Below, piece by piece: positions 1-64,000 of a DNA stretch of 64,000 nt (the first letter of the stretch is position 1; each line of letters starts with the position of its first letter). Origin of the DNA: Nannochloropsis salina CCMP1776 (Eukaryota; Sar; Eustigmatophyceae; Eustigmatales; Monodopsidaceae); NCBI GenBank assembly GCA_004565275.1, contig SDOX01000078.1, forward strand, positions 62,257-126,256, read 5' to 3'. The notes beneath the pieces are model-generated. The model made no database searches. It was not told the origin of the DNA and saw only the letters and a program-made list of their open reading frames with translations. The position numbers and the translations under genes were made by a program.

Positions 1-15
1 AAATGTTTCCATGGA

Positions 16-1791
16 GTGGATAAAAGTCTTTGGTACTGGAGATTATGGGATTTAATGCCTTACTCAATGCGTCACTTTGAATGACGCCGCGGCATACTAG
101 GGAGGTTGACAGGTTGGAGGGCCTTTCAACCGTCAAATAAAGTGAAACCTTTCATTTTTGTTGATCCTTGATATACACGTGGCACCAGAGCAATCTTTTG
201 GTACGTCTATGCGACAGAAACAAAGTGAAGCACCATGCCAGTTTTGAAGTTAGTCGACAAACTTGTCTTCCGCGCGCTACACAAGAACCGAAATTCGACG
301 GAAAAAAATTATCAAGATGTACCCGAGTTGTAAATACTGATGCTCATTTTGCTAGTTATGTGGACTGTGCCCTAATTATGTTCGCAATGCTTGCTTCTTC
401 ATTCGGTCAAAATCGTAATCTGAAAAATTTATCCGAAACCTTTTCCCGGCCTCTCTCTTGAAATATTTCTCACGACCATCACCTTTGATTAAAGTCCCTA
501 TAATCCCGAAAGAAGCTGCCTTTGTAAATCACTAATTTTACATCTGAGCGTGGCTCTGCATTACCCGGCAAAAATGTTCAGCATGAGTGCGCAGCTTGCT
601 TTGCCGACCAAAGGCGGCGCTATCTAGAGACGACTTTGCTTATATTGTCTTCATTTTTAAAAATTGCTCATGCAATTCATATAAAGATTTTTCTTCTTTT
701 TTTTCCGCAGTTTTTTTCGCACGCTTTTTTCGTCTTGACTTACCCACCCCCTTCGCCCCGCACTTGAAAATAAGGAACAACTTTTATCATTTCAGCTTTC
801 TTCCCATTTTAAGTAAGCCACGTATCCTTTCCAATTTTCATAAATCAATATGAAGAGAATCAAAAAGCACACACAAATATCCCATTATAAGTGCATGTGG
901 AATCCACTGGAAAGGAAGATGAAGGAAAAACAGCTTTGTCCTTTTTCCCTACTCCGCCGCCCCTACCTCTCTCACTCCCTTCGCTTTCTACTGATGCTAT
1001 TTGGCCATCCGCCCTTTCGCGTCACTTCTGACGTCCCAGAAAATGCCAAGCTTCTCTCCTAAAGAGACGGAATACGAGGTGAAAGGGGTCAGGCGGGAAT
1101 GAGAAAGACGGGGAGGTGTGGAAAAGCGACGAGTCAACGAGTAATTTCTTCGACCCATGGCCTTAAAAAGAGATTGTGAGCCTCTGCCGACGACGAAATT
1201 ATCGCACCATGCAAGAAGTTGATGAGGCACTGATGTTCCAATCACACAATTCTCTGAAAAAGGTCGGCCGGGAGAACCCAGGGAGAAGTCTGAAAGAACC
1301 GACGGAAGGCTTTCCTCTTCACATATCGATTCATCCCCATCTTTGTCCCCTCTTTTCTATTTTTCGCCTTCTGCCCGGCCTTACTCCCTCCCTGCCCTCC
1401 TCCCTCCCTTCTTTTCTTCCCACCTGGCCACAGGAACGTCCAATAGAAGACATCGATGCCCATGTAGCTGCTCCGCTTTGCTTTCCTGAAAACGAAGAAA
1501 AGGCAACAATAGGCATGAAGAGGAGAGGATGTGAAAAGAATCACCAAGGAGAAATCAGTATACCCCGGATCTACACGGACGGATATCAATCTTCTTCGAG
1601 TTGGGTCCTTCGCATTTTCAAACCAAAGAGAAGGGCAAAAGGAAAAGAAATAAAAAATAGGAAAACAGGGATAGCACAGGATAGGCCCACCTTGGGTATA
1701 AGTGATGGTCGACGTGATCGAGCTCTGCGAGGAGGTCGATCGTATAGGCCATGTACCACTGGTTGATGGGAACGGCATTGCACTACAAGGA
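16..1791. repeat. Left copy of a segmental duplication
   Basis: This stretch is closely similar, in the same orientation, to 3581-5837. Both start at 'gtggataaa' and both end at the same point next to 'gcactacaagga', after which they diverge abruptly. The left copy is ~1.78 kb and the right ~2.26 kb. The extra length in the right copy is a 327-bp insertion (3797-4123) and an internal tandem duplication (~4706-4960). The two copies flank a unique sulfotransferase gene. The 16-1000 part holds no gene I can support. Confidence 0.9.
1205..1791 (-). pseudogene. Orphaned 3' end of the desaturase-like membrane gene
   Basis: This is the left-copy equivalent of the last three exons of the gene at 5254-7481. 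The exon encoding QWYMAYTIDLLAELDHVD, the short exon with SSYMGIDVFYW and the terminal exon are all recognisable on the minus strand. Homology stops at the 3' splice site of the first of these exons, so the upstream exons are absent. In the terminal exon the left copy has two extra bases ('atcacacaat' against 'atcacaat'), which shifts the frame before the stop codon used in the right copy. The fragment has no start of its own and is most simply a truncated, decaying duplicate. It could still be transcribed antisense to or through its surroundings. Confidence 0.75.
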
Positions 1792-2087
1792 GTGTCAAAA
1801 CCATTATTTCTATATTGGCGTCAAGGTTGCTTTCACATTTCTAGAGACGGGAATATTTTGGTGTTAATAGGATCGACCCAAGTTTCGGATCTAATCTGAA
1901 TCTAGAAGTGGTCTGAAGTTCAAACTTTGAACGAGCTTTCGGAAGTTTCAGGAATAACGGTGATTGCTTTAATGTCAACAGTTTTGGGTAGTAGGGGTCA
2001 ATAATCTAATGTCCTTTCTTTCTCACTTTCTCACTTTCTCACTGTTTCTCCTCAAAATGAATTGTTCGTATTTTGAAGGTTATATGG

Positions 2088-2906
2088 ATGTCGATACATC
2101 CTTCAATATTTGCTCTCCCCATCAAATGGAGGAGAATATTCATACTGGTGACTCTACAACTCTTTGTCGCATTTATGGTAACACAAAATGGAAATTTTGC
2201 AAGCCCTCAGGCCACTGAAGATGTCCTTAGTGGAACCAAGGTCCGATACTTTGGTGTTGGTGCGAATAAGACTGGCACAACAAGTCTTGCGAGAGCCCTT
2301 CAAGAACTTGGCTTTCGTGTCGCTCCTCAATTTGATTACGAGATATTATTGCCGCACTGGATTAAAAGGAACTTCCAAGTCATTGTCGATCACGTTCGAC
2401 AAGATGAGAGTGATGCGTTTCAAGATGTACCCTTCAGTCACGACTTTACATACCAGGCATTGGACTTAGCCTTCCCAGAGAGCAAGTTTATCTTGACGGA
2501 GCGGTCCAGCTCTGATGTTTGGTTTGAGTCTTTGCGAAGTTTCCACGGAAAAGTGTTCAATGGTACAAAGATGATGACTGCTAACAATGGGACCACGTGG
2601 AACACGCCGACCATTTCCGATCTTAAGCAGGCGAACCTTACCTTTCCTGGTTTTATTTATAGCTGGGTCAAGTCTGTATTTGATCTCCCAGACAATGATG
2701 AGGATGCTAGCAAGCTACTCTACAATAAGGATCACTTTATTAGGTACTATGAGCGACACAACTTGGCAGTAAGATATTATTTTTCTAGTCGGCCTGACGA
2801 TCTGTTGGTACTAAATGTGGAAGACGATGACGCTATGGAAAGGTTATGTAGCTTTGTCGGCAAACCATGTCCCGGTCGACGCTTTCCTGATATTCATCCA
2901 TCTTAA
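2088..2906 (+). CDS. Type II membrane sulfotransferase-like protein
   Basis: A single-exon gene of 272 residues. Residues ~15-32 form one hydrophobic segment (ILVTLQLFVAFMV) behind a short basic N-terminus, as in Golgi type II enzymes. It is followed by GVGANKTGTTSLARAL, the 5'-phosphosulfate loop that binds the PAPS cofactor in the P-loop sulfotransferase family; the K-T-G-T-T-S signature is intact. Further on, LAFPESKFILTERSSSDVW matches the strand and 3'-phosphate-binding region of the same family, with Arg and Ser in the expected order. Several N-glycosylation sequons (NGT, NLT) fit a lumenal domain. The likely role is transfer of sulfate to a glycan or small acceptor; the acceptor cannot be told. 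The ATG at 2088 was chosen as the first ATG in frame just before the membrane anchor. The gene sits alone between the two duplicated arms. Confidence 0.8.
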   Translation: MSIHPSIFALPIKWRRIFILVTLQLFVAFMVTQNGNFASPQATEDVLSGTKVRYFGVGANKTGTTSLARALQELGFRVAPQFDYEILLPHWIKRNFQVIVDHVRQDESDAFQDVPFSHDFTYQALDLAFPESKFILTERSSSDVWFESLRSFHGKVFNGTKMMTANNGTTWNTPTISDLKQANLTFPGFIYSWVKSVFDLPDNDEDASKLLYNKDHFIRYYERHNLAVRYYFSSRPDDLLVLNVEDDDAMERLCSFVGKPCPGRRFPDIHPS

Positions 2907-3580
2907 TCAAACCTGAGGTCCTTTGGCGAGGAGAGTAGAGAATAATAACGATTTTCTTTTTTGTCGTTGAAGCAAAATGTACGTGCATCAACAACTGCCG
3001 TTTAATCCTTTAAACACCAGCTGCACGGCCTTGGTCCGGTAGCTCACCCCATTCCACCTCACCCTCGAGATAATCCACGGCTCGAAATTCAAATAACTTC
3101 CATTGATGTCCCACTTATACATTCATTTAGCTTTAGCACAAACATTCAGACATATATACACGCATGTAACCCTGCAAATATTTTACGCAGGTATGTTGGC
3201 CTTGGGAATGCGGAAATATGGTTCACCTCGTCACCAGGAAAGAAATAGCGCTTCATGGGTTACATGCATCCATGGAACGTCAGCCTGACACAAAAATTTC
3301 TCAGTCTCTACTCCTGATCATGAATGTTCAATCTAAGCATTTCCAGGTAGAGCACGGTCTTGGAGGTATTTACGGTTTCAGTATTGCTCCTTAAAGCACG
3401 CAGGCCTCAAGCTTTCGTAATCGGATTCTAGGGACAGAGCCTCCAGAAGAGATGCGTAAATCTTCGGTTTTCCATGGCGGGAAAATAAGCACAGGCTTGT
3501 GTTCAATCAGCAGCTTTCGCCTTTCTGGTACGCAGGTATGCACTCAGCATTTGAAAGTTCAAATAAATTGTTTTTATTCG
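2907..3580. other. Intergenic, no feature seen
   Basis: Between the sulfotransferase stop and the right duplication arm I see only short, unconvincing frames and no recognisable RNA gene or repeat. Confidence 0.5.
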
Positions 3581-3796
3581 GTGGATAAAGTCTTTGGCAC
3601 ACTGATGATGACGGAAGTTCATGAGATATAATGCCTTACTCGGCGCGCTATTGTGAATGACGCCGTGGCATACTAGGGAGGTTGACAGGTTGGAAGGTCT
3701 TTCACCCATCAAGTAAAGTCAAACCTTTCAGTCTAATTGCTCCTTGAGAGAGACCTAGGATCAGAACAATATTCTTATTCGTCTACGCGGGAGAAA

Positions 3797-4123
3797 TGTT
3801 GTGTGAATTTTTCACCACAATCAATATTCTCCCTGAGAATTTTCACCAAAGATTCACCCCAAAAGCTCCTACCAAAGACACCGGTCGACGCCAGTCCTGT
3901 TGTTTTATAATGATATATCATTTAAAATGATTAGGTGGACGCACATCATGATATTTCACTGCGGTGATCTACTGCGAATCGTTATACACCTTCCCTACCA
4001 CCCGGTGGTGACGACTGTAAAACGGCTGTAACGGTAATCCTGTGTAACTGCTCTCGACCTCCTATCGCCGATCCTTTCTACCCTTCGTGTCATAATCATG
4101 TCATTTCTATACTCGCGTCTAGA
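3797..4123. mobile_element. 327-bp insertion in the right duplication arm
   Basis: Aligned to the left copy (position 220/221, 'gacagaaa|caaagtg'), the right copy carries 327 extra bases between 'gggagaaa' and 'caaagtgaag'. The right end of the insert (4089-4120) closely matches 60715-60746, where it adjoins a break in pseudogene homology. This suggests an insertion sequence of a dispersed family, or a deletion from the left copy. No coding frame or clear terminal inverted repeat is visible. Confidence 0.45.
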
Positions 4124-4705
4124 CAAAGTGAAGCACTATGCCAGTTTTGAAGTAAGTCGACAAACTTGTCTTCCGCGCGCTGCACAAGAACCGAAAATTA
4201 TTCCGATCAAAAACATTCATCAAGATTTACCCGAGTTGGTAAGCCTGATTTTCCATTTGTTTGTTAGGTGGACTGTGCCCTAAAAATGTTTGCAATGCTT
4301 CTTTATCTCGATCGAAATTGAATTCTGAAAAATTTATCCGAAACCCTTTCCCGGCCTCTCTCTTGAAACATTTCTCGTTACCATCACCTTTGCTTACAGT
4401 CCCTATAACCCCGAAAGAAGCTGGCCTTTTTTAATCACTCATGTAACATCTAAGCAAGGCTCTGCATTACCCGGCAACATACATGCAACATAAATGCGCA
4501 GCTTGCTTTGCCGACCAATTGCGGCGCTATTTAGAGATGACTTTGCTTACATTGTCTCATTTGTCAAAATGTGTTCTTGCAACTCACATAAAGAGGAATA
4601 CTACAAGAAAATTTCGTTCGCACGCTTTTTCCGTCTTGACTTACCCACACCCTTTGCCACGCACTTGAAAAGAGTAAGGAAGGCTGTCATCATTTCAACT
4701 TTCTT

Positions 4706-4960
4706 CCCATTTTGAATAAGCAATGCATCCCAATTCTCTCCAAATTCAATCAATCAGTATGAAGTGAATCAAAAAACACGAAGAAATATCCCATGTTTAA
4801 TGTATTTTATACTACAACGTAGTATCCACCTCATAGATTCCCATTTTAATAAGCAATGCATCACAATCCTTTCCAAATTCAATCAATGAGTATGAAGAGA
4901 TTCAAAAAGCACGAAGAACTATCCCATGTTTAATGTGTTTAACTCTTCAACGTAGAATCC
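4706..4960. repeat. Tandem duplication, ~130-bp unit
   Basis: Two adjacent similar units, the first starting 'cccattttgaataagcaatg' near 4706 and the second 'cccattttaataagcaatg' near 4840. Both run through 'aattcaatcaat', 'cacgaaga' and 'tatcccatgtttaatgt'. The left duplication arm has a single shorter equivalent, so this arose after or independently of the larger duplication. Confidence 0.75.
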
Positions 4961-5253
4961 ACTGGAAAGGAAGATGAAGGAAAAACAGCTTTGTCCTTCT
5001 TCCCTACTCCGCCCCCCCTACCTCTCTCACTCCCTTCGCTTTCTACTGATGCTATTTGGCCATCCGCCCTTTCGAGTCACTTCTGACGTCCCAGAAAATG
5101 CCAAGCTTCTCTCCTAAAGAGACGGAATATGAGATGGAAGGGATGAGGCGGGAATGAGAAAGACGGGGAGGTGTGGAAGAGCGACGAGTCAACGAGTAAT
5201 TTCTTCGACCCATGGCCTTAAAAAGAGATTGTGAGCCTCTGCCGACGACGAAA

Positions 5254-7481
5254 TTATCGCACCATGCAAGAAGTTGATAAGGCACTGATGTTCCAATCAC
5301 AATTCTCTGAAAAAGGTCGGCCGGGAGAACCCAGGGAGAAGTCTGAAAGAACCGACGGAAGGCTTTCCTCTTCACATATCGATTCATCCCCATCTTTGTC
5401 CCCTCTTTTCTATTTTTCGCCTTCTGCCCGGCCTTACTCCCTCCCTGCCCTCCTCCCTCCCTTCTTTTCTTCCCACCTGGCCACAGGAATGTCCAATAGA
5501 AGACATCGATGCCCATGTAGCTGCTCCGCTTTGCTTTCCTGAAAACGAAGAAAAGGCAACAATAGGCATGAAGAGGAGAGGATGTGAAAAGAATCACCAA
5601 GGAGAAATCAGTACACCCCGGATCTGCACGGACGGATATCAATCTTCTTCGAGTTGGGTCCTTCGCATTTTCAAACCAAAGAGAAGGGCAAAAGGAAAAG
5701 AAATAAAAAATAGGAAAACAGGGACAGCACAGGATAAGCCCACCTTGGGTATAAGTGATGGTCGACGTGATCGAGCTCTGCGAGGAGGTCGATCGTATAG
5801 GCCATGTACCACTGGTTGATGGGAACGGCATTGCACTACAAGGAAGGAAAAAGAAAGGACAAAGGGGTGGAAAGGATGGTTAGGGTGAGCCAGGGCGGTG
5901 GAGAGAGGTACGAGGGGAAAGGAGGGTGCTTGTGGTTAAGGCCAGGCGTGTCTTCATTTTGGCAGGATGAGGGTGGAGAAGAATCTTGTCGCTGTAAAGT
6001 CAAGACAGCCATCTTTTGAACGCTTCTTATCTCAAAGATCTGCCTCTATTACCGTCTCCTGCATTTCAGTCCCCTATTGTCCTATTCCCCCGCCTTTCCT
6101 CCCTCTTGTCCCCCCACGCCCACCTTATAGCGCCCGTCGGGAGCAGGCGGCTCGGAGGGTTTCCCGTCGTCATGGCCTTTGAAGTTCAACGTCAGGGTGA
6201 TAAAGAGCCATAGACCCTGCGGACCAAAGAGACGTGCCGAAGGGAACGAGGTCAGTCCACCCCTGGCGCGAGTTCGCCGCCTCCCAGTATGCAAAGGGTT
6301 CATCGGGACAAGTCCCTCCGCCTCAGCGTCTTGAGCCAAAGAGGACCCGGTTATCATCTGACACCTACCGTGAAGTTGATGTGGAGCAAGACTGGATCGA
6401 AAAGGGGGAGGGGGTGGATAGGAGGCAACGTCGGAGTGGGGAGTGAGGAGACTGGGCGGGTGGGTGTGAAGACGGAAAGAAGGAGAGGGGGAGAAAGGGA
6501 AAGGAAAAGATGATAGGCAGGTTAGAACGCACTGTTATTAAGCCCCCAATATTTGTAGCGGATGGCAAGCTCGATGGTAGGGACCAGCCAAGTGCAGCAC
6601 TCCACCAACGCCATCTCCCAGGTCTGGGGGGAGGGAGGAAGGGAGGGAGGGAGGGAGGGAGGGAGGGAGGGAGGGAGGGAGGGAGGGAGGGAGGGAGGGA
6701 GGGAGGGAGGGAGGGAGGGAGGGAGGAGGGAGGGTAGAGAGGGAGGGAAGAAGGGAGGTCGGTCTTACATGCGGGCCAGAGACGACAGGCTTCAGCAAGG
6801 TGGACAAACGCCGAGGATGAAGAGGGAGAGGGAGGGAAGGAGGGAGCGAGGGAGGTAGGGAGGGTACCTGGTGTGAAAAGAAGCGGTGTAGGAGTCCCCA
6901 CCCCATGATGGCCCGCCAGTAGGCGTGGCAGAAGGCGAAAAGAACGCCCTTCCACGTGGGCCCATGGCCGTACCAGGTGAGGAGAAACTGTGCAGAAAGG
7001 GCTGATGGGACAGTATGAGGGAGGGAAGCTCGTTGGAGTAGGGAGGGAGAGGATTCAAAAGGCTTTGTGCGAGGACGGATCGAGCCAGGCCTCGCTTCTC
7101 CCGGCCAGGGGAGGGACGAGTCGCCTTCCTTACCCCTTCCCTCCCTTCCTCCCCTTCCTCTCCTCTTTTTTCCAATTTTTAGGCACTGTATTCATTCCGA
7201 GGCTTGAGCTGCGAGGTGGAAGGGAAGGTCAACCTGGCAATACATATTTCTCCAACCCTCCTTTCCCTCCCTCCCTCCCGCCCTTCCTCCCTCCCTCCCG
7301 CCCTCCCTCCCTGCATCCCTGCATCCCTGCATCCCTGCATCCCTCCCCACTTACAGGCTGCCAACAGCAGGAACATGGGAAAGTTAAGGAGCCAGTTGAA
7401 GGTGTCCACGTAAGGGAAGAGGCTCAAAAGGTAGGAAGGCGTCCCAGTGGAGCGGATATCCTCGTCGAAGGCGTCGGTCTC
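5254..7481 (-). CDS. Polytopic membrane protein with desaturase-like His boxes (N-terminal exon unresolved)
   Basis: Seven minus-strand exons join with consistent phases: 7355-7481, 6868-7001, 6533-6623, 6369-6391, 6124-6216, 5744-5835, 5477-5538 and a terminal exon 5342-5254 (eight segments in all). They give ~285 residues. Hydrophobic segments include FNWLLNFPMFLLLAASL, the stretch ending GLLHRFFSHQ, MALVECCTWLVPTIELA, and ILLHINFTGLWLFITLTL. Two histidine clusters resemble membrane di-iron enzymes: HRFFSH (HX4H) and HVDHHLYP (HXXHH, like the last box of front-end desaturases). A second HXXHH box is not evident, so desaturase or hydroxylase is a suggestion only. The N-terminal exon upstream of ETDAFDED was not located with confidence. 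The 3' exons are duplicated as a pseudogene at 1205-1791. Long (GGGA)n on the plus strand fills the introns. Confidence 0.6.
6629..6735. repeat. (GGGA)n microsatellite in intron
   Basis: About 107 bases of near-perfect GGGA tetranucleotide repeat on the plus strand, lying just upstream (sense) of the 3' splice site of the exon at 6533-6623. On the sense strand of that gene it is CCCT, i.e. an extended polypyrimidine tract. Confidence 0.95.
7309..7345. repeat. (CCCTGCAT)n tandem repeat
   Basis: Four to five copies of an 8-bp unit CCCTGCAT next to CCCT tracts, beside the donor site of the exon 7355-7481. Confidence 0.9.
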
Positions 7482-9585
7482 CTGGGACGAAGAGGAGAGA
7501 AGAAAGGGCCGCGTCGCGGGTAAATAAAACTTAAATGGTCAGTGTCGAGGACAAAAGAGCATGACACGCGTCTTCACAGGCATCGGAAGCAGGAATGCTA
7601 CCCGGAGGAGAGACCAAGAGGACGATTCCACTCCTGGCGGCCCATCCCCCCACTGACGCCTCTCCCAATGCTCCCAGCGGCCTAAACATCTGCATTCCCA
7701 CACCCAGCAAAAGATATTGAATGCCCTACCTTGCCTTGTACCATGAAGGAGGTGCTTTTTCCCTCTTTTCCGGGCTCCACTCCTCTGTCCTGGTCCACCT
7801 CCTCCCCTCTTCCCCCTGGACTCCTTCCATATCCAGCCCCCGTTACCCTTCTTTCCCCATGCCCTTTTCTATTCAATCCATGTGTTTCCTCGCCCAACCC
7901 CAAGTGCTGCGGATGCAGACGACGTTTTTCCTCCTGTCGCTTTCTCTCGGCTGTGGCAGCTGAGTGGGAGCGCAGAAGGGGGCCAGCAGGAGAGGATGCA
8001 GCGGCCTCGCTTTTATGAGATTTCTTAACGTAGCACATTCCTTTGTGAAACGATGGGAATAAACGTTATGGTCCTATCTCCCCTGAAATAGACCCGATTG
8101 GGTGTATGTCGAGCTGTAGCCGACCGATGTTTCTCGCAGCCACTTCGATCTAAAGTTAATTTGTGGGAGAGATAGGGAAGTTCAGTTGCATGGACAGGAA
8201 CGGTGGAATGGTGCAGCAATGACGATTATATGGCAAGCCTGACTCAATGGAGTTGTTGGGTAAGGAAATAATAATCAAGCGGACTGCCTGTAAGGTCAGA
8301 GAAAGCCCGAGCGTGGGCACGCGCGCGTCCTCTTTGTGCCAAGACATGGAAAGCTCGGTAGCCGATCAAATCAAAGCCATCAAGATCGTATCCGTCTACC
8401 AATGTCACCGGAAAACACCTGTTAGGGACTCATAAAAACATGCTTTCGGTCTCAAAGTACCCGCAGACAGTCCCTTCGACCATCGATGGCTTCCGCGTCG
8501 ACATGGTCTTGGCGAGGTTGTCGCTTTTCGCTGCCCATTATTTCAACGGGATGTAGGCGCAGATATCTTACCTGACAACACGCCAGACGCACAAGCCGTG
8601 GCCTCCCCGGATACGAATAACTCTGATCTTTGACCTTTGCTAATCTCACGGCACGAGCTCATGCGCAAGCACCAGGATGCGTACTGCGTATTTTTCCTGC
8701 CAAGCAGGCGGCGCCTCACCAAAAAATGGCTTTCCACGGGATTTTTTTGGGTTCCATTTCGCTCGTCTCGCCGCGTCGCTCGATTTTGCCGTGCGAGTTC
8801 TAGCTACATTCACCGACATGTTTTATACGTTGGAAAATATTCGCGCGCATCCCTCATAAAAAATGTTGCAGTCCGGTAAAGCAGTCATCTTCGGTGCAGA
8901 GAAGTAGAGGACCATCGGTGTACAAGGAAAAAAGGTCATATTAGGGTATTGCTACAGTTAAATAGGTCACAAAACCTTGCCAGCCCAATAGCCAGCAGCT
9001 ACGACTCGTAGTGAAAACGCCCGCTCGAGCAGGACAAGATACATATATATGTATATGAGTTCACAGGTACATCATTGTAAGAAGAAGTAAATCCACTTTT
9101 ACATCAAATGGAGGAGACTTCGACAAAGTTGAGGACAAGCAAGCCTGAAAAGGGGGAAAAATGATCTTTTCCCCTGAAAAAAAGAGGGAAAGCCATTGAG
9201 AAATTTTGCGTAAAGTAAGAAGCAACGAAAACGGCCATCCCAGAGCGGCTAATTTCACACCTCATATGTATACGCTTATCGAACCCTCTTCTTTTAGCTT
9301 CAAAATCGGCCCTGATAAGCCCCCCATTTATTCGTCATGATGTCTCCACTATCCTATTATCTATATCCTTTTCCCATCACCCAGCATATTCGAGCCTATT
9401 CACTCCTCCTACAAGCGATTTAAGTGGCGTGACAGGCACTCAAGTGAAATTTTCTGTGTCCCTATCCCCCTTTCTCTTTGGTGATTCACATGCAAAATAA
9501 CGCTAGTGATACACTCAACAAGCGGCTGTTCGACCGAAGCATACTGCTAGCATATAAAATTCCTTCTTTCCTTGAATTGTCCGCC
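7482..9585. other. Region without a supported gene
   Basis: The missing N-terminal exon of the desaturase-like gene probably lies within about 7482-8038 on the minus strand, but I could not fix a phase-compatible exon. From ~8040 to 9585 only short, overlapping frames of no recognisable character appear, and no RNA gene was recognised. Confidence 0.4.
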
Positions 9586-12500
9586 TTACACGTGATTTGC
9601 GATCAGTTCCTTAATAACCTCCGGGTCGGCCAAGGTGCTCGTATCACCCAAATCCTAAGGAAGAGGGAGTTAAGCAAAACGAAACAGGGAGAGAGGTCGT
9701 AAGGGGGGGAAATGAAGGTAGAATCGTGCGTAAACGCGTCATCCTTGGACACCAGCCGTGACGGAACCAACCCTCCTTCCCCCCCACTTTCAAACCTCGA
9801 CGTTGATAGCTTTACCACCCGCTGCAACCTTTCGGAGGATGCGCCGCATTACCTTAAGCGGAGAAGGGTTAGCGGGAACGAAGGGAAAGGGAGGAAGAGG
9901 GGGCGGTGGGGAGGAAGAGGAGGAACAGAGAAGGGGAGTGAGAATGCAAGGGGGGGAAGTGACGCTCCTGGAGAGACCTCAATATGTCAGATGAGAAGGT
10001 ATGCGACAGCACCTGAGCAACATTAGCCTGACGTGCCTCTATATATGTCGACAGACGTGCTCGGGAAGACTGATGGACAACCCTCCCCCCCCCCTTCTCG
10101 TACTCTCTTTCTCTCTCTCACCTTCCCTGAACGTGTTTTAGGCAGGTTTGGGGCCCATTGGATGAAGTCGGGCGCTGCGAAGGCGCCAAGTTGGCTCCGA
10201 ACCTAGGCAGAGAAGGGAGAGAGAGGAGGATGATTGACGCAGGTACACCACGAATCAGAGGGTGTGGACAGGGGCGAAAGAAGAGGGAGGCATGAAACAG
10301 ACTACCCAAAGAGATATTTGGACTGGAAAGCATCCTGTATCGAGCGGGATACGGGGCGAGAGGGGGGGAAAAACGTCCGGCGGGGAAGAAAAACGGCGCG
10401 AGTTGGGGAGGAAGTACCGAAACTTTCAGCTGTTTCTCCAGGTCTGGGCTGGGCGCTTGGCCGGCTTTGAGGGTCACATAGCAGTAGAGACAGTTCCCTT
10501 TCACGTCGTGGGGGATGCCCACGACGGCCGCTTCGGCCACATTTGGATGCTGGGCCTGCGTGGGAGGGAGCAGGAGGATGGGAAGGGAGAGGGGGAGGGA
10601 GGGAGGAGGGAAGGGAGGCAGCGCATGAATGCACGTCAGAGACGATTGGTCTCAGCACAGCGAACGACAAGCGAGGATCAAGGGAGGGAGGGAGAGAGGG
10701 AGAGAGAAAGATAGGGAGAAATGAAGGGAGGAATGCACGGACCAGGGCAGCCTCCACCTCGGCCGTTCCCAAGTTGTGGCCTGAGACGATGACCACGTCG
10801 TCCGCCCGACCCGTGATCCAGTAGTAGCCGTCTGAGTCGCGCCTAAAGGGAGGGGCATGAGCACAGCTACGATCGTCGACCTGCCCGCGCTCCCTCCTTC
10901 CCTCCCTCCTTCCCTCCCTCCCGCCCTCTACCTCGCGTTGTCGCCCGTCAGGTAATAGCCGTCGAAGGAGAAGTAGGTCTGCTCCATGCGTTCGTGGTCT
11001 CCGTATATAGATCGTAAGGTGCTGGGCCAGGGTGATTTGATGGCGAGCAGGCCCTCGGTCGGACCCTCTAGTTCCTGGAAAGGGAGGAGGAAGGAAGGAC
11101 AGCAGGGAGGGGAGGGGTTCAACCTTGTCTATCCGCCCCGTCACCTAGAAGCCTCACGCTCCTAGAAACTGCACGCGGGAGCCTGGTACCGACACTTACC
11201 TTGCCGTCTTGGGAGAGAAGGACGGGCTCAATACCCAGAAATGGTAAAGAGGCGCTCCCCGGCTTCTGACCCCAGCCTTTAATGGGAAGCGGGGCGATGG
11301 CAATGGCACCTAAGGGCACAGATGGGGGCCGGCAGAGGAACGCAAGAGGATGCGGTAAGCCTCGCTTCGAATGCTTGTATGTCCTTTCTTACCCTACCCT
11401 ATCTTAAGTTACTACGCCCACTCCTGACAATCATGGTGCATGCCATCCTCGACGTCGCTCGCCGTGGTCGACATCTCCCGAGACACGGATGTGCACCGCC
11501 TTGACCCGGTTAGGGTTGGGGTTAGGGTTAAAATTAGGGTTCGGGTTAGGGGTAGGGTTAGGACGCTTACCTGTCTCCGTCTGCCACCAGGTATCCACGA
11601 TCGGGCACCGTCCCCCGCCTACCACCTGCTCCCGCGGAGACAATCAGAAGGACAGTGCACCCATTAGTCTCCTCGTCAGAGGTGCTGGGTACATCTCGGA
11701 GAGTCTACGTCGGTGCTGCTAGCTTTTGAGACTACTGTGACTGAGAAGTTCCCTGCCCCCCTCGTCACCATCCAGTCCATTCACAGCACGCACCATGATC
11801 TTCTTTTCTCAATTACGCACCAGGATCCATCGATGGCATGGGACCGAATTTCTCGAACTACTGACACGAGCGCGCCTTAATCGACCCCACATAGCCGTGA
11901 TGAATTCTAGACCCAACACAAACGCCCACCCCGGAAATCTGCCCACAGAACTCCAATACGCAAAACCGTCCCCCCTGCCCCAAACTCCTCACCTCGTGGT
12001 ACCACTTCCAGGCCTCAGGGTTGATGGGCTCTCCCACCGAGCCCAAGACTTTGAGGCTGCTCCGCGCGTACTTTGTCACGTGCTCGTCCCCCTCTCGCAT
12101 CAGGGAGCGGATCGCGGTGGGCGCTGTGTAGAGATGGGTGATGCCGTACTTGTCGACCATGTGCCAGAGCCGGCCCACTGCAGAGACACAAAGGCGGAAA
12201 GGCAGGAAGGAGGGTGAGAAAGAGGGAGGAGAAGAAGAAGGCTTCGGGCGGTTGGAAGGATCGACATGGTACCTCCCCAGACCCTTCCCGAGGGACAAAT
12301 GAAAGGCGACCCGGCAGAGACAAAGAGAGCAGAAGGCAGCTATTTCCCCCTTTCTGATTTCAAGATACCCTCCCCCGCCTCCTCCCTCCCGTCATTGCCG
12401 CACCGTCGGGGTAACTGGGCACGCCTTCGAAGACCACCTGGGAGGCCCCGTTTAAGAGGGGGCCGTACGTGACGTAGCTATGCCCGGTGATCCAGCCGCC

Positions 12501-15500
12501 TGAGACACGACAAGGGAAGGTGTAGTTAGGACCGTGCGTGTGGTAAGGGGGGGGTGAATTATTGGCTAAAGTGCACCTCGAATGTTTGAAAGCGACGGGG
12601 CTTTGCCTAGCACTTCCCTCTCAGGTCCTGCATGCATGCATGGGTAAGGGATGCATCCCTACACACAGCCACTCAGCAGGCACCAGCTGAAACAAGATTT
12701 AAGACTTACAGTCGGCTGTGCAAAGGAAAATGTCGTTTTTCTCAGGGCGGACGTTGAACACGTGGCGAAAGGTGGTCGCCGCCTGGATCATGTAGCCCCC
12801 GGTCGTGTGCAGAACCCCTAGAAGGTTAAAGGCCAGGGAATAGGAATGGAGCGAGGGGTTAGGAATGGAGCGAGGGGCAAAGGGGTGTAGAAAAGGAGGG
12901 AAAAGAGGAAGAGGCGGGACAATGGCGCAGGAAAAAAGAGCATGTGGGAACGCTCCTCCGGCGAAAATCTTGCCGTTCAACAGCCAATATACATGGAGCC
13001 TTGGGCCCTTCAACGCCCAAAAGATGGCTGTCTTTTGAAGTGTGTCATTTATCGCTGTTTACGCAACATTTCCAACCGTACCTTTGGGCTTGCCAGTGCT
13101 CCCGCTTGTGTAGAGGATGAACAGCGGGTGCTCGGACGGGACCCACTCCACGGGGCAAGCGGAGGATGCCTTTGCCGTCGCCTCGTGCCACCAGACTGGG
13201 GAAAAGGAGGGGGGGGGAGGAGGACAGAAAGTGAGGGGAGGCTGATGATCTGCGCATGTGCCCTAGATGTAGGACCCTCATAGCAAAATTGAAGTATATT
13301 GAGCGCCCAAAAATGATAACAACACGTGGACAGACGAGACGATAAGGTGTGAAACACGAGATGTAAACTCCACTTGCGGTCTATACCATCACGACCCGGC
13401 GTCAGGTGAACCCCCGCCACGTCCCCCCCCAGCCGCTCCAGGACTAAGGTGTGTTGAATGATGTGGCCCCGCTCCTGTGCGGCAGAAGGGAGGGGGAAAG
13501 CTCCCGATGGTGAATGCGAGGACGATTGGCATCGCCCACAAACTCAGCCCGAACACTCCTAGATTCCAATTTCCGCGGCGTGCTCTCCTTTGCCTCTTGA
13601 CCCTCGCTCCATTCCATCTTCGCCCCTTCCCTTCAACACCTGGTCAATTGTCCCACCCTCCTTCCATCCTTCTCTGCCTGTCTCCCATCCTCCTTCCCTT
13701 CTTCCCTATCTGTCTTCCATCCTCCTTCCCTCCTTCCCTCATTCCCTGTCTGTCTCCCACCCTCCCTCCCTCCTTCCCTGTCTGTCTCCCTCCCTTCCCC
13801 TGGTTCTCCCTCCTCACATTGCAGAGCTGGATGGCGGCGTCGACAGTATGGAAGAGTGGAATGAGCTTGGAGCCGCGAAAAACACCATCACAGGCGATCA
13901 CGGCCTGGAAAAGAACGCCAGAAAGGGAGGGAGGGAGGGAGGGAGGGAGGGAGGGAGGACGGATATGGCAGAGGACGGAGTTTGGGGATTGGGATCAATG
14001 AGAACGAGACTCGTTTAGACAAGGGACGTGAGACCTTTTCCGAGAAAACATCATGACCCGAGCCAACTCGAACGAAAAGGGGGAAAGAGGGGAGGGAAGT
14101 AGGGAGGCGGAGAGGTAGGGAGGCGGGGAGGGAGGGGGGGGGGTCGAACGAGAAGGAGGAAACAGGGGAAGGAGAAAGGGAGGGCGGCACCTTGCACCCT
14201 GCATCGCAGAGACGGTCAGCAAGCGCCTCTTTGGAGAAGCCAGCGAAGACAACTGTGTGAACAGCGCCGATTCTGGGGACGAAGAGAGGAGAAGAGGGAG
14301 GAAGGCAGGAGGGTGGGAATCAGGGAGGTAGGGATGGCCGGCGTGTGGCCTAAGGATAGGACGCTTCGCAGTTGATTCAAAATGCAAAGAGAGACGTAGA
14401 AGGAGAGAGAAAGAGACCATGGGGGACTGGATGGCAGGGTTGGAAGGAGGGAGGGAGGAAGGGAAGGAGGAAGGGAAGGAGGAAGGGAAGGAGGAAGGGA
14501 AGGAGGAAGTGGCGGGGGAAGGGGGCTACCTGGCACAGGCAAGCATAGCCAAGGGCAGCTCGGCCACCATGGGCAGAAAGAGCCCCACCGTGTCCCCTCT
14601 CTTGACGCCCATGGACTGAGGGAGGGGTGGAGGAAAGGGGGGGAAGGGTCATTGTGGGGCAGGGGGTACGCAGGTCGGGCGCGGGAGGGGCAGGGAATGG
14701 CCTGGGAAACCGAGGAAGTGGGAAAGAGAGAGGTTAATGAGGATACCTTCAGCACGTTCGCTATGCGCGAGACCTCCTCCAGGGCCTCTCTGTACGTGTA
14801 TTGGTCCTTCAAACCCCCCGGGCCAGATTCCCTTATTGGCTCCAGGTCGTTCCTTTCTGTGTAGAAGGCGATGCTGGGGAGGGAGGGGAGGGGAGGGACG
14901 AAAGGAGGGAAGGAAGAGAGGAGGGAGGGAGAGGGGGAAAGAGCACCGTTCGTTTGATTGGAACCCCACGAGTGCTTCGTTTGTTACGAGAAAGACGCGA
15001 GAGTGGGAGGGGAAGGGAGGTAGAGAGGGACGCAGGATGGATTGTGGTCGAGGGAAGTGGAAAATATAAGGAAGAGAAGAGAGAAGAGGAGAAAAACCAA
15101 TGGCAGGCAACTCAGCAGCAAGAAAAAAGAAAGGAGGGGGAGGGATGACGGGAGGAAGGGACAAAAGGAGGGAGGGAGGGGAGGGCACGCACCGGTCTCC
15201 CAGGCCGGCAGCGACGTGCCTGTCCAGCGCGTTGTAAGCGATGTTGGTCTCTCCACCGTGGAAGAAACGGACATGGATCGGTCCCGCAGACCGATTGAAG
15301 TTATAGGAGACTGAGGGAAGGGGGGAGAGGGGAGGGAGAGAGGGAGGGAGGGACGTTAGTGTTCTCGGGTCCCGCTCCTCCACCCTGCATCACCTCTTTG
15401 CCGTCCAGCTTCCCACGAGCACATCCTCCTCCCTTCTCCCTTCTTATCCGTTCTCTTCCTTCCTATCTTCAGTTCGCCCTTTACCATGTTCCCCTCCTCC

Positions 15501-16249
15501 AGAAATGTCCCTTCTCCCTGTTGCCTCCCTCCCTCTATTAATCCCTCCTATCCCTCCCTCTTTCACTCCCTCCTATCCACGTCTTTCCTACTCCACCGAC
15601 TCTTCCTCAATCGCCACCCGTACTGTCGCTGCACGCTCGTTCCATCCTTTCCTATACACCCTTTCTCTACCCTCTCCCCCCTTTCCTCCCCGTGTCTCAC
15701 GTGTTTCCTCCCACGGGGTCTCCCAATGAAAATTTCGCGCAATTTCTGACCAGAAGGCTTCCGGGTCCTTGATGGACTGGGAGGAGGGACGGAAAGTGTG
15801 GGGGAGGGAAAGCAAGAGAAGGAGGAGGCGTAAGCAATGGAAAAAAGGGAGGGAGGGAGGGAGGGAGGGAGGGAGGGAGGGAGGGAGGGAGGGAGGGAGG
15901 GAGGGAGGGAGGGAGGGGCATCCAGGTCAGCCTACCTTCTCGTAGTGGACCAAGTAGTCTTCCACGTGATCGTAGTGATGAGGGACTGCCGCATTGAATC
16001 ATGGTAAGACAATGACATCTCGTGAGTTACATGAAGAAGAATATTCTTGTCCTCAATTTCTCTTTCATCCCTCACCCGCCCCTGATCCTCACCCTGCTGA
16101 AAATATTCATCTGCGGGATGGAAGACTACCTCCTCCACACCCCTTGAGGCCTCAGTCCCTTCTACAGAAGCTGCCCGGGCGGTAGAAGAATAGGCGTGGC
16201 GTGCACTGGAAAACCTTGGTAGGTCGAAGAGAGGTGGGGGAGAGCGCAT
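9586..16249 (-). CDS. ACS: Acetyl-CoA synthetase, AMP-forming
   Basis: Converts acetate, ATP and CoA to acetyl-CoA, feeding fatty-acid synthesis or the glyoxylate/TCA cycles. Twenty-one exons splice with agreeing phases: 16093-16249, 15936-15985, 15701-15776, 15193-15310, 14747-14873, 14530-14615, 14191-14272, 13818-13904, 13387-13474, 13082-13195, 12710-12817, 12404-12499, 11993-12177, 11571-11628, 11200-11309, 10932-11074, 10743-10842, 10424-10555, 10122-10202, 9796-9852, 9586-9654. Diagnostic motifs in order: [29 protein letters not shown], the AMP-binding loop [20 protein letters not shown] (the Trp that limits the acyl pocket to acetate), YYLTGDNAR and the acetylatable lysine region LPKTRSGK. 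The start at 16249 gives an N-terminus rich in Arg, Ser and Ala ([16 protein letters not shown]), suggesting an organelle transit peptide. Usual SGHRLGTAE reads SGHNLGTAE here. A frame extends upstream of the chosen ATG, so an extra 5' exon is possible. Confidence 0.93.
11508..11562. repeat. Interstitial telomere-like repeat in an ACS intron
   Basis: About nine degenerate TTAGGG units on the plus strand (ggttagggttggggttaggg and onward) lying inside the intron between ACS exons ending at 11571 and starting at 11309. It matches the motif of the terminal array at 63834-64000, some 52 kb away. Confidence 0.9.
15843..15917. repeat. (GGGA)n microsatellite in ACS intron
   Basis: About 75 bases of GGGA repeat within the intron between ACS exons 15936-15985 and 15701-15776, CCCT on the sense strand. 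Similar but shorter tracts occur in nearly every intron between 9.6 and 42 kb. Confidence 0.9.
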
Positions 16250-17314
16250 CGCGTGCCCGGTGCAGGAGCTCGATGTAGTGAAAGCGGCGTTGGATGGGCA
16301 CTCGGCGGTGGCATGCGGACAGAAGGGGGAGAGGAAGGCCTGGAAAGGATATGAATATAGCACGTATGAAAAATGATCAGTTGAAGAAGGTTCAGGATGA
16401 GGAAAACCCTGTCATTTCCACGGTGGAGGGACTGTCCAGCACATGGATGGGCTCTTGGAGTATCATACCCTCTACAGAACCCTGTGAATTTAACTCGGCG
16501 CAGACAAAGCTGATTTTGGCTTCTTCCATTGACCTTCTTAAAGAATACACGCGTAGTGGCGGCAACAAACACTAGAGAGATACGGTTCGACTTGATACGA
16601 CCTCCTCCCTCCTTCCGCGTCTCACCCCGCGGTTCATACTGTCAGGTTTTGAACCCTCACCTTTGCAACTCGCATTCCCACCATTCCCATGACCAAACAG
16701 GCACCCCAGCGTGTGAAGCACCTGCGCATCTTGGATTGAGTTTCCGTCCTGAGTAGAAAAAAAATGTCCGGAAGACAGGTGAAAATTCAGAACATGCTGG
16801 GAGGCAACCACAACTACCACTTGACGCACACTCGCCACAAGCGAGTTTAATTTGATCCAACAACACCTCGATTCCAAGCTAAGAGGGGTGTGGACGCCAT
16901 AGCCGGGGGTCAATTGTCGGTTTTGGTGAACGATTGTCGGTCTGGTGACTTGAAAATGAGGGAATACGCTTGGCATTGGATTTTCAGGGGCCTAGCAATG
17001 TTTGTGAGCAAGTCGAGGACTCGGACCTGATCGAGGAGCCCGAATCATTGATTTTTCCGTAAGCGAGGGTTCTGTTTCTTTTCTTTAAAGTGACTTGATG
17101 AAAGAGAAAGAAAGAGAACATCGACATGTTCGTGCCACTATTTTTACCAAAGCCATTTTCTTGGTGTTTCTTTGCTTTGGATTCTTTTTTCTATTAGCTA
17201 TCGTACAACATGCATTTCCCCTCGACCTTTGGCTCTCACTAAGCTTAGCTTCCCTGTCTTGCTGGACTCCCTCTTTACGTCGCATGCTGTCCGCTTCGAC
17301 TTATTTCGAAGTAC

Positions 17315-20300
17315 TCAGCAGATTTCGTTCAAAAGAAGGATGTTCAAGCCCGTATAGACAGAAGAGACATAGTGAGTGGTGCCATCCTTGTACGCAGGGA
17401 GGAAGGACCGGAGGCTGTTGGTAAAAAGTCCGCTGTCAAAGACCTAGGCAGGGAGGAAGGAAGGGAATGAGGAAGAGGAGAAGCTCAAGATGCTGCGAGA
17501 GCGATAGAAATACCGATCCAAAAGCAAAGAAGGGCGGATAGTAAGACAAAAGGTGGAGACGAAGGGGGTGGAGGGTGGAGAAGGGAAAGCGATAGATAAG
17601 CGAGAGAAGGCGAGTAAAGGGTAACACATACTTTGAGGCCGTGGGTGATAAAGGCCTGGCGCGCTGCCGTGTCATCCACCTGTGCCGGAGGGCGAGGAGG
17701 GGGAGAGATCAGGGACGCGAGAAGAGGGGAAGGGGAGGGAGGTGAAAATCAGGCAAGTGGGTGGGAGAGGCGAAGAGAGGAGGCAGCACGGAAGAACAAG
17801 GCAGAAGAATGACAAACGAAGCTCGTACAAGAGCTCTCTGACAGGCAAACATGGTGCCCTGCGCTGTCCCCTCAGCCGCCCCTTCATCCCTCCTCGCCGT
17901 GTAACCCTAACAGAGAAGCGTTTTCGCTCCTTCCTTCCTTACCGTCGACGCTTTCTCACTCCGACTCGTGGTTGTCTTCCAAAACACGTCCACGTGCTCG
18001 GAAGTGGACAAATTCTTGGCAGCCTCGACCACGTCACTGAGAGGGAGGAAAGGGGGGAGGAGGTTCCTTGTGAACAGGGGGAAAGGCTCGAAAGGAGGGA
18101 AGGGAGACCACGTGGCGGCAGGGTACCCTCACAACGCACGTCTAGCCTCATCCATGCACGCATTCCCCATGTCTTTATCAATTTACTCACTCTCTCCCTT
18201 CATATACTACTCTGCAACGTCACTCCCCTACCTGAGCACGGCTCCGCTGATCGGGCCCCACAGGCCCGTGTTGAGGAAGAGGTGCGTCGGGCGGACCGTG
18301 GCACGTAGGAAGGAGCCTGGTGAGTGAAGAGAGGGAGCGAAGGGAGGGGAATGAGTGCGAGGCGACAGGTATACGAGAGAGGAAAGGGGGCGGGTCGGCT
18401 CCTAGGATCGTAGGAGCGGGTGGAAGGAGGGCAAAAAGTGGAGAGAAACGCAAAGAAAGAAAGCCACAGAAATAAGGAGAGGAGGACGGACCTTGGAGGA
18501 GGGAGGAGACTGGCGCTTCCCAGTTGACGGGACCCTGGCAGGCTCCCGGGGCGCAACCAAGAGCGTCCTGCGTGAGCCGACCCGGGGCGGGGATGGCGTG
18601 CCCTCTGAATAGGAAGGGAAGGGAGGGGAGGAAGGGGTGAGTGGTGCGAGGTAGGGGTGTGATGCGTGATGCAAGGTGGATAAAATGGAGGATCCCACGA
18701 AAAATGACGACAGGAAGGGAGGGAGGGAGTACGGAGGGAGGGAGGGAGGGAGGGGGACCTACCGCGGTGGATGATTTCCGAACCAGCCTATAAAAGAGAC
18801 CCGGAGGTCCTTCTCCTCGTTGACATAATATCGATTCTCCACGTGCGGTGCTTTGCCTTCCTCTCTGCAGGAGGTAGAGGGGAAAGGAGGGAGGAAGGGA
18901 GGGGGGAGGGGAGGGGAAAGGGAGGAGGCAGGTGAGACGCGTCCGTAGGAGGGAAAGAAAAAGAAAGGGAGAGGAAATCAAAAGGAACAAGGGGGGGGCA
19001 GTCTACCTGTAGCAGTCGCAGACCTCACGATCGCCGAAAAATGCCGACGACCGGCGGTAGAAATCGTTCCACGTCTCTTTCAATCTCGAGGCCCCCTTGA
19101 AGGTGAGTGTCTGGGAGAGGAGAGGGCAGGAAGAGAAAGGGGGGGAGAAGAGGGGAACGTAAGGATGCATGGAACCAGGCTGTAATCGCGTGCACGACTG
19201 CCTCTCCTCCCTCTCTTGCTTCACCTTCTCCTGCGTTGATTCCCAAGCGCCTTCCTCCAGGTATCTGATCAGGCTCAAGTACTGATACCGTGACAAGCTG
19301 TCTCCCATGAAAACCAAATGCTTCCCACGTAAGCATGCGTACGCCTCCTCCCCGCCCTCCCGCCCTCCCTTCGCCCCTCCCTCTCCTTTCCCGCTTGTCA
19401 AGCCGTCGAACCCGCGCAGGACGCAGAGAGCATGGCGGGGGGTGTAGGTCATGCCGTCTGCCTCGCCCTCCTTCCCTCCCGCCCTCCCGCCCTTCGTCGC
19501 TGCCACGGTCCACTTCACCGAGTCCGGGGCTGCTTGGAGGATGGAGTAGCTGCAGGGAGGCAGGAAGGAGGACGGGGCGGGGGGGCCGAGGGAGGGGAGC
19601 GGGGGCAGCTCTGGACTGTCCTCGAGGCTGCTGGCGTCGCTCCCTCTGCTCCCATCGACAGTGCCATTGAGCGCCCCGGCTGCTTCGGGGCCCCACGTGT
19701 TGTTGGAGACGTCCTTCTCATGGGACTGCCCGCCCTTCTTCCCTCCCTCGCTCTTCTTCCGCCGTCTTGGGTCCGTCTCGGGGAGGTGCGCGTCGGGGAC
19801 ACGAAGGGGGGCATAGCGGGGCTGTAGGAGGGAGGGGAGATCGTAAGAGCAGTGAAAGGTCGCTCAAATCATGCAGACGCGTCCCGTATCCATGCGATAG
19901 CCGCAAATGAGTCGAGACGAGCACAGTAGCGCGAAAGGGAGGAAACCGAACACCAGGAGCCCAGCGTCCTCCTCCTCCAGGTCAAAAACTGTCACGCACG
20001 ATCCAAAGCCCGAAGCCCCGAATTGAATGCTTAGGAAACCAGGGACACGCGCATGCAAAAGTTTATTATTTTTACCTCTTGGTGACGGAGCAAGAATGGG
20101 GTCGAGCTTCCCGAGCCGCTGCCGCCGTCCTTCATGTGCCTTGTGAGGATGAGCGCGGAGGGGTCCATCACAGCCAAAAGGGAGGATGCCAGGGCTGTAA
20201 GAGGAAAAGAAAAGATAAAAGTGTGGTCAATGTGTGCAGTTAAATTCAACACTAACCTTGATTTCCCTCCGATTGAAGATACTACTGTCATAGATCGTGA

Positions 20301-20452
20301 ACAGAAGTTGTCTTGAAAGGTGTGCCTTCGCACTCGCTCTTTCCCACCCTTTGGGTCCACCACTTCTTACCGACAATGAGCAAACCCGCAGCTAAGCTCC
20401 AGACTGACCATGTTCTGGTCTCTTGGTTAGGCCACGCAGGAAATATTGTCAT
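17315..20452 (-). CDS. GDSL/PC-esterase-like membrane protein (TBL/PMR5-like)
   Basis: Ten exons join in phase: 20371-20452, 20076-20194, 19225-19821, 19007-19110, 18763-18864, 18492-18604, 18232-18316, 17943-18035, 17632-17679, 17315-17443. The N-terminus has one hydrophobic anchor (VWSLAAGLLIV, residues ~16-27) and then a Gly/Lys/Pro-rich stem containing sequons (NNT, NGT). The catalytic domain opens with HLVFMGDSLSRYQYLSLIRY, the GDS nucleophile block of PC-esterase/trichome-birefringence-like O-acyltransferases, and closes near the C-terminus with DGTTHYVSSVYTGLNILLLN, a D-x-x-H pair in the expected position. Between them, RPTHLFLNTGLWGP resembles the family's central block. By analogy it may transfer or remove acetyl groups on cell-wall polysaccharide in the Golgi; the substrate is unknown. 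It lies head-to-head with the cellulase gene, 1.5 kb apart. Confidence 0.78.
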
Positions 20453-21981
20453 GGCAGCACCACGGTGGTATCTAGGGGAAAGACGCCCGGCAAGGCATGG
20501 AGAAGGAAAAGAAGGAAGGATCGATTAAAAGAACGAGACACCGAGCAAATGATGCGCACTTTATGAATGATTTAAGCTCAGGCTGTTGCGTGTGCGCGAG
20601 CAAAAGAAATATTACTGGCGACAGGAAAGTGTCCTTGAAAGCCCTTCTGCCGGATCCGAGAAGTTCGAATTAGCGAGTACACCGGCTTCTTTTTCCCTAT
20701 TCCGTCCCACAGATGGAGAAAACCTCCAACAGTATACCTTTGCAGATGTGAATAGTTTACCACTGTCTTCATAATGTGTCGGGTTGGGAGGGTTTGGGTA
20801 AAATTTAGTCAAATTCTTGAGTATTTTGGGCCCACCCGAAGGAGGGGAACGGGGCGGGGCCCATTAGCACTGTGGGTTGTTGCCTTGAACATCGTCTCTT
20901 TACAGGAAAAAAGGCGAGCCACCATAGGATTTGTCCGATAAGTACAGTGGCAAAATTTAGTGTTGTGGTAGTTACTTGCCAGCAGGCTTGTTCATGCTTG
21001 CGTTCCTATTTGCGCCGCCCACGCGCAGGAACACCGGGTACTCGCCCATTTCCTTCCTCCTCGGAAGTTCTCTAAGAAAGTTTCGCGCCAAAAATGCCTA
21101 CATTAGAAAATAGCGCCACCTTGAGGACGCAAAAACTGGTATCCGTGGTATCATAAGTCTATTCTTGTCTGAAAGGAGATACGCATTATATTTTTGATTC
21201 GTCTTCATCTGTAACCTCGTGGAAAAAATTATCAAGCCCCGTTAAAAAACGAGGCGCGGCACTGGAAGCCGTCACGGGGACTTTCCTTCCCCGACAATTT
21301 TTGTCGAAGCCCGAGAACGGAGACAGCAGGGGCCCTCGCTTTGGCCACGTTGGGCACCACAAAAGATCAAAACCAAGCGTGCAGCAATAACTACGCTCGC
21401 TTCGGGCTAACCTCCCATACTAGTTGGGCTACCTTCTTGTCTGAAGGAGCTGGTCGCCCATGGTCGGTTTTGGTGCTAGTAAAGGCAATGCAATGCTGAT
21501 GCTGATCCTTCTCAGAGGGAGCAGCCGATCCTTGTTTACCCATTGGAAGTCTCTCTCCTTTTCGGTTCTCATCTCGCGAGTGCCTATCCATCCATCGACT
21601 TGGACGCCTTTTCTCTTATCCTACGAGGTCTTGTGTGCGTTTCTGTCATGACTTGGGCTAAATTTCTTGTACAGAATGAAATTCCGACACAGCCTCTCGA
21701 TCATCCAGGGAGGCGAGAAGGACGACGAGGCGCCCCACATTTCTCTAGACATTTTCCTTTTCAACTAAAACGAACATGTCCATCTCTGTCGATTTTAAAT
21801 CCTACCATGTGGCACAAATTTCATTTTCATCAATGCTGACTGTTTTTTCCTTCGGTCTTCTTTACCTACGATAGGCAGCAATCTTCGCAGCAACGTACGC
21901 AGCTCGCCTTCCCTACCCCCCCGACACGTCGACACAACCTTACATCGTAAAGTCCTCTTTCCCCCTTCCGACTTATCAAGT
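20453..21981. promoter_or_regulatory. Divergent intergenic region between PC-esterase and cellulase genes
   Basis: The two genes start back-to-back at 20452 (minus) and 21982 (plus), so both promoters must lie in these ~1.5 kb. I see no gene, no clear TATA box and no recognisable operator. The sequence is less GC-rich than the flanking genes. Confidence 0.35.
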
Positions 21982-24900
21982 ATGCAGTCTCTTCGAATTG
22001 CCAGCGTCGCTGGTCTTTTGCTAAGCATGGCATGCGCTCCAGTGTCGGCGGAGATCCCCGGTGGAGCTCTTCGCGGTGGGAACAGCACTACTCGGAGTTT
22101 GGCGCCTCAGGTAGGACAAAAGAAGGAAGGGAAAGGGTCACGGGGTCTCTAGAAAGGGAAGGAAAGACCGACGTGGGTTTGGAGAAAGGGTGGAAGTTTT
22201 ATCGGGAGTGTGATGACGTGCACGAAGCAAAGAGGGAGGAGAGGAAAAGGGGAAGGGGGAGAAGACGGGAAGGCTGAGGGAAGTGAGAAGTTGAGACAGA
22301 GTGAACGACGCAAGTCATGGAACGTGCCGAAATAAGTCGTCGGGATAGATGCTTCATGTCAGGGTGGCGTCGGAATTCAAGGGATTGCTTGACGGGTGCA
22401 TGGTCCGGAGGGGCATCGTCAGGAAGAAGGAGAGGCGACCTCCCATCCTCCCTCCCTCCCTTACTCCCTCCCTCTTTCCCTTTTTTTTCTTTTTCTCTCC
22501 TCTCTCTCTACTCCCTCCCGCCAGTGCCTGTACAAGGACACGTTGGAGTGGACCTCGTCTCCCAATGGGGCCGTGCTTCTGAATGGAAACGCCTTCCACA
22601 TCAAGGGTAAGTCACCCTGGGAAGGGAAGAGAGAAGTAGTGAAGCGCATTGGCCTGTGAAGGATTTTATGGAACGGCAAGCGTAGATAGGGAGGATATGT
22701 GGAATGGGAGGAAGGGAGGAAAAGCCTGAGAGGGGGGGGAAGACAGGGGAAGAAAGGGAGTCTGGGGCGAAGGGTGGAGGGAGGGGGAGAGGGCGGCATG
22801 GAAGCTCTCAAAAGTCAAGGCGGACTAAGTATCCTCGTCTCAAGAGGCTCCCTCGACCTCCTCTTGGCTTTTGATCGTCTGCACTCATTCAGCCTCCCTC
22901 CCGCGCTCCCTCTCTCCCTCGACGCAGGCATCTCCTGGTTCGGAATCGAGAAAGGGGAGGAGATGCTCCACGGGCTCAACAAACGGCCCATGGGCGATAT
23001 CTTGGACTTCGTCAAGGTCTCCTTCCCTCCCTCCCTCCCCTCCTCCCTCCCTCTCTCTTCACCTCTATCCTTCTCTCCCGCCTTCCTAGGCTCCTCTTTT
23101 TTGCGCCCCCCCCCTTGTCTCTCTTTCTCTTCCTCGCGTCCTCCACCTTTCCATCCCTTCCAGGATCCTCCTTGCCAACCGTTCGACTAACCATTTCCCT
23201 CCCTCCCTCCCGCCCTCCTCTGCTCCCTCCCTCCCCTCCTTTGCCGTCTACTTTGCTTCAGACCAAGTTCAACGTCATCCGGGTTCCCTATTCCGTTAAA
23301 TTCGCCCTCTCTGACCCGCTCACGAAACGGCCGGACCGTTACATCGTTGGCTTCGGACTTGAGGTAAGCCTCTGCCCCTCCTTCCATCCCTCTACAGGAC
23401 TATCCTCCTCACCTTTGCCGTTCCTTCTCCTTCTTTTAACCCTTTCCTTCTTTGTTCTCTCTGACATAACGGTAGTATCTCAAGCCCTTCCTCCCTTCTC
23501 TCCCTTCCTCCCTCCCCTTCCCCTCCTGCCCCCAGGACAAAACTTCCTTCGAAATTCTCGACATATTCGTGGCGGAGTGCGGGAAGCGAGGAATCTTCAT
23601 CATGCTCGACCAGCACGACATTGTGGGTGAGAAGGCGGAGCTGTGGTACGAGGTACGGAGGGCGGGGGGAGGGGAGGGAGGGAAGCAGGGAGGGGAGGGG
23701 GAAGACTTTTCCAATCGAAGGCACTCGAGATAACTTGGGATGAATACCGGGAGGGGCACGGACGGAAGGGGAAGAAGGAGGAACAAGGCCCATGCCTGAG
23801 ATTACCAACCTCAAGCACGGTCGGACTTCTCAACACAGAACCATGTGTTCCCGCGGCTCGCTTACCGCCCTTCCTCCCTCCCTCCCTCCCTCCCTCCCTC
23901 CCTCTGATCTTTCCCAGGGGGTCTACACGGAGGAGGACAGCATTCGGGCCTGGGAGGTCATGCTGGGCCGTTACGTCAACAGCTACAATGTTTTCGCCGC
24001 CGACTTGCGGTCCGTTCTCCCCTCCCTCCTTCCCTCCCTCCCTCTCTCCCTCCTTCCCTTCTTCCCTTCCTCCCTTCCTTCTTTCACCTTGTGTTTCTGT
24101 CCTCCGCTTGATTTTCTCTTGTCTCTGTCAAGGGCACGCTGTCGAGGACACAAGCCTCCCCTCCCTTCCTAACCCTCCCTCTCTCCCTCCCTCCCTACCT
24201 ACCTACCTACCTATCTACCTATCTACCTACCTCCTTCCCCAGCAACGAACCCCACGGCCTAGCCTCCTGGGGAGAGTCCAATCCCCTCACCGACTACAAC
24301 CACTACTACGAACGCTTGATCAACAGGCTCGCTGCCAAGTACCCAGACTGGAAGGTGAGGGCTTCTTTTCCCTCACTCACTCCCTCCCGCCCTCCCGTCC
24401 TTGCCCTCTGCCGATAGATAAGGCTGATGGAAGGAGAGGGAGTGAGGAGATCACACGAAAAGGGACGAGCTCTGAAGGATCCTGCTTGCTTTTCCATCGC
24501 CAAAAGGACAATGTCCTGACTTCTACCTTCCTCCCTCCCTCTCTCCCTCCCTCCCTCCCTCCCTCAGGGTCTGTGGCTGGTAGAAGGAACCCAGTACAAC
24601 AATGAGGGCTACGAGCCGCCCGTCCCTCAGTGGTGGGGAGGTACGTCGACAAGGGAGGCAGGGAGGGAAGGAGGGAGGGAAGGAGGGAAGGAGGGAGGGA
24701 AGGAGGGAAGGAGGGAGGGAAGGAGGGAAGGAGGGAAGGAGGGAGGGAGAGAAGGAGGGAGGGAAGGAGGGAGGGANNNNNNNNNNNNNNNNNNNNNNNN
24801 NNNNNNNNNNNNNNNNNNNNNNNNNNNNNNNNNNNNNNNNNNNNNNNNNNNNNNNNNNNNNNNNNNNNNNNNNNNNNNNNNNNNNNNNNNNNNNNNNNNN

Positions 24901-26276
24901 NNNNNNNNNNNNNNNNNNNNNNNNNNNNNNNNNNNNNNNNNNNNNNNNNNNNNNNNNNNNNNNNNNNNNNNNNNNNNNNNNNNNNNNNNNNNNNNNNNNN
25001 NNNNNNNNNNNNNNNNNNNNNNNNNNNNNNNNNNNNNNNNNNNNNNNNNNNNNNNNNNNNNNNNNNNNNNNNNNNNNNNNNNNNNNNNNNNNNNNNNNNN
25101 NNNNNNNNNNNNNNNNNNNNNNNNNNNNNNNNNNNNNNNNNNNNNNNNNNNNNNNNNNNNNNNNNNNNNNNNNNNNNNNNNNNNNNNNNNNNNNNNNNNN
25201 NNNNNNNNNNNNNNNNNNNNNNNNNNNNNNNNNNNNNNNNNNNNNNNNNNNNNNNNNNNNNNNNNNNNNNNNNNNNNNNNNNNNNNNNNNNNNNNNNNNN
25301 NNNNNNNNNNNNNNNNNNNNNNNNNNNNNNNNNNNNNNNNNNNNNNNNNNNNNNNNNNNNNNNNNNNNNNNNNNNNNNNNNNNNNNNNNNNNNNNNNNNN
25401 NNNNNNNNNNNNNNNNNNNNNNNNNNNNNNNNNNNNNNNNNNNNNNNNNNNNNNNNNNNNNNNNNNNNNNNNNNNNNNNNNNNNNNNNNNNNNNNNNNNN
25501 NNNNNNNNNNNNNNNNNNNNNNNNNNNNNNNNNNNNNNNNNNNNNNNNNNNNNNNNNNNNNNNNNNNNNNNNNNNNNNNNNNNNNNNNNNNNNNNNNNNN
25601 NNNNNNNNNNNNNNNNNNNNNNNNNGGCAAGGACCAAGTCGTCCAGTACAAGCTCGGGGAGTGGCTGAAGGAGAAGTGCATGTCCAACAACGTCTGGTGG
25701 GCCCTCAACCCCGGCTCCGATGACACGGGCGGCATCCTCGGGGTCGCGTCCTCCCTCCCTCCCTCCCTCCCTCCCTCCCTTCCTCCCTCCTTCCTTCCCT
25801 CCTTCGTTCCTTCCCTCCTTTTCTCTTCCATCCTCCCTCTTTTTTGCCTTTCACCCGTCCAGTCCTCTCTTCCTTCACTCCTTCGCCTTCTTCTTGCGAT
25901 GGGAATTTTCTCTTGCCTTTACCCTCAACGTCCCTATCCTCGACCCACCCAAGTCTGACGTCCCCTCCCTCCCTCCCTCCCTCCCTCCCTCAGAACGACT
26001 GGACCTCCGTGGACTATGTGAAGATGAACCTCCTCGACAACGTCCAGCCCAACCCGACCAGGGTGCAATACGTCACCAAGGATCAGGTTTGGCCGCCTCC
26101 ATTCCCCCCCTCTTTCCCTTCCTACCGCATCTTTGCTCCCCCTTCGTTCCCCGCGCTCATTACGGTCCCCTTTTCCCCTCCCTCCCTCCCTCTCTCCCTT
26201 CTTCCCTCCCTCTTCTCCCTCTACGCAGATTTGTATGGACTGGGGGGCCTTCAGCAACCCGAACTGCAAGGCCTGA
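21982..26276 (+). CDS. Secreted GH5 cellulase (endoglucanase-like), interrupted by assembly gap
   Basis: Exons: 21982-22110, 22525-22606, 22928-23016, 23262-23363, ~23536-23652, ~23920-24007, ~24243-24353, ~24568-24640, then an unsequenced gap, then ~25626-25740, ~25995-26085 and ~26228-26276. The N-terminus SLRIASVAGLLLSMACAPVSA is a signal peptide. The body is a glycoside hydrolase 5 TIM barrel: FNVIRVPYSVKFA (strand 2 Arg), GIFIMLDQHDIVG, and AADLRNEPHGLASWG, the NEP block holding the acid/base glutamate, then the active-site Trp segments VWWALNPGSDDTGG and NDWTSVDY. The nucleophile glutamate exon falls in the gap. The expected role is hydrolysis of beta-1,4-glucan in wall remodelling. The stop is at 26274-26276. 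Confidence 0.88.
24196..24236. repeat. (CTAC/CTAT)n microsatellite
   Basis: About ten CTAC or CTAT tetranucleotides in an intron of the cellulase gene, directly upstream of the acceptor for the exon containing the catalytic NEP motif. Confidence 0.9.
24777..25625. other. Assembly gap (849 N)
   Basis: A run of 849 N bounded on the left by a long (GGGA)n tract. It falls between cellulase exons ending near PVPQWWG and starting at GKDQVVQYK. By comparison with GH5 enzymes, one or more exons including the catalytic nucleophile should lie here. Confidence 0.98.
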
Positions 26277-26630
26277 GGCGTCATGTTGGAGCGATGATGT
26301 GGGGGGGAAAGTGATTTCAAAGGGAATGGACTTCCCTCCGAGTCGATGTACCAAGAGGGGGGAAAGGAGGGGGGATGCTGCCTACGGGCAATACAGGGGC
26401 AGGAGAAGGTGCTGATGGTGGGGTCACTCAGACCAAGGAAGGGAACGAGGAAATGATGTAAGGGGAGATAGCACGAGTACAATTTGATAGCAGCGGGCAG
26501 AACACGCATAAATACTGTACCAGTAGCGTGGGAGAGGGGGTATGGCGGGGTCGGAAGGGGAAGATGGAAGGAGAGGGGGAGGGAGGGAGGGGGAGAGCGG
26601 AAGGAAGCTAAGAAAGGGTTTAGGTTGGGT

Positions 26631-26696
26631 CCCTCACTCATGAGGGGATGAGTAAAGAGGCTCTCCCTCACTCATGAGGGGATGAGTAAAGAGGCT
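26631..26696. repeat. 34-bp tandem duplication
   Basis: Two copies of a 34-bp unit beginning CCCTCACTCATGAGGGGATG at 26631 and 26665. It lies 3' of the cellulase gene, in 26277-27603, where I see no gene. Confidence 0.9.
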
Positions 26697-27603
26697 CATG
26701 GGGGAAGCAACGCGGCGACTGGGGTCGATTAGAAGCGGGCAAGGGGCAGGCATAGGGACAGATGTCTGGGGGAAAGATTGTATGTAGGCGCGTCAGGCAG
26801 GGGAAAAGGCTCTGGCTGTGGATGGTGGACGATGGGTACGGGATGGATGGGTTTATTGTGAAATTACATACGTGTGGAACGTCCAAGAGTGCGGCCTGGC
26901 CGGTGTGTGCTGAGATTCCCGTGATCGTCCGAGCCCTGACTCTCACACATACATGGGCACTCGTAAGTTTCAGAAAATAGATGCTGTAAGTTTCTGGGGT
27001 GTTTCTTTGGTCGTAGCTGTTGCGTGTTCAAAGGGAGGGGGAAGGAAGGGAAGGGGGGGAGGCGGATGACAAAGACGTGGGTAATTTGTCTGATGAGGAT
27101 TGCCTCCAAACCAGTATGCTGCGCGCGGCTGGGAAAAGGTATGTTCAAGGGGTGCAAAATAAATGAAAATATATTTGAGGTTTATGGATGACATGGATGG
27201 ATTCAAAGTTTCTTTTTGCTGGACCTCGACCTGTGTTTCTGATGCGAGCTTTATTAATTTTGGTTTGGGGTCGCAAGGAGTGTCTCGGAGACTAACTCGA
27301 CTTGCCTTGTCCTCTGCCGGTTAAAGCCACCATCTTATCTTCTCTTTCTTTTCACCCTCTCGGTATCCCTCTTTCTTTCTCTTGCCGACCTGCCCCCTCT
27401 CTGTTCATAGCGGAATGTTCTCCAAAGGCATTTTCACAGAGAGAAATGACCAAATACGAAGGGAGGGTCTTAAATGCGTTTAGCTTGTATGTCTTGACTT
27501 ATTATTATTCAAATCCGATACCTGGAATCCAATGGCCAAGTCGCAGCGCTCGATGTATTATCGCACATCCTCGACAGGAATTTTACCCTAACGACGCTAA
27601 CGC

Positions 27604-29386
27604 TTACCACCCCATCAAAGGAGAATCTAATGGCGTAGGCGCCTTCAGGCATGCTCCTTCCCACTGCTCCCACGCATGGACTTCGATCGTCAAAGCCCAC
27701 AGAGCCGCTGCCCTCCCTTGATTTTCTTTCACCCCGCCACCCTTCCCAGGCGTTACATGATGGTCTTCTTCGTCCTTCCATCCCAATGCCGTTTTATCAG
27801 TCGATGGAGCTGTTTCTCTCCTTTCCTCTTGGCTATGGTCCTTCTCCCTTTTCACCTTCTTGTCTCGGTCTCCTCTTTCACTTTGAGTCCGTAACCACAA
27901 TCTCTTATTCCTCCCTCCACTTTCTTCACCTCCAACGTCTTCTTCACGATGACTTTTGTCGTTTCGCGCCATCATGGATACATTCTCCACCTTCTCCCCT
28001 CCAACAAAGCACTGGTCTCTTTTGCTCACCCTAATTTTCTCCGGGGCCTTTCTCCCTCCGGATTGACCTCCTCCAGTGGCGCCAAAGCTTGATCTACGCT
28101 TGATTCCTCGCGTCAACATGCCTTCTCTGGGCTTATCTTTGCTTTCTTCCCAGTCTTCTTCCCTTTGATCCAAACGTCGTTGTTTCTCGATACTTTTTGT
28201 CATCAGCCACTCCTCCTCAAACCTCGTATCCCCAAACTTTCTTTTCCCCCTGTCACACGCTCGCCTTCTCTCCGTTGCCCTTGCTGCTTCAGCTTCACGC
28301 TTTGCCTCTACCTCTTCCTCTCTGGCGCCTCTTTCCTCCAATTCCCTTCCAGTCAGCTTGCTATTGGCTACTTTTTCTTCTTCTTGAATCACGCTTTCGA
28401 AGGCCAGCACGATTTCCTTCTCTTCCTCTTGCATATCTTCCTCCTTCCTTTCCATCCTCTTCCTTTCCAATCCCGTCTCCCCTTCCTTCATCTCCCCCTC
28501 CCTCATTTCTTTCTTTCCTTCCTCCACCTCTTGATTCCTAATCCTCTCCTCTTCCTTTTGGTCGACATCTTCAGCCTCACCTCCTTCTGGCGAGAGGAAG
28601 AGGGGAGGCTCTCGGAGACTTAAAGCGATCCGCTGTCCTACGTGCTGGACGTGACCTGCCTTTAGACCGTCATGCTGGCCATAGGGCTCTCCCTGTTGGA
28701 GCCGTGACGAGGCAGTTAGCAAGCTAGGGCGGATAGAGGTGTTCTCACTCTGCAGTAGAGGCCGCAATGTGGGTTGAGCAAGGACATGTCTAGAAAGATG
28801 GGATGGAGGAGAATGAACGAGTGGAGAGCGTTCGTGTATGGTCCGGTAATCAGCAGCTCGGAGAGAGCATGCTGAATCCTATGAATCGAGTAGAAAAGAG
28901 GGGGGTTGAGGATCGATGGATTTGCCTACATGAATCAGAAGTGCGGGAAAAGATGAAGAATGAAACAAGATAAGAACATCATCCGACGAAAGGCCTGCAT
29001 CCACTATCATAAAGGTGAAATTGTGCTCAAAATTGATAATGATGAATAACTGAGGATGAAGACCAGTCACATGGACGTGCCAGCTCTGCAGACACATATC
29101 CATTGTTTAGATAACCTGCATCATCCTTCTCATTTGTACCACTGACCTGGCTACTATACCCATGTACATTCCAGGGCGGACATTTCGACGCGTCACGTCT
29201 CAGGCTAGATGCGTGGGAATATGGAATTTCGATCACATTTGCAGAACGGATATGATAGCTAGATTCGTGGCAAGTTTCTAGGCGTGTGTTTTGCATAGAT
29301 TTCTGCTCTTGGTGACGCCATCGTCTTTTCTTTGGTACGCACTTCTGTGTAAAAATAAGAGTGGCTCCCGACAATGTAGTGTCCAT
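27604..29386 (-). CDS. Glu/Arg/Lys-rich coiled-coil protein, unrecognised
   Basis: Three exons join in phase 0: 29147-29386, 28930-29085 and 27604-28878, giving ~556 residues. The splice sites are clean (CAG|GTCAGT, TGCAG|AGCTGG, CAT|GTAGGC, ATAG|GATTC). The N-terminal ~130 residues include a compact hydrophobic block (FMIVDAGLSSDDVLILFHSS) that could be a small folded domain. The remaining ~420 residues are low-complexity and highly charged, with long Glu/Arg/Lys stretches (EEERIRNQEVEEGKKEM, RELEERGAREEEVEAKREA) predicted to form an extended helix or coiled coil. No family is recognised. The ATG at 29386 is the first in frame after an upstream stop-rich region; an additional 5' exon cannot be excluded. 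Confidence 0.6.
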
Positions 29387-30488
29387 GTTTGAAATTAACT
29401 GTGGAACATCCCAGAAAAAGAGACATAATTATTTTTCTGTGACATATTGGACACTTTATAAGCTGAAGAGGGAAATGCGACAAAGAATCTGGACCCATGG
29501 AACATACGTTCACAAAAAGTGTGCGCTGCTTATGCAATGTTATGAACAGTGCGGACCTTGATAAAAGGCCGATATAGAGGTGTAATGAGATTATTCGAAC
29601 ACGAAGGGGCAATCATGCGCCTCAAATCACCGTACTTGCCCAAATTGGCAGGTACGACTTTTGGATGATGTCTTGCACCGGCTGCTCGGCCTGTTTTTCT
29701 CTCGCGAAAATCTTTCAAAAATTCAAACAAGAAACGTCAAGAAACGGACTTTGGATACACTTGAACGGACTTTGGATACACTTAAGCTGTGATTTTAGCC
29801 ATCGGTACGGTGCGAGGTGGTGAAAAACAGTATTGATAGCACCGCAATGATTATTGTGATCTACAACTTTTTCGATGCACGATGCATTAAAGAGAAAAGA
29901 TCTATGACAAATCAAGGCACAGAATGGAGATAAAGTGTAACAAGTAGCCGTAGTAAGTGATGTTCTTCTGCAGAACATTTACAAATCTCTTTGTGTAATG
30001 GATACAATATCCTGAGAACAGTTTTATGTTTCATCTAAGCATATGGAAGTGCTCCTATGTGCCTCATAATAACAAAAAACGCTGATTCGCGAGATACATG
30101 TGTTGGAGGAGGTTGACAGCATACCTCAAATTTGCGTTAAAATGGCTAAGATTTCTTTCTCTGCAAATTTCTTCCATTTGCTACGGCAGACAAAAATATT
30201 TTAATTTTTTCAACTGGCGAAATCAAACCGAAAGCTCGACTGTCCGGATATGAAGATTTTTGTAGACGTTTCCAGAAGCTCTCCATTATGAACGAGAGAG
30301 CTGCTTGAGTCTAAGAGTGGTATTCGCATGCAGAGATTTTTTAATGTCCTCCAAAATTATAATGTGTAAACAAATAGCGTTGCGCAAGATGCGATCACGA
30401 CTCCTATGAAGAGTTTTTTTTCGTGATGCGCACTGTTTCCTGCATACCTTTTGTGCTGCAGCCTCGATTTTTAATTTTTTGAAACTTA
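29387..30488. other. AT-rich intergenic stretch
   Basis: Markedly AT-rich compared with the flanks. It includes a short direct repeat 'ttggatacacttgaacggac/ttggatacactta' at ~29751-29784. No gene or RNA was recognised. Confidence 0.45.
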
Positions 30489-31709
30489 CTACACATTCAC
30501 TTCCATCCTAGTCATGGCAACCCTTCTCTCTCTCCCTCTTTCCAATTCTCCCTCCCCTCGCCTTTCTCCAACCCCTCGTCGGATCAACCACTCCACAAGT
30601 GCTTTCCCTCGCACAGTCTGCAGCCAACCATTGCATTTAACTGCAGCTGCCGTCGTCAAGCCCGCCTGGAGAAGCATCCAGGAGAGGAAAAGACCATCAT
30701 CCTCCTGTGAGAAAGGGAAGAGGAAAAGAGGTAATGTGTTTTCAAGAAAGCGAGCAACATTTTTGATGAGGTCGCCATGGTTTTAAGGCCTCACGTAGCA
30801 GGAAACAGCACTTTCATCGTCTGGCCCCCTCACCAGGCGCTGCAATCAGCAAAGGGGGCGCACACAGAGTCTCCGGAGCTGATCAGTACCGTATCCTCTG
30901 CCGATTTTTTTGCCTCTTTTCACTCACTCCCTCATTCCCCCCTCCCCCCCTACCGTTGCAGCCTGGCTCTTCCGCAGTAACGAGTAGAAAAGGAGGGCGG
31001 GAGCGAGACGCTGACGCAGGAGGAGGACGATCGCCCCCGTTACGACGCTCGTCTGACAGGAAGCAAAGAGAACGAGTATTCGGGTAATAACGGTGGAGGG
31101 GGGGGGGAAGACAGGGGTGGAGGGAGTGACGGCGGCGTTGGTACTGATGGGCGCGTAGATGTAGCTGCGTGGCGGGGAGGATGAAAAGGAGGACGTGGGG
31201 GGGGGGAGGAGGCGGAGGCACCGAGAACGGCAAGGCCACAGACCAGGCCCTGGGAGGAAGAGGCATATGGCGAGAAGGGAGTGGGGGGTGAGGAACGACA
31301 GGATGACGAAAGCAGATAAGGTCAAAGACGAGGGATCAGCGGGTGGTATCATGGGCTTTGCGCCACCCCCGTTTCCTCCTTTCCTCTCGCCCTTCTTCCT
31401 TTTCTTCATCATAAGCCCCCTCCCTTCATCGCTCCCTCCCCTCCTGCCCCCTCCTCCCTCAGCGCTCACCACGACGACGTCCATGCCCATCAACCCTCTC
31501 GAGTACCGGCCAGACCCTGTGCCCAAGCCGCGAAAGAGCAAGCGCTTCATGACGAAGCCGGCTAGGGCGCCGAAGAGGCAGCCGAGAAGGTATTGACCCA
31601 AAAGGCAGACGCCGTCCCCGCCCGCTCTTGCCTGGCTTCGCGCGTGGCCTGGTGTTATGAAGGCGAAGAGAAAGTGGGACGGATGTGTACCGGCGCCATG
31701 CGTCACCAA
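30489..31709 (-). CDS. Small polytopic membrane protein, unrecognised
   Basis: Minus-strand exons with membrane-like composition: ~31470-31709 (GQYLLGCLFGALAGFVMKR), a short exon with VVGLVCGLAVLG near 31220-31250, one with SYIYAPISTNAAVTPSTP near 31090-31165, 30954-31052 (TSVVTGAIVLLLRQRLAP) and 30489-30704 (ending in a basic, Arg/Glu-rich tail and a stop). The last two join phase 0 to phase 0, and acceptors such as CTTCCTGTCAG and TTTCTCACAG are good. Three or more hydrophobic segments are visible. No family was recognised and the true 5' end is uncertain. A competing plus-strand model exists, starting at the ATG at 30514 with plastid-transit-like composition and a phase-consistent second exon at ~30800-30893. 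The minus model is preferred for its coherent hydrophobic segments. Confidence 0.4.
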
Positions 31710-31882
31710 AAAGCAGCCAGCAGAGCGCCAGATCTGATTTTACACCCAAGACAATACCATGCTCCTTTTTTCCTCTTTCCTTCATCAACCATGTCCTTGG
31801 CCATTCCTTTCACCTAATCGTCCCTGACGGCCTTTTCCGCCCCCCTCGACACGTTCTATCGGCTTAAGCAAAAGATGCGACC

Positions 31883-32095
31883 CTACGCACCCTCTCCCTC
31901 TTCCTCGCTTTCATCTTCCCACTCATCTCCATCCATGGCTGTCATTTCCTGCTTGAGTTCTTTCTCTTCTTCCGCTGCACCTTGTTTAAGCACTGCCTGG
32001 GCAGGCATGATGATCTCAATTGTAAGCGTGGCAACCCCTTTGATGGGAAGGAAAGATGAGTTAGTCTTCGAGAGCTTGAGTGCCCTTCTTTTCAA
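31883..32095 (-). CDS. Possible acidic C-terminal exon
   Basis: A minus-strand frame containing GVATLTIEIIMPAQAVLKQ followed by an acidic tail (DEWEDESEEEGEGA) and a stop. It has no ATG start and looks like the last exon of a gene whose upstream exons, expected between 32100 and 32560, I could not identify. It could also be chance. Confidence 0.25.
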   Translation of the reverse strand: MKRRALKLSKTNSSFLPIKGVATLTIEIIMPAQAVLKQGAAEEEKELKQEMTAMDGDEWEDESEEEGEGA

Positions 32096-32570
32096 ATTTG
32101 TTGTGATGTGTTGGCATTTACGATCAAGACTGGCTATGAAGAAAAACCCTGCGTACGCCGTACGTTTCCATCCTAAAGTTTGTCGGTGATGGCATCATAT
32201 ACCCTCAGTTATGCCTTTGCATTCGGGGACGCACGGTTCGGCTCTTCTTACACGGTCTCACACGCTATCAAAACTAGCTTGACATAAAAATATACGAGTG
32301 GAGTGGTGCATAATATGCGCGATGGAGGTCTAGTTTCCGTCTGATCGAAAAAAAAGGTATTTTTCTTTCATTGAAGCTCTCGCTGCTGCTCGCTTTTTGT
32401 TCCGTCACCTTGACTTCTCGACTTACTATACCAGTACGCTCTCATATTCATTTCTAACGGAAGCAAACCAATAGAAGTACAAGCCTGTCTGTTTCTAGTT
32501 TTAAGTCGGGTATCAGATACCTCTTTACTTCTTCCGCTTTCCTCACTCGTGCGCTTTGTCCAATGCTCGA

Positions 32571-34391
32571 ATGGCACTAGGATGCTTTCGCCGTAGGATG
32601 GATGACCCGCCGCAGCAACAGCGACTAGTACAACACAAACAACAACGAAAGCAACAAGGACGAGGGCAGCAACAGCACCAGGATCACTCGGTGCAGCAAA
32701 GACCGCTACGGAGGCACACTCATGTAAAAATGAGAAAGGAAAAGTGCGCTCGGCGGGCTGAGCTAATCAGGCGCTGCATGGATTTGCAAGCAGCCATCAA
32801 GGTCCGTTACGTGTAGAAAAACAGGGGAAAATGTAGTCAAGAAGGTAACGCTGTCAGATGATACGACTGTAGACCCTCCAAGTGGTTGACTGCTGCCTTT
32901 TAACCGCTTCTTTCCTTCTTTTTGTCCCTCTCCAACACCCCCCCTCAGAAGCTGCGGCCGGAGACTCTTGAAGAATTTCAAGTTCTGGAGAATTATTTGG
33001 ATCTATGGGCCTCCCTCGTCCTTTCTCCTTCCCTTTCTGTCTCCAACGCCCCTGTCGCTGCCACTTCTTCTCCCAGCCGACCAGTCTCTTCCTCCTCCCT
33101 TCCTCCCTCCCTCCCTCCCTCCCTCCCTCCCTCCCTCCCTCCCTCCGCCGCACCATTTTCACCCATCTTTCCCACCCCGGGACACCAAGTCAACACGGCC
33201 ATCCTGTCTCAATCACCGTCACGTCCAGCTCCACTCCCCTCTTCCCTCTCTCCCTCCCTCCCGCCCTCCCTCCCTTCCCTGCCCGCCACACCGAAACCTG
33301 CCCCCCACCGCCCAACGTCCTCGCCTCGCCCCTCTCACCCCTCCATCACCTCCCCAGCCGACACGTGCACGCAACGAAAGGGAAAGCGGCAGGTAAATCG
33401 TCCTCTCGCCTACCCTTTTGGAGAAGTTGGGCGACATTTCAGGGGAGAGGGAAGATATGGGGGAGGAGAGGCGGGCATCGGCCGAGGTCTGGGAGACTCA
33501 GTGGAGAACGGCCCACATGGGAGATCCTGGAAACCTTCGCAAACCTCGACCTCTGTGCGGAGGTCGGGTTCTGAAACGGAGGATTCTGTCGGGGTGGCCA
33601 CCTCCGGGCACTGCCCACGGCGACAGGGAGACGGGCAGGCGGAGGCTCGGGAGGCGCCCCCACCACCCCCACACACCCCGACCCCATGGCAGGACGGGCC
33701 GACAGAGGGACGACACCATCAAAGAGAAGGACAGCGACAAGGACAACCAGCGGAAGCACCGCCCCTGTCATCGGAACCGGCGCCACGACAGGCGGCTGCA
33801 GGATGGTCAGAACCTCACTGGGCCAGGCACCAGCAATCGTCAAACCAGGGTCACACGCCTCCCCCGCCCCTCTCCACCCCCTCCGTCCTCCCCATGTCTA
33901 TACGAGACGCACCAGCTCTTTCCTCCTCCCTGCCCCCTTCCCTTCGTGCCTCTTTCCCCGCGTCCACCGCCCTTCTGGAAGCGCTCTTGTCCTCCTGCTC
34001 TACGTCACCTCCTCCCCACCCTCCTCCGCCGCCTCCGCCGCCTCCGCCGCTTTCTATTCCTATTTCCAACCGCCAACCTGCTTCTTCCACATCGCACCCC
34101 TCTTTTCCCTCGTCTTCTCTGCCCCCCTTCTCCCCGGCCCTCTCCGCAGCCCATCCTTACTCCCAAACCCTTTCTCCCATGCCCTCGCCTTCCCACGTCG
34201 GTAAAAGTAAAGCTTCCAGCCACATCAGTCATGAAGCTTCCTCCCTTACAGCCTCCCTCACGCCCTTCCAAGGCACTCCCCGACCTTACAAGACTCGACC
34301 GGTCCTTTCCCCTCCCTTTCCGCCATTCCAACGGCAGCACGTCCCACGGAGCAAGGACGATGGCAGGGAGAGTGAACTCAAGAAATCCTAG
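32571..34391 (+). CDS. Gln-rich/Ser-Pro-rich disordered protein, unrecognised
   Basis: Two exons, 32571-32801 and 32949-34391, joined in phase 0 (ATCAAG|GTCCGT and CCCTCAG|AAGCTG), giving ~557 residues. Exon 1 encodes a Gln-rich stretch (QQQRLVQHKQQRKQQ) and then a helix, RRAELIRRCMDLQAAIK, that continues across the splice into LRPETLEEFQVLENYLDLW, so the junction falls inside one plausible helical module. The remainder is low-complexity: SLPP repeats, a proline run and many Ser/Pro/Thr/Arg, typical of a disordered regulatory or scaffolding protein. SLPP repeats are translated from the same CCCT microsatellite that fills introns elsewhere, so part of this reading frame may be unspliced intron. 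No family was recognised. Confidence 0.5.
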
Positions 34392-35314
34392 CATGAGTCC
34401 TTTTCCCCTGATTCTCGGCGTTGTCGCGCACTCAAAACCCCACGAGCTGGCTGTGAGATGGATCTACAGCGCGAGAGAGGGCAGGATTCGGCGTGGAGAA
34501 TGTGCAGGAGGGGAGAAAATAAGATTTGAGCCGAAAGGAAGAGGGAGAGGGACGATGCTGAAGTGAGTGAAATCAAGCGAACCGGCTTGAGAGAAAAGGG
34601 GGATAGAATACGAGACAGAGAAGAAATGGACCGATAGGGAACAGAGGGCGAAAGAGAAGGAATTTTTAAGACCAGCTTGCGTGCTTGCAGCCAGCCCATA
34701 TTGAGGATGTATGGACGAAAAAAAATCAGACCAATGTAGGAAATCAACTTGCGTCCCGATTTTTACGCTCCTTTTTCTTCTTTCGGTTCACGTTTTCCTC
34801 TTGCCTATACCTAGTCTATCCATCCCGGCATAAGATACTGTCCGTTCTTCTTTTCGAGGGTAGTTGCTTTGATCCCCTGCGTGATTGCTTTTGAGTGGTA
34901 GCGCGCTTCCACAATTCTCATCGGCGCCCCCTTCTCTTCGTAGGCTAACTGTAGATTGCATCTGGTGTATCCATTCCCCCCTATTTGTTATCGCTAACCG
35001 CACTCGCACTCTTTTACTCTTGTCCGCAGTATCCTGAATGCTGATCCGTCACATGAATAATCCTGAGACAGTTGGAAAGTTTACCGTGCTACTCAGCCTC
35101 CATCGCTTCCTTTCCGCCTCATCTCCGGCTCATGACAACGCAATTCTCTTCCCTTTCCTTCCCCTTGTTCCTCCCATTCCCCTTCTCCCTTCGTCACTCC
35201 CAAGCTCCCTTTCAAAATTTGAGGCCCGCACGCCCTAATGCGACATGCGCCCTTGAAATCTCTCTTCTACCCCTGTTGCCTCGCTTCCGTACCATCTTAT
35301 CCCTCCAACTTTTC
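34392..35314. other. Intergenic, convergent gene ends
   Basis: Lies between the 3' ends of the plus-strand Ser/Pro-rich gene and the minus-strand ER chaperone. No gene, RNA or repeat of note was seen. Confidence 0.5.
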
Positions 35315-38300
35315 TTACAGCTCATCCTCCCCTGCTTTCGCCGCCTCCTCTACTCCGTCTTCCTCCCCGCCTGCTCCCTCGCCCTCTTCTACATTAATGT
35401 TTACCGTCTCCAATCCTTCCTCGACCTCTCCCTCCTTCCCTCCCTCCCCCATGGTGCTGTTCGTGGCGGTGGCGTTCTCGTCCGTCTTGTTGCTCGAAGG
35501 CTTGGGAGGGGGAGGGGGAGGAGGGGCCTGAACAGAGAAAAGGAAGGAGGATAGCAACGAGGGGTTAGCGGCCGCGTGGAGACATGGATGGGTCTCGGAC
35601 CTGATATGTATCCTTTTTCCTCCGAGACATCTTCTGCTTTCTTTCCTCTTCCCCAGCCCACCGCTTCTCTCCTAGGACTTCCTCCGTGGGTATGGCCACC
35701 TCCCTCCCGTCCCCATTTCGCCCGCTCCCTCCCTGCCGCCATGACGCCCTCCCCGCCCCTCCCGGCTCACCGGCTTACGGCCCAGGCGCCGTGCAATGTC
35801 TTTCATCTTCTTGAGCTGGGGGGCCACGTCAATAGACTGGAAGGAGGAAAAAGAGAGGGAGGGAGGGAAGGAAGGGGGACGGGAGGTGGCGTGGTAGAGG
35901 TGAGACGCCCCTCCAAAGGAAGAGTGAGGCATACCACCCGAAAAGGGAAACCCTAACCCAACAGAACAACGCGCGCAGAGCCTCTGGAAAGCAAGACAAG
36001 AGCCCTACCAGGAAGGCGGGTTCCTCGTGTCCCTCCTTGGCAGCCTGAGCCGCCTCTTTCTCTTGGAGCCAGGTCTCGACCACGGTGGCTTCGGAGAGGA
36101 GGGATTCCTAGAGGCGGGAAGGAGAGGAAGGGGCAGTTCGAGGAAGAGGTTGTGGTGCGTCAGGCGGAGGACGGGTCGAGGGAGAAAGGAAGAGAAGGGA
36201 GGAAGGAGGGGGCCGAGGTGGGGAAACGAGGGGCGTGGGCGAGGGATGCCAAGGCAAAAGAGGTATGAGGGAGGGGTGAGGAGAGGAACAGGGAACAAAA
36301 TTGACTGGCAGAGAGCGCGGGCGGGGCGAGGCAGGGGACCCACCTTCTCTTCCTCCGTCAACCAGGGCATGGTCACGTTCCAGCGCTTGACCAGGGCCCG
36401 GACCTGGAGAGGGAAGGGGAAAAAAAGGGCGGAAAAGGAAATGCATGAGCATTTTCCAAACTAGAACCAGCTGGGGAGGACGAGTGGCATCCAGAAAACC
36501 CCCTTTCATGACACACCTACCTCTGCCACATTCTTGACCGCCGCCTCAAGTGCCGCAGCACGGGCTCCACCTGGCCCTTCGGCTTGGCGCAAGAAAATCG
36601 GCACGGCCAAGGCACGGACTTGGGTGGTCCTCTCCTTGTACACTGAGGCCTCCACGTCCCGGCCTGTGGGAAAAGAGGGGGGGGGGGGGGGGGAGGAGGG
36701 GCAAGGGGAGGGGGGAAAAGGGCGGCGGGCCCCGTTAGGGAGCCGTGGGAGACCCAAAGGAAGGCGATTGCGTGGAGAAAAGAGGGAGGGCGAGGGAAGA
36801 GCGAGGCAAAGCACGGAGACGCTTACCTTCGTCATACATCCAGTCGTCGGTGGCCTCCACTTGGGCCAGGACCGCGCTGCGTTGCTCATCGGTTGAGACC
36901 AGGGAGAGCTCCTGATGAAGCAACAAGCAGGGGGGGGAGGGAAAGGGAAAGGGAGTTCAGCGTCGACAAAGTCCGATAGAGAAAAAGGCGCCTCGCCATC
37001 CGCTTTCTTTCCGACGTCTCTTTCCTTCCTTCGCTTACCTCCTCGTGCTCCATCATCTTGTTCTTGACCTGCCAAGAGGGAGACAGCAAAGGGGGAAAGA
37101 GGAAAGAAGAAAACGAAAGAGAGGCTGTGAGATACTGACAGCATCACCCTGGAAACATCCTCATCCTCCTCTCCCCCGACCACCTGGCTTCCGGGCTTCC
37201 CCCCCTCCGTCCCTACCTCGTAGAGGTACGCCTCCAGGCTATTCCGTGCGTCGGCTTTTTCCCTCTTTAGCTGGTCGTTTGCCCGCAGCGCCGCGAGCTT
37301 CTGCTTGCTGCTCTCCTTCTCCTCCTCCGTTCCCGGCCGGAGACGCAAGCCTTCGTAATGGCTGGTCACACGGAGGATTTTTCGGTGGACTTGACAGGCG
37401 GGAAGACGAGGAGAGGAGGGAAAGAGAGCAGAGAGAAGGGGCCAACATGAGGCATCGCGTCCACGAACCACAATCACATCGAGACGCCTCAAAGGATTCA
37501 CGCGTCCTTCCCCTTCACCGCCCAGCAAGTCCTCATCCCCTCACTTACCGATGGGTTTCGGTGGCGCCGGAGCTGTGGTGTTGCTGCTAGTACTGTTCCC
37601 TGCTGTCGCGTTCTGCCCATCCACCTTTTTCACCTCCTCCGCCTCCTTCTCTTCCTCCACCTCGGCCTCCTTCTGACCCTCGCCCTCGCCGTCTTCCTCT
37701 TCAGACGGAGCCTCCGTCTTCTGGAAAAGGGCAAAAGGAAAGGGAAGTGAGTATGGGTTCTGAGGGGATAGGGCCTACAATGGGGTGGGATCGATGGGAC
37801 CCCGGTAAGAGGACTTACCCCGCCTGCCTCGCGGCTAGGGGGGGCGTCCTCCTGGAGACGAGCCTCCGCCTTCACCAAGTGGACCAGCGCCGACGCATCC
37901 AGCTCGAAGGTGAGGAAGACCTGAGGGGGAGGAGAGGATGGTTAGGGCTTTTGAGCCCGGGTAATTCGAGAAATGCGCGGAGAAGGCCCCACCAAGAGTC
38001 TACGGGAGCTGGGGGAGAGGGGAAGGGAGGGAGCGACAGGGATTATAACAAGGCAGTGAAACTATCGGTACCTTGGGAGGGTAGGACGTCTTGGCTCCGT
38101 GCTCCCTCACAAGCTCCGAGACGCCTCGAATGTCGAAGAGAGCGATGGTGGGCTGGGCTCCTGGGGGAAAGAGCGCCGAGGCTTCGTAGGTCTGAAAGCG
38201 GGAGGGAGGGAGGGGTAAAGGGAGGAAAGGTCACGTTGATGGAAGCGGTCCTCTGGATCTGCTCCCATAATATCATTGAAAAGGGAGGGAGAGACTGAGA

Positions 38301-41300
38301 CCGGGCCTGAGGGAGGGGGGGAGGGAGGGGCACCGACCAGGTTGAGGGCGATGTCCTTTGACGTGTTGAAGGAGATTGTGCGATTGCTACGAAGCTTGTG
38401 CCCGGGCGCAAAGATAGTGGCGCGCCGCTGCCACTTCTCCGTGACCTCTTCCTTCTCTTCCTCCTACAGGTGACGAGGGACGTAGAAGAGGAGGGGGAGT
38501 GAGGGAGGGGCGAAGGGGAGGGGGCCGGAGGGAGGGCAGGCGGGGAGGGTGGGAGTCTGCATGTCGCCCGGTCACGTCTTGTCGTCCCTTCGTCCCTTCC
38601 CCCAAATTCCTCTTTTCTCTCTTCCTTCTCTCCAATCTTTTCCGTCCTACTCATTCCTGCGACCACACTCACCTTCTTCTTCTTCAACCCTAGTGCCCCC
38701 AGGAACCCTCCCCCTCCTTTCTCCTCCTCAGGCACTGCCTCCTCGAGGCGGGCGCCGACGCCAAAGGGCAAAATATCCGTTACGCCAATGGGCCGAACCT
38801 AATCGTCAAGAAGGGCAGAATACAGAGCGGCGCCCAAAGGGAAGGGAGCGGAGTGAGTGAGAGGGAGAAATGAAAACGGGGGGGGGAAGAACTAGGATGG
38901 AGACAGTTTCGTGGTATTATCCGCTTATTTTCTCACAAATGCCCAATTGTAGGGCTATCGATGCTTTCACGATAAGATGACAGATCAGGAAAACGAATGG
39001 AGTTTAAAAGAGGAAGAAGGAAAGGAAGAGAGATAGGAGAGGGAAGAAGAGGGGCGAGGAGAGTCAGGGATGAAGAGAGAAGGAAGGGGAGGGAAGTCAC
39101 CTTGAAGCTGGTGGAGATGTTGGCCGCGTAGAAAGCGGCGCCTTGTGCCATGGCTTCGTCTCCGTTCAGATGCATGGAGAGCTCCAGCGACCCCAGGCGG
39201 TCCTTGACAACCTAGGGAGGGATAAAGGGGGGGGTTGTCAAGGGCGAAATTGGAGGGATAGGGCGAACAGATTACAAGAGCAGAGAGAAACCAAGTAGCT
39301 TGGGGCTAGTAAGGCAATCGGACAAAGGACAAAAGGAGAACGAGAAAGAGGGAGGGAGGGAGGGAGAAAGGGTGCGCCCACCTGTTGTACTTTCGGGACG
39401 CGGACGCCCCCGCCAATGACCTCGACGGCCGCGATGTCCTTGAGTGTCAGGTTCGCCTGCTGGAGGACATTGTCCAGGGGCTGAACGGCTCGCTCAAAAA
39501 GGTCGGCGCACAGCTCTGGGGAGAATGGAGGGAGATGGGTAGGTAAGGTATTCGGTGGGAGCAGGGCGCGTAGCCCACCACGACTTTCCCCGCCCCCAGG
39601 CTGGCCCCTCGCTCTTCCTCTTGCACCATCTACCGCCTTCACGCACCTTCGAGTTGGGGCCGGGACAGATGCGTGGAGAGATCGATGTCGTCGTGCACGC
39701 CTATGGTCAGGGGGAGAGGCAGGGAGGGAGCGGGGGAGGGGACAAGGGAGGGAGGGAGGGAGGGAGTGAAGGGCGGCGAGTGAGCCTTGCTGGAACATCT
39801 AATCCCACCATTTCCAGCGCTGAGAGGGGATTTGCACACAAAGCGATCGATCCCTCGCAGCACGCGCCTCTGTCCGGAGGCGATGCATTTCCTTTCTTCT
39901 ATAGCTCCTCTAAACCCACCTCCTTCCCTCCCTCCCTCAATCCCTCTTTCCCACCCTCCCGCCCTCTCCTCGCCATTCATGCAGTCCCTGCCTGCGCCCC
40001 CGCCCATCTCCCTCCCTTCCTCCCTCATCACCTTCGATGTGCACAGGGATGTTCGTGTTGGCGGAGAGCACCTCCTTCACTTTCTTCGCCTGAGCGCGGA
40101 GCTTGGCCATCGCCTTCGGGTGGCGACGCACGTCTACGTCTAAGGGAGTGGGGGAGGGGGGGAGGGAAGGAGGGAAAGAGGGAGGGACAGGGCAGGGAGT
40201 CAAGGATCAGAACATGCGAACAACTGGGACGGTTGATGATCGGAGTGGCATTTCTGCAGCTCCTTCCTTCTCCCCATCCAAACCGATCCATAGCTCTCCA
40301 GACACTCCCACCCTCCCCTCCCCCTCTCCTTCCTCCCCTCCTCCTCCTTACCCTTCCCTTTCCCCTTCCCCTTCCTCCACTTCTCGTTGAAGCGGTCAGC
40401 CAGGACCTCGGCCACGCGCAGGTCAAACTGGAACCCGCCCAGCGTGGTGTCCCAGGCCTGCGAAAAGGAGAAAGGGAGGGAGGGAAAGAGGGTTTGTCAC
40501 ACGACATGAATGAGCAGTCCGATTGGAAAAGTACGGGAGCGATTTCTCCTTCCGTGCTCAAGCAAACATCCTTCCGGCATTGCGTCGGGAAAGCCCTCCC
40601 ACTCTCTCTGCGCTAGCTCCCTACCTTGGCCCGAACAGTGAAATGCGCGAAACGCTTCTCATTGCTCCCCCTGCCGGTCACGTAGGAGGACATCTCCACC
40701 TGGGAGGAGGACACGGGAAGAGGTGGTAGGAGGGAAGGAGGGGGGAAGAGGAGGAGGGAGGGAGGTGAGACGAAGGATGGCAAGCAGTCAGGACACGACG
40801 GACTGACATTGGGGGGGAGGCAGGGAGGGGGGAGGGGGGGGGGAGAGGAGAGGAAGAGACAGAAGAGAGGGCATGACGGTACCAGGGAAACTTGGAGGGA
40901 AGAGGCTCCCAGATTGTAGAAGATGATGTTGGTGGGCTGCTCGTACACATTGTCGACGGCGAAGAGGAGGGCGGCGGCGGTGTTCTCGTCGATCAAGCCA
41001 AGGATCTGGGAGGAGAGAGGGGGGGGGAGTGGGGGGGCAAGAATGTTCATCAGCCGAGTGACCCGCCTTGAACGAGCAGAGGGGGAAGCAAAGCGAGGTG
41101 AGGGAGGAAGGGAAGGAGTGAGAGGGAGGGAGGGAGGGCAACCTTCATGTCGGCGATCTCCGCGGCGTCCAGCAACGCTTGTCGCTCTGGCTGGGTGTAG
41201 AAGGAGGGCACCACCAGCACTGCGTCCCGGACAGGAATGCCTCCGTAGGCCTTGGTAATGTCCTAAGGGGGCACATGGGAGACGTGGGAAGAGAAGGGTG

Positions 41301-42439
41301 AGTGTCGCAATCAAAGAGGACGCCGACGCCTGCCACAATCGTGTCCATACGAAAGGAGGGGGGAGGAGGGAGGGGGAGGGGAAGCGGGAACGAGGGAGCG
41401 TAAGAGAGAGGGAGGGTGGGGATGAAGGAGACAGGACTAGAGAGCTACAGTGCCCCTCTTCTATTGGTAAAGATCTGGAAAGGACTGAGGCCGGGAGGGG
41501 AATGAGACGGCGTAGAGCATGGAACAGCACCTTAGCGTGGGTCAAGATCATTGCCACAAGCTCCTCCGAGGAGAAGGAGGCTTCTTTGTCATGGTGGATG
41601 GCCAGTCCACCGGCACTCTCGTTGTACGAGACCTTATGAAGGGCAGGGGAGGGCGAGGGGGGAGGGGAAAAGAGTGAACAGGGAGATGATTTAGACCGCG
41701 AGAGTAAGAGGGACTACAGGAAGCAGGGGGAAAATAACGGATTAGATAGACAGGAAGGGCAAGGACCAGGAAGGCGCGTTCGCACCCTGGTGGGAAAGTA
41801 GGCCTCTCCCAAGAGAGTGACGGAGGGATGGTCGTCATGCCGCCCCAGCAGGGTGGGGAGGCGTGCATACGTCACGTCCGGCCGCCGGGTCAAGAGGGAA
41901 TAGGCATCGGCGCCATAGGAACGCTCGCCTGATTCAGGGGAAAATTATGCCACAAGAGCTCGTGAGGCCGGGAGTTCAGGGAGGGTGCGAAGACGAGATT
42001 CGGAGACTTCGAGGGGATGAATGAGGCAGAGGAAGACCTGAACACGGGCCATCGACAAACCGCTTGCGATACCTTGGTAGAAAGAAATCATGGTCTCGGT
42101 CTTGCGCTTGCTGTGGATGTTAGTGACGATGTCCATCATGGTACCAGGCTTCACCTGAACGCGTCGATGGAAGGAAGGAGGGGGAGAAGGAAGGAGGGAC
42201 GGACACAAGTGGTCATCACGACGCTTTTGACGGAGCCTCCAACGCATACCTTTTCCCTCAAGCCCTCATTATTCTTGTGTCATCAGTGTACGCACCAGTG
42301 ACACCTTCATGAACTCGCTGCCCAAGTCAACACCAATCACTCCAGCTAGGGCTGCAGAGGCAAGGAAGCTTAGCAGGAGCAAAGTGAAGGTCACCCGTAA
42401 GTTTCTTCTACCGCCCCCGATCATCGCCACCGCCCCCAT
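35315..42439 (-). CDS. HYOU1: ER-resident HSP70-family chaperone, GRP170/HYOU1 type
   Basis: About 25 exons encode a signal peptide (VTFTLLLLSFLASAALA) followed at once by GVIGVDLGSEFMKVSLV, the first phosphate-binding motif of the HSP110/GRP170 branch. HSP70 ATPase blocks follow in order: ISFYQG/ERSYGADAY, GGLAIHHDKEASFSSEELVA, GIPVRDAVLVVPSFYTQ, LGLIDENTAAALLFAVDNV, AWDTTLGGFQFDLRVAEVL and AVEVIGGGVRVPKVQQ. The substrate-binding part is extended by an acidic linker (TEAPSEEEDGEGEG) and a long helical region. Sequons cluster in the linker (NATAGNSTSSNTT) and C-terminus. The protein ends GEDEL, an HDEL/KDEL-like retrieval signal, fixing it in the ER lumen. In that branch it acts as nucleotide-exchange factor for BiP and as a holdase. 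ATG at 42439 is immediately upstream of the signal peptide; stop at 35315-35317. Confidence 0.92.
36680..36697. repeat. Poly-G run in chaperone intron
   Basis: About 18 consecutive G (C on the sense strand) just upstream of the 3' splice site of the exon carrying RDVEASVYKERTTQV. It serves as a polypyrimidine tract on the sense strand. Confidence 0.85.
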
Positions 42440-44223
42440 ATTTATTCGAATGGTGCTGGTGGTGCTTTTATCTGTTTTGAACCGTCGTGCGTAGAGCCAG
42501 AGTGAGGAAGGGATGAGGGGGCTCCCGCTGCGGACGAGGGCCAATTTTGAATCGGCTAGTGGTTCCTGTGGCGATGGAAGCATCTCGAAAGAACGACAGA
42601 ACCACGTCATGTCACGCCATCAACGCTGCCACACCGTCCACTAAACTATAAAACAAAATATAACGGCACGGGGGCTGCATGTTTGACCAAAAAGACCATT
42701 TCAACGGAGTATACGTGGACGATCTTTTGCGGAGAGGGGCAAGTCGGAGGGTCGACAGCGAGGAGGACACTTCGAGCGATGACTACACGAATTGGCGGAT
42801 ATGGGCCGTTCATAAGGCAAAGAAAAAATATGCCTTGGCGGGGGCACAATCTCGATAAGTCTCGGTATATGACAAAGACTCACTAAAACACCTTTTCTTC
42901 ATCATAAAGATTTACAAAACGTGGTCGCTGAGAGTAGAATGCTATCGACCAATCAAAGCCAGCCACAGACGAGCACACAGAGATCCGAGCTTAAAAGGAT
43001 ACACAACACATCACATGCGTAACCCTAACACAACACTTGATATCTAGAGAAGTTCAAATGTCCGCGTGGAATGCATTTCACCTGAATCATGCCCTGATCT
43101 GGCTTGATGTGGAGGAGCCTTTCACTCGTCGAAGTTCCTCGGAGGAGTAGGGTACCGCTCACATATTCTTAATTACTGTGCCATATTTGTTGGCGTAACA
43201 AGATTATTTTTTGAAATTTTACACCTGAGCATTTTCTTTAAAGCACACTTCATAGAGCCTCATTTTGTTTGCGTACAGCCCCACCTGAGTGATGGTGGGC
43301 TAGCATTCTTCTTTTGTATGCGTACGCTACCCAACTAATTCAGCATGGTTTTCTTGAGGGCCCCATGCAGCGATTCAAGAGGGAAGAGTCAGGATAATCG
43401 AAGTTTCAACTTCTGTATGACGTGTGTGCATGGGTGTGCGGATGAAGAATATGGTGTAGTACAACTTCATATTGCCTGCAGTCTCTCATACGGGGGCTTT
43501 TCTTTTCTTCTGAAGTGCTTTGCTCTTTCATGTCAATACGTTACTTGTGAATCACAATCGAGCTCCAGTCCTTACGGCGTCCTTCTCTTTACGAATCGGT
43601 CCGCATATTATCGTCCCTCATTCTACTCTTATCGTGTTGCTTTGTTAAAATTATTTTTTTCGGCGAAATTGAGGGGGGGACGGGCCTTTGGTTGACTCCA
43701 AACGAGAAAAAGAATAGGTTACAATAAAGCACTCTGTACAAGGTAGACATTTTATCTAATTGTACCGCTTTACTGTTTCTTATCCGTTTTCTGCAAATAT
43801 TTGTACAAGCGTGCAACATAACATTTGACGGGCTTGTCTGAATGAGGAGAATATGTGTCCCGCGTCCTCCGTTAGTGACCTAGCCGTTTCGCGCTTGACG
43901 TAGGCGCGTCCGTGGGAATGAGATAGCTTTGGAAAATCAATGCGTCATGGTGGCTCGACTGTCCAATCTGCATGATAAGAGTACATGGTTTGAGAATTGA
44001 ATGCGTGGCTGCTAATGTAAGCCGAAATAGATCCGGAAGAACAGTCTTAAGTCAAGACAGGCTGCCTCATTAATGGGCACATCATGAAGGCCACACTACG
44101 ATGTAAGAGCAATTGAATATTGCTGTGCATCGGTGAATGCCGATGCTGAAACACAATCTGGATGTAACAATCATTCCAAAGAGTGCCTGACAGGATACCA
44201 CGCATCCCCATATTACTTCAGGC
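42440..44223. other. Intergenic; transition to AT-rich subtelomeric DNA
   Basis: The promoter of the minus-strand chaperone must begin here, as must that of the plus-strand methyltransferase at 44224. No gene was recognised. Base composition visibly shifts to AT-rich from about 42.9 kb onward. Confidence 0.5.
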
Positions 44224-45387
44224 ATGGGAAAGGTGTACGGCAAGAGTGTGCAACATTATGTACGCCATTTGTGGACCTCACAGCTTCGAAACCCTTCTCA
44301 ATTGCGATTGGTAGTTGCCCTGCTAGCTACGTGGATATTTGTGCAATACTGTACGGGGAATTGGCTGCTCACGGGAAGGGCTGAATATGCCACAATTCGC
44401 GATTTAAAGGAGGAGGTGCAGAAGCTTAAAGCCAAAGTTGAAATTCACGAGAGACGGTGAGCCACTCTCTTGCCTGTAATCCAGCACATATGAGGAAAAG
44501 TACATTTGAAATGACCACTTATCAATCGCATACGACAGCTTTTGGCTTGACCCTTTGGAGCCCATCTTTCAGTACCGACCTAAATTCTGGTTAGGGAAAA
44601 CTGATGATGTCGACGACAAAGATCAGGTGAGGAGATTTATTTTCCTATTTCTTAAAAATATTTCATTAATGACCTACTGCCCCACATTTTTCTAAAATTC
44701 AAAGGTGACTCCGTATTTCCTCGCGAATTTTGTCAATGCGTCGGACAAGGATGTTTACGACCGCCGAATTTACATTGATCTCGGCTTGCACGACTTCAAA
44801 AGTAGCGTATGCTGGATGATGCAAAATTACCCAACAAAATTCGACCTTGTGTACGGTTTTGAAGCTGATGCGAAGCTGCATGCGGACATACATACCTTAG
44901 CCAGCAATATCACCGAGTGCGTCAAGGGAACATCTGCCGAGGCGAGAGGATATAAAACTCACGAAGTCTTAAACACTTTCACTTTTTACTACAATTTTGT
45001 GGGTGCTGAGGACAATAACAAGAGCTCTCCTCCAACCCGAGGTTTAAGTCAATTTGTCAGAGACATTGGCATCAAAGAGAATGATTTTGTAGTCCTCAAG
45101 ATGGATGTTGAAGGATGGGAATATGATATTCTCAGTCGCATCATGGACGACGGCACTTACAAGTTTCTGGATGAGGTGAGTTTCTGATGAAAGAAGTAAC
45201 GTCATTACAGAGAACATCACTAATTGACGTTCACACTACATATCCCCAGGTGTTCGTCGAAGTACACTATAACCATCCTGAAATGCATCCATGGCACTGG
45301 TATATTTTCAAACATTCCCGAGCTGAAATTCAAGCATTATTGACAAGAGCACGAGACCTGGGGATGTTCATTCATCCCTGGCCGTAG
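44224..45387 (+). CDS. FkbM-type methyltransferase, type II membrane protein
   Basis: Four exons: 44224-~44458, ~44539-44627, ~44704-45174 and ~45250-45387. The N-terminus carries a basic leader and one membrane anchor (LRLVVALLATWIFVQYCTG, residues ~27-45), then a short coiled coil (IRDLKEEVQKLKAKVEIHE). The catalytic part has IYIDLGLHDFKSSVCWM (SAM-binding glycine loop, here G-L-H-D), VYGFEADAKLH (acidic ribose-binding residue) and VVLKMDVEGWEYDILSRI, the K-x-D-V-E-G signature of the FkbM methyltransferase family. It likely methylates a glycan or similar acceptor in the secretory pathway. ATG at 44224 places the anchor at the N-terminus; the stop at 45385 closes a short last exon. It is the first of a run of membrane-anchored glycan enzymes. 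Confidence 0.78.
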
Positions 45388-45438
45388 CTATCGAAGAGGC
45401 ACTGCAATCAAATCGATGATTTAGAGGTCATATCTTGC

Positions 45439-45906
45439 ATGAGTCGCATCCTATTCGCATTCATTTGCGTGTTGTCTTTCGCTTCTTCATTTGTACTTTG
45501 GGAACAGTGGGGCTCAAAAATTGTTGATATCAACGACATAAGTCCATTATCTCATGATCAAATGCAGAAAGTACCCTTTAAGAGGTATCAGAAAGCTTGC
45601 GACGCGTTTGAGGTGTAAAGTATGATTAACATATGTATCTCTGCACAACATGATTATTGCTTTTGGATATTGCTATCAATAAAAATGCAGCTCTAGCCTA
45701 TTTTGTTCCTCCATTTAAAAGATGAACCGTCATGTCCACTGTCAAGTCCTGGCGCTACTATGCAGGCGATTCATGCATATACGAATGACGATACAGGGGG
45801 GGGGGGGGAACAGCGCACAAAAAGATTTGTTTCTCAATCAATACTCAGAACGCTGGAGCATAGTGAAAAGCCGTGTAGCCGAGTTAATCTCTAATTCGAC
45901 CCCCTA
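45439..45906 (+). pseudogene. Small type II membrane protein with frameshift at a G12 run
   Basis: A first exon from 45439 encodes a hydrophobic leader (ILFAFICVLSFASSFVLW) and ~60 residues to ~45613 (VPFKRYQKACDAFE). After an AT-rich gap, a second block at ~45721-45906 reads DEPSCPLSSPGATMQAIHAY in one frame up to a run of 12 G at ~45797-45808, then continues in another frame as KDLFLNQYSERWSIVKS to a stop at 45904-45906. The two halves look like one coding exon broken at the homopolymer, either a real frameshift or an assembly error. No family is recognised; position and leader suggest another Golgi-anchored protein. Confidence 0.4.
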
Positions 45907-46144
45907 ATCTTCGCGTCTAACATATGAATGCGTCACAGTTTCGCGATGTTTTTAAGGTCAAACATTCATGGCATTGCAGCAGACATCAATCGTGTAACCT
46001 GCCTTTTGAACGTTCATAGACGTTTTCTCTAAACGGCACCCCTGTGAGGGAGAAACAATGCAAAGCCCTTGTTGCCTCAGCTTAATTAGTATGCTCTGGA
46101 TGGATCTACATACAGAATATACAAGGTTCGTTGGACAAGAGGAC

Positions 46145-47047
46145 CTAGCAAAGAAGTTCACCTTTCTCGTCGATTGCATTCCACAACGATGGATTCATGT
46201 AGTGGATCAAAATGGAATCACTTGTGCAATTCTTTGTTTTGTATGGCCCACCTCCGAGATGATTATGAAAGTTATCACTGTGGATACGCAACGTGCGGGT
46301 TCCGATGAGCCATAAGGCGACGACAGCATCTTCGGGGTACCCGGTCCTGAACTCAATCAATTGAGACGCCTGGCCTATGTAATAAGCCGCCTCCTCCGAG
46401 AATATGTAGCCCATGCCACTAGCATAGGGTGGATATGTTTGTAGCCATAGGTGACTTTGAAGATGTTGTTCCCAGACATTTTCATCTTGATTGAATCGTC
46501 CCATATATATAGGCCCCTCTGGTAACGATGGACGGATACTATTCCAAAAGTGATCGTATCGAAAATATGCATCATCCCCAACACGGGCTAAGAAGGCGAA
46601 GGTGAAATGGTTCGTAATATGCTGTATACCTCGGAGAACCTTGCACGTAGTTGAGCTGTTTTCTTCAGGCATTGCTCTTTGGTCACTGTCCTTGCATGGC
46701 ACAAAAACCAAGTCGACATGTTCCTGGGCTTCTGAAATAGCATTCAATCTCTCTTCATCAGAAAGGATGAACAACAGCAACACCTTCGCAGCAGTAAGAG
46801 TTTGACTGCGCTGAAACTGGCGCCTGAGGTATTCGCGGCGATCTTTCCATTCCACCACACTTGGTACCATGACGATAAGGTCATACTCCGCTCGATGAGA
46901 ATTTTTCATCTGCCTTTGTTGATTCGCCAATTGTAGAGACTGATCTTCAATGCTCGTAACATTCGAGCTTAGGAAAGATAGAAAAACATTCAAAAAGCAG
47001 ATTGCAAGTAGACATGTAAGAACTTTATAGAAGGACGATACCCTCAT
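46145..47047 (-). CDS. GT31-like glycosyltransferase (beta-1,3-galactosyltransferase family)
   Basis: An intronless gene of ~300 residues. A hydrophobic anchor at residues ~8-27 (KVLTCLLAICFLNVFLSFL) makes it a type II Golgi protein. The catalytic domain has DLIVMVPSVVEWKDRREYLR, corresponding to the I-x-S ... R-R-x-x-I-R-x-T-W region of GT31. It also has FLARVGDDAYFRYDHFW, with the D-D-x-x-x metal-binding motif of this family (K/D-D-D-V-F-V in animals), YPPYASGMGYIFSEEAA (the Y-P-x-Y-x-x-G-x-G-Y-x-x-S block) and GYPEDAVVALWL (the E-D-V-x-x-G block, with G replaced). All four blocks are in order. It likely adds a hexose to a glycan using a UDP-sugar. The ATG at 47047 is preferred over the GTG one codon upstream. 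It is oriented opposite to its neighbours. Confidence 0.82.
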   Translation of the reverse strand: MRVSSFYKVLTCLLAICFLNVFLSFLSSNVTSIEDQSLQLANQQRQMKNSHRAEYDLIVMVPSVVEWKDRREYLRRQFQRSQTLTAAKVLLLFILSDEERLNAISEAQEHVDLVFVPCKDSDQRAMPEENSSTTCKVLRGIQHITNHFTFAFLARVGDDAYFRYDHFWNSIRPSLPEGPIYMGRFNQDENVWEQHLQSHLWLQTYPPYASGMGYIFSEEAAYYIGQASQLIEFRTGYPEDAVVALWLIGTRTLRIHSDNFHNHLGGGPYKTKNCTSDSILIHYMNPSLWNAIDEKGELLC

Positions 47048-47623
47048 CACCTGTCAATCTTAGGATCAGGGCGTGTGTATTATTAAATATGAGAGTGCAA
47101 AAATAATATAATAGATCTCACAAGGTATCACTCCAGGCGTCGAGAAGCATAGGCCTACCAAATGTTTCTCGCAATGCCGCTTGAGCGCGCTATCAATGGC
47201 CCATGTCGTTGGGATTCAGCCACGCCTTGGACAGAGGATCCGTTACTTGACCCTTTTCTGGCGACCGTTTCGCTCGCCCGGCGTCTCGTATGGTTCAGGG
47301 ACAGCGACCGACACATGACGATCATGTCAAAGCACTACTTCCGTCACCTTGAAGCGAAAAGCAAAGCCGATAGTAGGATGACTAATGCTGTGTGATGGCT
47401 AGTAAGATGACCTCTATGTGGTCTGCATAGGTGATCGTGTGCCAAAATCTCCCCATTTGGCGGGGTACACGTTCCTTATGTAGGACACGTGCTCTTAATA
47501 ATTTCCTTTCACGTTACGACACTTGCAATGGTTTACAACTAAAATTCTCCTGAAAATTATTCGGCTGCGGGACGTATTGCATTAGGTTTATCGGAAACTG
47601 AGGGATACGAATAGAAAAAAGCA
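47048..47623. other. Divergent intergenic region
   Basis: Separates the divergently transcribed GT31-like gene and the DxD glycosyltransferase gene. A 77-codon open frame at 47162-47395 is not supported by any motif. Confidence 0.4.
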
Positions 47624-49208
47624 ATGAAATCTTCTTATCAGGCCTCAAGGAGCACAAAGAGGTATGTCGTGCTATTAGCTATGTGTACTTATCCTGAACC
47701 TGGTTGACAACTCACTGAACATGACACCAAAGGACAAAATGGGATACCCTCCGCTGGCAGTACCTGGGAATATTTCTGTGGACTTTCATCATTTGGCAGT
47801 ATATGCTTTGGGGATGGCTTCATGGTATGCCTGAAGCCCAACCAAAAGGTGAGCTCGCTTACATATAGTCGTAAATTTCACAATAATAGAATCTACTTCA
47901 TTTATTACTTTCCAATTTTGAAAGTAGGAAACACTTTTGTGAACTCTCAACGACAACAAAACTCGACAAAGGGCTATATCACCGTCATTGAAGGATATCC
48001 AAGACTTCCAGTCGAGCAGGTCAGTACCCCTTCCCCAGAAAATTTCATATAGAGGTATTCACCTGTGATTTCGTCTACATTCTCTACAGAAAAAAATCTC
48101 GCCGAGTGGTCCGAACGATATTGAAGGACTTACTGATAGCGAGCTTGATCGCTTGCATATTGCAACGGTAAGCACATAAAAGTTTAGTCTGATGATTATC
48201 TATTCTCAAGGAAATTACATCTAACCGCGTGTAGATTACTGCTTTCCCGAAATCTACGGAGAAACGTGTTATAAGCTTTGGACTGTATGGTAATGATTCC
48301 AAATACACTATTGGGGCTATTCGGAACGCTGAGCTTGCTCCTCTCTATTTCCCAGGTGCGCAGACGTCCGTAGATCCAAATTCGACTCAGGAATTAACGT
48401 CATACATTCCTCTCTCTGGCAGGTTGGATTGCAAGATTTTATGTCGACAGCTCTGTGCCACCAGATGTCTTGAAGCGACTGAAAGAGTTGGAAGCCGAAA
48501 TTATCATGATGCAGACAACTGGAAACGATCTAATCGCGGGAATGTTCTGGAGATTTCTGGTTGCGGACGACGCAAGTATAGATAGGTCAGGCATATACAA
48601 AAATTCTTGTGTTTCCGGAGAAACATCAATAATGCGCTGCTCAATCTGATCACTTAATCTTTATCCCATAGGTTTATAGTACGAGACACTGACTCCCGCT
48701 TAAATGCAAGAGATCGATTGGCTGTAGAAGAATGGATCAATTCTGGATTACCAATTCATTCTATACGTGATAGCGTTTGGCACTGTCATCCTCTAAATGG
48801 GGGCATGTGGGGGGGGACGCATGGTGCTATTCAGGTAATTTCACATATTCTATATACGACCAGTAGTCTCTATGCTTAGTCTTCTCAGTATATTACTATT
48901 TGAAATTATAGAACATAGGGGCACAAATGGCGTCTTGGTCAGCAAAAAGCGCGTATGGCGAGGATATGGACTTTCTGAACACGGATGTGTGGCCTTTGGT
49001 TGAAAACAAGCAAATGTCTCATGATGCGTACTGTTGCAAGCAATTTCCGAATGCTCATTCGTTTCCAAGCAAACGCTATCTTAGCTATCAGCATGTTGGA
49101 CAAGTATTCAATCATTTGGACGAACCAGTCCAGAAACACATTGACGACATTCGTTCGAAGGTAATTGATGAGAAATGTAGGAGGCATGTAGACTGGATCT
49201 ACGGATAA
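47624..49208 (+). CDS. Membrane-anchored glycosyltransferase-like protein with D-T-D-S-R motif
   Basis: Eight exons join in phase: 47624-~47661, ~47735-47848, ~47929-48019, ~48091-48166, ~48235-48355, ~48421-48584, ~48672-48834 and ~48912-49208, giving ~385 residues. Introns are 60-90 bp and AT-rich. A single hydrophobic segment (YLGIFLWTFIIWQYMLWGW) lies near the N-terminus. The lumenal domain contains ISFGLYGNDSKYTIGAIRN, ARFYVDSSVPPDVLKRLKEL, MFWRFLVADDASIDRFIVRD and DTDSRLNARDRLAVEEW. The D-T-D serves as the DxD metal/nucleotide-sugar site seen in GT-A enzymes. HCHPLNGGMWGGTHGAI is a conserved-looking glycine block. This architecture recalls a family of uncharacterised glycosyltransferases of algae; the donor and acceptor are unknown. 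Confidence 0.75.
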
Positions 49209-49363
49209 AATTGTACATCTGAAATGTGCGCGTTTTTTGCAATCTTAATTCCGGGGATTGTGAATATTCCTTGAATGTAAGAGATGCTTTGGAGGAACAG
49301 GGAAAAGCACTAACTTGCATTTGGACGAAGAAGTGATTGTGTTTGAATCGCTCATTCATCTCT

Positions 49364-49756
49364 TTAGTAGTGTATTGAATCACAAACTTCATACACGGAG
49401 AGCCATTCGTTATCTGTGAGACTTTCTTTCCTCGCTCCGTACTCCTTCGCACTATCTGCAACAATACTCAAACCACGATTACGAAAAGTAATCAGTTCAG
49501 TACTTTTTTTTGGTCGAAGCTTTGTTGGGATATTAAATTTAACATCTTTGACTGAAAGATCCAAAGGAAAGGTCAAGTTCTGAGACAATGGCTGTTTGAG
49601 GCTTCCAATGTTTCCACGCTTTGCCTCTGCTGCTCGCGTGCAGCCTCTTGATTTTTCGAGATTTCGAAAAGGATAAATCTTGCAATTGCCTACATTCTGT
49701 GTTACAGACAACTCTTGCTGATCCAGTAATATATATTGGCTATGCCTGTGAAACAT
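49364..49756 (-). CDS. Hypothetical protein, 130 residues
   Basis: A continuous minus-strand frame with an ATG at 49756 and a stop at 49364, downstream of and convergent to the DxD glycosyltransferase gene. It is polar with no membrane segment or recognised motif; the C-terminal half (ITFRNRGLSIVADSAKEYGA) looks protein-like. An overlapping frame at 49108-49464 could be a further exon. Evidence is length and composition only. Confidence 0.35.
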   Translation of the reverse strand: MFHRHSQYILLDQQELSVTQNVGNCKIYPFRNLEKSRGCTRAAEAKRGNIGSLKQPLSQNLTFPLDLSVKDVKFNIPTKLRPKKSTELITFRNRGLSIVADSAKEYGARKESLTDNEWLSVYEVCDSIHY

Positions 49757-49811
49757 GCATCACTTCCCAGTACCAAAACAAAAAGAGCGTTGGATTGTGA
49801 AGTGATCTAAT

Positions 49812-50213
49812 GTGTTCATAGAGGGTTGTCTCTTCAAATGGAAGACCTTCTCAGATTCCCGTGATTGTCTTCTTGATGGCCATTGGAAAAATGATAATCT
49901 GGCTCATGCATGTAAGTTCTTTAGATTCATCTTTTTACTGGAAAACTCGACGCGTGATCTGTGTTGCTATCTTTTTGTTCTCGCCATCGCCAACATGATT
50001 CTTACCAAGTCAAAATTGCTGGAAACATGGGAAAGAGGTCTGAGGAGCAACACAAGATCACAAAACTTCCAACAAAAATGCAGAAGTACTTTGCTCATAC
50101 AGAAAACAGCTTCCACCCATACTTTATTGATGACGACATTTCTACACTCATGGATTATTTTGTACTTTGTAGGTACGCTTGTCCAGATTCGTTTGTATGC
50201 CACATGTAACTGA
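49812..50213 (+). pseudogene. Possible decayed coding fragment
   Basis: Two protein-like stretches on the plus strand, FSDSRDCLLDGHWKNDNLAH ending at a good donor (GCAT|GTAAGT) and, in another frame, QKYFAHTENSFHPYFIDDDI. They cannot be joined without a stop codon using the sites I see. This looks like a remnant of a glycan-enzyme gene in the cluster, but no family is recognised. Confidence 0.22.
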
Positions 50214-51052
50214 TTTACGATGAGCATATGCTGACAGGTTTATCCCTTTCGCTTACATCATTCTAAGAGGCTCAGATATTTTGCAATGAATTATGCAGGA
50301 GCTGAATACAAGGCGATTTCTAGCTAGTAATTGCAGCCACAGAGGCCGATTTTGAAATGTCGGCGATGATTGCATTTTAGCATGGTTTTCAGATAATTTC
50401 ACAAGTCAAATCATTGTAGCATCAATATTAGGACCCCAACTATATGAAATAATTTTTATTTTGATGATGAAAATGTTTTGGGGACCTAGATGAGGTCCCA
50501 TTGGCAAAAGTAGGCGCTGCAAAGCATTCGAACGTAGTTTCCATATGTTCATTTTTAAACGGTCGCTTTGCACCGGACGCTTTAAAGCACGCCTTCTAAT
50601 CGAAAGGTAAAACCGCTGTTCAAATGCTCCCTGACGTTTTAAGAAGATTCATCATTAGTTCTTTGTATCTTTGAAGCATGCTGATTCTTCCAAGAAGCAC
50701 ATGATAATTGCGCATTTCTACGTGTGCAGCCAAGGAAGGCGAGTCTTCGATTATTTCCTGTTTCCTTTGCACGCGCACAGCGTCCAGAGCCTTCCCACGC
50801 GCTGTGTAAAAGTCGTGACACACTTATGGTGATCTTTGGCTTGTTTGCTAATATCTTAATTGCCATCAACCACTTAAGCCTCATGTCCAATCCAACTCTC
50901 ATAAATGATTGTGTACCTAGATAAGAACTTATTCGAGGCAGAAAGAAACATACTAGCCAAGACTTGGGACTTGCACATAGACTTCATCAACGCCATATCT
51001 CACCGCTCTTTCGTATACACTGTTTAGGACCTTACTCGATCTTCTCGGCATT
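50214..51052. other. AT-rich intergenic stretch
   Basis: No gene, RNA or repeat was recognised. It contains the upstream region of the secreted-protein gene at 51053. Confidence 0.5.
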
Positions 51053-51658
51053 ATGCGCAGCGCATTTTCTTTGCTTGCCCTTGGCATTACCCTCGGTAAT
51101 ACCCTCATCACGACCGCTGGTCAAGACCTTAATCTCAAGTCGATTCGCGCTGTCGATAGGTCCGTGACGAACAAGGACACATGGAAAATGAAGGGTAAAA
51201 TCGATGATCCTTCTATGACCATTGTTCCTGCAATTGCCCAGACGGGACTGACCGTTGAATTGCAAGACACTGCTAATGATCCCTTAAACACTGTAACATT
51301 TGCGGCGAGCGATTGTCGTGCAAACGGAAGGAAGGCAACCTGTAAAGTTCAAGGCGCGCGCGTGTCGATTAAAAGCTCCAGACGGCCGAAGATCAAAATA
51401 CCCAAAACTGTGCATGCTAAAAACTTCAATTCAACTGGTGGTTACTACAGTGTGACTGGAAGTTTTCGTAGATTGACGTTTCTCGAGGACCCAGTTTTGT
51501 CTCCTCTCACAGTTGAGATGACGGTGGATGGAGATGTGCTGTCGGATACTCTCACGTCATGCTATGACATTCCTCGAATGAATGGCAGGAACACGATCAC
51601 TCACTGTGAGCCGGGGCCTCCGATTCCTACTCCGGGCCCGACCGCTGCTAGTCCGTAA
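51053..51658 (+). CDS. Small secreted protein, unrecognised
   Basis: An intronless gene of 201 residues with a clear signal peptide (FSLLALGITLGNTLITTAG, cleavage near residue 23). The mature part is beta-rich and basic in the middle (RVSIKSSRRPKIKIPK), has cysteines that may pair (SDCRANGRKATC; LTSCYDIPRMNG with HCEP) and ends in a short Pro/Thr tail (PPIPTPGPTAASP). The layout, with signal, beta domain containing a basic KxK core, then Pro/Thr tail, resembles the N-terminal half of the gene at 61084. It may be a distant relative, although sequence identity is not obvious. Expected location is extracellular or cell wall. Confidence 0.65.
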   Translation: MRSAFSLLALGITLGNTLITTAGQDLNLKSIRAVDRSVTNKDTWKMKGKIDDPSMTIVPAIAQTGLTVELQDTANDPLNTVTFAASDCRANGRKATCKVQGARVSIKSSRRPKIKIPKTVHAKNFNSTGGYYSVTGSFRRLTFLEDPVLSPLTVEMTVDGDVLSDTLTSCYDIPRMNGRNTITHCEPGPPIPTPGPTAASP

Positions 51659-52052
51659 CTTAAGTTCCCTCTTTTTCCCCGATCCTCGTAATTTAAAATT
51701 GAGATAGATGTCAAGTCTCTGATTTATGTGTCAACCACGTTGCAACTACGCAAATTCTATCCCAAATTTATTTTCCCCGAATGACACTCTGAACAATGAT
51801 TAATGATCCAGAGACTGAGCGGAAACTAGACTTAAATTAAATCCCTAATTATCAGGCTCCCTTGATATCCACGACTCGACCTCATGGAATTGTAGTTAAT
51901 TTTATCTGACTCGGTGATGAAAGTAAGAAATAAAACCTGATCGTGCTCCGCGGGCGGGGCGTGCTTCTCGCTGCTTCCCCATTCTATGTTAGGGCTAGTA
52001 ACAGGAAAGGATTGCTTTGAAAAGGGAGTAAGTACCTCTATCCTCGCGCGTA

Positions 52053-52421
52053 TTGAGGCCCAGGTACACTACTAGTTCAAAATTTTGGTTCAACCGGCCC
52101 TGCGGGTCGACGCACTTGTGCTTTGGCAGTCTACAGAAGACTACCTTTATTGCTTCTGGCTCTTTCTCCGCAGGTCTGGCGATCGTGTGGTCCTTGTTGG
52201 GGGTGGTGGCGGTGGTCGGTACCACAGAAATGTTCATGAATTCAGGGGCACGCAATTGGCCGATAGTGTCGGATCTTCTTTCCTCTCTTCCCGTGGATGA
52301 CATGACTCTCCGATGCAGCGTCCCGAGGGCTTTGTTTTTGGCCTACCCTAGACAGCTCGCACGCGAATCTGCTGCGGCCATTAATGTTGCTGGTCAAGGT
52401 AGCCACCATTGTGTCGTGTAA
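52053..52421 (+). CDS. Hypothetical protein fragment
   Basis: An open plus-strand frame without an ATG start, containing a hydrophobic stretch (GLAIVWSLLGVVAVVG) and an Arg/Ala-rich end. No homologue is recognised, and splice sites could not be assigned. It may be one exon of an unresolved gene or chance. Confidence 0.22.
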   Translation: MRPRYTTSSKFWFNRPCGSTHLCFGSLQKTTFIASGSFSAGLAIVWSLLGVVAVVGTTEMFMNSGARNWPIVSDLLSSLPVDDMTLRCSVPRALFLAYPRQLARESAAAINVAGQGSHHCVV

Positions 52422-52742
52422 CGTTTTCTGCGACGCCAGACGTTATGACGCAGCTGCCGCCGCCACGCCATTGTAAGAAAAGACGTGACCCTACTGGAGC
52501 GCCTGATGGGGGTATGGATGTTAAAGATGAGACGCCATGTCAAATTTTCATTCCATGCGGCGGAGAATCGACCTGAGTGGGTTGACAGGGACAGAAGTGT
52601 GAAAAGGCACGAGCGGTCGGTCATTCTCCGTAGCCAATCACACGCACTTCCGTATCCTCAGTGGGGCGTATGCTCGTCCGCAAGGTAATAATAAGAGAAC
52701 AATGAGAAGGATATCCGCGGGCTGGTTGAACAGAACTCAAAA

Positions 52743-53429
52743 CTAAAGCGAAATTGAAACGAGATACAGAGTGTTCTTTATTCTCGTGCTATTTGAGACT
52801 CCGGTACGTCTTGCCCGCGCCGCAATCAGGTCTGCCTCCTCCGCCTCTTCCTGAGTCATGATCCTTCCGTGCTGCTGCAGCAGGCTTTCAAGTTTATGTC
52901 TCGCTTTCTCAAGCAGCCACACAGGATCCCTCTCCACCGTCAGCAGCGGGGCTAGCTTTTCCAGTACCTCTGCCTCATGCGCAGTTTCCTTCAAGTGCGC
53001 CTCTACTTTCTCAAGCTCCTTCTCAAATGCTTGTAGACGAAGATTCAGCTCCGCAGCCCCGCGCCGTAATACGCGAGAAGGTGGGCCCGTTGCCAGTGTC
53101 TCAGGCAATCTCGTCCAGGTGCTTGTATGACGTGCTGGCCCACAATTGCTTTCCGTAGAAGTCTCTTGTGTTTCGATAGACATAATTGACAGTTGCTTCT
53201 CAAGATTTATCCCTTTTTCCTGAGCTTCCTCCGTCAACACCTGGACAGCGGCTAGGGTGAGAGCTACAGCGTGCGGGTCGGTCCACGAGTCCGGGGGACT
53301 GATGTGGTGCCGAGCCAGTGTCGCTATTGCAAGGTCTTGCTCGACTAGCAGGCGATTATTGACAATGCCTTGATCGGGGTCCGCCACAGGAGGAGAAACC
53401 ACACAGCGCGAAGCGTCAGATGTGTGCAT
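52743..53429 (-). CDS. Hypothetical coiled-coil protein
   Basis: A single long minus-strand frame (~228 residues from the ATG at 53429; the open frame extends 11 codons further upstream). The N-terminal half is mixed and contains a predicted helix (IVNNRLLVEQDLAIATLARH). The C-terminal half is a heptad-like helix (LRLQAFEKELEKVEAHLKET, then LLEKARHKLESLLQQHGRI and TQEEAEEADLIAARAR). Balanced composition over the whole length and absence of repeats favour a real gene. No family is recognised. Confidence 0.55.
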   Translation of the reverse strand: MHTSDASRCVVSPPVADPDQGIVNNRLLVEQDLAIATLARHHISPPDSWTDPHAVALTLAAVQVLTEEAQEKGINLEKQLSIMSIETQETSTESNCGPARHTSTWTRLPETLATGPPSRVLRRGAAELNLRLQAFEKELEKVEAHLKETAHEAEVLEKLAPLLTVERDPVWLLEKARHKLESLLQQHGRIMTQEEAEEADLIAARARRTGVSNSTRIKNTLYLVSISL

Positions 53430-53781
53430 GACGGTGGCTTCATTCCTTCGTGCTGCGTCCACTCCTGTCTACTGGGTATTATTTCTGAGAGTTAATAGCC
53501 TTTTTTGTATCCACACTGAGCTGGCAAGACTAGTCATAGCTATTCTTGCTCCTCGAGCACCAGGATGACACGATCGGACATGCACATCGGTGCGTGTTCA
53601 TCCGCTCTTGTCTCCCACTCCCCTCACGTTCGATGTCGCTCTTCCTCGCCGCATTCTGTCAAAATTGTGTGAATGGGTAGAAGAGAGTGAGTTATGTTTT
53701 GGATAGACGTCGGGAGGAACATGTGTTAGAGCGAGTCATTAGGATTCTCCGTGAATGTGGGGAGTCACCGATTCCAGGCTA

Positions 53782-54367
53782 GGTCACCAACTTTGGCTTT
53801 TTATTTTTGGTCGCCCCACACACATCCGGGTCGCCTAGTGTTGACATCCTCTGTCACGTTTACAGGAGGCATAGTTTGGCAGATTATCTCCCACAATAGA
53901 GCAAAGAACATTAGACATATAAGAGAATGACTGGAAGTGCTTGTCCTTCAGGCGAGTTGGAAAGATTACATGGCTCCTGTCATTCTTATTATCGCGTCCA
54001 GACAGTCTCTACGCTGCCCTCCCGCCCCCCTACAACAAGTAGTTTGGCAGATTATCTCACAGTAAGCAAAGAACATTAAACATATAAGAGGATGACTGGA
54101 AGTGTTTGTCCTTCAGGCAAGTTAGAAAGATCACATGACTTCTGTCCTTCTTCATTTCGCGTCCAGACAGTCTCTACGCTGGCCTCCCGCCCCCCCACCA
54201 CAAGTAGTTTATCGAAAAAAACGTCGGCTGCATGGCAAATCACAATGTAAACATATTCACGATAAATGGCAGCTTTGACTGTTCAAATGTTCAAAACGGA
54301 GGATGTCAAACTAGGCGACCCGAATGTGTGTGGGGCGACCAAAAATGGGTAGCCAAAGTTGGTGACC
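53782..54367. mobile_element. MITE-like element with ~70-bp terminal inverted repeats
   Basis: 53782-53851 (starting GGTCACCAACTTTGGC, ending GACATCCTC) is the near-perfect reverse complement of 54299-54367. The 586-bp element encodes nothing recognisable and contains two tandem copies of a ~166-bp unit. No target-site duplication is evident at the edges ('cta' against 'gcc'). The length, long inverted termini and non-coding interior fit a non-autonomous foldback/MITE element. Confidence 0.75.
53877..54209. repeat. Tandem ~166-bp repeat inside the MITE-like element
   Basis: Two consecutive units, each running from TTTGGCAGATTATCTC through AGACAGTCTCTACGCTG to CACAAGTAGT or CAACAAGTAGT (first ~53877-54043, second ~54044-54209), with about 10% differences. 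Confidence 0.9.
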
Positions 54368-55200
54368 GCCGACCCCATCGTTTAAATAACGGGTCCAGGG
54401 AGATTAAGGATCGGCTCCGACAAAGTCCCATATGAATGTGTAGCTCACTGGTCGCATGGAGATTTACTCCGAGTTTTCGGCCATGTGAGTGTAATTTAAT
54501 CGCTCTTTTGTTTTTTGAGATTAAGTTTTTGAAATTTGTGTTGTGGCAGACTGAACAAAACTCACAATTATGCTGCTTCTCTCCCTATCCGGTATTTTTG
54601 ATCATTCATTTTGTCGTCTCCTAAGATGGCAGGTGCCTTCGTTTGCCGTCGCTGTACAACTTATCTCACTTTTTCGTTTCGATCGTAAGGTTAGGGTTCT
54701 TGATTATCTTGCCTGATTGTAGAAACCTCTATGGCTGCTTCAGCTACAATTCCAGGCCCGTGGCATAGCCCGTAGATGTCTTACTTTCTTTCTTTTCTCG
54801 ACATTTGCTGCTAATGATGACGGAGGCCCCTCGTTTCGCATACATTTAAAGACCTTGTCCGCTGCTGATGTTCTCCCCAGGATGAAAAGAAACGCGAAAA
54901 GGGAGGAGCAGAGATGAGACGTCCAGTTATCTTGGCATTGTAAAAACAGTGCAAGGGTTCGGATATAACGGGTCGTACTTATCTATACTATTCGCGATAT
55001 CAGACCGAGGACTTGAGCAAAGGTCAGAATATGGAACAAACCAAAGCGCATGATAAACAAGGAGGCGTACTATCGCGAGGTTTTTTTGGGTCGATGTTTA
55101 AAGATCGATATAAACCGCCGGCGCTTCTTTGACATCAAAGCGCCGGCGGCAAGATAGGTAAGGGTAAAATTTCGTCGCAACTCTGCCATCAAGCGGATAA
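54368..55200. other. Intergenic
   Basis: No gene recognised. A GC-rich hairpin at 55115-55149 is listed separately. Confidence 0.45.
55115..55149. repeat. GC-rich inverted repeat (hairpin)
   Basis: The arms CCGCCGGCGCTT (55115-55126) and AAGCGCCGGCGG (55138-55149) are perfect reverse complements around an 11-base loop, an isolated GC island in AT-rich surroundings. It may be a transcription-termination or replication-related structure, or an insertion footprint. Confidence 0.8.
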
Positions 55201-55629
55201 CTACCGCGAGAACCTGCGAGGCTGGGGCGACAAACTGTTCTCATCACGAGGACTGGGGGTTGGAGGATGGAGCTGCCTGTGAAGGTAGCAGCAGTGACTC
55301 GGGTGTCCATATTTGTCGGGAACGGTGGAGCTGTCAGGCACGCAGCAACAACAGTCTTGCCTCGCGGTTAATGTGAACCCGAGAAAGCCGAGAAAATCAC
55401 TCCGAGGAGGGCAAGGAGGCGCAGCCGCCTCATGCGAACAACAAGAATTCTTGCCCAAAACAAAGTCTTGTTGACATTTGAGGAAGTTGCTCATCGTGAC
55501 GAGTCTATAGCGCATCACCCCAAGAGAATAAGAGTACGACTTCTTCAAGGATAACTGATGACCTGTCAGAGCGTCATTGAAGAAACCGATGAGGATACCT
55601 TGCCCCCAAAAAACATTGGCAATTGTCAT
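55201..55629 (-). CDS. Hypothetical Cys-rich protein
   Basis: A minus-strand frame with an ATG at 55629 and a stop at 55201 (142 residues). It has a hydrophobic N-terminus (ANVFWGQGILIGFFNDALTG) and cysteine clusters (QDCCCCVPDS, HCCYLH). On the opposite strand the same region contains RGWGDKL, reminiscent of the G-x-G-D-R-L motif near the start of fucosyltransferase domains, so this frame may be a shadow of an upstream exon of the gene at 55875. Weak evidence. Confidence 0.25.
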   Translation of the reverse strand: MTIANVFWGQGILIGFFNDALTGHQLSLKKSYSYSLGVMRYRLVTMSNFLKCQQDFVLGKNSCCSHEAAAPPCPPRSDFLGFLGFTLTARQDCCCCVPDSSTVPDKYGHPSHCCYLHRQLHPPTPSPRDENSLSPQPRRFSR

Positions 55630-55874
55630 TGACCAGTTGAAATATATGTCTTTGGTCTAAACAAGGGATGTTCCTATTCTAATGCTCGGGAAAACCCGAT
55701 TTCGGCCAAAGACAACAAGTTCCCTCAGTAAAATCACTCCAGAGATGCATGCCTCATGTCTTTCCACATCGATGGATTCCCTCTTGACCTTACATTAACG
55801 CTTTTCTCGAAATTCGCTATAAGAAGCGAGATACCTCGCATCCTGAAGGCATTGTCAGGATTTATTGATTATCA

Positions 55875-56519
55875 ATGACATGTTCAAAACAAAGAAGATT
55901 CGTTGGCTGGCAACTCAGCGAGGAACACCTCATCCCCCTACACTACCCGGACGATGAGGAGACGGAAAAAGAGGCCATGCTGGAGGCGAGGAATACCATA
56001 CGCCTAGGCATCCAGATCCGCGGGGAGGACTTCGTCTTCAACCAGCCAGGGAAGGCGGAGAGGCTGAGCCTCGACGATTACATGTCCTATTTCCAATGCA
56101 CGCGCGAGATAGAGCACCATAAACGAACGCCCGAGACCACAAAGGTGGTATGGTACCTAGTTTCGGACTCTCTAGGGCTGAAAGAGCTTGCGCTCGAGAA
56201 GTTCGGGCAGGAGCTCGTTGTCACCTCCACAGAGCCGAGTCGGCACGTCCTCTGCGCAAAGGACGGGCTGACCGACTGCAACGAGAGCGGAGAGATGGCG
56301 GAGAGCCTGGCAGCAGCGGCGACAGGCATGATGGGTTTGGCAGAGACGGATTACATCATCCTAACGCGACAGTCGGGCTTCGGCAAGGTAGCTGCCTGGC
56401 TGAACATGCGCTGGCATAACGTCTGGTGGCTCTCGCCAGGGGAGCCTCAAATGCATGCATGCGGAGCAAGGTCATACGTGCAATTGGAGGACATGGCAGA
56501 CAAGTGGAGCAGACTGTAA
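55875..56519 (+). CDS. Fucosyltransferase-like (GT23/O-FucT superfamily) C-terminal domain
   Basis: A 214-codon frame. IRLGIQIRGEDFVFNQ corresponds to the H/Q-x-R strand of the donor site in the GT23/plant FUT/O-FucT superfamily; WYLVSDSLGLKELALEKFG is the conserved 'V-S-D-S ... K' strand; and DYIILTRQSGFGKVAAWLNMR matches the S-x-F-S/G ... A-A-W-L block. These three elements are in the right order and spacing. The protein lacks the N-terminal acceptor-side domain and a membrane anchor usual in such enzymes (400-600 residues). The ATG at 55875 may therefore be only an internal Met in a 3' exon, or the gene may be truncated. The role would be transfer of fucose or a related sugar from a GDP-sugar. 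Confidence 0.55.
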   Translation: MTCSKQRRFVGWQLSEEHLIPLHYPDDEETEKEAMLEARNTIRLGIQIRGEDFVFNQPGKAERLSLDDYMSYFQCTREIEHHKRTPETTKVVWYLVSDSLGLKELALEKFGQELVVTSTEPSRHVLCAKDGLTDCNESGEMAESLAAAATGMMGLAETDYIILTRQSGFGKVAAWLNMRWHNVWWLSPGEPQMHACGARSYVQLEDMADKWSRL

Positions 56520-56969
56520 AAAAGGGATTCGAGAACCGCAAATCGAGGGAATGTCAGCAGGACTTGGTCCCGACATTCTTATGGTGCATGCGAAATGATT
56601 AAACTCATAATACTTGACTTCCTGCACAAGACTTGAGCTGATGCTATCAGCTACCCAAAGGATGCGTCTAGGGCCAAGAGGGAGAAGCCATAGGAAGTTA
56701 GAAAATGGAATGTGACTCGGATTAAAAATTCATTAATGCGTATATGAACGGTGTTCACTGTCCTACATATGCAACTAAGGAGCTCATTCATTACCAAGTT
56801 TGGCCTCGCCCAAAACATGGTTTCTCATTTCTTTTGGCGGATAGGGATAAATTTCGGAAGATATAGATATCCCTCCGTCATCTTGGACCCCAATTGAGTG
56901 CATGGTCAATTAAAAAGCATTTATCCAAAGCAAAGACGCGGGGCAACCTTGCAACTTGAACTACACCTC

Positions 56970-57185
56970 ACGTCAGGAATACTGAATACCTCATACGTCT
57001 TAATTATGGTTGCCTTCATTTCATTTTTATCTGAGCTTTCCATATGAAAAGTAGATGCATAGCTCAGGCAGGGGACAGACACCAAAGCCGGTTGTAAGAC
57101 GTCCGACTCGCTAAGTCGTTGGGTTGTTGGCGTTAAGGTTGTAAAAGCGGTCGGATCGCCCTCAGAGCAAGTTAGCAGCGAGCTC
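56970..57185. repeat. Divergent copy of the 57-59 kb repeat
   Basis: Contains 'actgaatacctcatacgt', 'taattatg', 'agatgcatagc', 'agacacc' and 'taagacgtccgac' in the same order as 57892-58050, so it is an older direct copy of that repeat. The surrounding 56520-57430 holds no supported gene. Confidence 0.6.
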
Positions 57186-57956
57186 ATAATATATATAGCT
57201 CATAATATGATATATATCATGAGGTTGAGGGACGATCTCGGGAAAGTGTTGTGTCATTCCCAATTGTGACCCCATCAAAGAGTTCAGAGACAACAAAACA
57301 AGAACTGTGCAGTATTGCCCCTATATCGCGATTACATCTTTGATCGCGTAGCACGCATGCGAAAGCCCACAACACACGAAGTCTTAAAGGCCTTGGGCAA
57401 TAGTCCCACCCTCTAAAGCCCACCCGTACCGAGAATGGTAATAACCATGCGGTATCCACAAGGAGAAGAACGGCACATAGAAATACCAAAACGGTACAAC
57501 TATGACAACATCTTCTTCCCCCGAGGGAAAATCTATACTCCCTTGGGTAAAACCCGCCGGGTGGTATTGCGGCTCAGCTCGGCCGGACCACGACCCAAAA
57601 TGCGCTATTCCGTCTACACATCGAGAAACACCCGTCACTCACTTTATAGCGCGACACGACATTTTAAACACGTATGCGACTCACAGGCATCGTGCCAAGC
57701 ACGTATCGTGGGACTTTTCACAGGCGATTATTATGACTTTGAGGGACTCATTTTATGTACTATTTCTTTACCAAAGCGTACAAGGTATTTATAAATTGAC
57801 AAAGCTCTCATAATGCATCCCTTGTTTTCCTTTAGTGAGGGCACTTCAAGTGGAAAATGAGACCAGCCGAAGACGTCTTCGCGCCCCATGTCGGGAATGC
57901 TGAATACCTCATACGTGTTCGTGACATGCTTAGGCTTTTCTAATTATGTCTGCTCG

Positions 57957-58950
57957 TTGCATTTCAGTTGTATATGCATAGCGCACGAAGGTAGACACCG
58001 AGCCCTGCCGCTTCAGTAAGACGCCCAACGCGCTGACGGTCCCGTGGTCGTTGCCGTTGCTGATGACGTTTAAAAAGTAAGCCCGCATAAACCGTAAACA
58101 ATTAGGCGATTGCCGTTTTTCGCCTGTCAAGCGGAGTAGAAAAAGCTGCCTTCGTATGTGAGTGTTACTGTAGTTGGCTGAATAAGAATATCTGTTTGGA
58201 TGTCCATTGTTTAAAGGGACTGTACTTAGCTCTTAGCTCTCTGTGCTCGAGCTGTCACTCGACCAAAAGCTCGTGGCGAGGCGTACACTATCTGCAATGG
58301 CGTTGTTTCCTGGAACGACCATGTGCCACGCGCCCCAAATCGGAGAATCAGTACTCATGTTCATCGGGCCTCCGACTCAGCGCCCATCAAGCAATACCTC
58401 AAACGAATGCAATGGACGTGCTCCTTGCATTTCTCAGTTGATATATGCATTAGCGCAATCGAAGGAATAGACACTGAGCCCTGGCCACTTCTCAAAAAGA
58501 CCACCGCCACGTCCTCGACGCGCGTGACTATGTTATGGGTCCTCGCGGACGAAGCCTTTTGCATTCCATGTCTTTTAAAAGGAAGCCCGCATAAACCGTA
58601 AGCAATAGGCGGATTGCCGTTTTTCGCCTGTCAAGCGGAGTAGAAAAAAGCTGGCCTTCGTATGTGAGTGTGTACTGTAGTTGGCTGAATAGAAATCTGC
58701 TTTGGATGTCCATTGTTTAAAGGGGACTGTACTTAGCTCTTAGCTCTCTGTGCTCGAGCTTGTCACTCGACCAAAAGCTCGTGGCGAGGCGTACACTATC
58801 TGCAATGGCGTTGCCTCCTGGAACGACCCATTGTGCCACGACCTCTCCTCCGGAATCGGAGATTATTCAGTACTCATGGTTCATGGGCCTCCGACTCAGC
58901 GCCATCAAGCAATACCTCAAAAACCGAATTGCAATGGACGGTCCTTGATT
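57957..58950. repeat. Tandem direct repeat, ~0.5-kb unit, two copies
   Basis: Unit 1 is ~57957-58429, unit 2 ~58430-58950. Both contain, in order, GCATAAACCGTAA, GATTGCCGTTTTTCGCCTGT, AGCGGAGTAGAAAAA, GTTTAAAGGG, TTAGCTCTTAGCTCTCTGTG, CAAAAGCTCGTGGCGAGGCG and CAAGCAATACCTCAAA. They differ by many small indels, so they are decayed relative to each other. No intact frame is seen. The sequence may derive from a gene or element fragment. Confidence 0.85.
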
Positions 58951-58984
58951 TTCATTACTTAAATATGCATTTCGAATTGACGCG

Positions 58985-59190
58985 ATAATAGCATTGATGC
59001 GCACTGGCCTTACTGCCCATGAACATGCGCTACTGAATAATCTCCGATTCTCGAGAACGAGGTCGTGGCACAATGGTCTTTCCCAGGAAGCTGAACGCCA
59101 TTGCAGATAGTGTACGCCTTGCAACGAGCTTGGTTGTTCGAGTACAAGCTCGGGCACCCGAGAGCTAAGAGCTAAGTACAGTCCTTTAAC
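58985..59190. repeat. Inverted copy of the 0.5-kb repeat
   Basis: The reverse complement contains CTGTACTTAGCTCTTAGCTC, AGGCGTACACTATCTGCAAT, GCCACGACCTCGTTCTCGAG and GAATCGGAGATTATTCAGTA, matching units at 58207-58370 and 58720-58880. It creates a large imperfect palindrome with unit 2. Confidence 0.8.
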
Positions 59191-59930
59191 ATGTGTATCA
59201 GCCTCAAACAGATATCCTACCCAGACCAGGCTCTTCTCGAGGATCGGAGCTTATTCAAAGTAGATGTTTTTGGCTTCCGCACTGGACGCCCCAAAAACGG
59301 CATGCCTATTATCTCACTCGTTTCTCTCTTCCTTTACTTTTGTTGAGTCACCAAGATGGTCAAAAGTAATGGACCGTCAGCTGTTCTTGGGCGTACAACT
59401 GATGCGGAGGTCTGTGCCTACCCCCGTGCATGTCAACGGAATCGAGCAAGACAGGAAATGTCATTGTTAAGCCACACACAGAAGACATGCTCTGTAACGT
59501 GTCCTCCGAGAGTCTGCAATTATCCAATTGAAAGGACTCTGGGCTCTTGACGCTTGAATCTTGTTCTTGCTTTTCACATTGCCTGTCGAGGTGTGCCCTT
59601 GCGGTCGTTAACAATGGCCCGTAACTTTCGTGCCAACGATGCACTGCTAAGGTCTTTTTGGCCGCAGCACCATGCACCTATATGCAATCGAGCGTCATTG
59701 GCATTCTTGTGATGTCTCTGTCCTACGTAGGAGCTACCATGACCTAATGTGAAAGTGCTTTAGGTAAATGACTCTTTATATGTGTACGCTTTCGAATCAT
59801 ATTGCCCATTTATAGGTCAAGCCGTCCCACGCTTCGCAAACAATCTGCTTGTCCTCATAGAAGCACTAATAGAATCATATATCTATATAGATAATAGAAT
59901 CACGCTTTAAACTATAGCATATCTCTTTCG
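59191..59930. other. Subtelomeric sequence without a supported gene
   Basis: Only short competing frames around 59264-59680. None has a motif or start I would defend. Confidence 0.4.
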
Positions 59931-59937
59931 TAATCTC

Positions 59938-60712
59938 CTTGTCGCCCTACTGGGGTTTGCAAGCATTTTTACCGCCGTCTCTCAAGATTGTCCGGGCCTC
60001 CTCCTCAAGGCCAAAGTTACGCCGAGCGCTAAACGTGGCATCCTTGCAGGAAAGGACCAGGCCAGGCCCGCCATTACCTTGACCAGCAAAGAGCCCATCG
60101 ATAACCTCGAGTTCCAATAGAATCTCCCAAATGGCTTATCGATCGAACGAACAGCCATGTGTCCGTCCCCCAAGCCTTCTACCTCTCCAGAAATCGTTAA
60201 ATATGCGGATGGAACGACTGTGATCTACTGGCTCAACATTGCATTCACCAAACGTAAGGGTGGGAAACGCCGCGTCCGGATCAAGGTAGAAGCTGATGAG
60301 TGTGCCCCTGCCACGTTGGGGGTGGATGCTTTCGCTTACGCAGTAAATGCTACAGGGGCCACGTGCGTTACGCCGCAGCCAAGTCTGCAATCGTAAAAGT
60401 GCGCTTCTCGAAACTCAAAAAAGCCACGACTTGCGCGCCGACAGCTCCCACCATCAATCCCATTCAGCCTTTTGTGCTTGTTGGCGAGGGACAGCGATTT
60501 TCTCAAGGGGGGCGCCTGGCTCTTTTTCGGGACCGTCGTCTGTCGGGGTCCCTGGGAAGCAACATGCAAGGAGCCGTCGCTGCTCTGAAACGTACTGGAG
60601 ACAGGCCCCTGCAATCAATCGATACCCCTGAGGGTTAGGGTTAAGTATATTGCTCGCTGAATGCGGGACAGGCAACACCTTTCTATTTAAGCTGGAATAC
60701 TGTGACAAGCCA
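59938..60712 (+). pseudogene. Pseudogene of the terminal Asp-box-repeat gene
   Basis: Matches the first ~260 codons of the gene at 61084 over its whole length: GFASIFTAVSQDCPG (signal region), then LTSKEPIDNLEF, AFTKRKGGKRRVRIKVEADE, VDAFAYAVNATGATC, QPFVLVGEGQRFSQGGRLAL and LQSIDTPEG. It is broken by an in-frame TAG at 60118-60120 (where the intact gene reads CAG-type Gln/Leu), a frameshift near 60385 and two further stops near 60636-60645. Homology ends abruptly after 'acaagccagc' at ~60714, at the boundary with a sequence shared with 4089-4120. No Asp-box repeats follow, so the repeat half is absent. Confidence 0.88.
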
Positions 60713-60714
60713 GC

Positions 60715-60746
60715 GTCATAATCATGTCATTCCTATATTCGCGTCC
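60715..60746 (+). repeat. 32-bp sequence shared with 4089-4120
   Basis: GTCATAATCATGTCATT followed by a nearly identical 15 bases; only about three mismatches over 32 bp with 4089-4120, in the same orientation. In both places it lies at a breakpoint (end of a pseudogene here, end of a 327-bp insertion there). Confidence 0.8.
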
Positions 60747-61083
60747 AATGTTGCTGTACTGCTGATGCATTATTGTCTCACTTGCTTGCCACATTGTCTG
60801 TTGAGGTCTGCCCACAAGGTCGTAGCAACAGCACCTTGGTTTTGTGGCACGTGAAAGAGATCTTGGCCTGAATCCCGTGGACGTGAACGGAACCAAGGGA
60901 TACAGACATTCTTGACATGGTTTAGTCATCTATCAGATCTACAAAGTCTTAATGAGACATTGCAAATACCTGTATCCTGTTTGATTCGTGTATAATGGGA
61001 TGATCGTCGCACACTTTCTTACAGGTCGACCTGTCAATCCTCCGTACGCGCCCATATTCAAGAACAAATCTACACATCCAAAA

Positions 61084-63486
61084 ATGAAAGACTTATCGTG
61101 CGTTTTCCTCTTCGCTCTTCTGGGCTTTGGAAGCATTCTCACCACCATCTCTCAAGAGTGTCCGCGGTTTTTCCTAACGGCTAATGTTAGGCCAAATCCT
61201 CGGCGTGGGATCGTAGCGGGCAAGGGAATGGCTAAGATCACGGTCACGCTGAAGAGCAACGATCCCGTGGACAACGTGGAGTTTCAGTTGAACCTACCGG
61301 ACGGGCTTTCGGTCGAGCAAACTGCAATGCGTCCGTCCTCGAAGTCCTATACACCGCCGCAAATTGTTGAGGATGCGGATGGAGTGACAGCTATTTCCTG
61401 GCAGGGTCTCGCTTTCACCAAACGCAAGGGGGGCAAACGCCGCTTTCGCGTCAAGGTGAAGGCTGACCAGTGTGCCCCTGAGACGCTCGCGGTGGACGCT
61501 TTCGCTTACCTAATAAATGCTACAAACACCTCGTGCATGACGCCGCTGGCCAACCCCGCCATCGTAAAAGTGCGATACATGAAACGCAACAAAGCCGCAA
61601 CGTGCGCGCCCACACCAGCTCCTACTGTCAATCCTACGCAGCCTTTTGTGCTCCTTGGTGAGGGCCTACGATTCTCTCAAGGGGAGCGACTGGCCCCCTT
61701 CGAGGACCGTCGTCTTTCCTTGCACACTGGAATCCATAGGCATGATGGCATCATCGCCCGCTACCATCCTGAAGATCGACAGCTGCAATCCATCGACACC
61801 CCGGAGGCTTGCTATGAATACTGCTCGCTGAACGGGAGCGAGGACGTACCATTCCTCTTTAGCTGGAATACGGTGACCAGCCAGTGCTTCTGCTGCGCCG
61901 GGGTGTGCACACCCCTCATCGTCGACCCTGATTACAACGTGTACGAAGCGCTCTTACCCAGAACGCTTCCTCCGACCTCCATCCCTACTACTGCAGCGCC
62001 TCCGACGGCTCCCCCAACACCGATACCGACAGAATTGCCTACTCCAGGACCCACTCGTACCCCTACCCAAGCACCTTCAACGACTCCAACGGCTTCCCCA
62101 ACACCGACACCTACATCACCCTGGACGGAGCAAACCGCAGCTGGTTCCCGTAGCTGGCGGTCGATCGCGTCCTCGTCGAATGGCACGGTACGTGTTTGCA
62201 TGCAGGCCATGACACAAGGGGCACAATGCCCCTGTCCTCAATGGTGGTTGCCTCGTGTGTGCATGTCTGGTGAGGGGTCGCGATGCGATGCTCGATATGA
62301 CACATCCTGGTCGACTACCCATCCCATCACGCACAGAATCTTGCCGCCGCGGTGTTCCAAGGCTATATCTATACGTCGACCAACTCGGGCGTCAATTGGA
62401 CGGAGCAAACCGCCGCTGGTTCCCGCAGCTGGTCGTCGATCGCGTCCTCGTCGGATGGCACCGTACGTGTTTGGATGCAGGCCATGACGCAAAGGAAACG
62501 ATGCCCCTGTCCTCGATGGTGGTCCCATCGTGTGTGCATGACTGGTGAATGGTTGTCATGCGATGCTCGATCTGACGCATTCTGGTTGACTACCCATTCC
62601 ATCATGCACAGAAACTTGCCGCCGTGGTGGATGGAGGCTATATCTATACGTCGACCAACGCAGGCGTCAATTGGACGGAGCAAACGAGCTCGGGCTCACG
62701 TTTCTGGATATCGATCGCGTCCTCGTCGGATGGCACCGTACGTGTTTGGATGGAGGCCATGACGCAAGGGGCACGATGCCCCTGTCCTCGATGTTGGTCC
62801 CATCGTGTGTGCATGACTGGTGAATGGTTGTCATGCGATGCTCGATCTGACGCATCCTGGTCGACTACCCATTCCATCACGCACAGAAACTTGCCGCCGT
62901 GGTGTTTAGCGACTATATCTATACGTCGACCAACTTGGGCGTCAACTGGACGGAGCAAACCGCAGCTGGTTCCCGTATCTGGAACTCCATCGCGTCCTCG
63001 TCGGATGGCACGGTACGTGTTTGGATGCAGGCCATGACGCAACGCAAACGATGCCCCTGTCCTCGATGGTGGTCCCATCGTGTGTGCGTGTCTGGTGAAT
63101 GGTTGTTATGCGATGCTCGATCTGACGCATCCTGGTCGACTACCCATTCCATCATGCACAGGAACTTGCCGCCGTGGTAAATGAAGGCTATATCTATACG
63201 TCGACCAACGCAGGCGTCAATTGGACGCAGCAAACGGACGCTGGTCTCCATAAATGGCGGTCGATCGCCTCCTCGTCGGATGGCACGGTACGTGCTTGGA
63301 TGCTGGCCGTTTCATAAGGTGCACGATGCCCCTGTCCTCCAAGGTGGTCGCATCGTGTGTGCGTGTCTGGTGAGGGATCGCCATGCAAAATGCTCGACCT
63401 GACGCATCCTGCTCGACATGATATCCCATCATGCACAGAACCTCGCCGCCGTGGTTAATGGAGGCTCCATATGGACCTACGCCTAG
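61084..63486 (+). CDS. Secreted protein with exon-encoded tandem Asp-box-like repeats
   Basis: Six exons: 61084-62187, 62337-62462, 62612-62737, 62887-63012, 63162-63287, 63439-63486; 551 residues. The start at 61084 gives a signal peptide (LSCVFLFALLGFGSILTTIS). Exon 1 encodes a beta-rich domain with a basic core (FTKRKGGKRRFRVKVKADQC), a Cys-rich segment after LQSIDTPEACYEYCSLNGSE resembling PAN/WSC-type modules (unproven), a Pro/Thr linker (TPIPTELPTPGPTRTPTQAP) and the first half repeat. Exons 2-5 are each exactly 126 bp, phase 0 at both ends, and encode 42 residues of the type LAAVVDGGYIYTSTNAGVNW then TEQ...SIASSSDGT. S-T-N-x-G-V-N-W matches the Asp-box (S-x-D-x-G-x-x-W) of BNR/sortilin-type beta-propellers. 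Likely extracellular and adhesive or glycan-binding; function inferred only. Confidence 0.85.
62120..63470. repeat. 275-bp tandem array of exon plus intron units
   Basis: Each unit is a 126-bp exon plus a 149-bp intron (the last intron is 151 bp). Introns begin GTACGTGTTTGGATG or a close variant, include ATGCCCCTGTCCTC and end CACAG. Introns are as similar to each other as the exons, indicating recent unit duplication or ongoing homogenisation. Confidence 0.95.
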
Positions 63487-63504
63487 GTCTGTGCATGTGG
63501 AAGG

Positions 63505-63548
63505 AGAAGAATTAGGGAACTAAGTCACACCTCTCCCCACCTGGCCCT
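63505..63548 (+). repeat. 44-bp direct repeat, inner copy
   Basis: Identical to 63790-63833: AGAAGAATTAGGGAACTAAG at the left end and CCCCACCTGGCCCT at the right end. It lies just after the last gene; 63549-63789 is AT-rich and non-coding. Confidence 0.95.
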
Positions 63549-63789
63549 AGTCTTGCTGACAGGCCAAATCAGTAGAATCATCCAATGGGAAAGAGAATGA
63601 TACTATTATCACACTATACGGGGAATCTGGTTCCGCGAGAAAAAACGATGGGCTTCTTATCTGCCTTATGGGGCTAAACTGAGTAATCGTCGAAGTCCTC
63701 TGGGATTCTAAATATTATAAGCAAAAGAAAGCATAGTTACCGTTTTCCCTTTATGACTATTTAAAGTTGATTTTTAACAGATTTTTAAC

Positions 63790-63833
63790 AGAAGAATTAG
63801 GGAACTAAGTCACACCTCTCCCCACCTGGCCCT
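63790..63833 (+). repeat. 44-bp direct repeat, outer copy at the telomere junction
   Basis: The second copy of the 44-bp sequence, directly abutting the first telomeric repeat. Just before it is a short tandem GATTTTTAACA x2. Confidence 0.95.
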
Positions 63834-64000
63834 GTTAGGGTTAGGGTTAGGGTTAGGGTTAGGGTTAGGGTTAGGGTTAGGGTTAGGGTTAGGGTTAGGG
63901 TTAGGGTTAGGGTTAGGGTTAGGGTTAGGGTTAGGGTTAGGGTTAGGGTTAGGGTTAGGGTTAGGGTTAGGGTTAGGGTTAGGGTTAGGGTTAGGGTTAG
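63834..64000 (+). repeat. Telomere, (TTAGGG)n
   Basis: About 28 perfect TTAGGG units to the edge of the window. The G-rich strand runs 5' to 3' outward, the orientation of a genuine right chromosome end. The unit is the ancestral eukaryotic type, found in many stramenopiles. Confidence 0.99.

Follow-up and report, generated by a model that had tools for sequence, protein, structure and literature searches.

The stretch of DNA analysed here (the window, 64 kb in length) ends in a telomere, and the last gene before that telomere is built from exons of equal length and phase. What does such a gene make, and by which route does it vary? The sequence-only reading took it for a contingency-like surface protein with a variable number of repeats. 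Comparison with the rest of the genome shows that unit number is only part of the story. The larger variation lies in a small set of hypervariable codons and in the C-terminal domain, which is exchanged as a whole. The gene probably, though by no means securely, belongs to a family of diversifying recognition proteins that would be secreted and whose genes are associated with telomeres.

Exon structure of the window gene

The window gene (61084-63486) begins with an ATG at 61084 and encodes 551 aa in six exons. Re-derivation from the sequence returned the four exons of exactly 126 bp in phase 0-0 that had been read initially, together with the introns of 149, 149, 149, 149, and 151 nt; phase 0 is kept at every exon junction, and all five introns start with GTACGTG and finish with GCACAG. 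The distance to the telomere, previously put at about 0.35 kb, was measured as 348 bp from the gene end to the telomere repeats. When left unspliced, the array has stops in all three frames. Additionally, the spliced array protein is 68% identical over 203 aligned residues to an intronless relative (L047), with no gaps at the exon junctions and two gap positions inside a blade. Since the frames stop and the segments are absent from the intronless relative, confusion of introns with coding sequence is ruled out. Tandem Repeats Finder reports the region 62122-63466 with a period of 275 bp, 4.9 copies, 85% matches, and a score of 1846, and the array is therefore not due to chance. The features of the locus are as follows.

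61084..61155, + strand: putative signal peptide, residues 1-24 (translation judged by eye)
61156..61962, + strand: common N-terminal module, aa 25-293 (51 genome loci, 12 aligned)
61963..62121, + strand: Pro/Thr-rich linker, aa 294-346, with an 84-bp-spaced repeat (D7); break site of domain exchange in relatives
61084-62187, + strand: exon 1, 1104 nt
62122..62187, + strand: first half-blade (strands D and A), at the end of exon 1
62188..62336, + strand: intron 1, 149 bp
62337..62462, + strand: exon 2, 126 bp, one blade unit
62463..62611, + strand: intron 2, 149 bp
62612..62737, + strand: exon 3, 126 bp, one blade unit
62738..62886, + strand: intron 3, 149 bp
62887..63012, + strand: exon 4, 126 bp, one blade unit
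63013..63161, + strand: intron 4, 149 bp
63162..63287, + strand: exon 5, 126 bp, one blade unit
63288..63438, + strand: intron 5, 151 bp
63439..63486, + strand: last exon, 48 nt, closing half-blade (strands B and C) and stop
63505..63548: 44-bp segment (D8) after the window-gene stop, an exact repeat
63790..63833: exact second copy of the 44-bp segment (D8), abutting the telomere repeats
63834..64000, + strand: telomere (TTAGGG)n to the contig end
59935..60713, + strand: broken paralogue of the N-terminal module (approximately 57-61% aa identity; rows 1935-2414 and 2378-2713 at offset 58000)

The broken copy upstream of the window gene contains internal stops, and in its wording it resembles the C26/C23/C70 type more closely than it does the live gene. 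Elsewhere in the window, approximately 24600-25800 reads as N (X in translations), which marks either a gap or withheld sequence, and neither tRNAs nor Rfam families were found in the 64 kb.

Predicted fold of the repeat domain

Exon 1 and the last exon each carry half a blade, so the window gene has five blades; as in other propellers, the closing blade would be made from the first (D, A) and last (B, C) halves. The 42 aa encoded by each 126-bp exon are predicted to form one blade of an Asp-box-type beta-propeller, which agrees with the earlier claim of one repeat per exon. The Asp-box label carried by that claim fits the window gene less well: the motif reads STNxGVNW in all four full units, with Asn in place of the Asp of SxDxGxTW, and the best Pfam BNR match of the window protein scores 20.9 bits against a cut-off of 27. 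Across 34 aligned units of the family, the motif position is D in 23 and N in 11. The window gene may work like an Asp-box propeller, a type that its paralogues fit, whereas the window gene taken alone lacks the Asp.

Structure prediction, suggested earlier for the repeat domain, gave a seven-bladed propeller for the 68%-identical relative L047 and covers that relative only; the AF2 model (pLDDT 93.4, pTM 0.91) has 28 strands, i.e., seven times four, and its best Foldseek match is Ycf48 (E 3.4e-15). On the basis of L047, the C-terminal domain of the window gene is predicted to be an Asp-box-type beta-propeller with one exon per blade. When solved relatives of the array were sought by sequence, the best were antibody chains at E 0.0034 or weaker, which are not credible, and Ycf48 reached E 0.79. 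A closed five-bladed propeller is presumed in what follows, although with five blades, compared to six or seven in its relatives and seven in the intronless ones, the ring may not close; for WD units, the accessible text of PMC2873952 states that fewer than six to seven hardly make a propeller.

Intronless propellers with the same 42-residue blade were found in an IMG/VR contig (L047, 68% identity), a Patescibacteria MAG (L039, 46%), and an Akkermansia MAG (L040, 48%). Unlike the window gene, these have no introns, contain seven blades, and belong to unrelated host proteins. For instance, L047 505-4143 encodes a 1212-aa protein in which poly-Ser stretches flank two seven-blade propellers with this motif, and its blades vary at the same loops as do the Asp-box arrays of the alga. 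No match to Asp-box blades was obtained in named phages.

Repeat arrays in the genome

A single assembly of 26.5 Mb in 103 contigs was searched. Eight further Asp-box arrays are present, three of them intact, and all share a fixed exon boundary (..SSDGT, then KLAAVV..). Exon length is exactly 126 nt in 30 of the 39 called Asp-box exons, and intron length is 149 nt in 19 of 39. Seven blades are present at the start of C78 (with a different N-terminal domain), C26 (with a stop in unit 1), and C70, and six at the start of C23. No N-terminus was found in front of the arrays at the C41 start (L009, reverse complement, 623-1999) and the C7 end (L014 2232-3620), the latter with one unit out of frame; these two are possibly relics or sequence donors. 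The array at the C70 end is decayed and that at the C4 end is cut by the contig end. Frames are intact in the window gene, C78, C23, the C70 start, and several genes of the second type described below. On the reverse strand of L010 (6743-7417), an unrelated N-terminal domain (MRRALSLLALGITLALTAAQPTMTL...) precedes a 7-blade Asp-box array, and a second, broken-looking copy of this domain lies approximately 1.2 kb upstream. L027 (C6:926000-931261) holds pieces of Asp-box units on both strands, alternating in the manner of inverted tandem fragments.

The symmetric phase makes gain or loss of a unit harmless to the frame, and comparison of the arrays shows that whole exon+intron units are amplified and homogenised in this frame-keeping manner. 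As the sequence-only reading had proposed, the amplified unit includes the intron: in C41, four successive units (2-5) carry the same extra, frame-breaking nucleotide, and the within-array intron difference is 0.062, such that the units are near-identical. When units are compared by their introns, 17 of 27 Asp-box units and 40 of 52 units of the second type have their closest counterpart within their own array.

This second repeat type also has one unit per exon, and is preceded by nearly the same N-terminus. Its units comprise 44 residues (132 nt, phase 2-2) separated by 88-bp introns; the exact length of 132 nt is found in 61 of 66 called exons, and that of 88 nt in 52 of 66 introns. No credible Pfam match was found for it, and in viral contigs 13 stretches matched its pattern, of which none was confirmed. 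Counting two halves as one unit and considering the eight fully covered arrays only, there are seven units in C17, C64, C33, C1, C41, and C44 and 14 in C31 and C49, where the counts for C1, C41, and C44 include one donor inferred from a double-length gap. C7 and C62 (cut by contig end or telomere) and C37 and C69 (partly covered or irregular) lie outside this count. The multiples of seven suggest that this type may form closed seven-bladed rings. The claim of variable repeat number is borne out between paralogues of one array type and qualified in the other: the five Asp-box genes with an N-terminus and a complete array have 5 (the window gene), 6, 7, 7, and 7 blades, whereas 8/8 fully covered arrays of the second type have 7 or 14 units, and in that type units are not as a rule gained and lost freely. 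C-termini of a third kind lack introns and match SBBP propellers; the repeat in C25 matches SBBP (PF06739) with 43.4 bits (cut-off 20.5, E 3.2e-11).

Hypervariable codons

In both array types, approximately seven codons per unit carry most of the variation. Hypervariable codons were picked from the other arrays and measured in a held-out array as differences at first and second codon positions. In Asp-box arrays, the held-out differences were 0.481 at hypervariable codons, compared to 0.125 at other codons, 0.222 at fourfold sites, and 0.204 in introns; in the second type, the respective values were 0.419, 0.072, 0.090, and 0.084; and in the window gene, 0.571, 0.067, 0.191, and 0.130. Relative to introns of the same gene, hypervariable codons differ on average 2.4-fold (Asp-box) and 5-fold (second type) more, and the excess is present in 6/6 Asp-box and 7/7 second-type arrays. 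The held-out, fourfold, and pN/pS data cover 27 of 39 Asp-box units (6 arrays) and 52 of 66 second-type units (7 arrays), with exclusion of C41, the C70 end, units of other lengths or with stops, and partly covered or strongly diverged second-type arrays; per-codon variability and the D/N tally cover 34 of the 39 called Asp-box units.

Several explanations of this divergence were rejected. Mere relaxation of constraint is ruled out because the differences exceed those at neutral sites. Conservation of introns beyond the neutral level is also ruled out, as introns differ at approximately the fourfold level (0.204 vs 0.222 held-out; 0.253 vs 0.269 between arrays). Lastly, judging from base make-up and codons only, the variable codons are mainly not A-based triplets, as adenine-targeted (DGR-like) mutation would have them.

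When placed on the L047 model, Asp-box codons 7, 8, and 10 fall between strands B and C; codons 26, 27, and 31 map to the stretch joining D to the following A, and codon 33 to the beginning of A. In a propeller, the loops B-C and D-A lie together on the top face, and the Asp-box hypervariable codons are thereby predicted to share one face; codon 17, on the opposite face, is moderately variable (1.83 bits). At hypervariable codons, chosen for this measure from the same arrays as were tested, pN/pS is 1.33 in total over both types, with values of 0.96 in the window gene, 0.82 in C7, and 0.95 in C31. The ratio is only modest because synonymous differences are also raised at hypervariable codons: fourfold sites there differ by 0.333 (n=66) in Asp-box arrays, compared to 0.215 elsewhere, although no such rise is present in the second type (0.040, n=250, compared to 0.092). 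Local hypermutation may act at the Asp-box hypervariable codons. These comparisons show divergence beyond the neutral level, which would fit diversifying selection on a top face that binds a range of ligands.

N-terminal module and domain exchange

By the look of residues 1-24, judged by eye, the window protein would be secreted, and the family is probably located at the cell surface or in the cell wall. The N-terminal module (aa 25-293) consists of a part rich in predicted strands followed by a Cys-rich region (CYEYCSLN...SQCFCC), and is present at 51 loci in the genome. It has no Pfam match (window protein and one paralogue searched), and the profile search for a solved relative returned none, with one match at E 0.38; the AF2 model from the window sequence alone has a pLDDT of 48 and leaves the Cys-rich part unresolved. 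At L029, L030, L032, and L034-L038, the parts that come after the module were labelled by eye as Hint-like, lipase-like, second Cys-rich, collagen-like (GATGATG), or pure Pro/Thr-rich.

Repeat domains of three kinds, i.e., Asp-box, second type, and SBBP, follow the one N-terminal module. In a tree of 19 of the 51 loci (C25 absent), the five N-termini in front of Asp-box arrays do not form a clade (p-AU 9e-52), and the tree requires a minimum of six changes among the three C-terminal kinds. Pairwise comparison points to the linker as the place of exchange. For instance, C17 (second type) and C78 (SBBP) are 99.05% identical in DNA over 2835 bp, with identical alignment rows, up to an end in the linker; C17 is out of frame at the linker junction, and this product, the clearest of the swaps, may thus be dead. 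Similarly, C4 (Asp-box) and C7 (second type) share 93.6% identity over 2372 bp ending in the linker. C17 and C64 are 95.9% identical over 4296 bp that include upstream DNA, so larger end segments are exchanged too.

Association with telomeres

Of the 51 N-terminal loci, 20 are no more than 10 kb away from a telomeric end (31 ends listed), compared to approximately 0.6 expected; the binomial tail of 1e-25 is rough, as it treats the loci as independent, which they are not. The remaining 31 of 51 loci lie away from any listed telomeric end. An N-terminus or array is present within 10 kb at 18 of the 31 listed ends and absent from 13. The list of 31 telomeric ends may be incomplete, one source being the first 100 of 727 matches; some of the listed ends in C12, C40, C55, C76, and C79 may be internal, and C2:76438 and C26:62055 were omitted as internal.

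At 12 ends, chosen for carrying the family, the family match nearest to the telomere is at 3 bp (C62), 14 bp (C100), 223-774 bp (nine ends), and 2302 bp (C41); in C41, a diverged array of the second type is nearer to the telomere than this match. The telomere repeats begin inside a second-type array at the C62 end (L020) and inside the N-terminal module at the C100 end (L026), as if broken ends had been healed within members of the family. The C41 start has a 59-bp exact repeat at the telomere junction, similar to the 44-bp pair of the window, and no comparable non-telomeric repeat is present at the junctions of the 10 other ends examined. The 44-bp and 59-bp repeats may be a trace of end repair.

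The telomere motif is that reported in the accessible part of PMC8570151. The published spliced leader of Microchloropsis gaditana (PMC8570151, Table 2) is present in the genome in 11 exact copies and one copy with a single mismatch, compared to 239 spliced-leader genes given for M. gaditana CCMP1894 in that part of PMC8570151; the 12 copies here may reflect collapse of repeats. By this leader, the genome is likely that of M. gaditana or a near relative. At C43:15794-18599, spliced-leader copies are clustered on alternating strands.

Alternative explanations

In the reading that we favour, a constant N-terminal module and a Pro/Thr-rich stalk would carry a variable C-terminal domain. By comparison among members, the array grows, shrinks, and is homogenised as whole exon+intron units, and in the loops B-C and D-A roughly seven codons of each blade are kept different from one blade to another. 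Ectopic recombination between chromosome ends, breaking in the repetitive linker, gives the same N-terminal module different domains, again by comparison among members, whether an Asp-box array, the second blade-like exon array, or SBBP repeats. Positive selection would be the cause of the codon divergence and recognition the function. We know of no lectin or immune activity for this family, and our guesses at the ligand are glycans or surface proteins of microbes or viruses, followed by those of other cells of the species.

Cell-wall or matrix glycoproteins, with propellers as glycan-binding structural parts diversified for wall polymers and no recognition of other organisms, are an unlikely but serious alternative. 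The N-terminal module does behave as a general extracellular unit in this genome, being present (by eye) on collagen-like, Hint-like, lipase-like, second Cys-rich, and Pro/Thr-rich parts as well; however, structural parts need neither divergence between blades above the neutral level nor recent exchange at chromosome ends. Contingency by unit number, where exon gain or loss switches or varies a surface protein, is the least probable of the readings considered. It draws on the symmetric exons, the differing blade counts of the five complete Asp-box genes, and the near-identical C41 units, yet it is at odds with the 7 or 14 units of every fully covered second-type array, and it would require switching or variation between strains, whereas neither strain nor cell-to-cell variation was seen in the one assembly.

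Slightly more probable than contingency, and still improbable, is that the family is a mutational by-product, in which functionless subtelomeric sequence decays and recombines and the variable codons are unconstrained or hypermutable. Several members are broken: C41 by frameshifts, C26 by a stop in unit 1, C17 by loss of frame at the linker, C62 and C100 by the telomere that cuts them, and also the C70 end and 59935-60713. In addition, synonymous differences are raised at the Asp-box hypervariable codons. Nevertheless, lost constraint cannot exceed the neutral level, and change at these codons is 2.4 and 5 times that of introns, while constraint is seen at the remaining codons (0.125 and 0.072, near the neutral level or below it) and the frames of several members remain intact. 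A more ambitious version of the recognition reading, to which we give less than even chances although more than to any of these alternatives, is a telomere-driven combinatorial repertoire, in which recombination among chromosome ends swaps a constant secreted stem onto several repeat domains. Two of these would be arrays with one unit per exon, homogenised unit by unit while the codons of the binding face are kept diverse. Such a repertoire would be a propeller counterpart of lamprey VLRs or of brown-algal exon-shuffling receptors, directed against viruses or bacteria, or serving allorecognition.

Comparison with known systems

Telomere-side multigene families of variable extracellular proteins include var, VSG, and the trans-sialidases, with cases in Trypanosoma cruzi. 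The likeness to these subtelomeric variant antigens is by description only, and the present host is a free-living alga with no host to evade. Like the brown algae, it is a stramenopile.

In the accessible text of PMC11378527 (citing Zambounis 2012), each repeat of the brown-algal ROCO LRR and NB-ARC-TPR genes occupies its own exon, constant in length (72 bp, phase 2); the genes have variable, positively selected sites on the binding face, and are proposed as candidate immune receptors. One repeat per exon at fixed length and phase (here 126 bp, 0-0, and 132 bp, 2-2) is common to both systems, as is a diversifying signal on the binding face, which here is the excess over neutral sites in held-out arrays, with a weaker pN/pS. 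In contrast, going by the same text, the brown-algal repeats are open LRR or TPR solenoids on ROCO or NB-ARC, whereas those described here are predicted closed propellers on a putatively secreted stalk, and the two unrelated-looking repeat types, the 7 or 14 units in one of them, the swapped C-termini, and the telomeric location are particular to the alga.

A second parallel is provided by the hnwd (het-D/E/R) NLR genes of Podospora anserina, in which, according to the available text of PMC2873952, the WD40 repeats are highly conserved and the selected codons lie in the top loops. Concerted evolution and variable top-face propeller residues (here codons 7, 8, 10, 26, 27, 31, and 33) are thus common to both. 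The hnwd proteins described there are intracellular HET-NACHT-WD40 proteins, whereas the present family has propellers of the Asp-box and other types, with blades on separate exons and introns in between, a putative signal peptide, and a constant N-terminus. HET and NACHT have no Pfam match in the window protein up to E=10, and ROC, NB-ARC, LRR, and TPR are likewise not among its nine matches up to that value. Therefore, in the absence of HET/NACHT and ROC/NB-ARC, the window gene is a member of neither the fungal WD40 nor the brown-algal class, though it would work like both.

Amplification of single blades, including those of the Asp-box group, is described for newly amplified symmetric beta-propellers, many copies being disrupted, and one case of an amplified single exon is given from the silk moth (PMC9218822, accessible part). 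That part describes neither a family in which every blade has a symmetric exon to itself nor domain swapping at telomeres; similarly, among the partly accessible sources returned by the literature search, neither this family nor blade-per-exon arrays in an alga were found.

If the recognition reading is correct, stramenopiles would have hypervariable exon-modular receptors of a third repeat fold, besides the LRR and TPR ones reported to date, and such receptors would be moved outside the cell and to the telomere. As two array types of different phase are present in one genome, it becomes testable whether exon-per-repeat architecture serves generally to make a binding face diverse without loss of the frame. 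In that case, a small, culturable, and transformable alga would be at hand for measuring the rate of array change, and blade number (7 or 14) would act as a brake on copy-number change.
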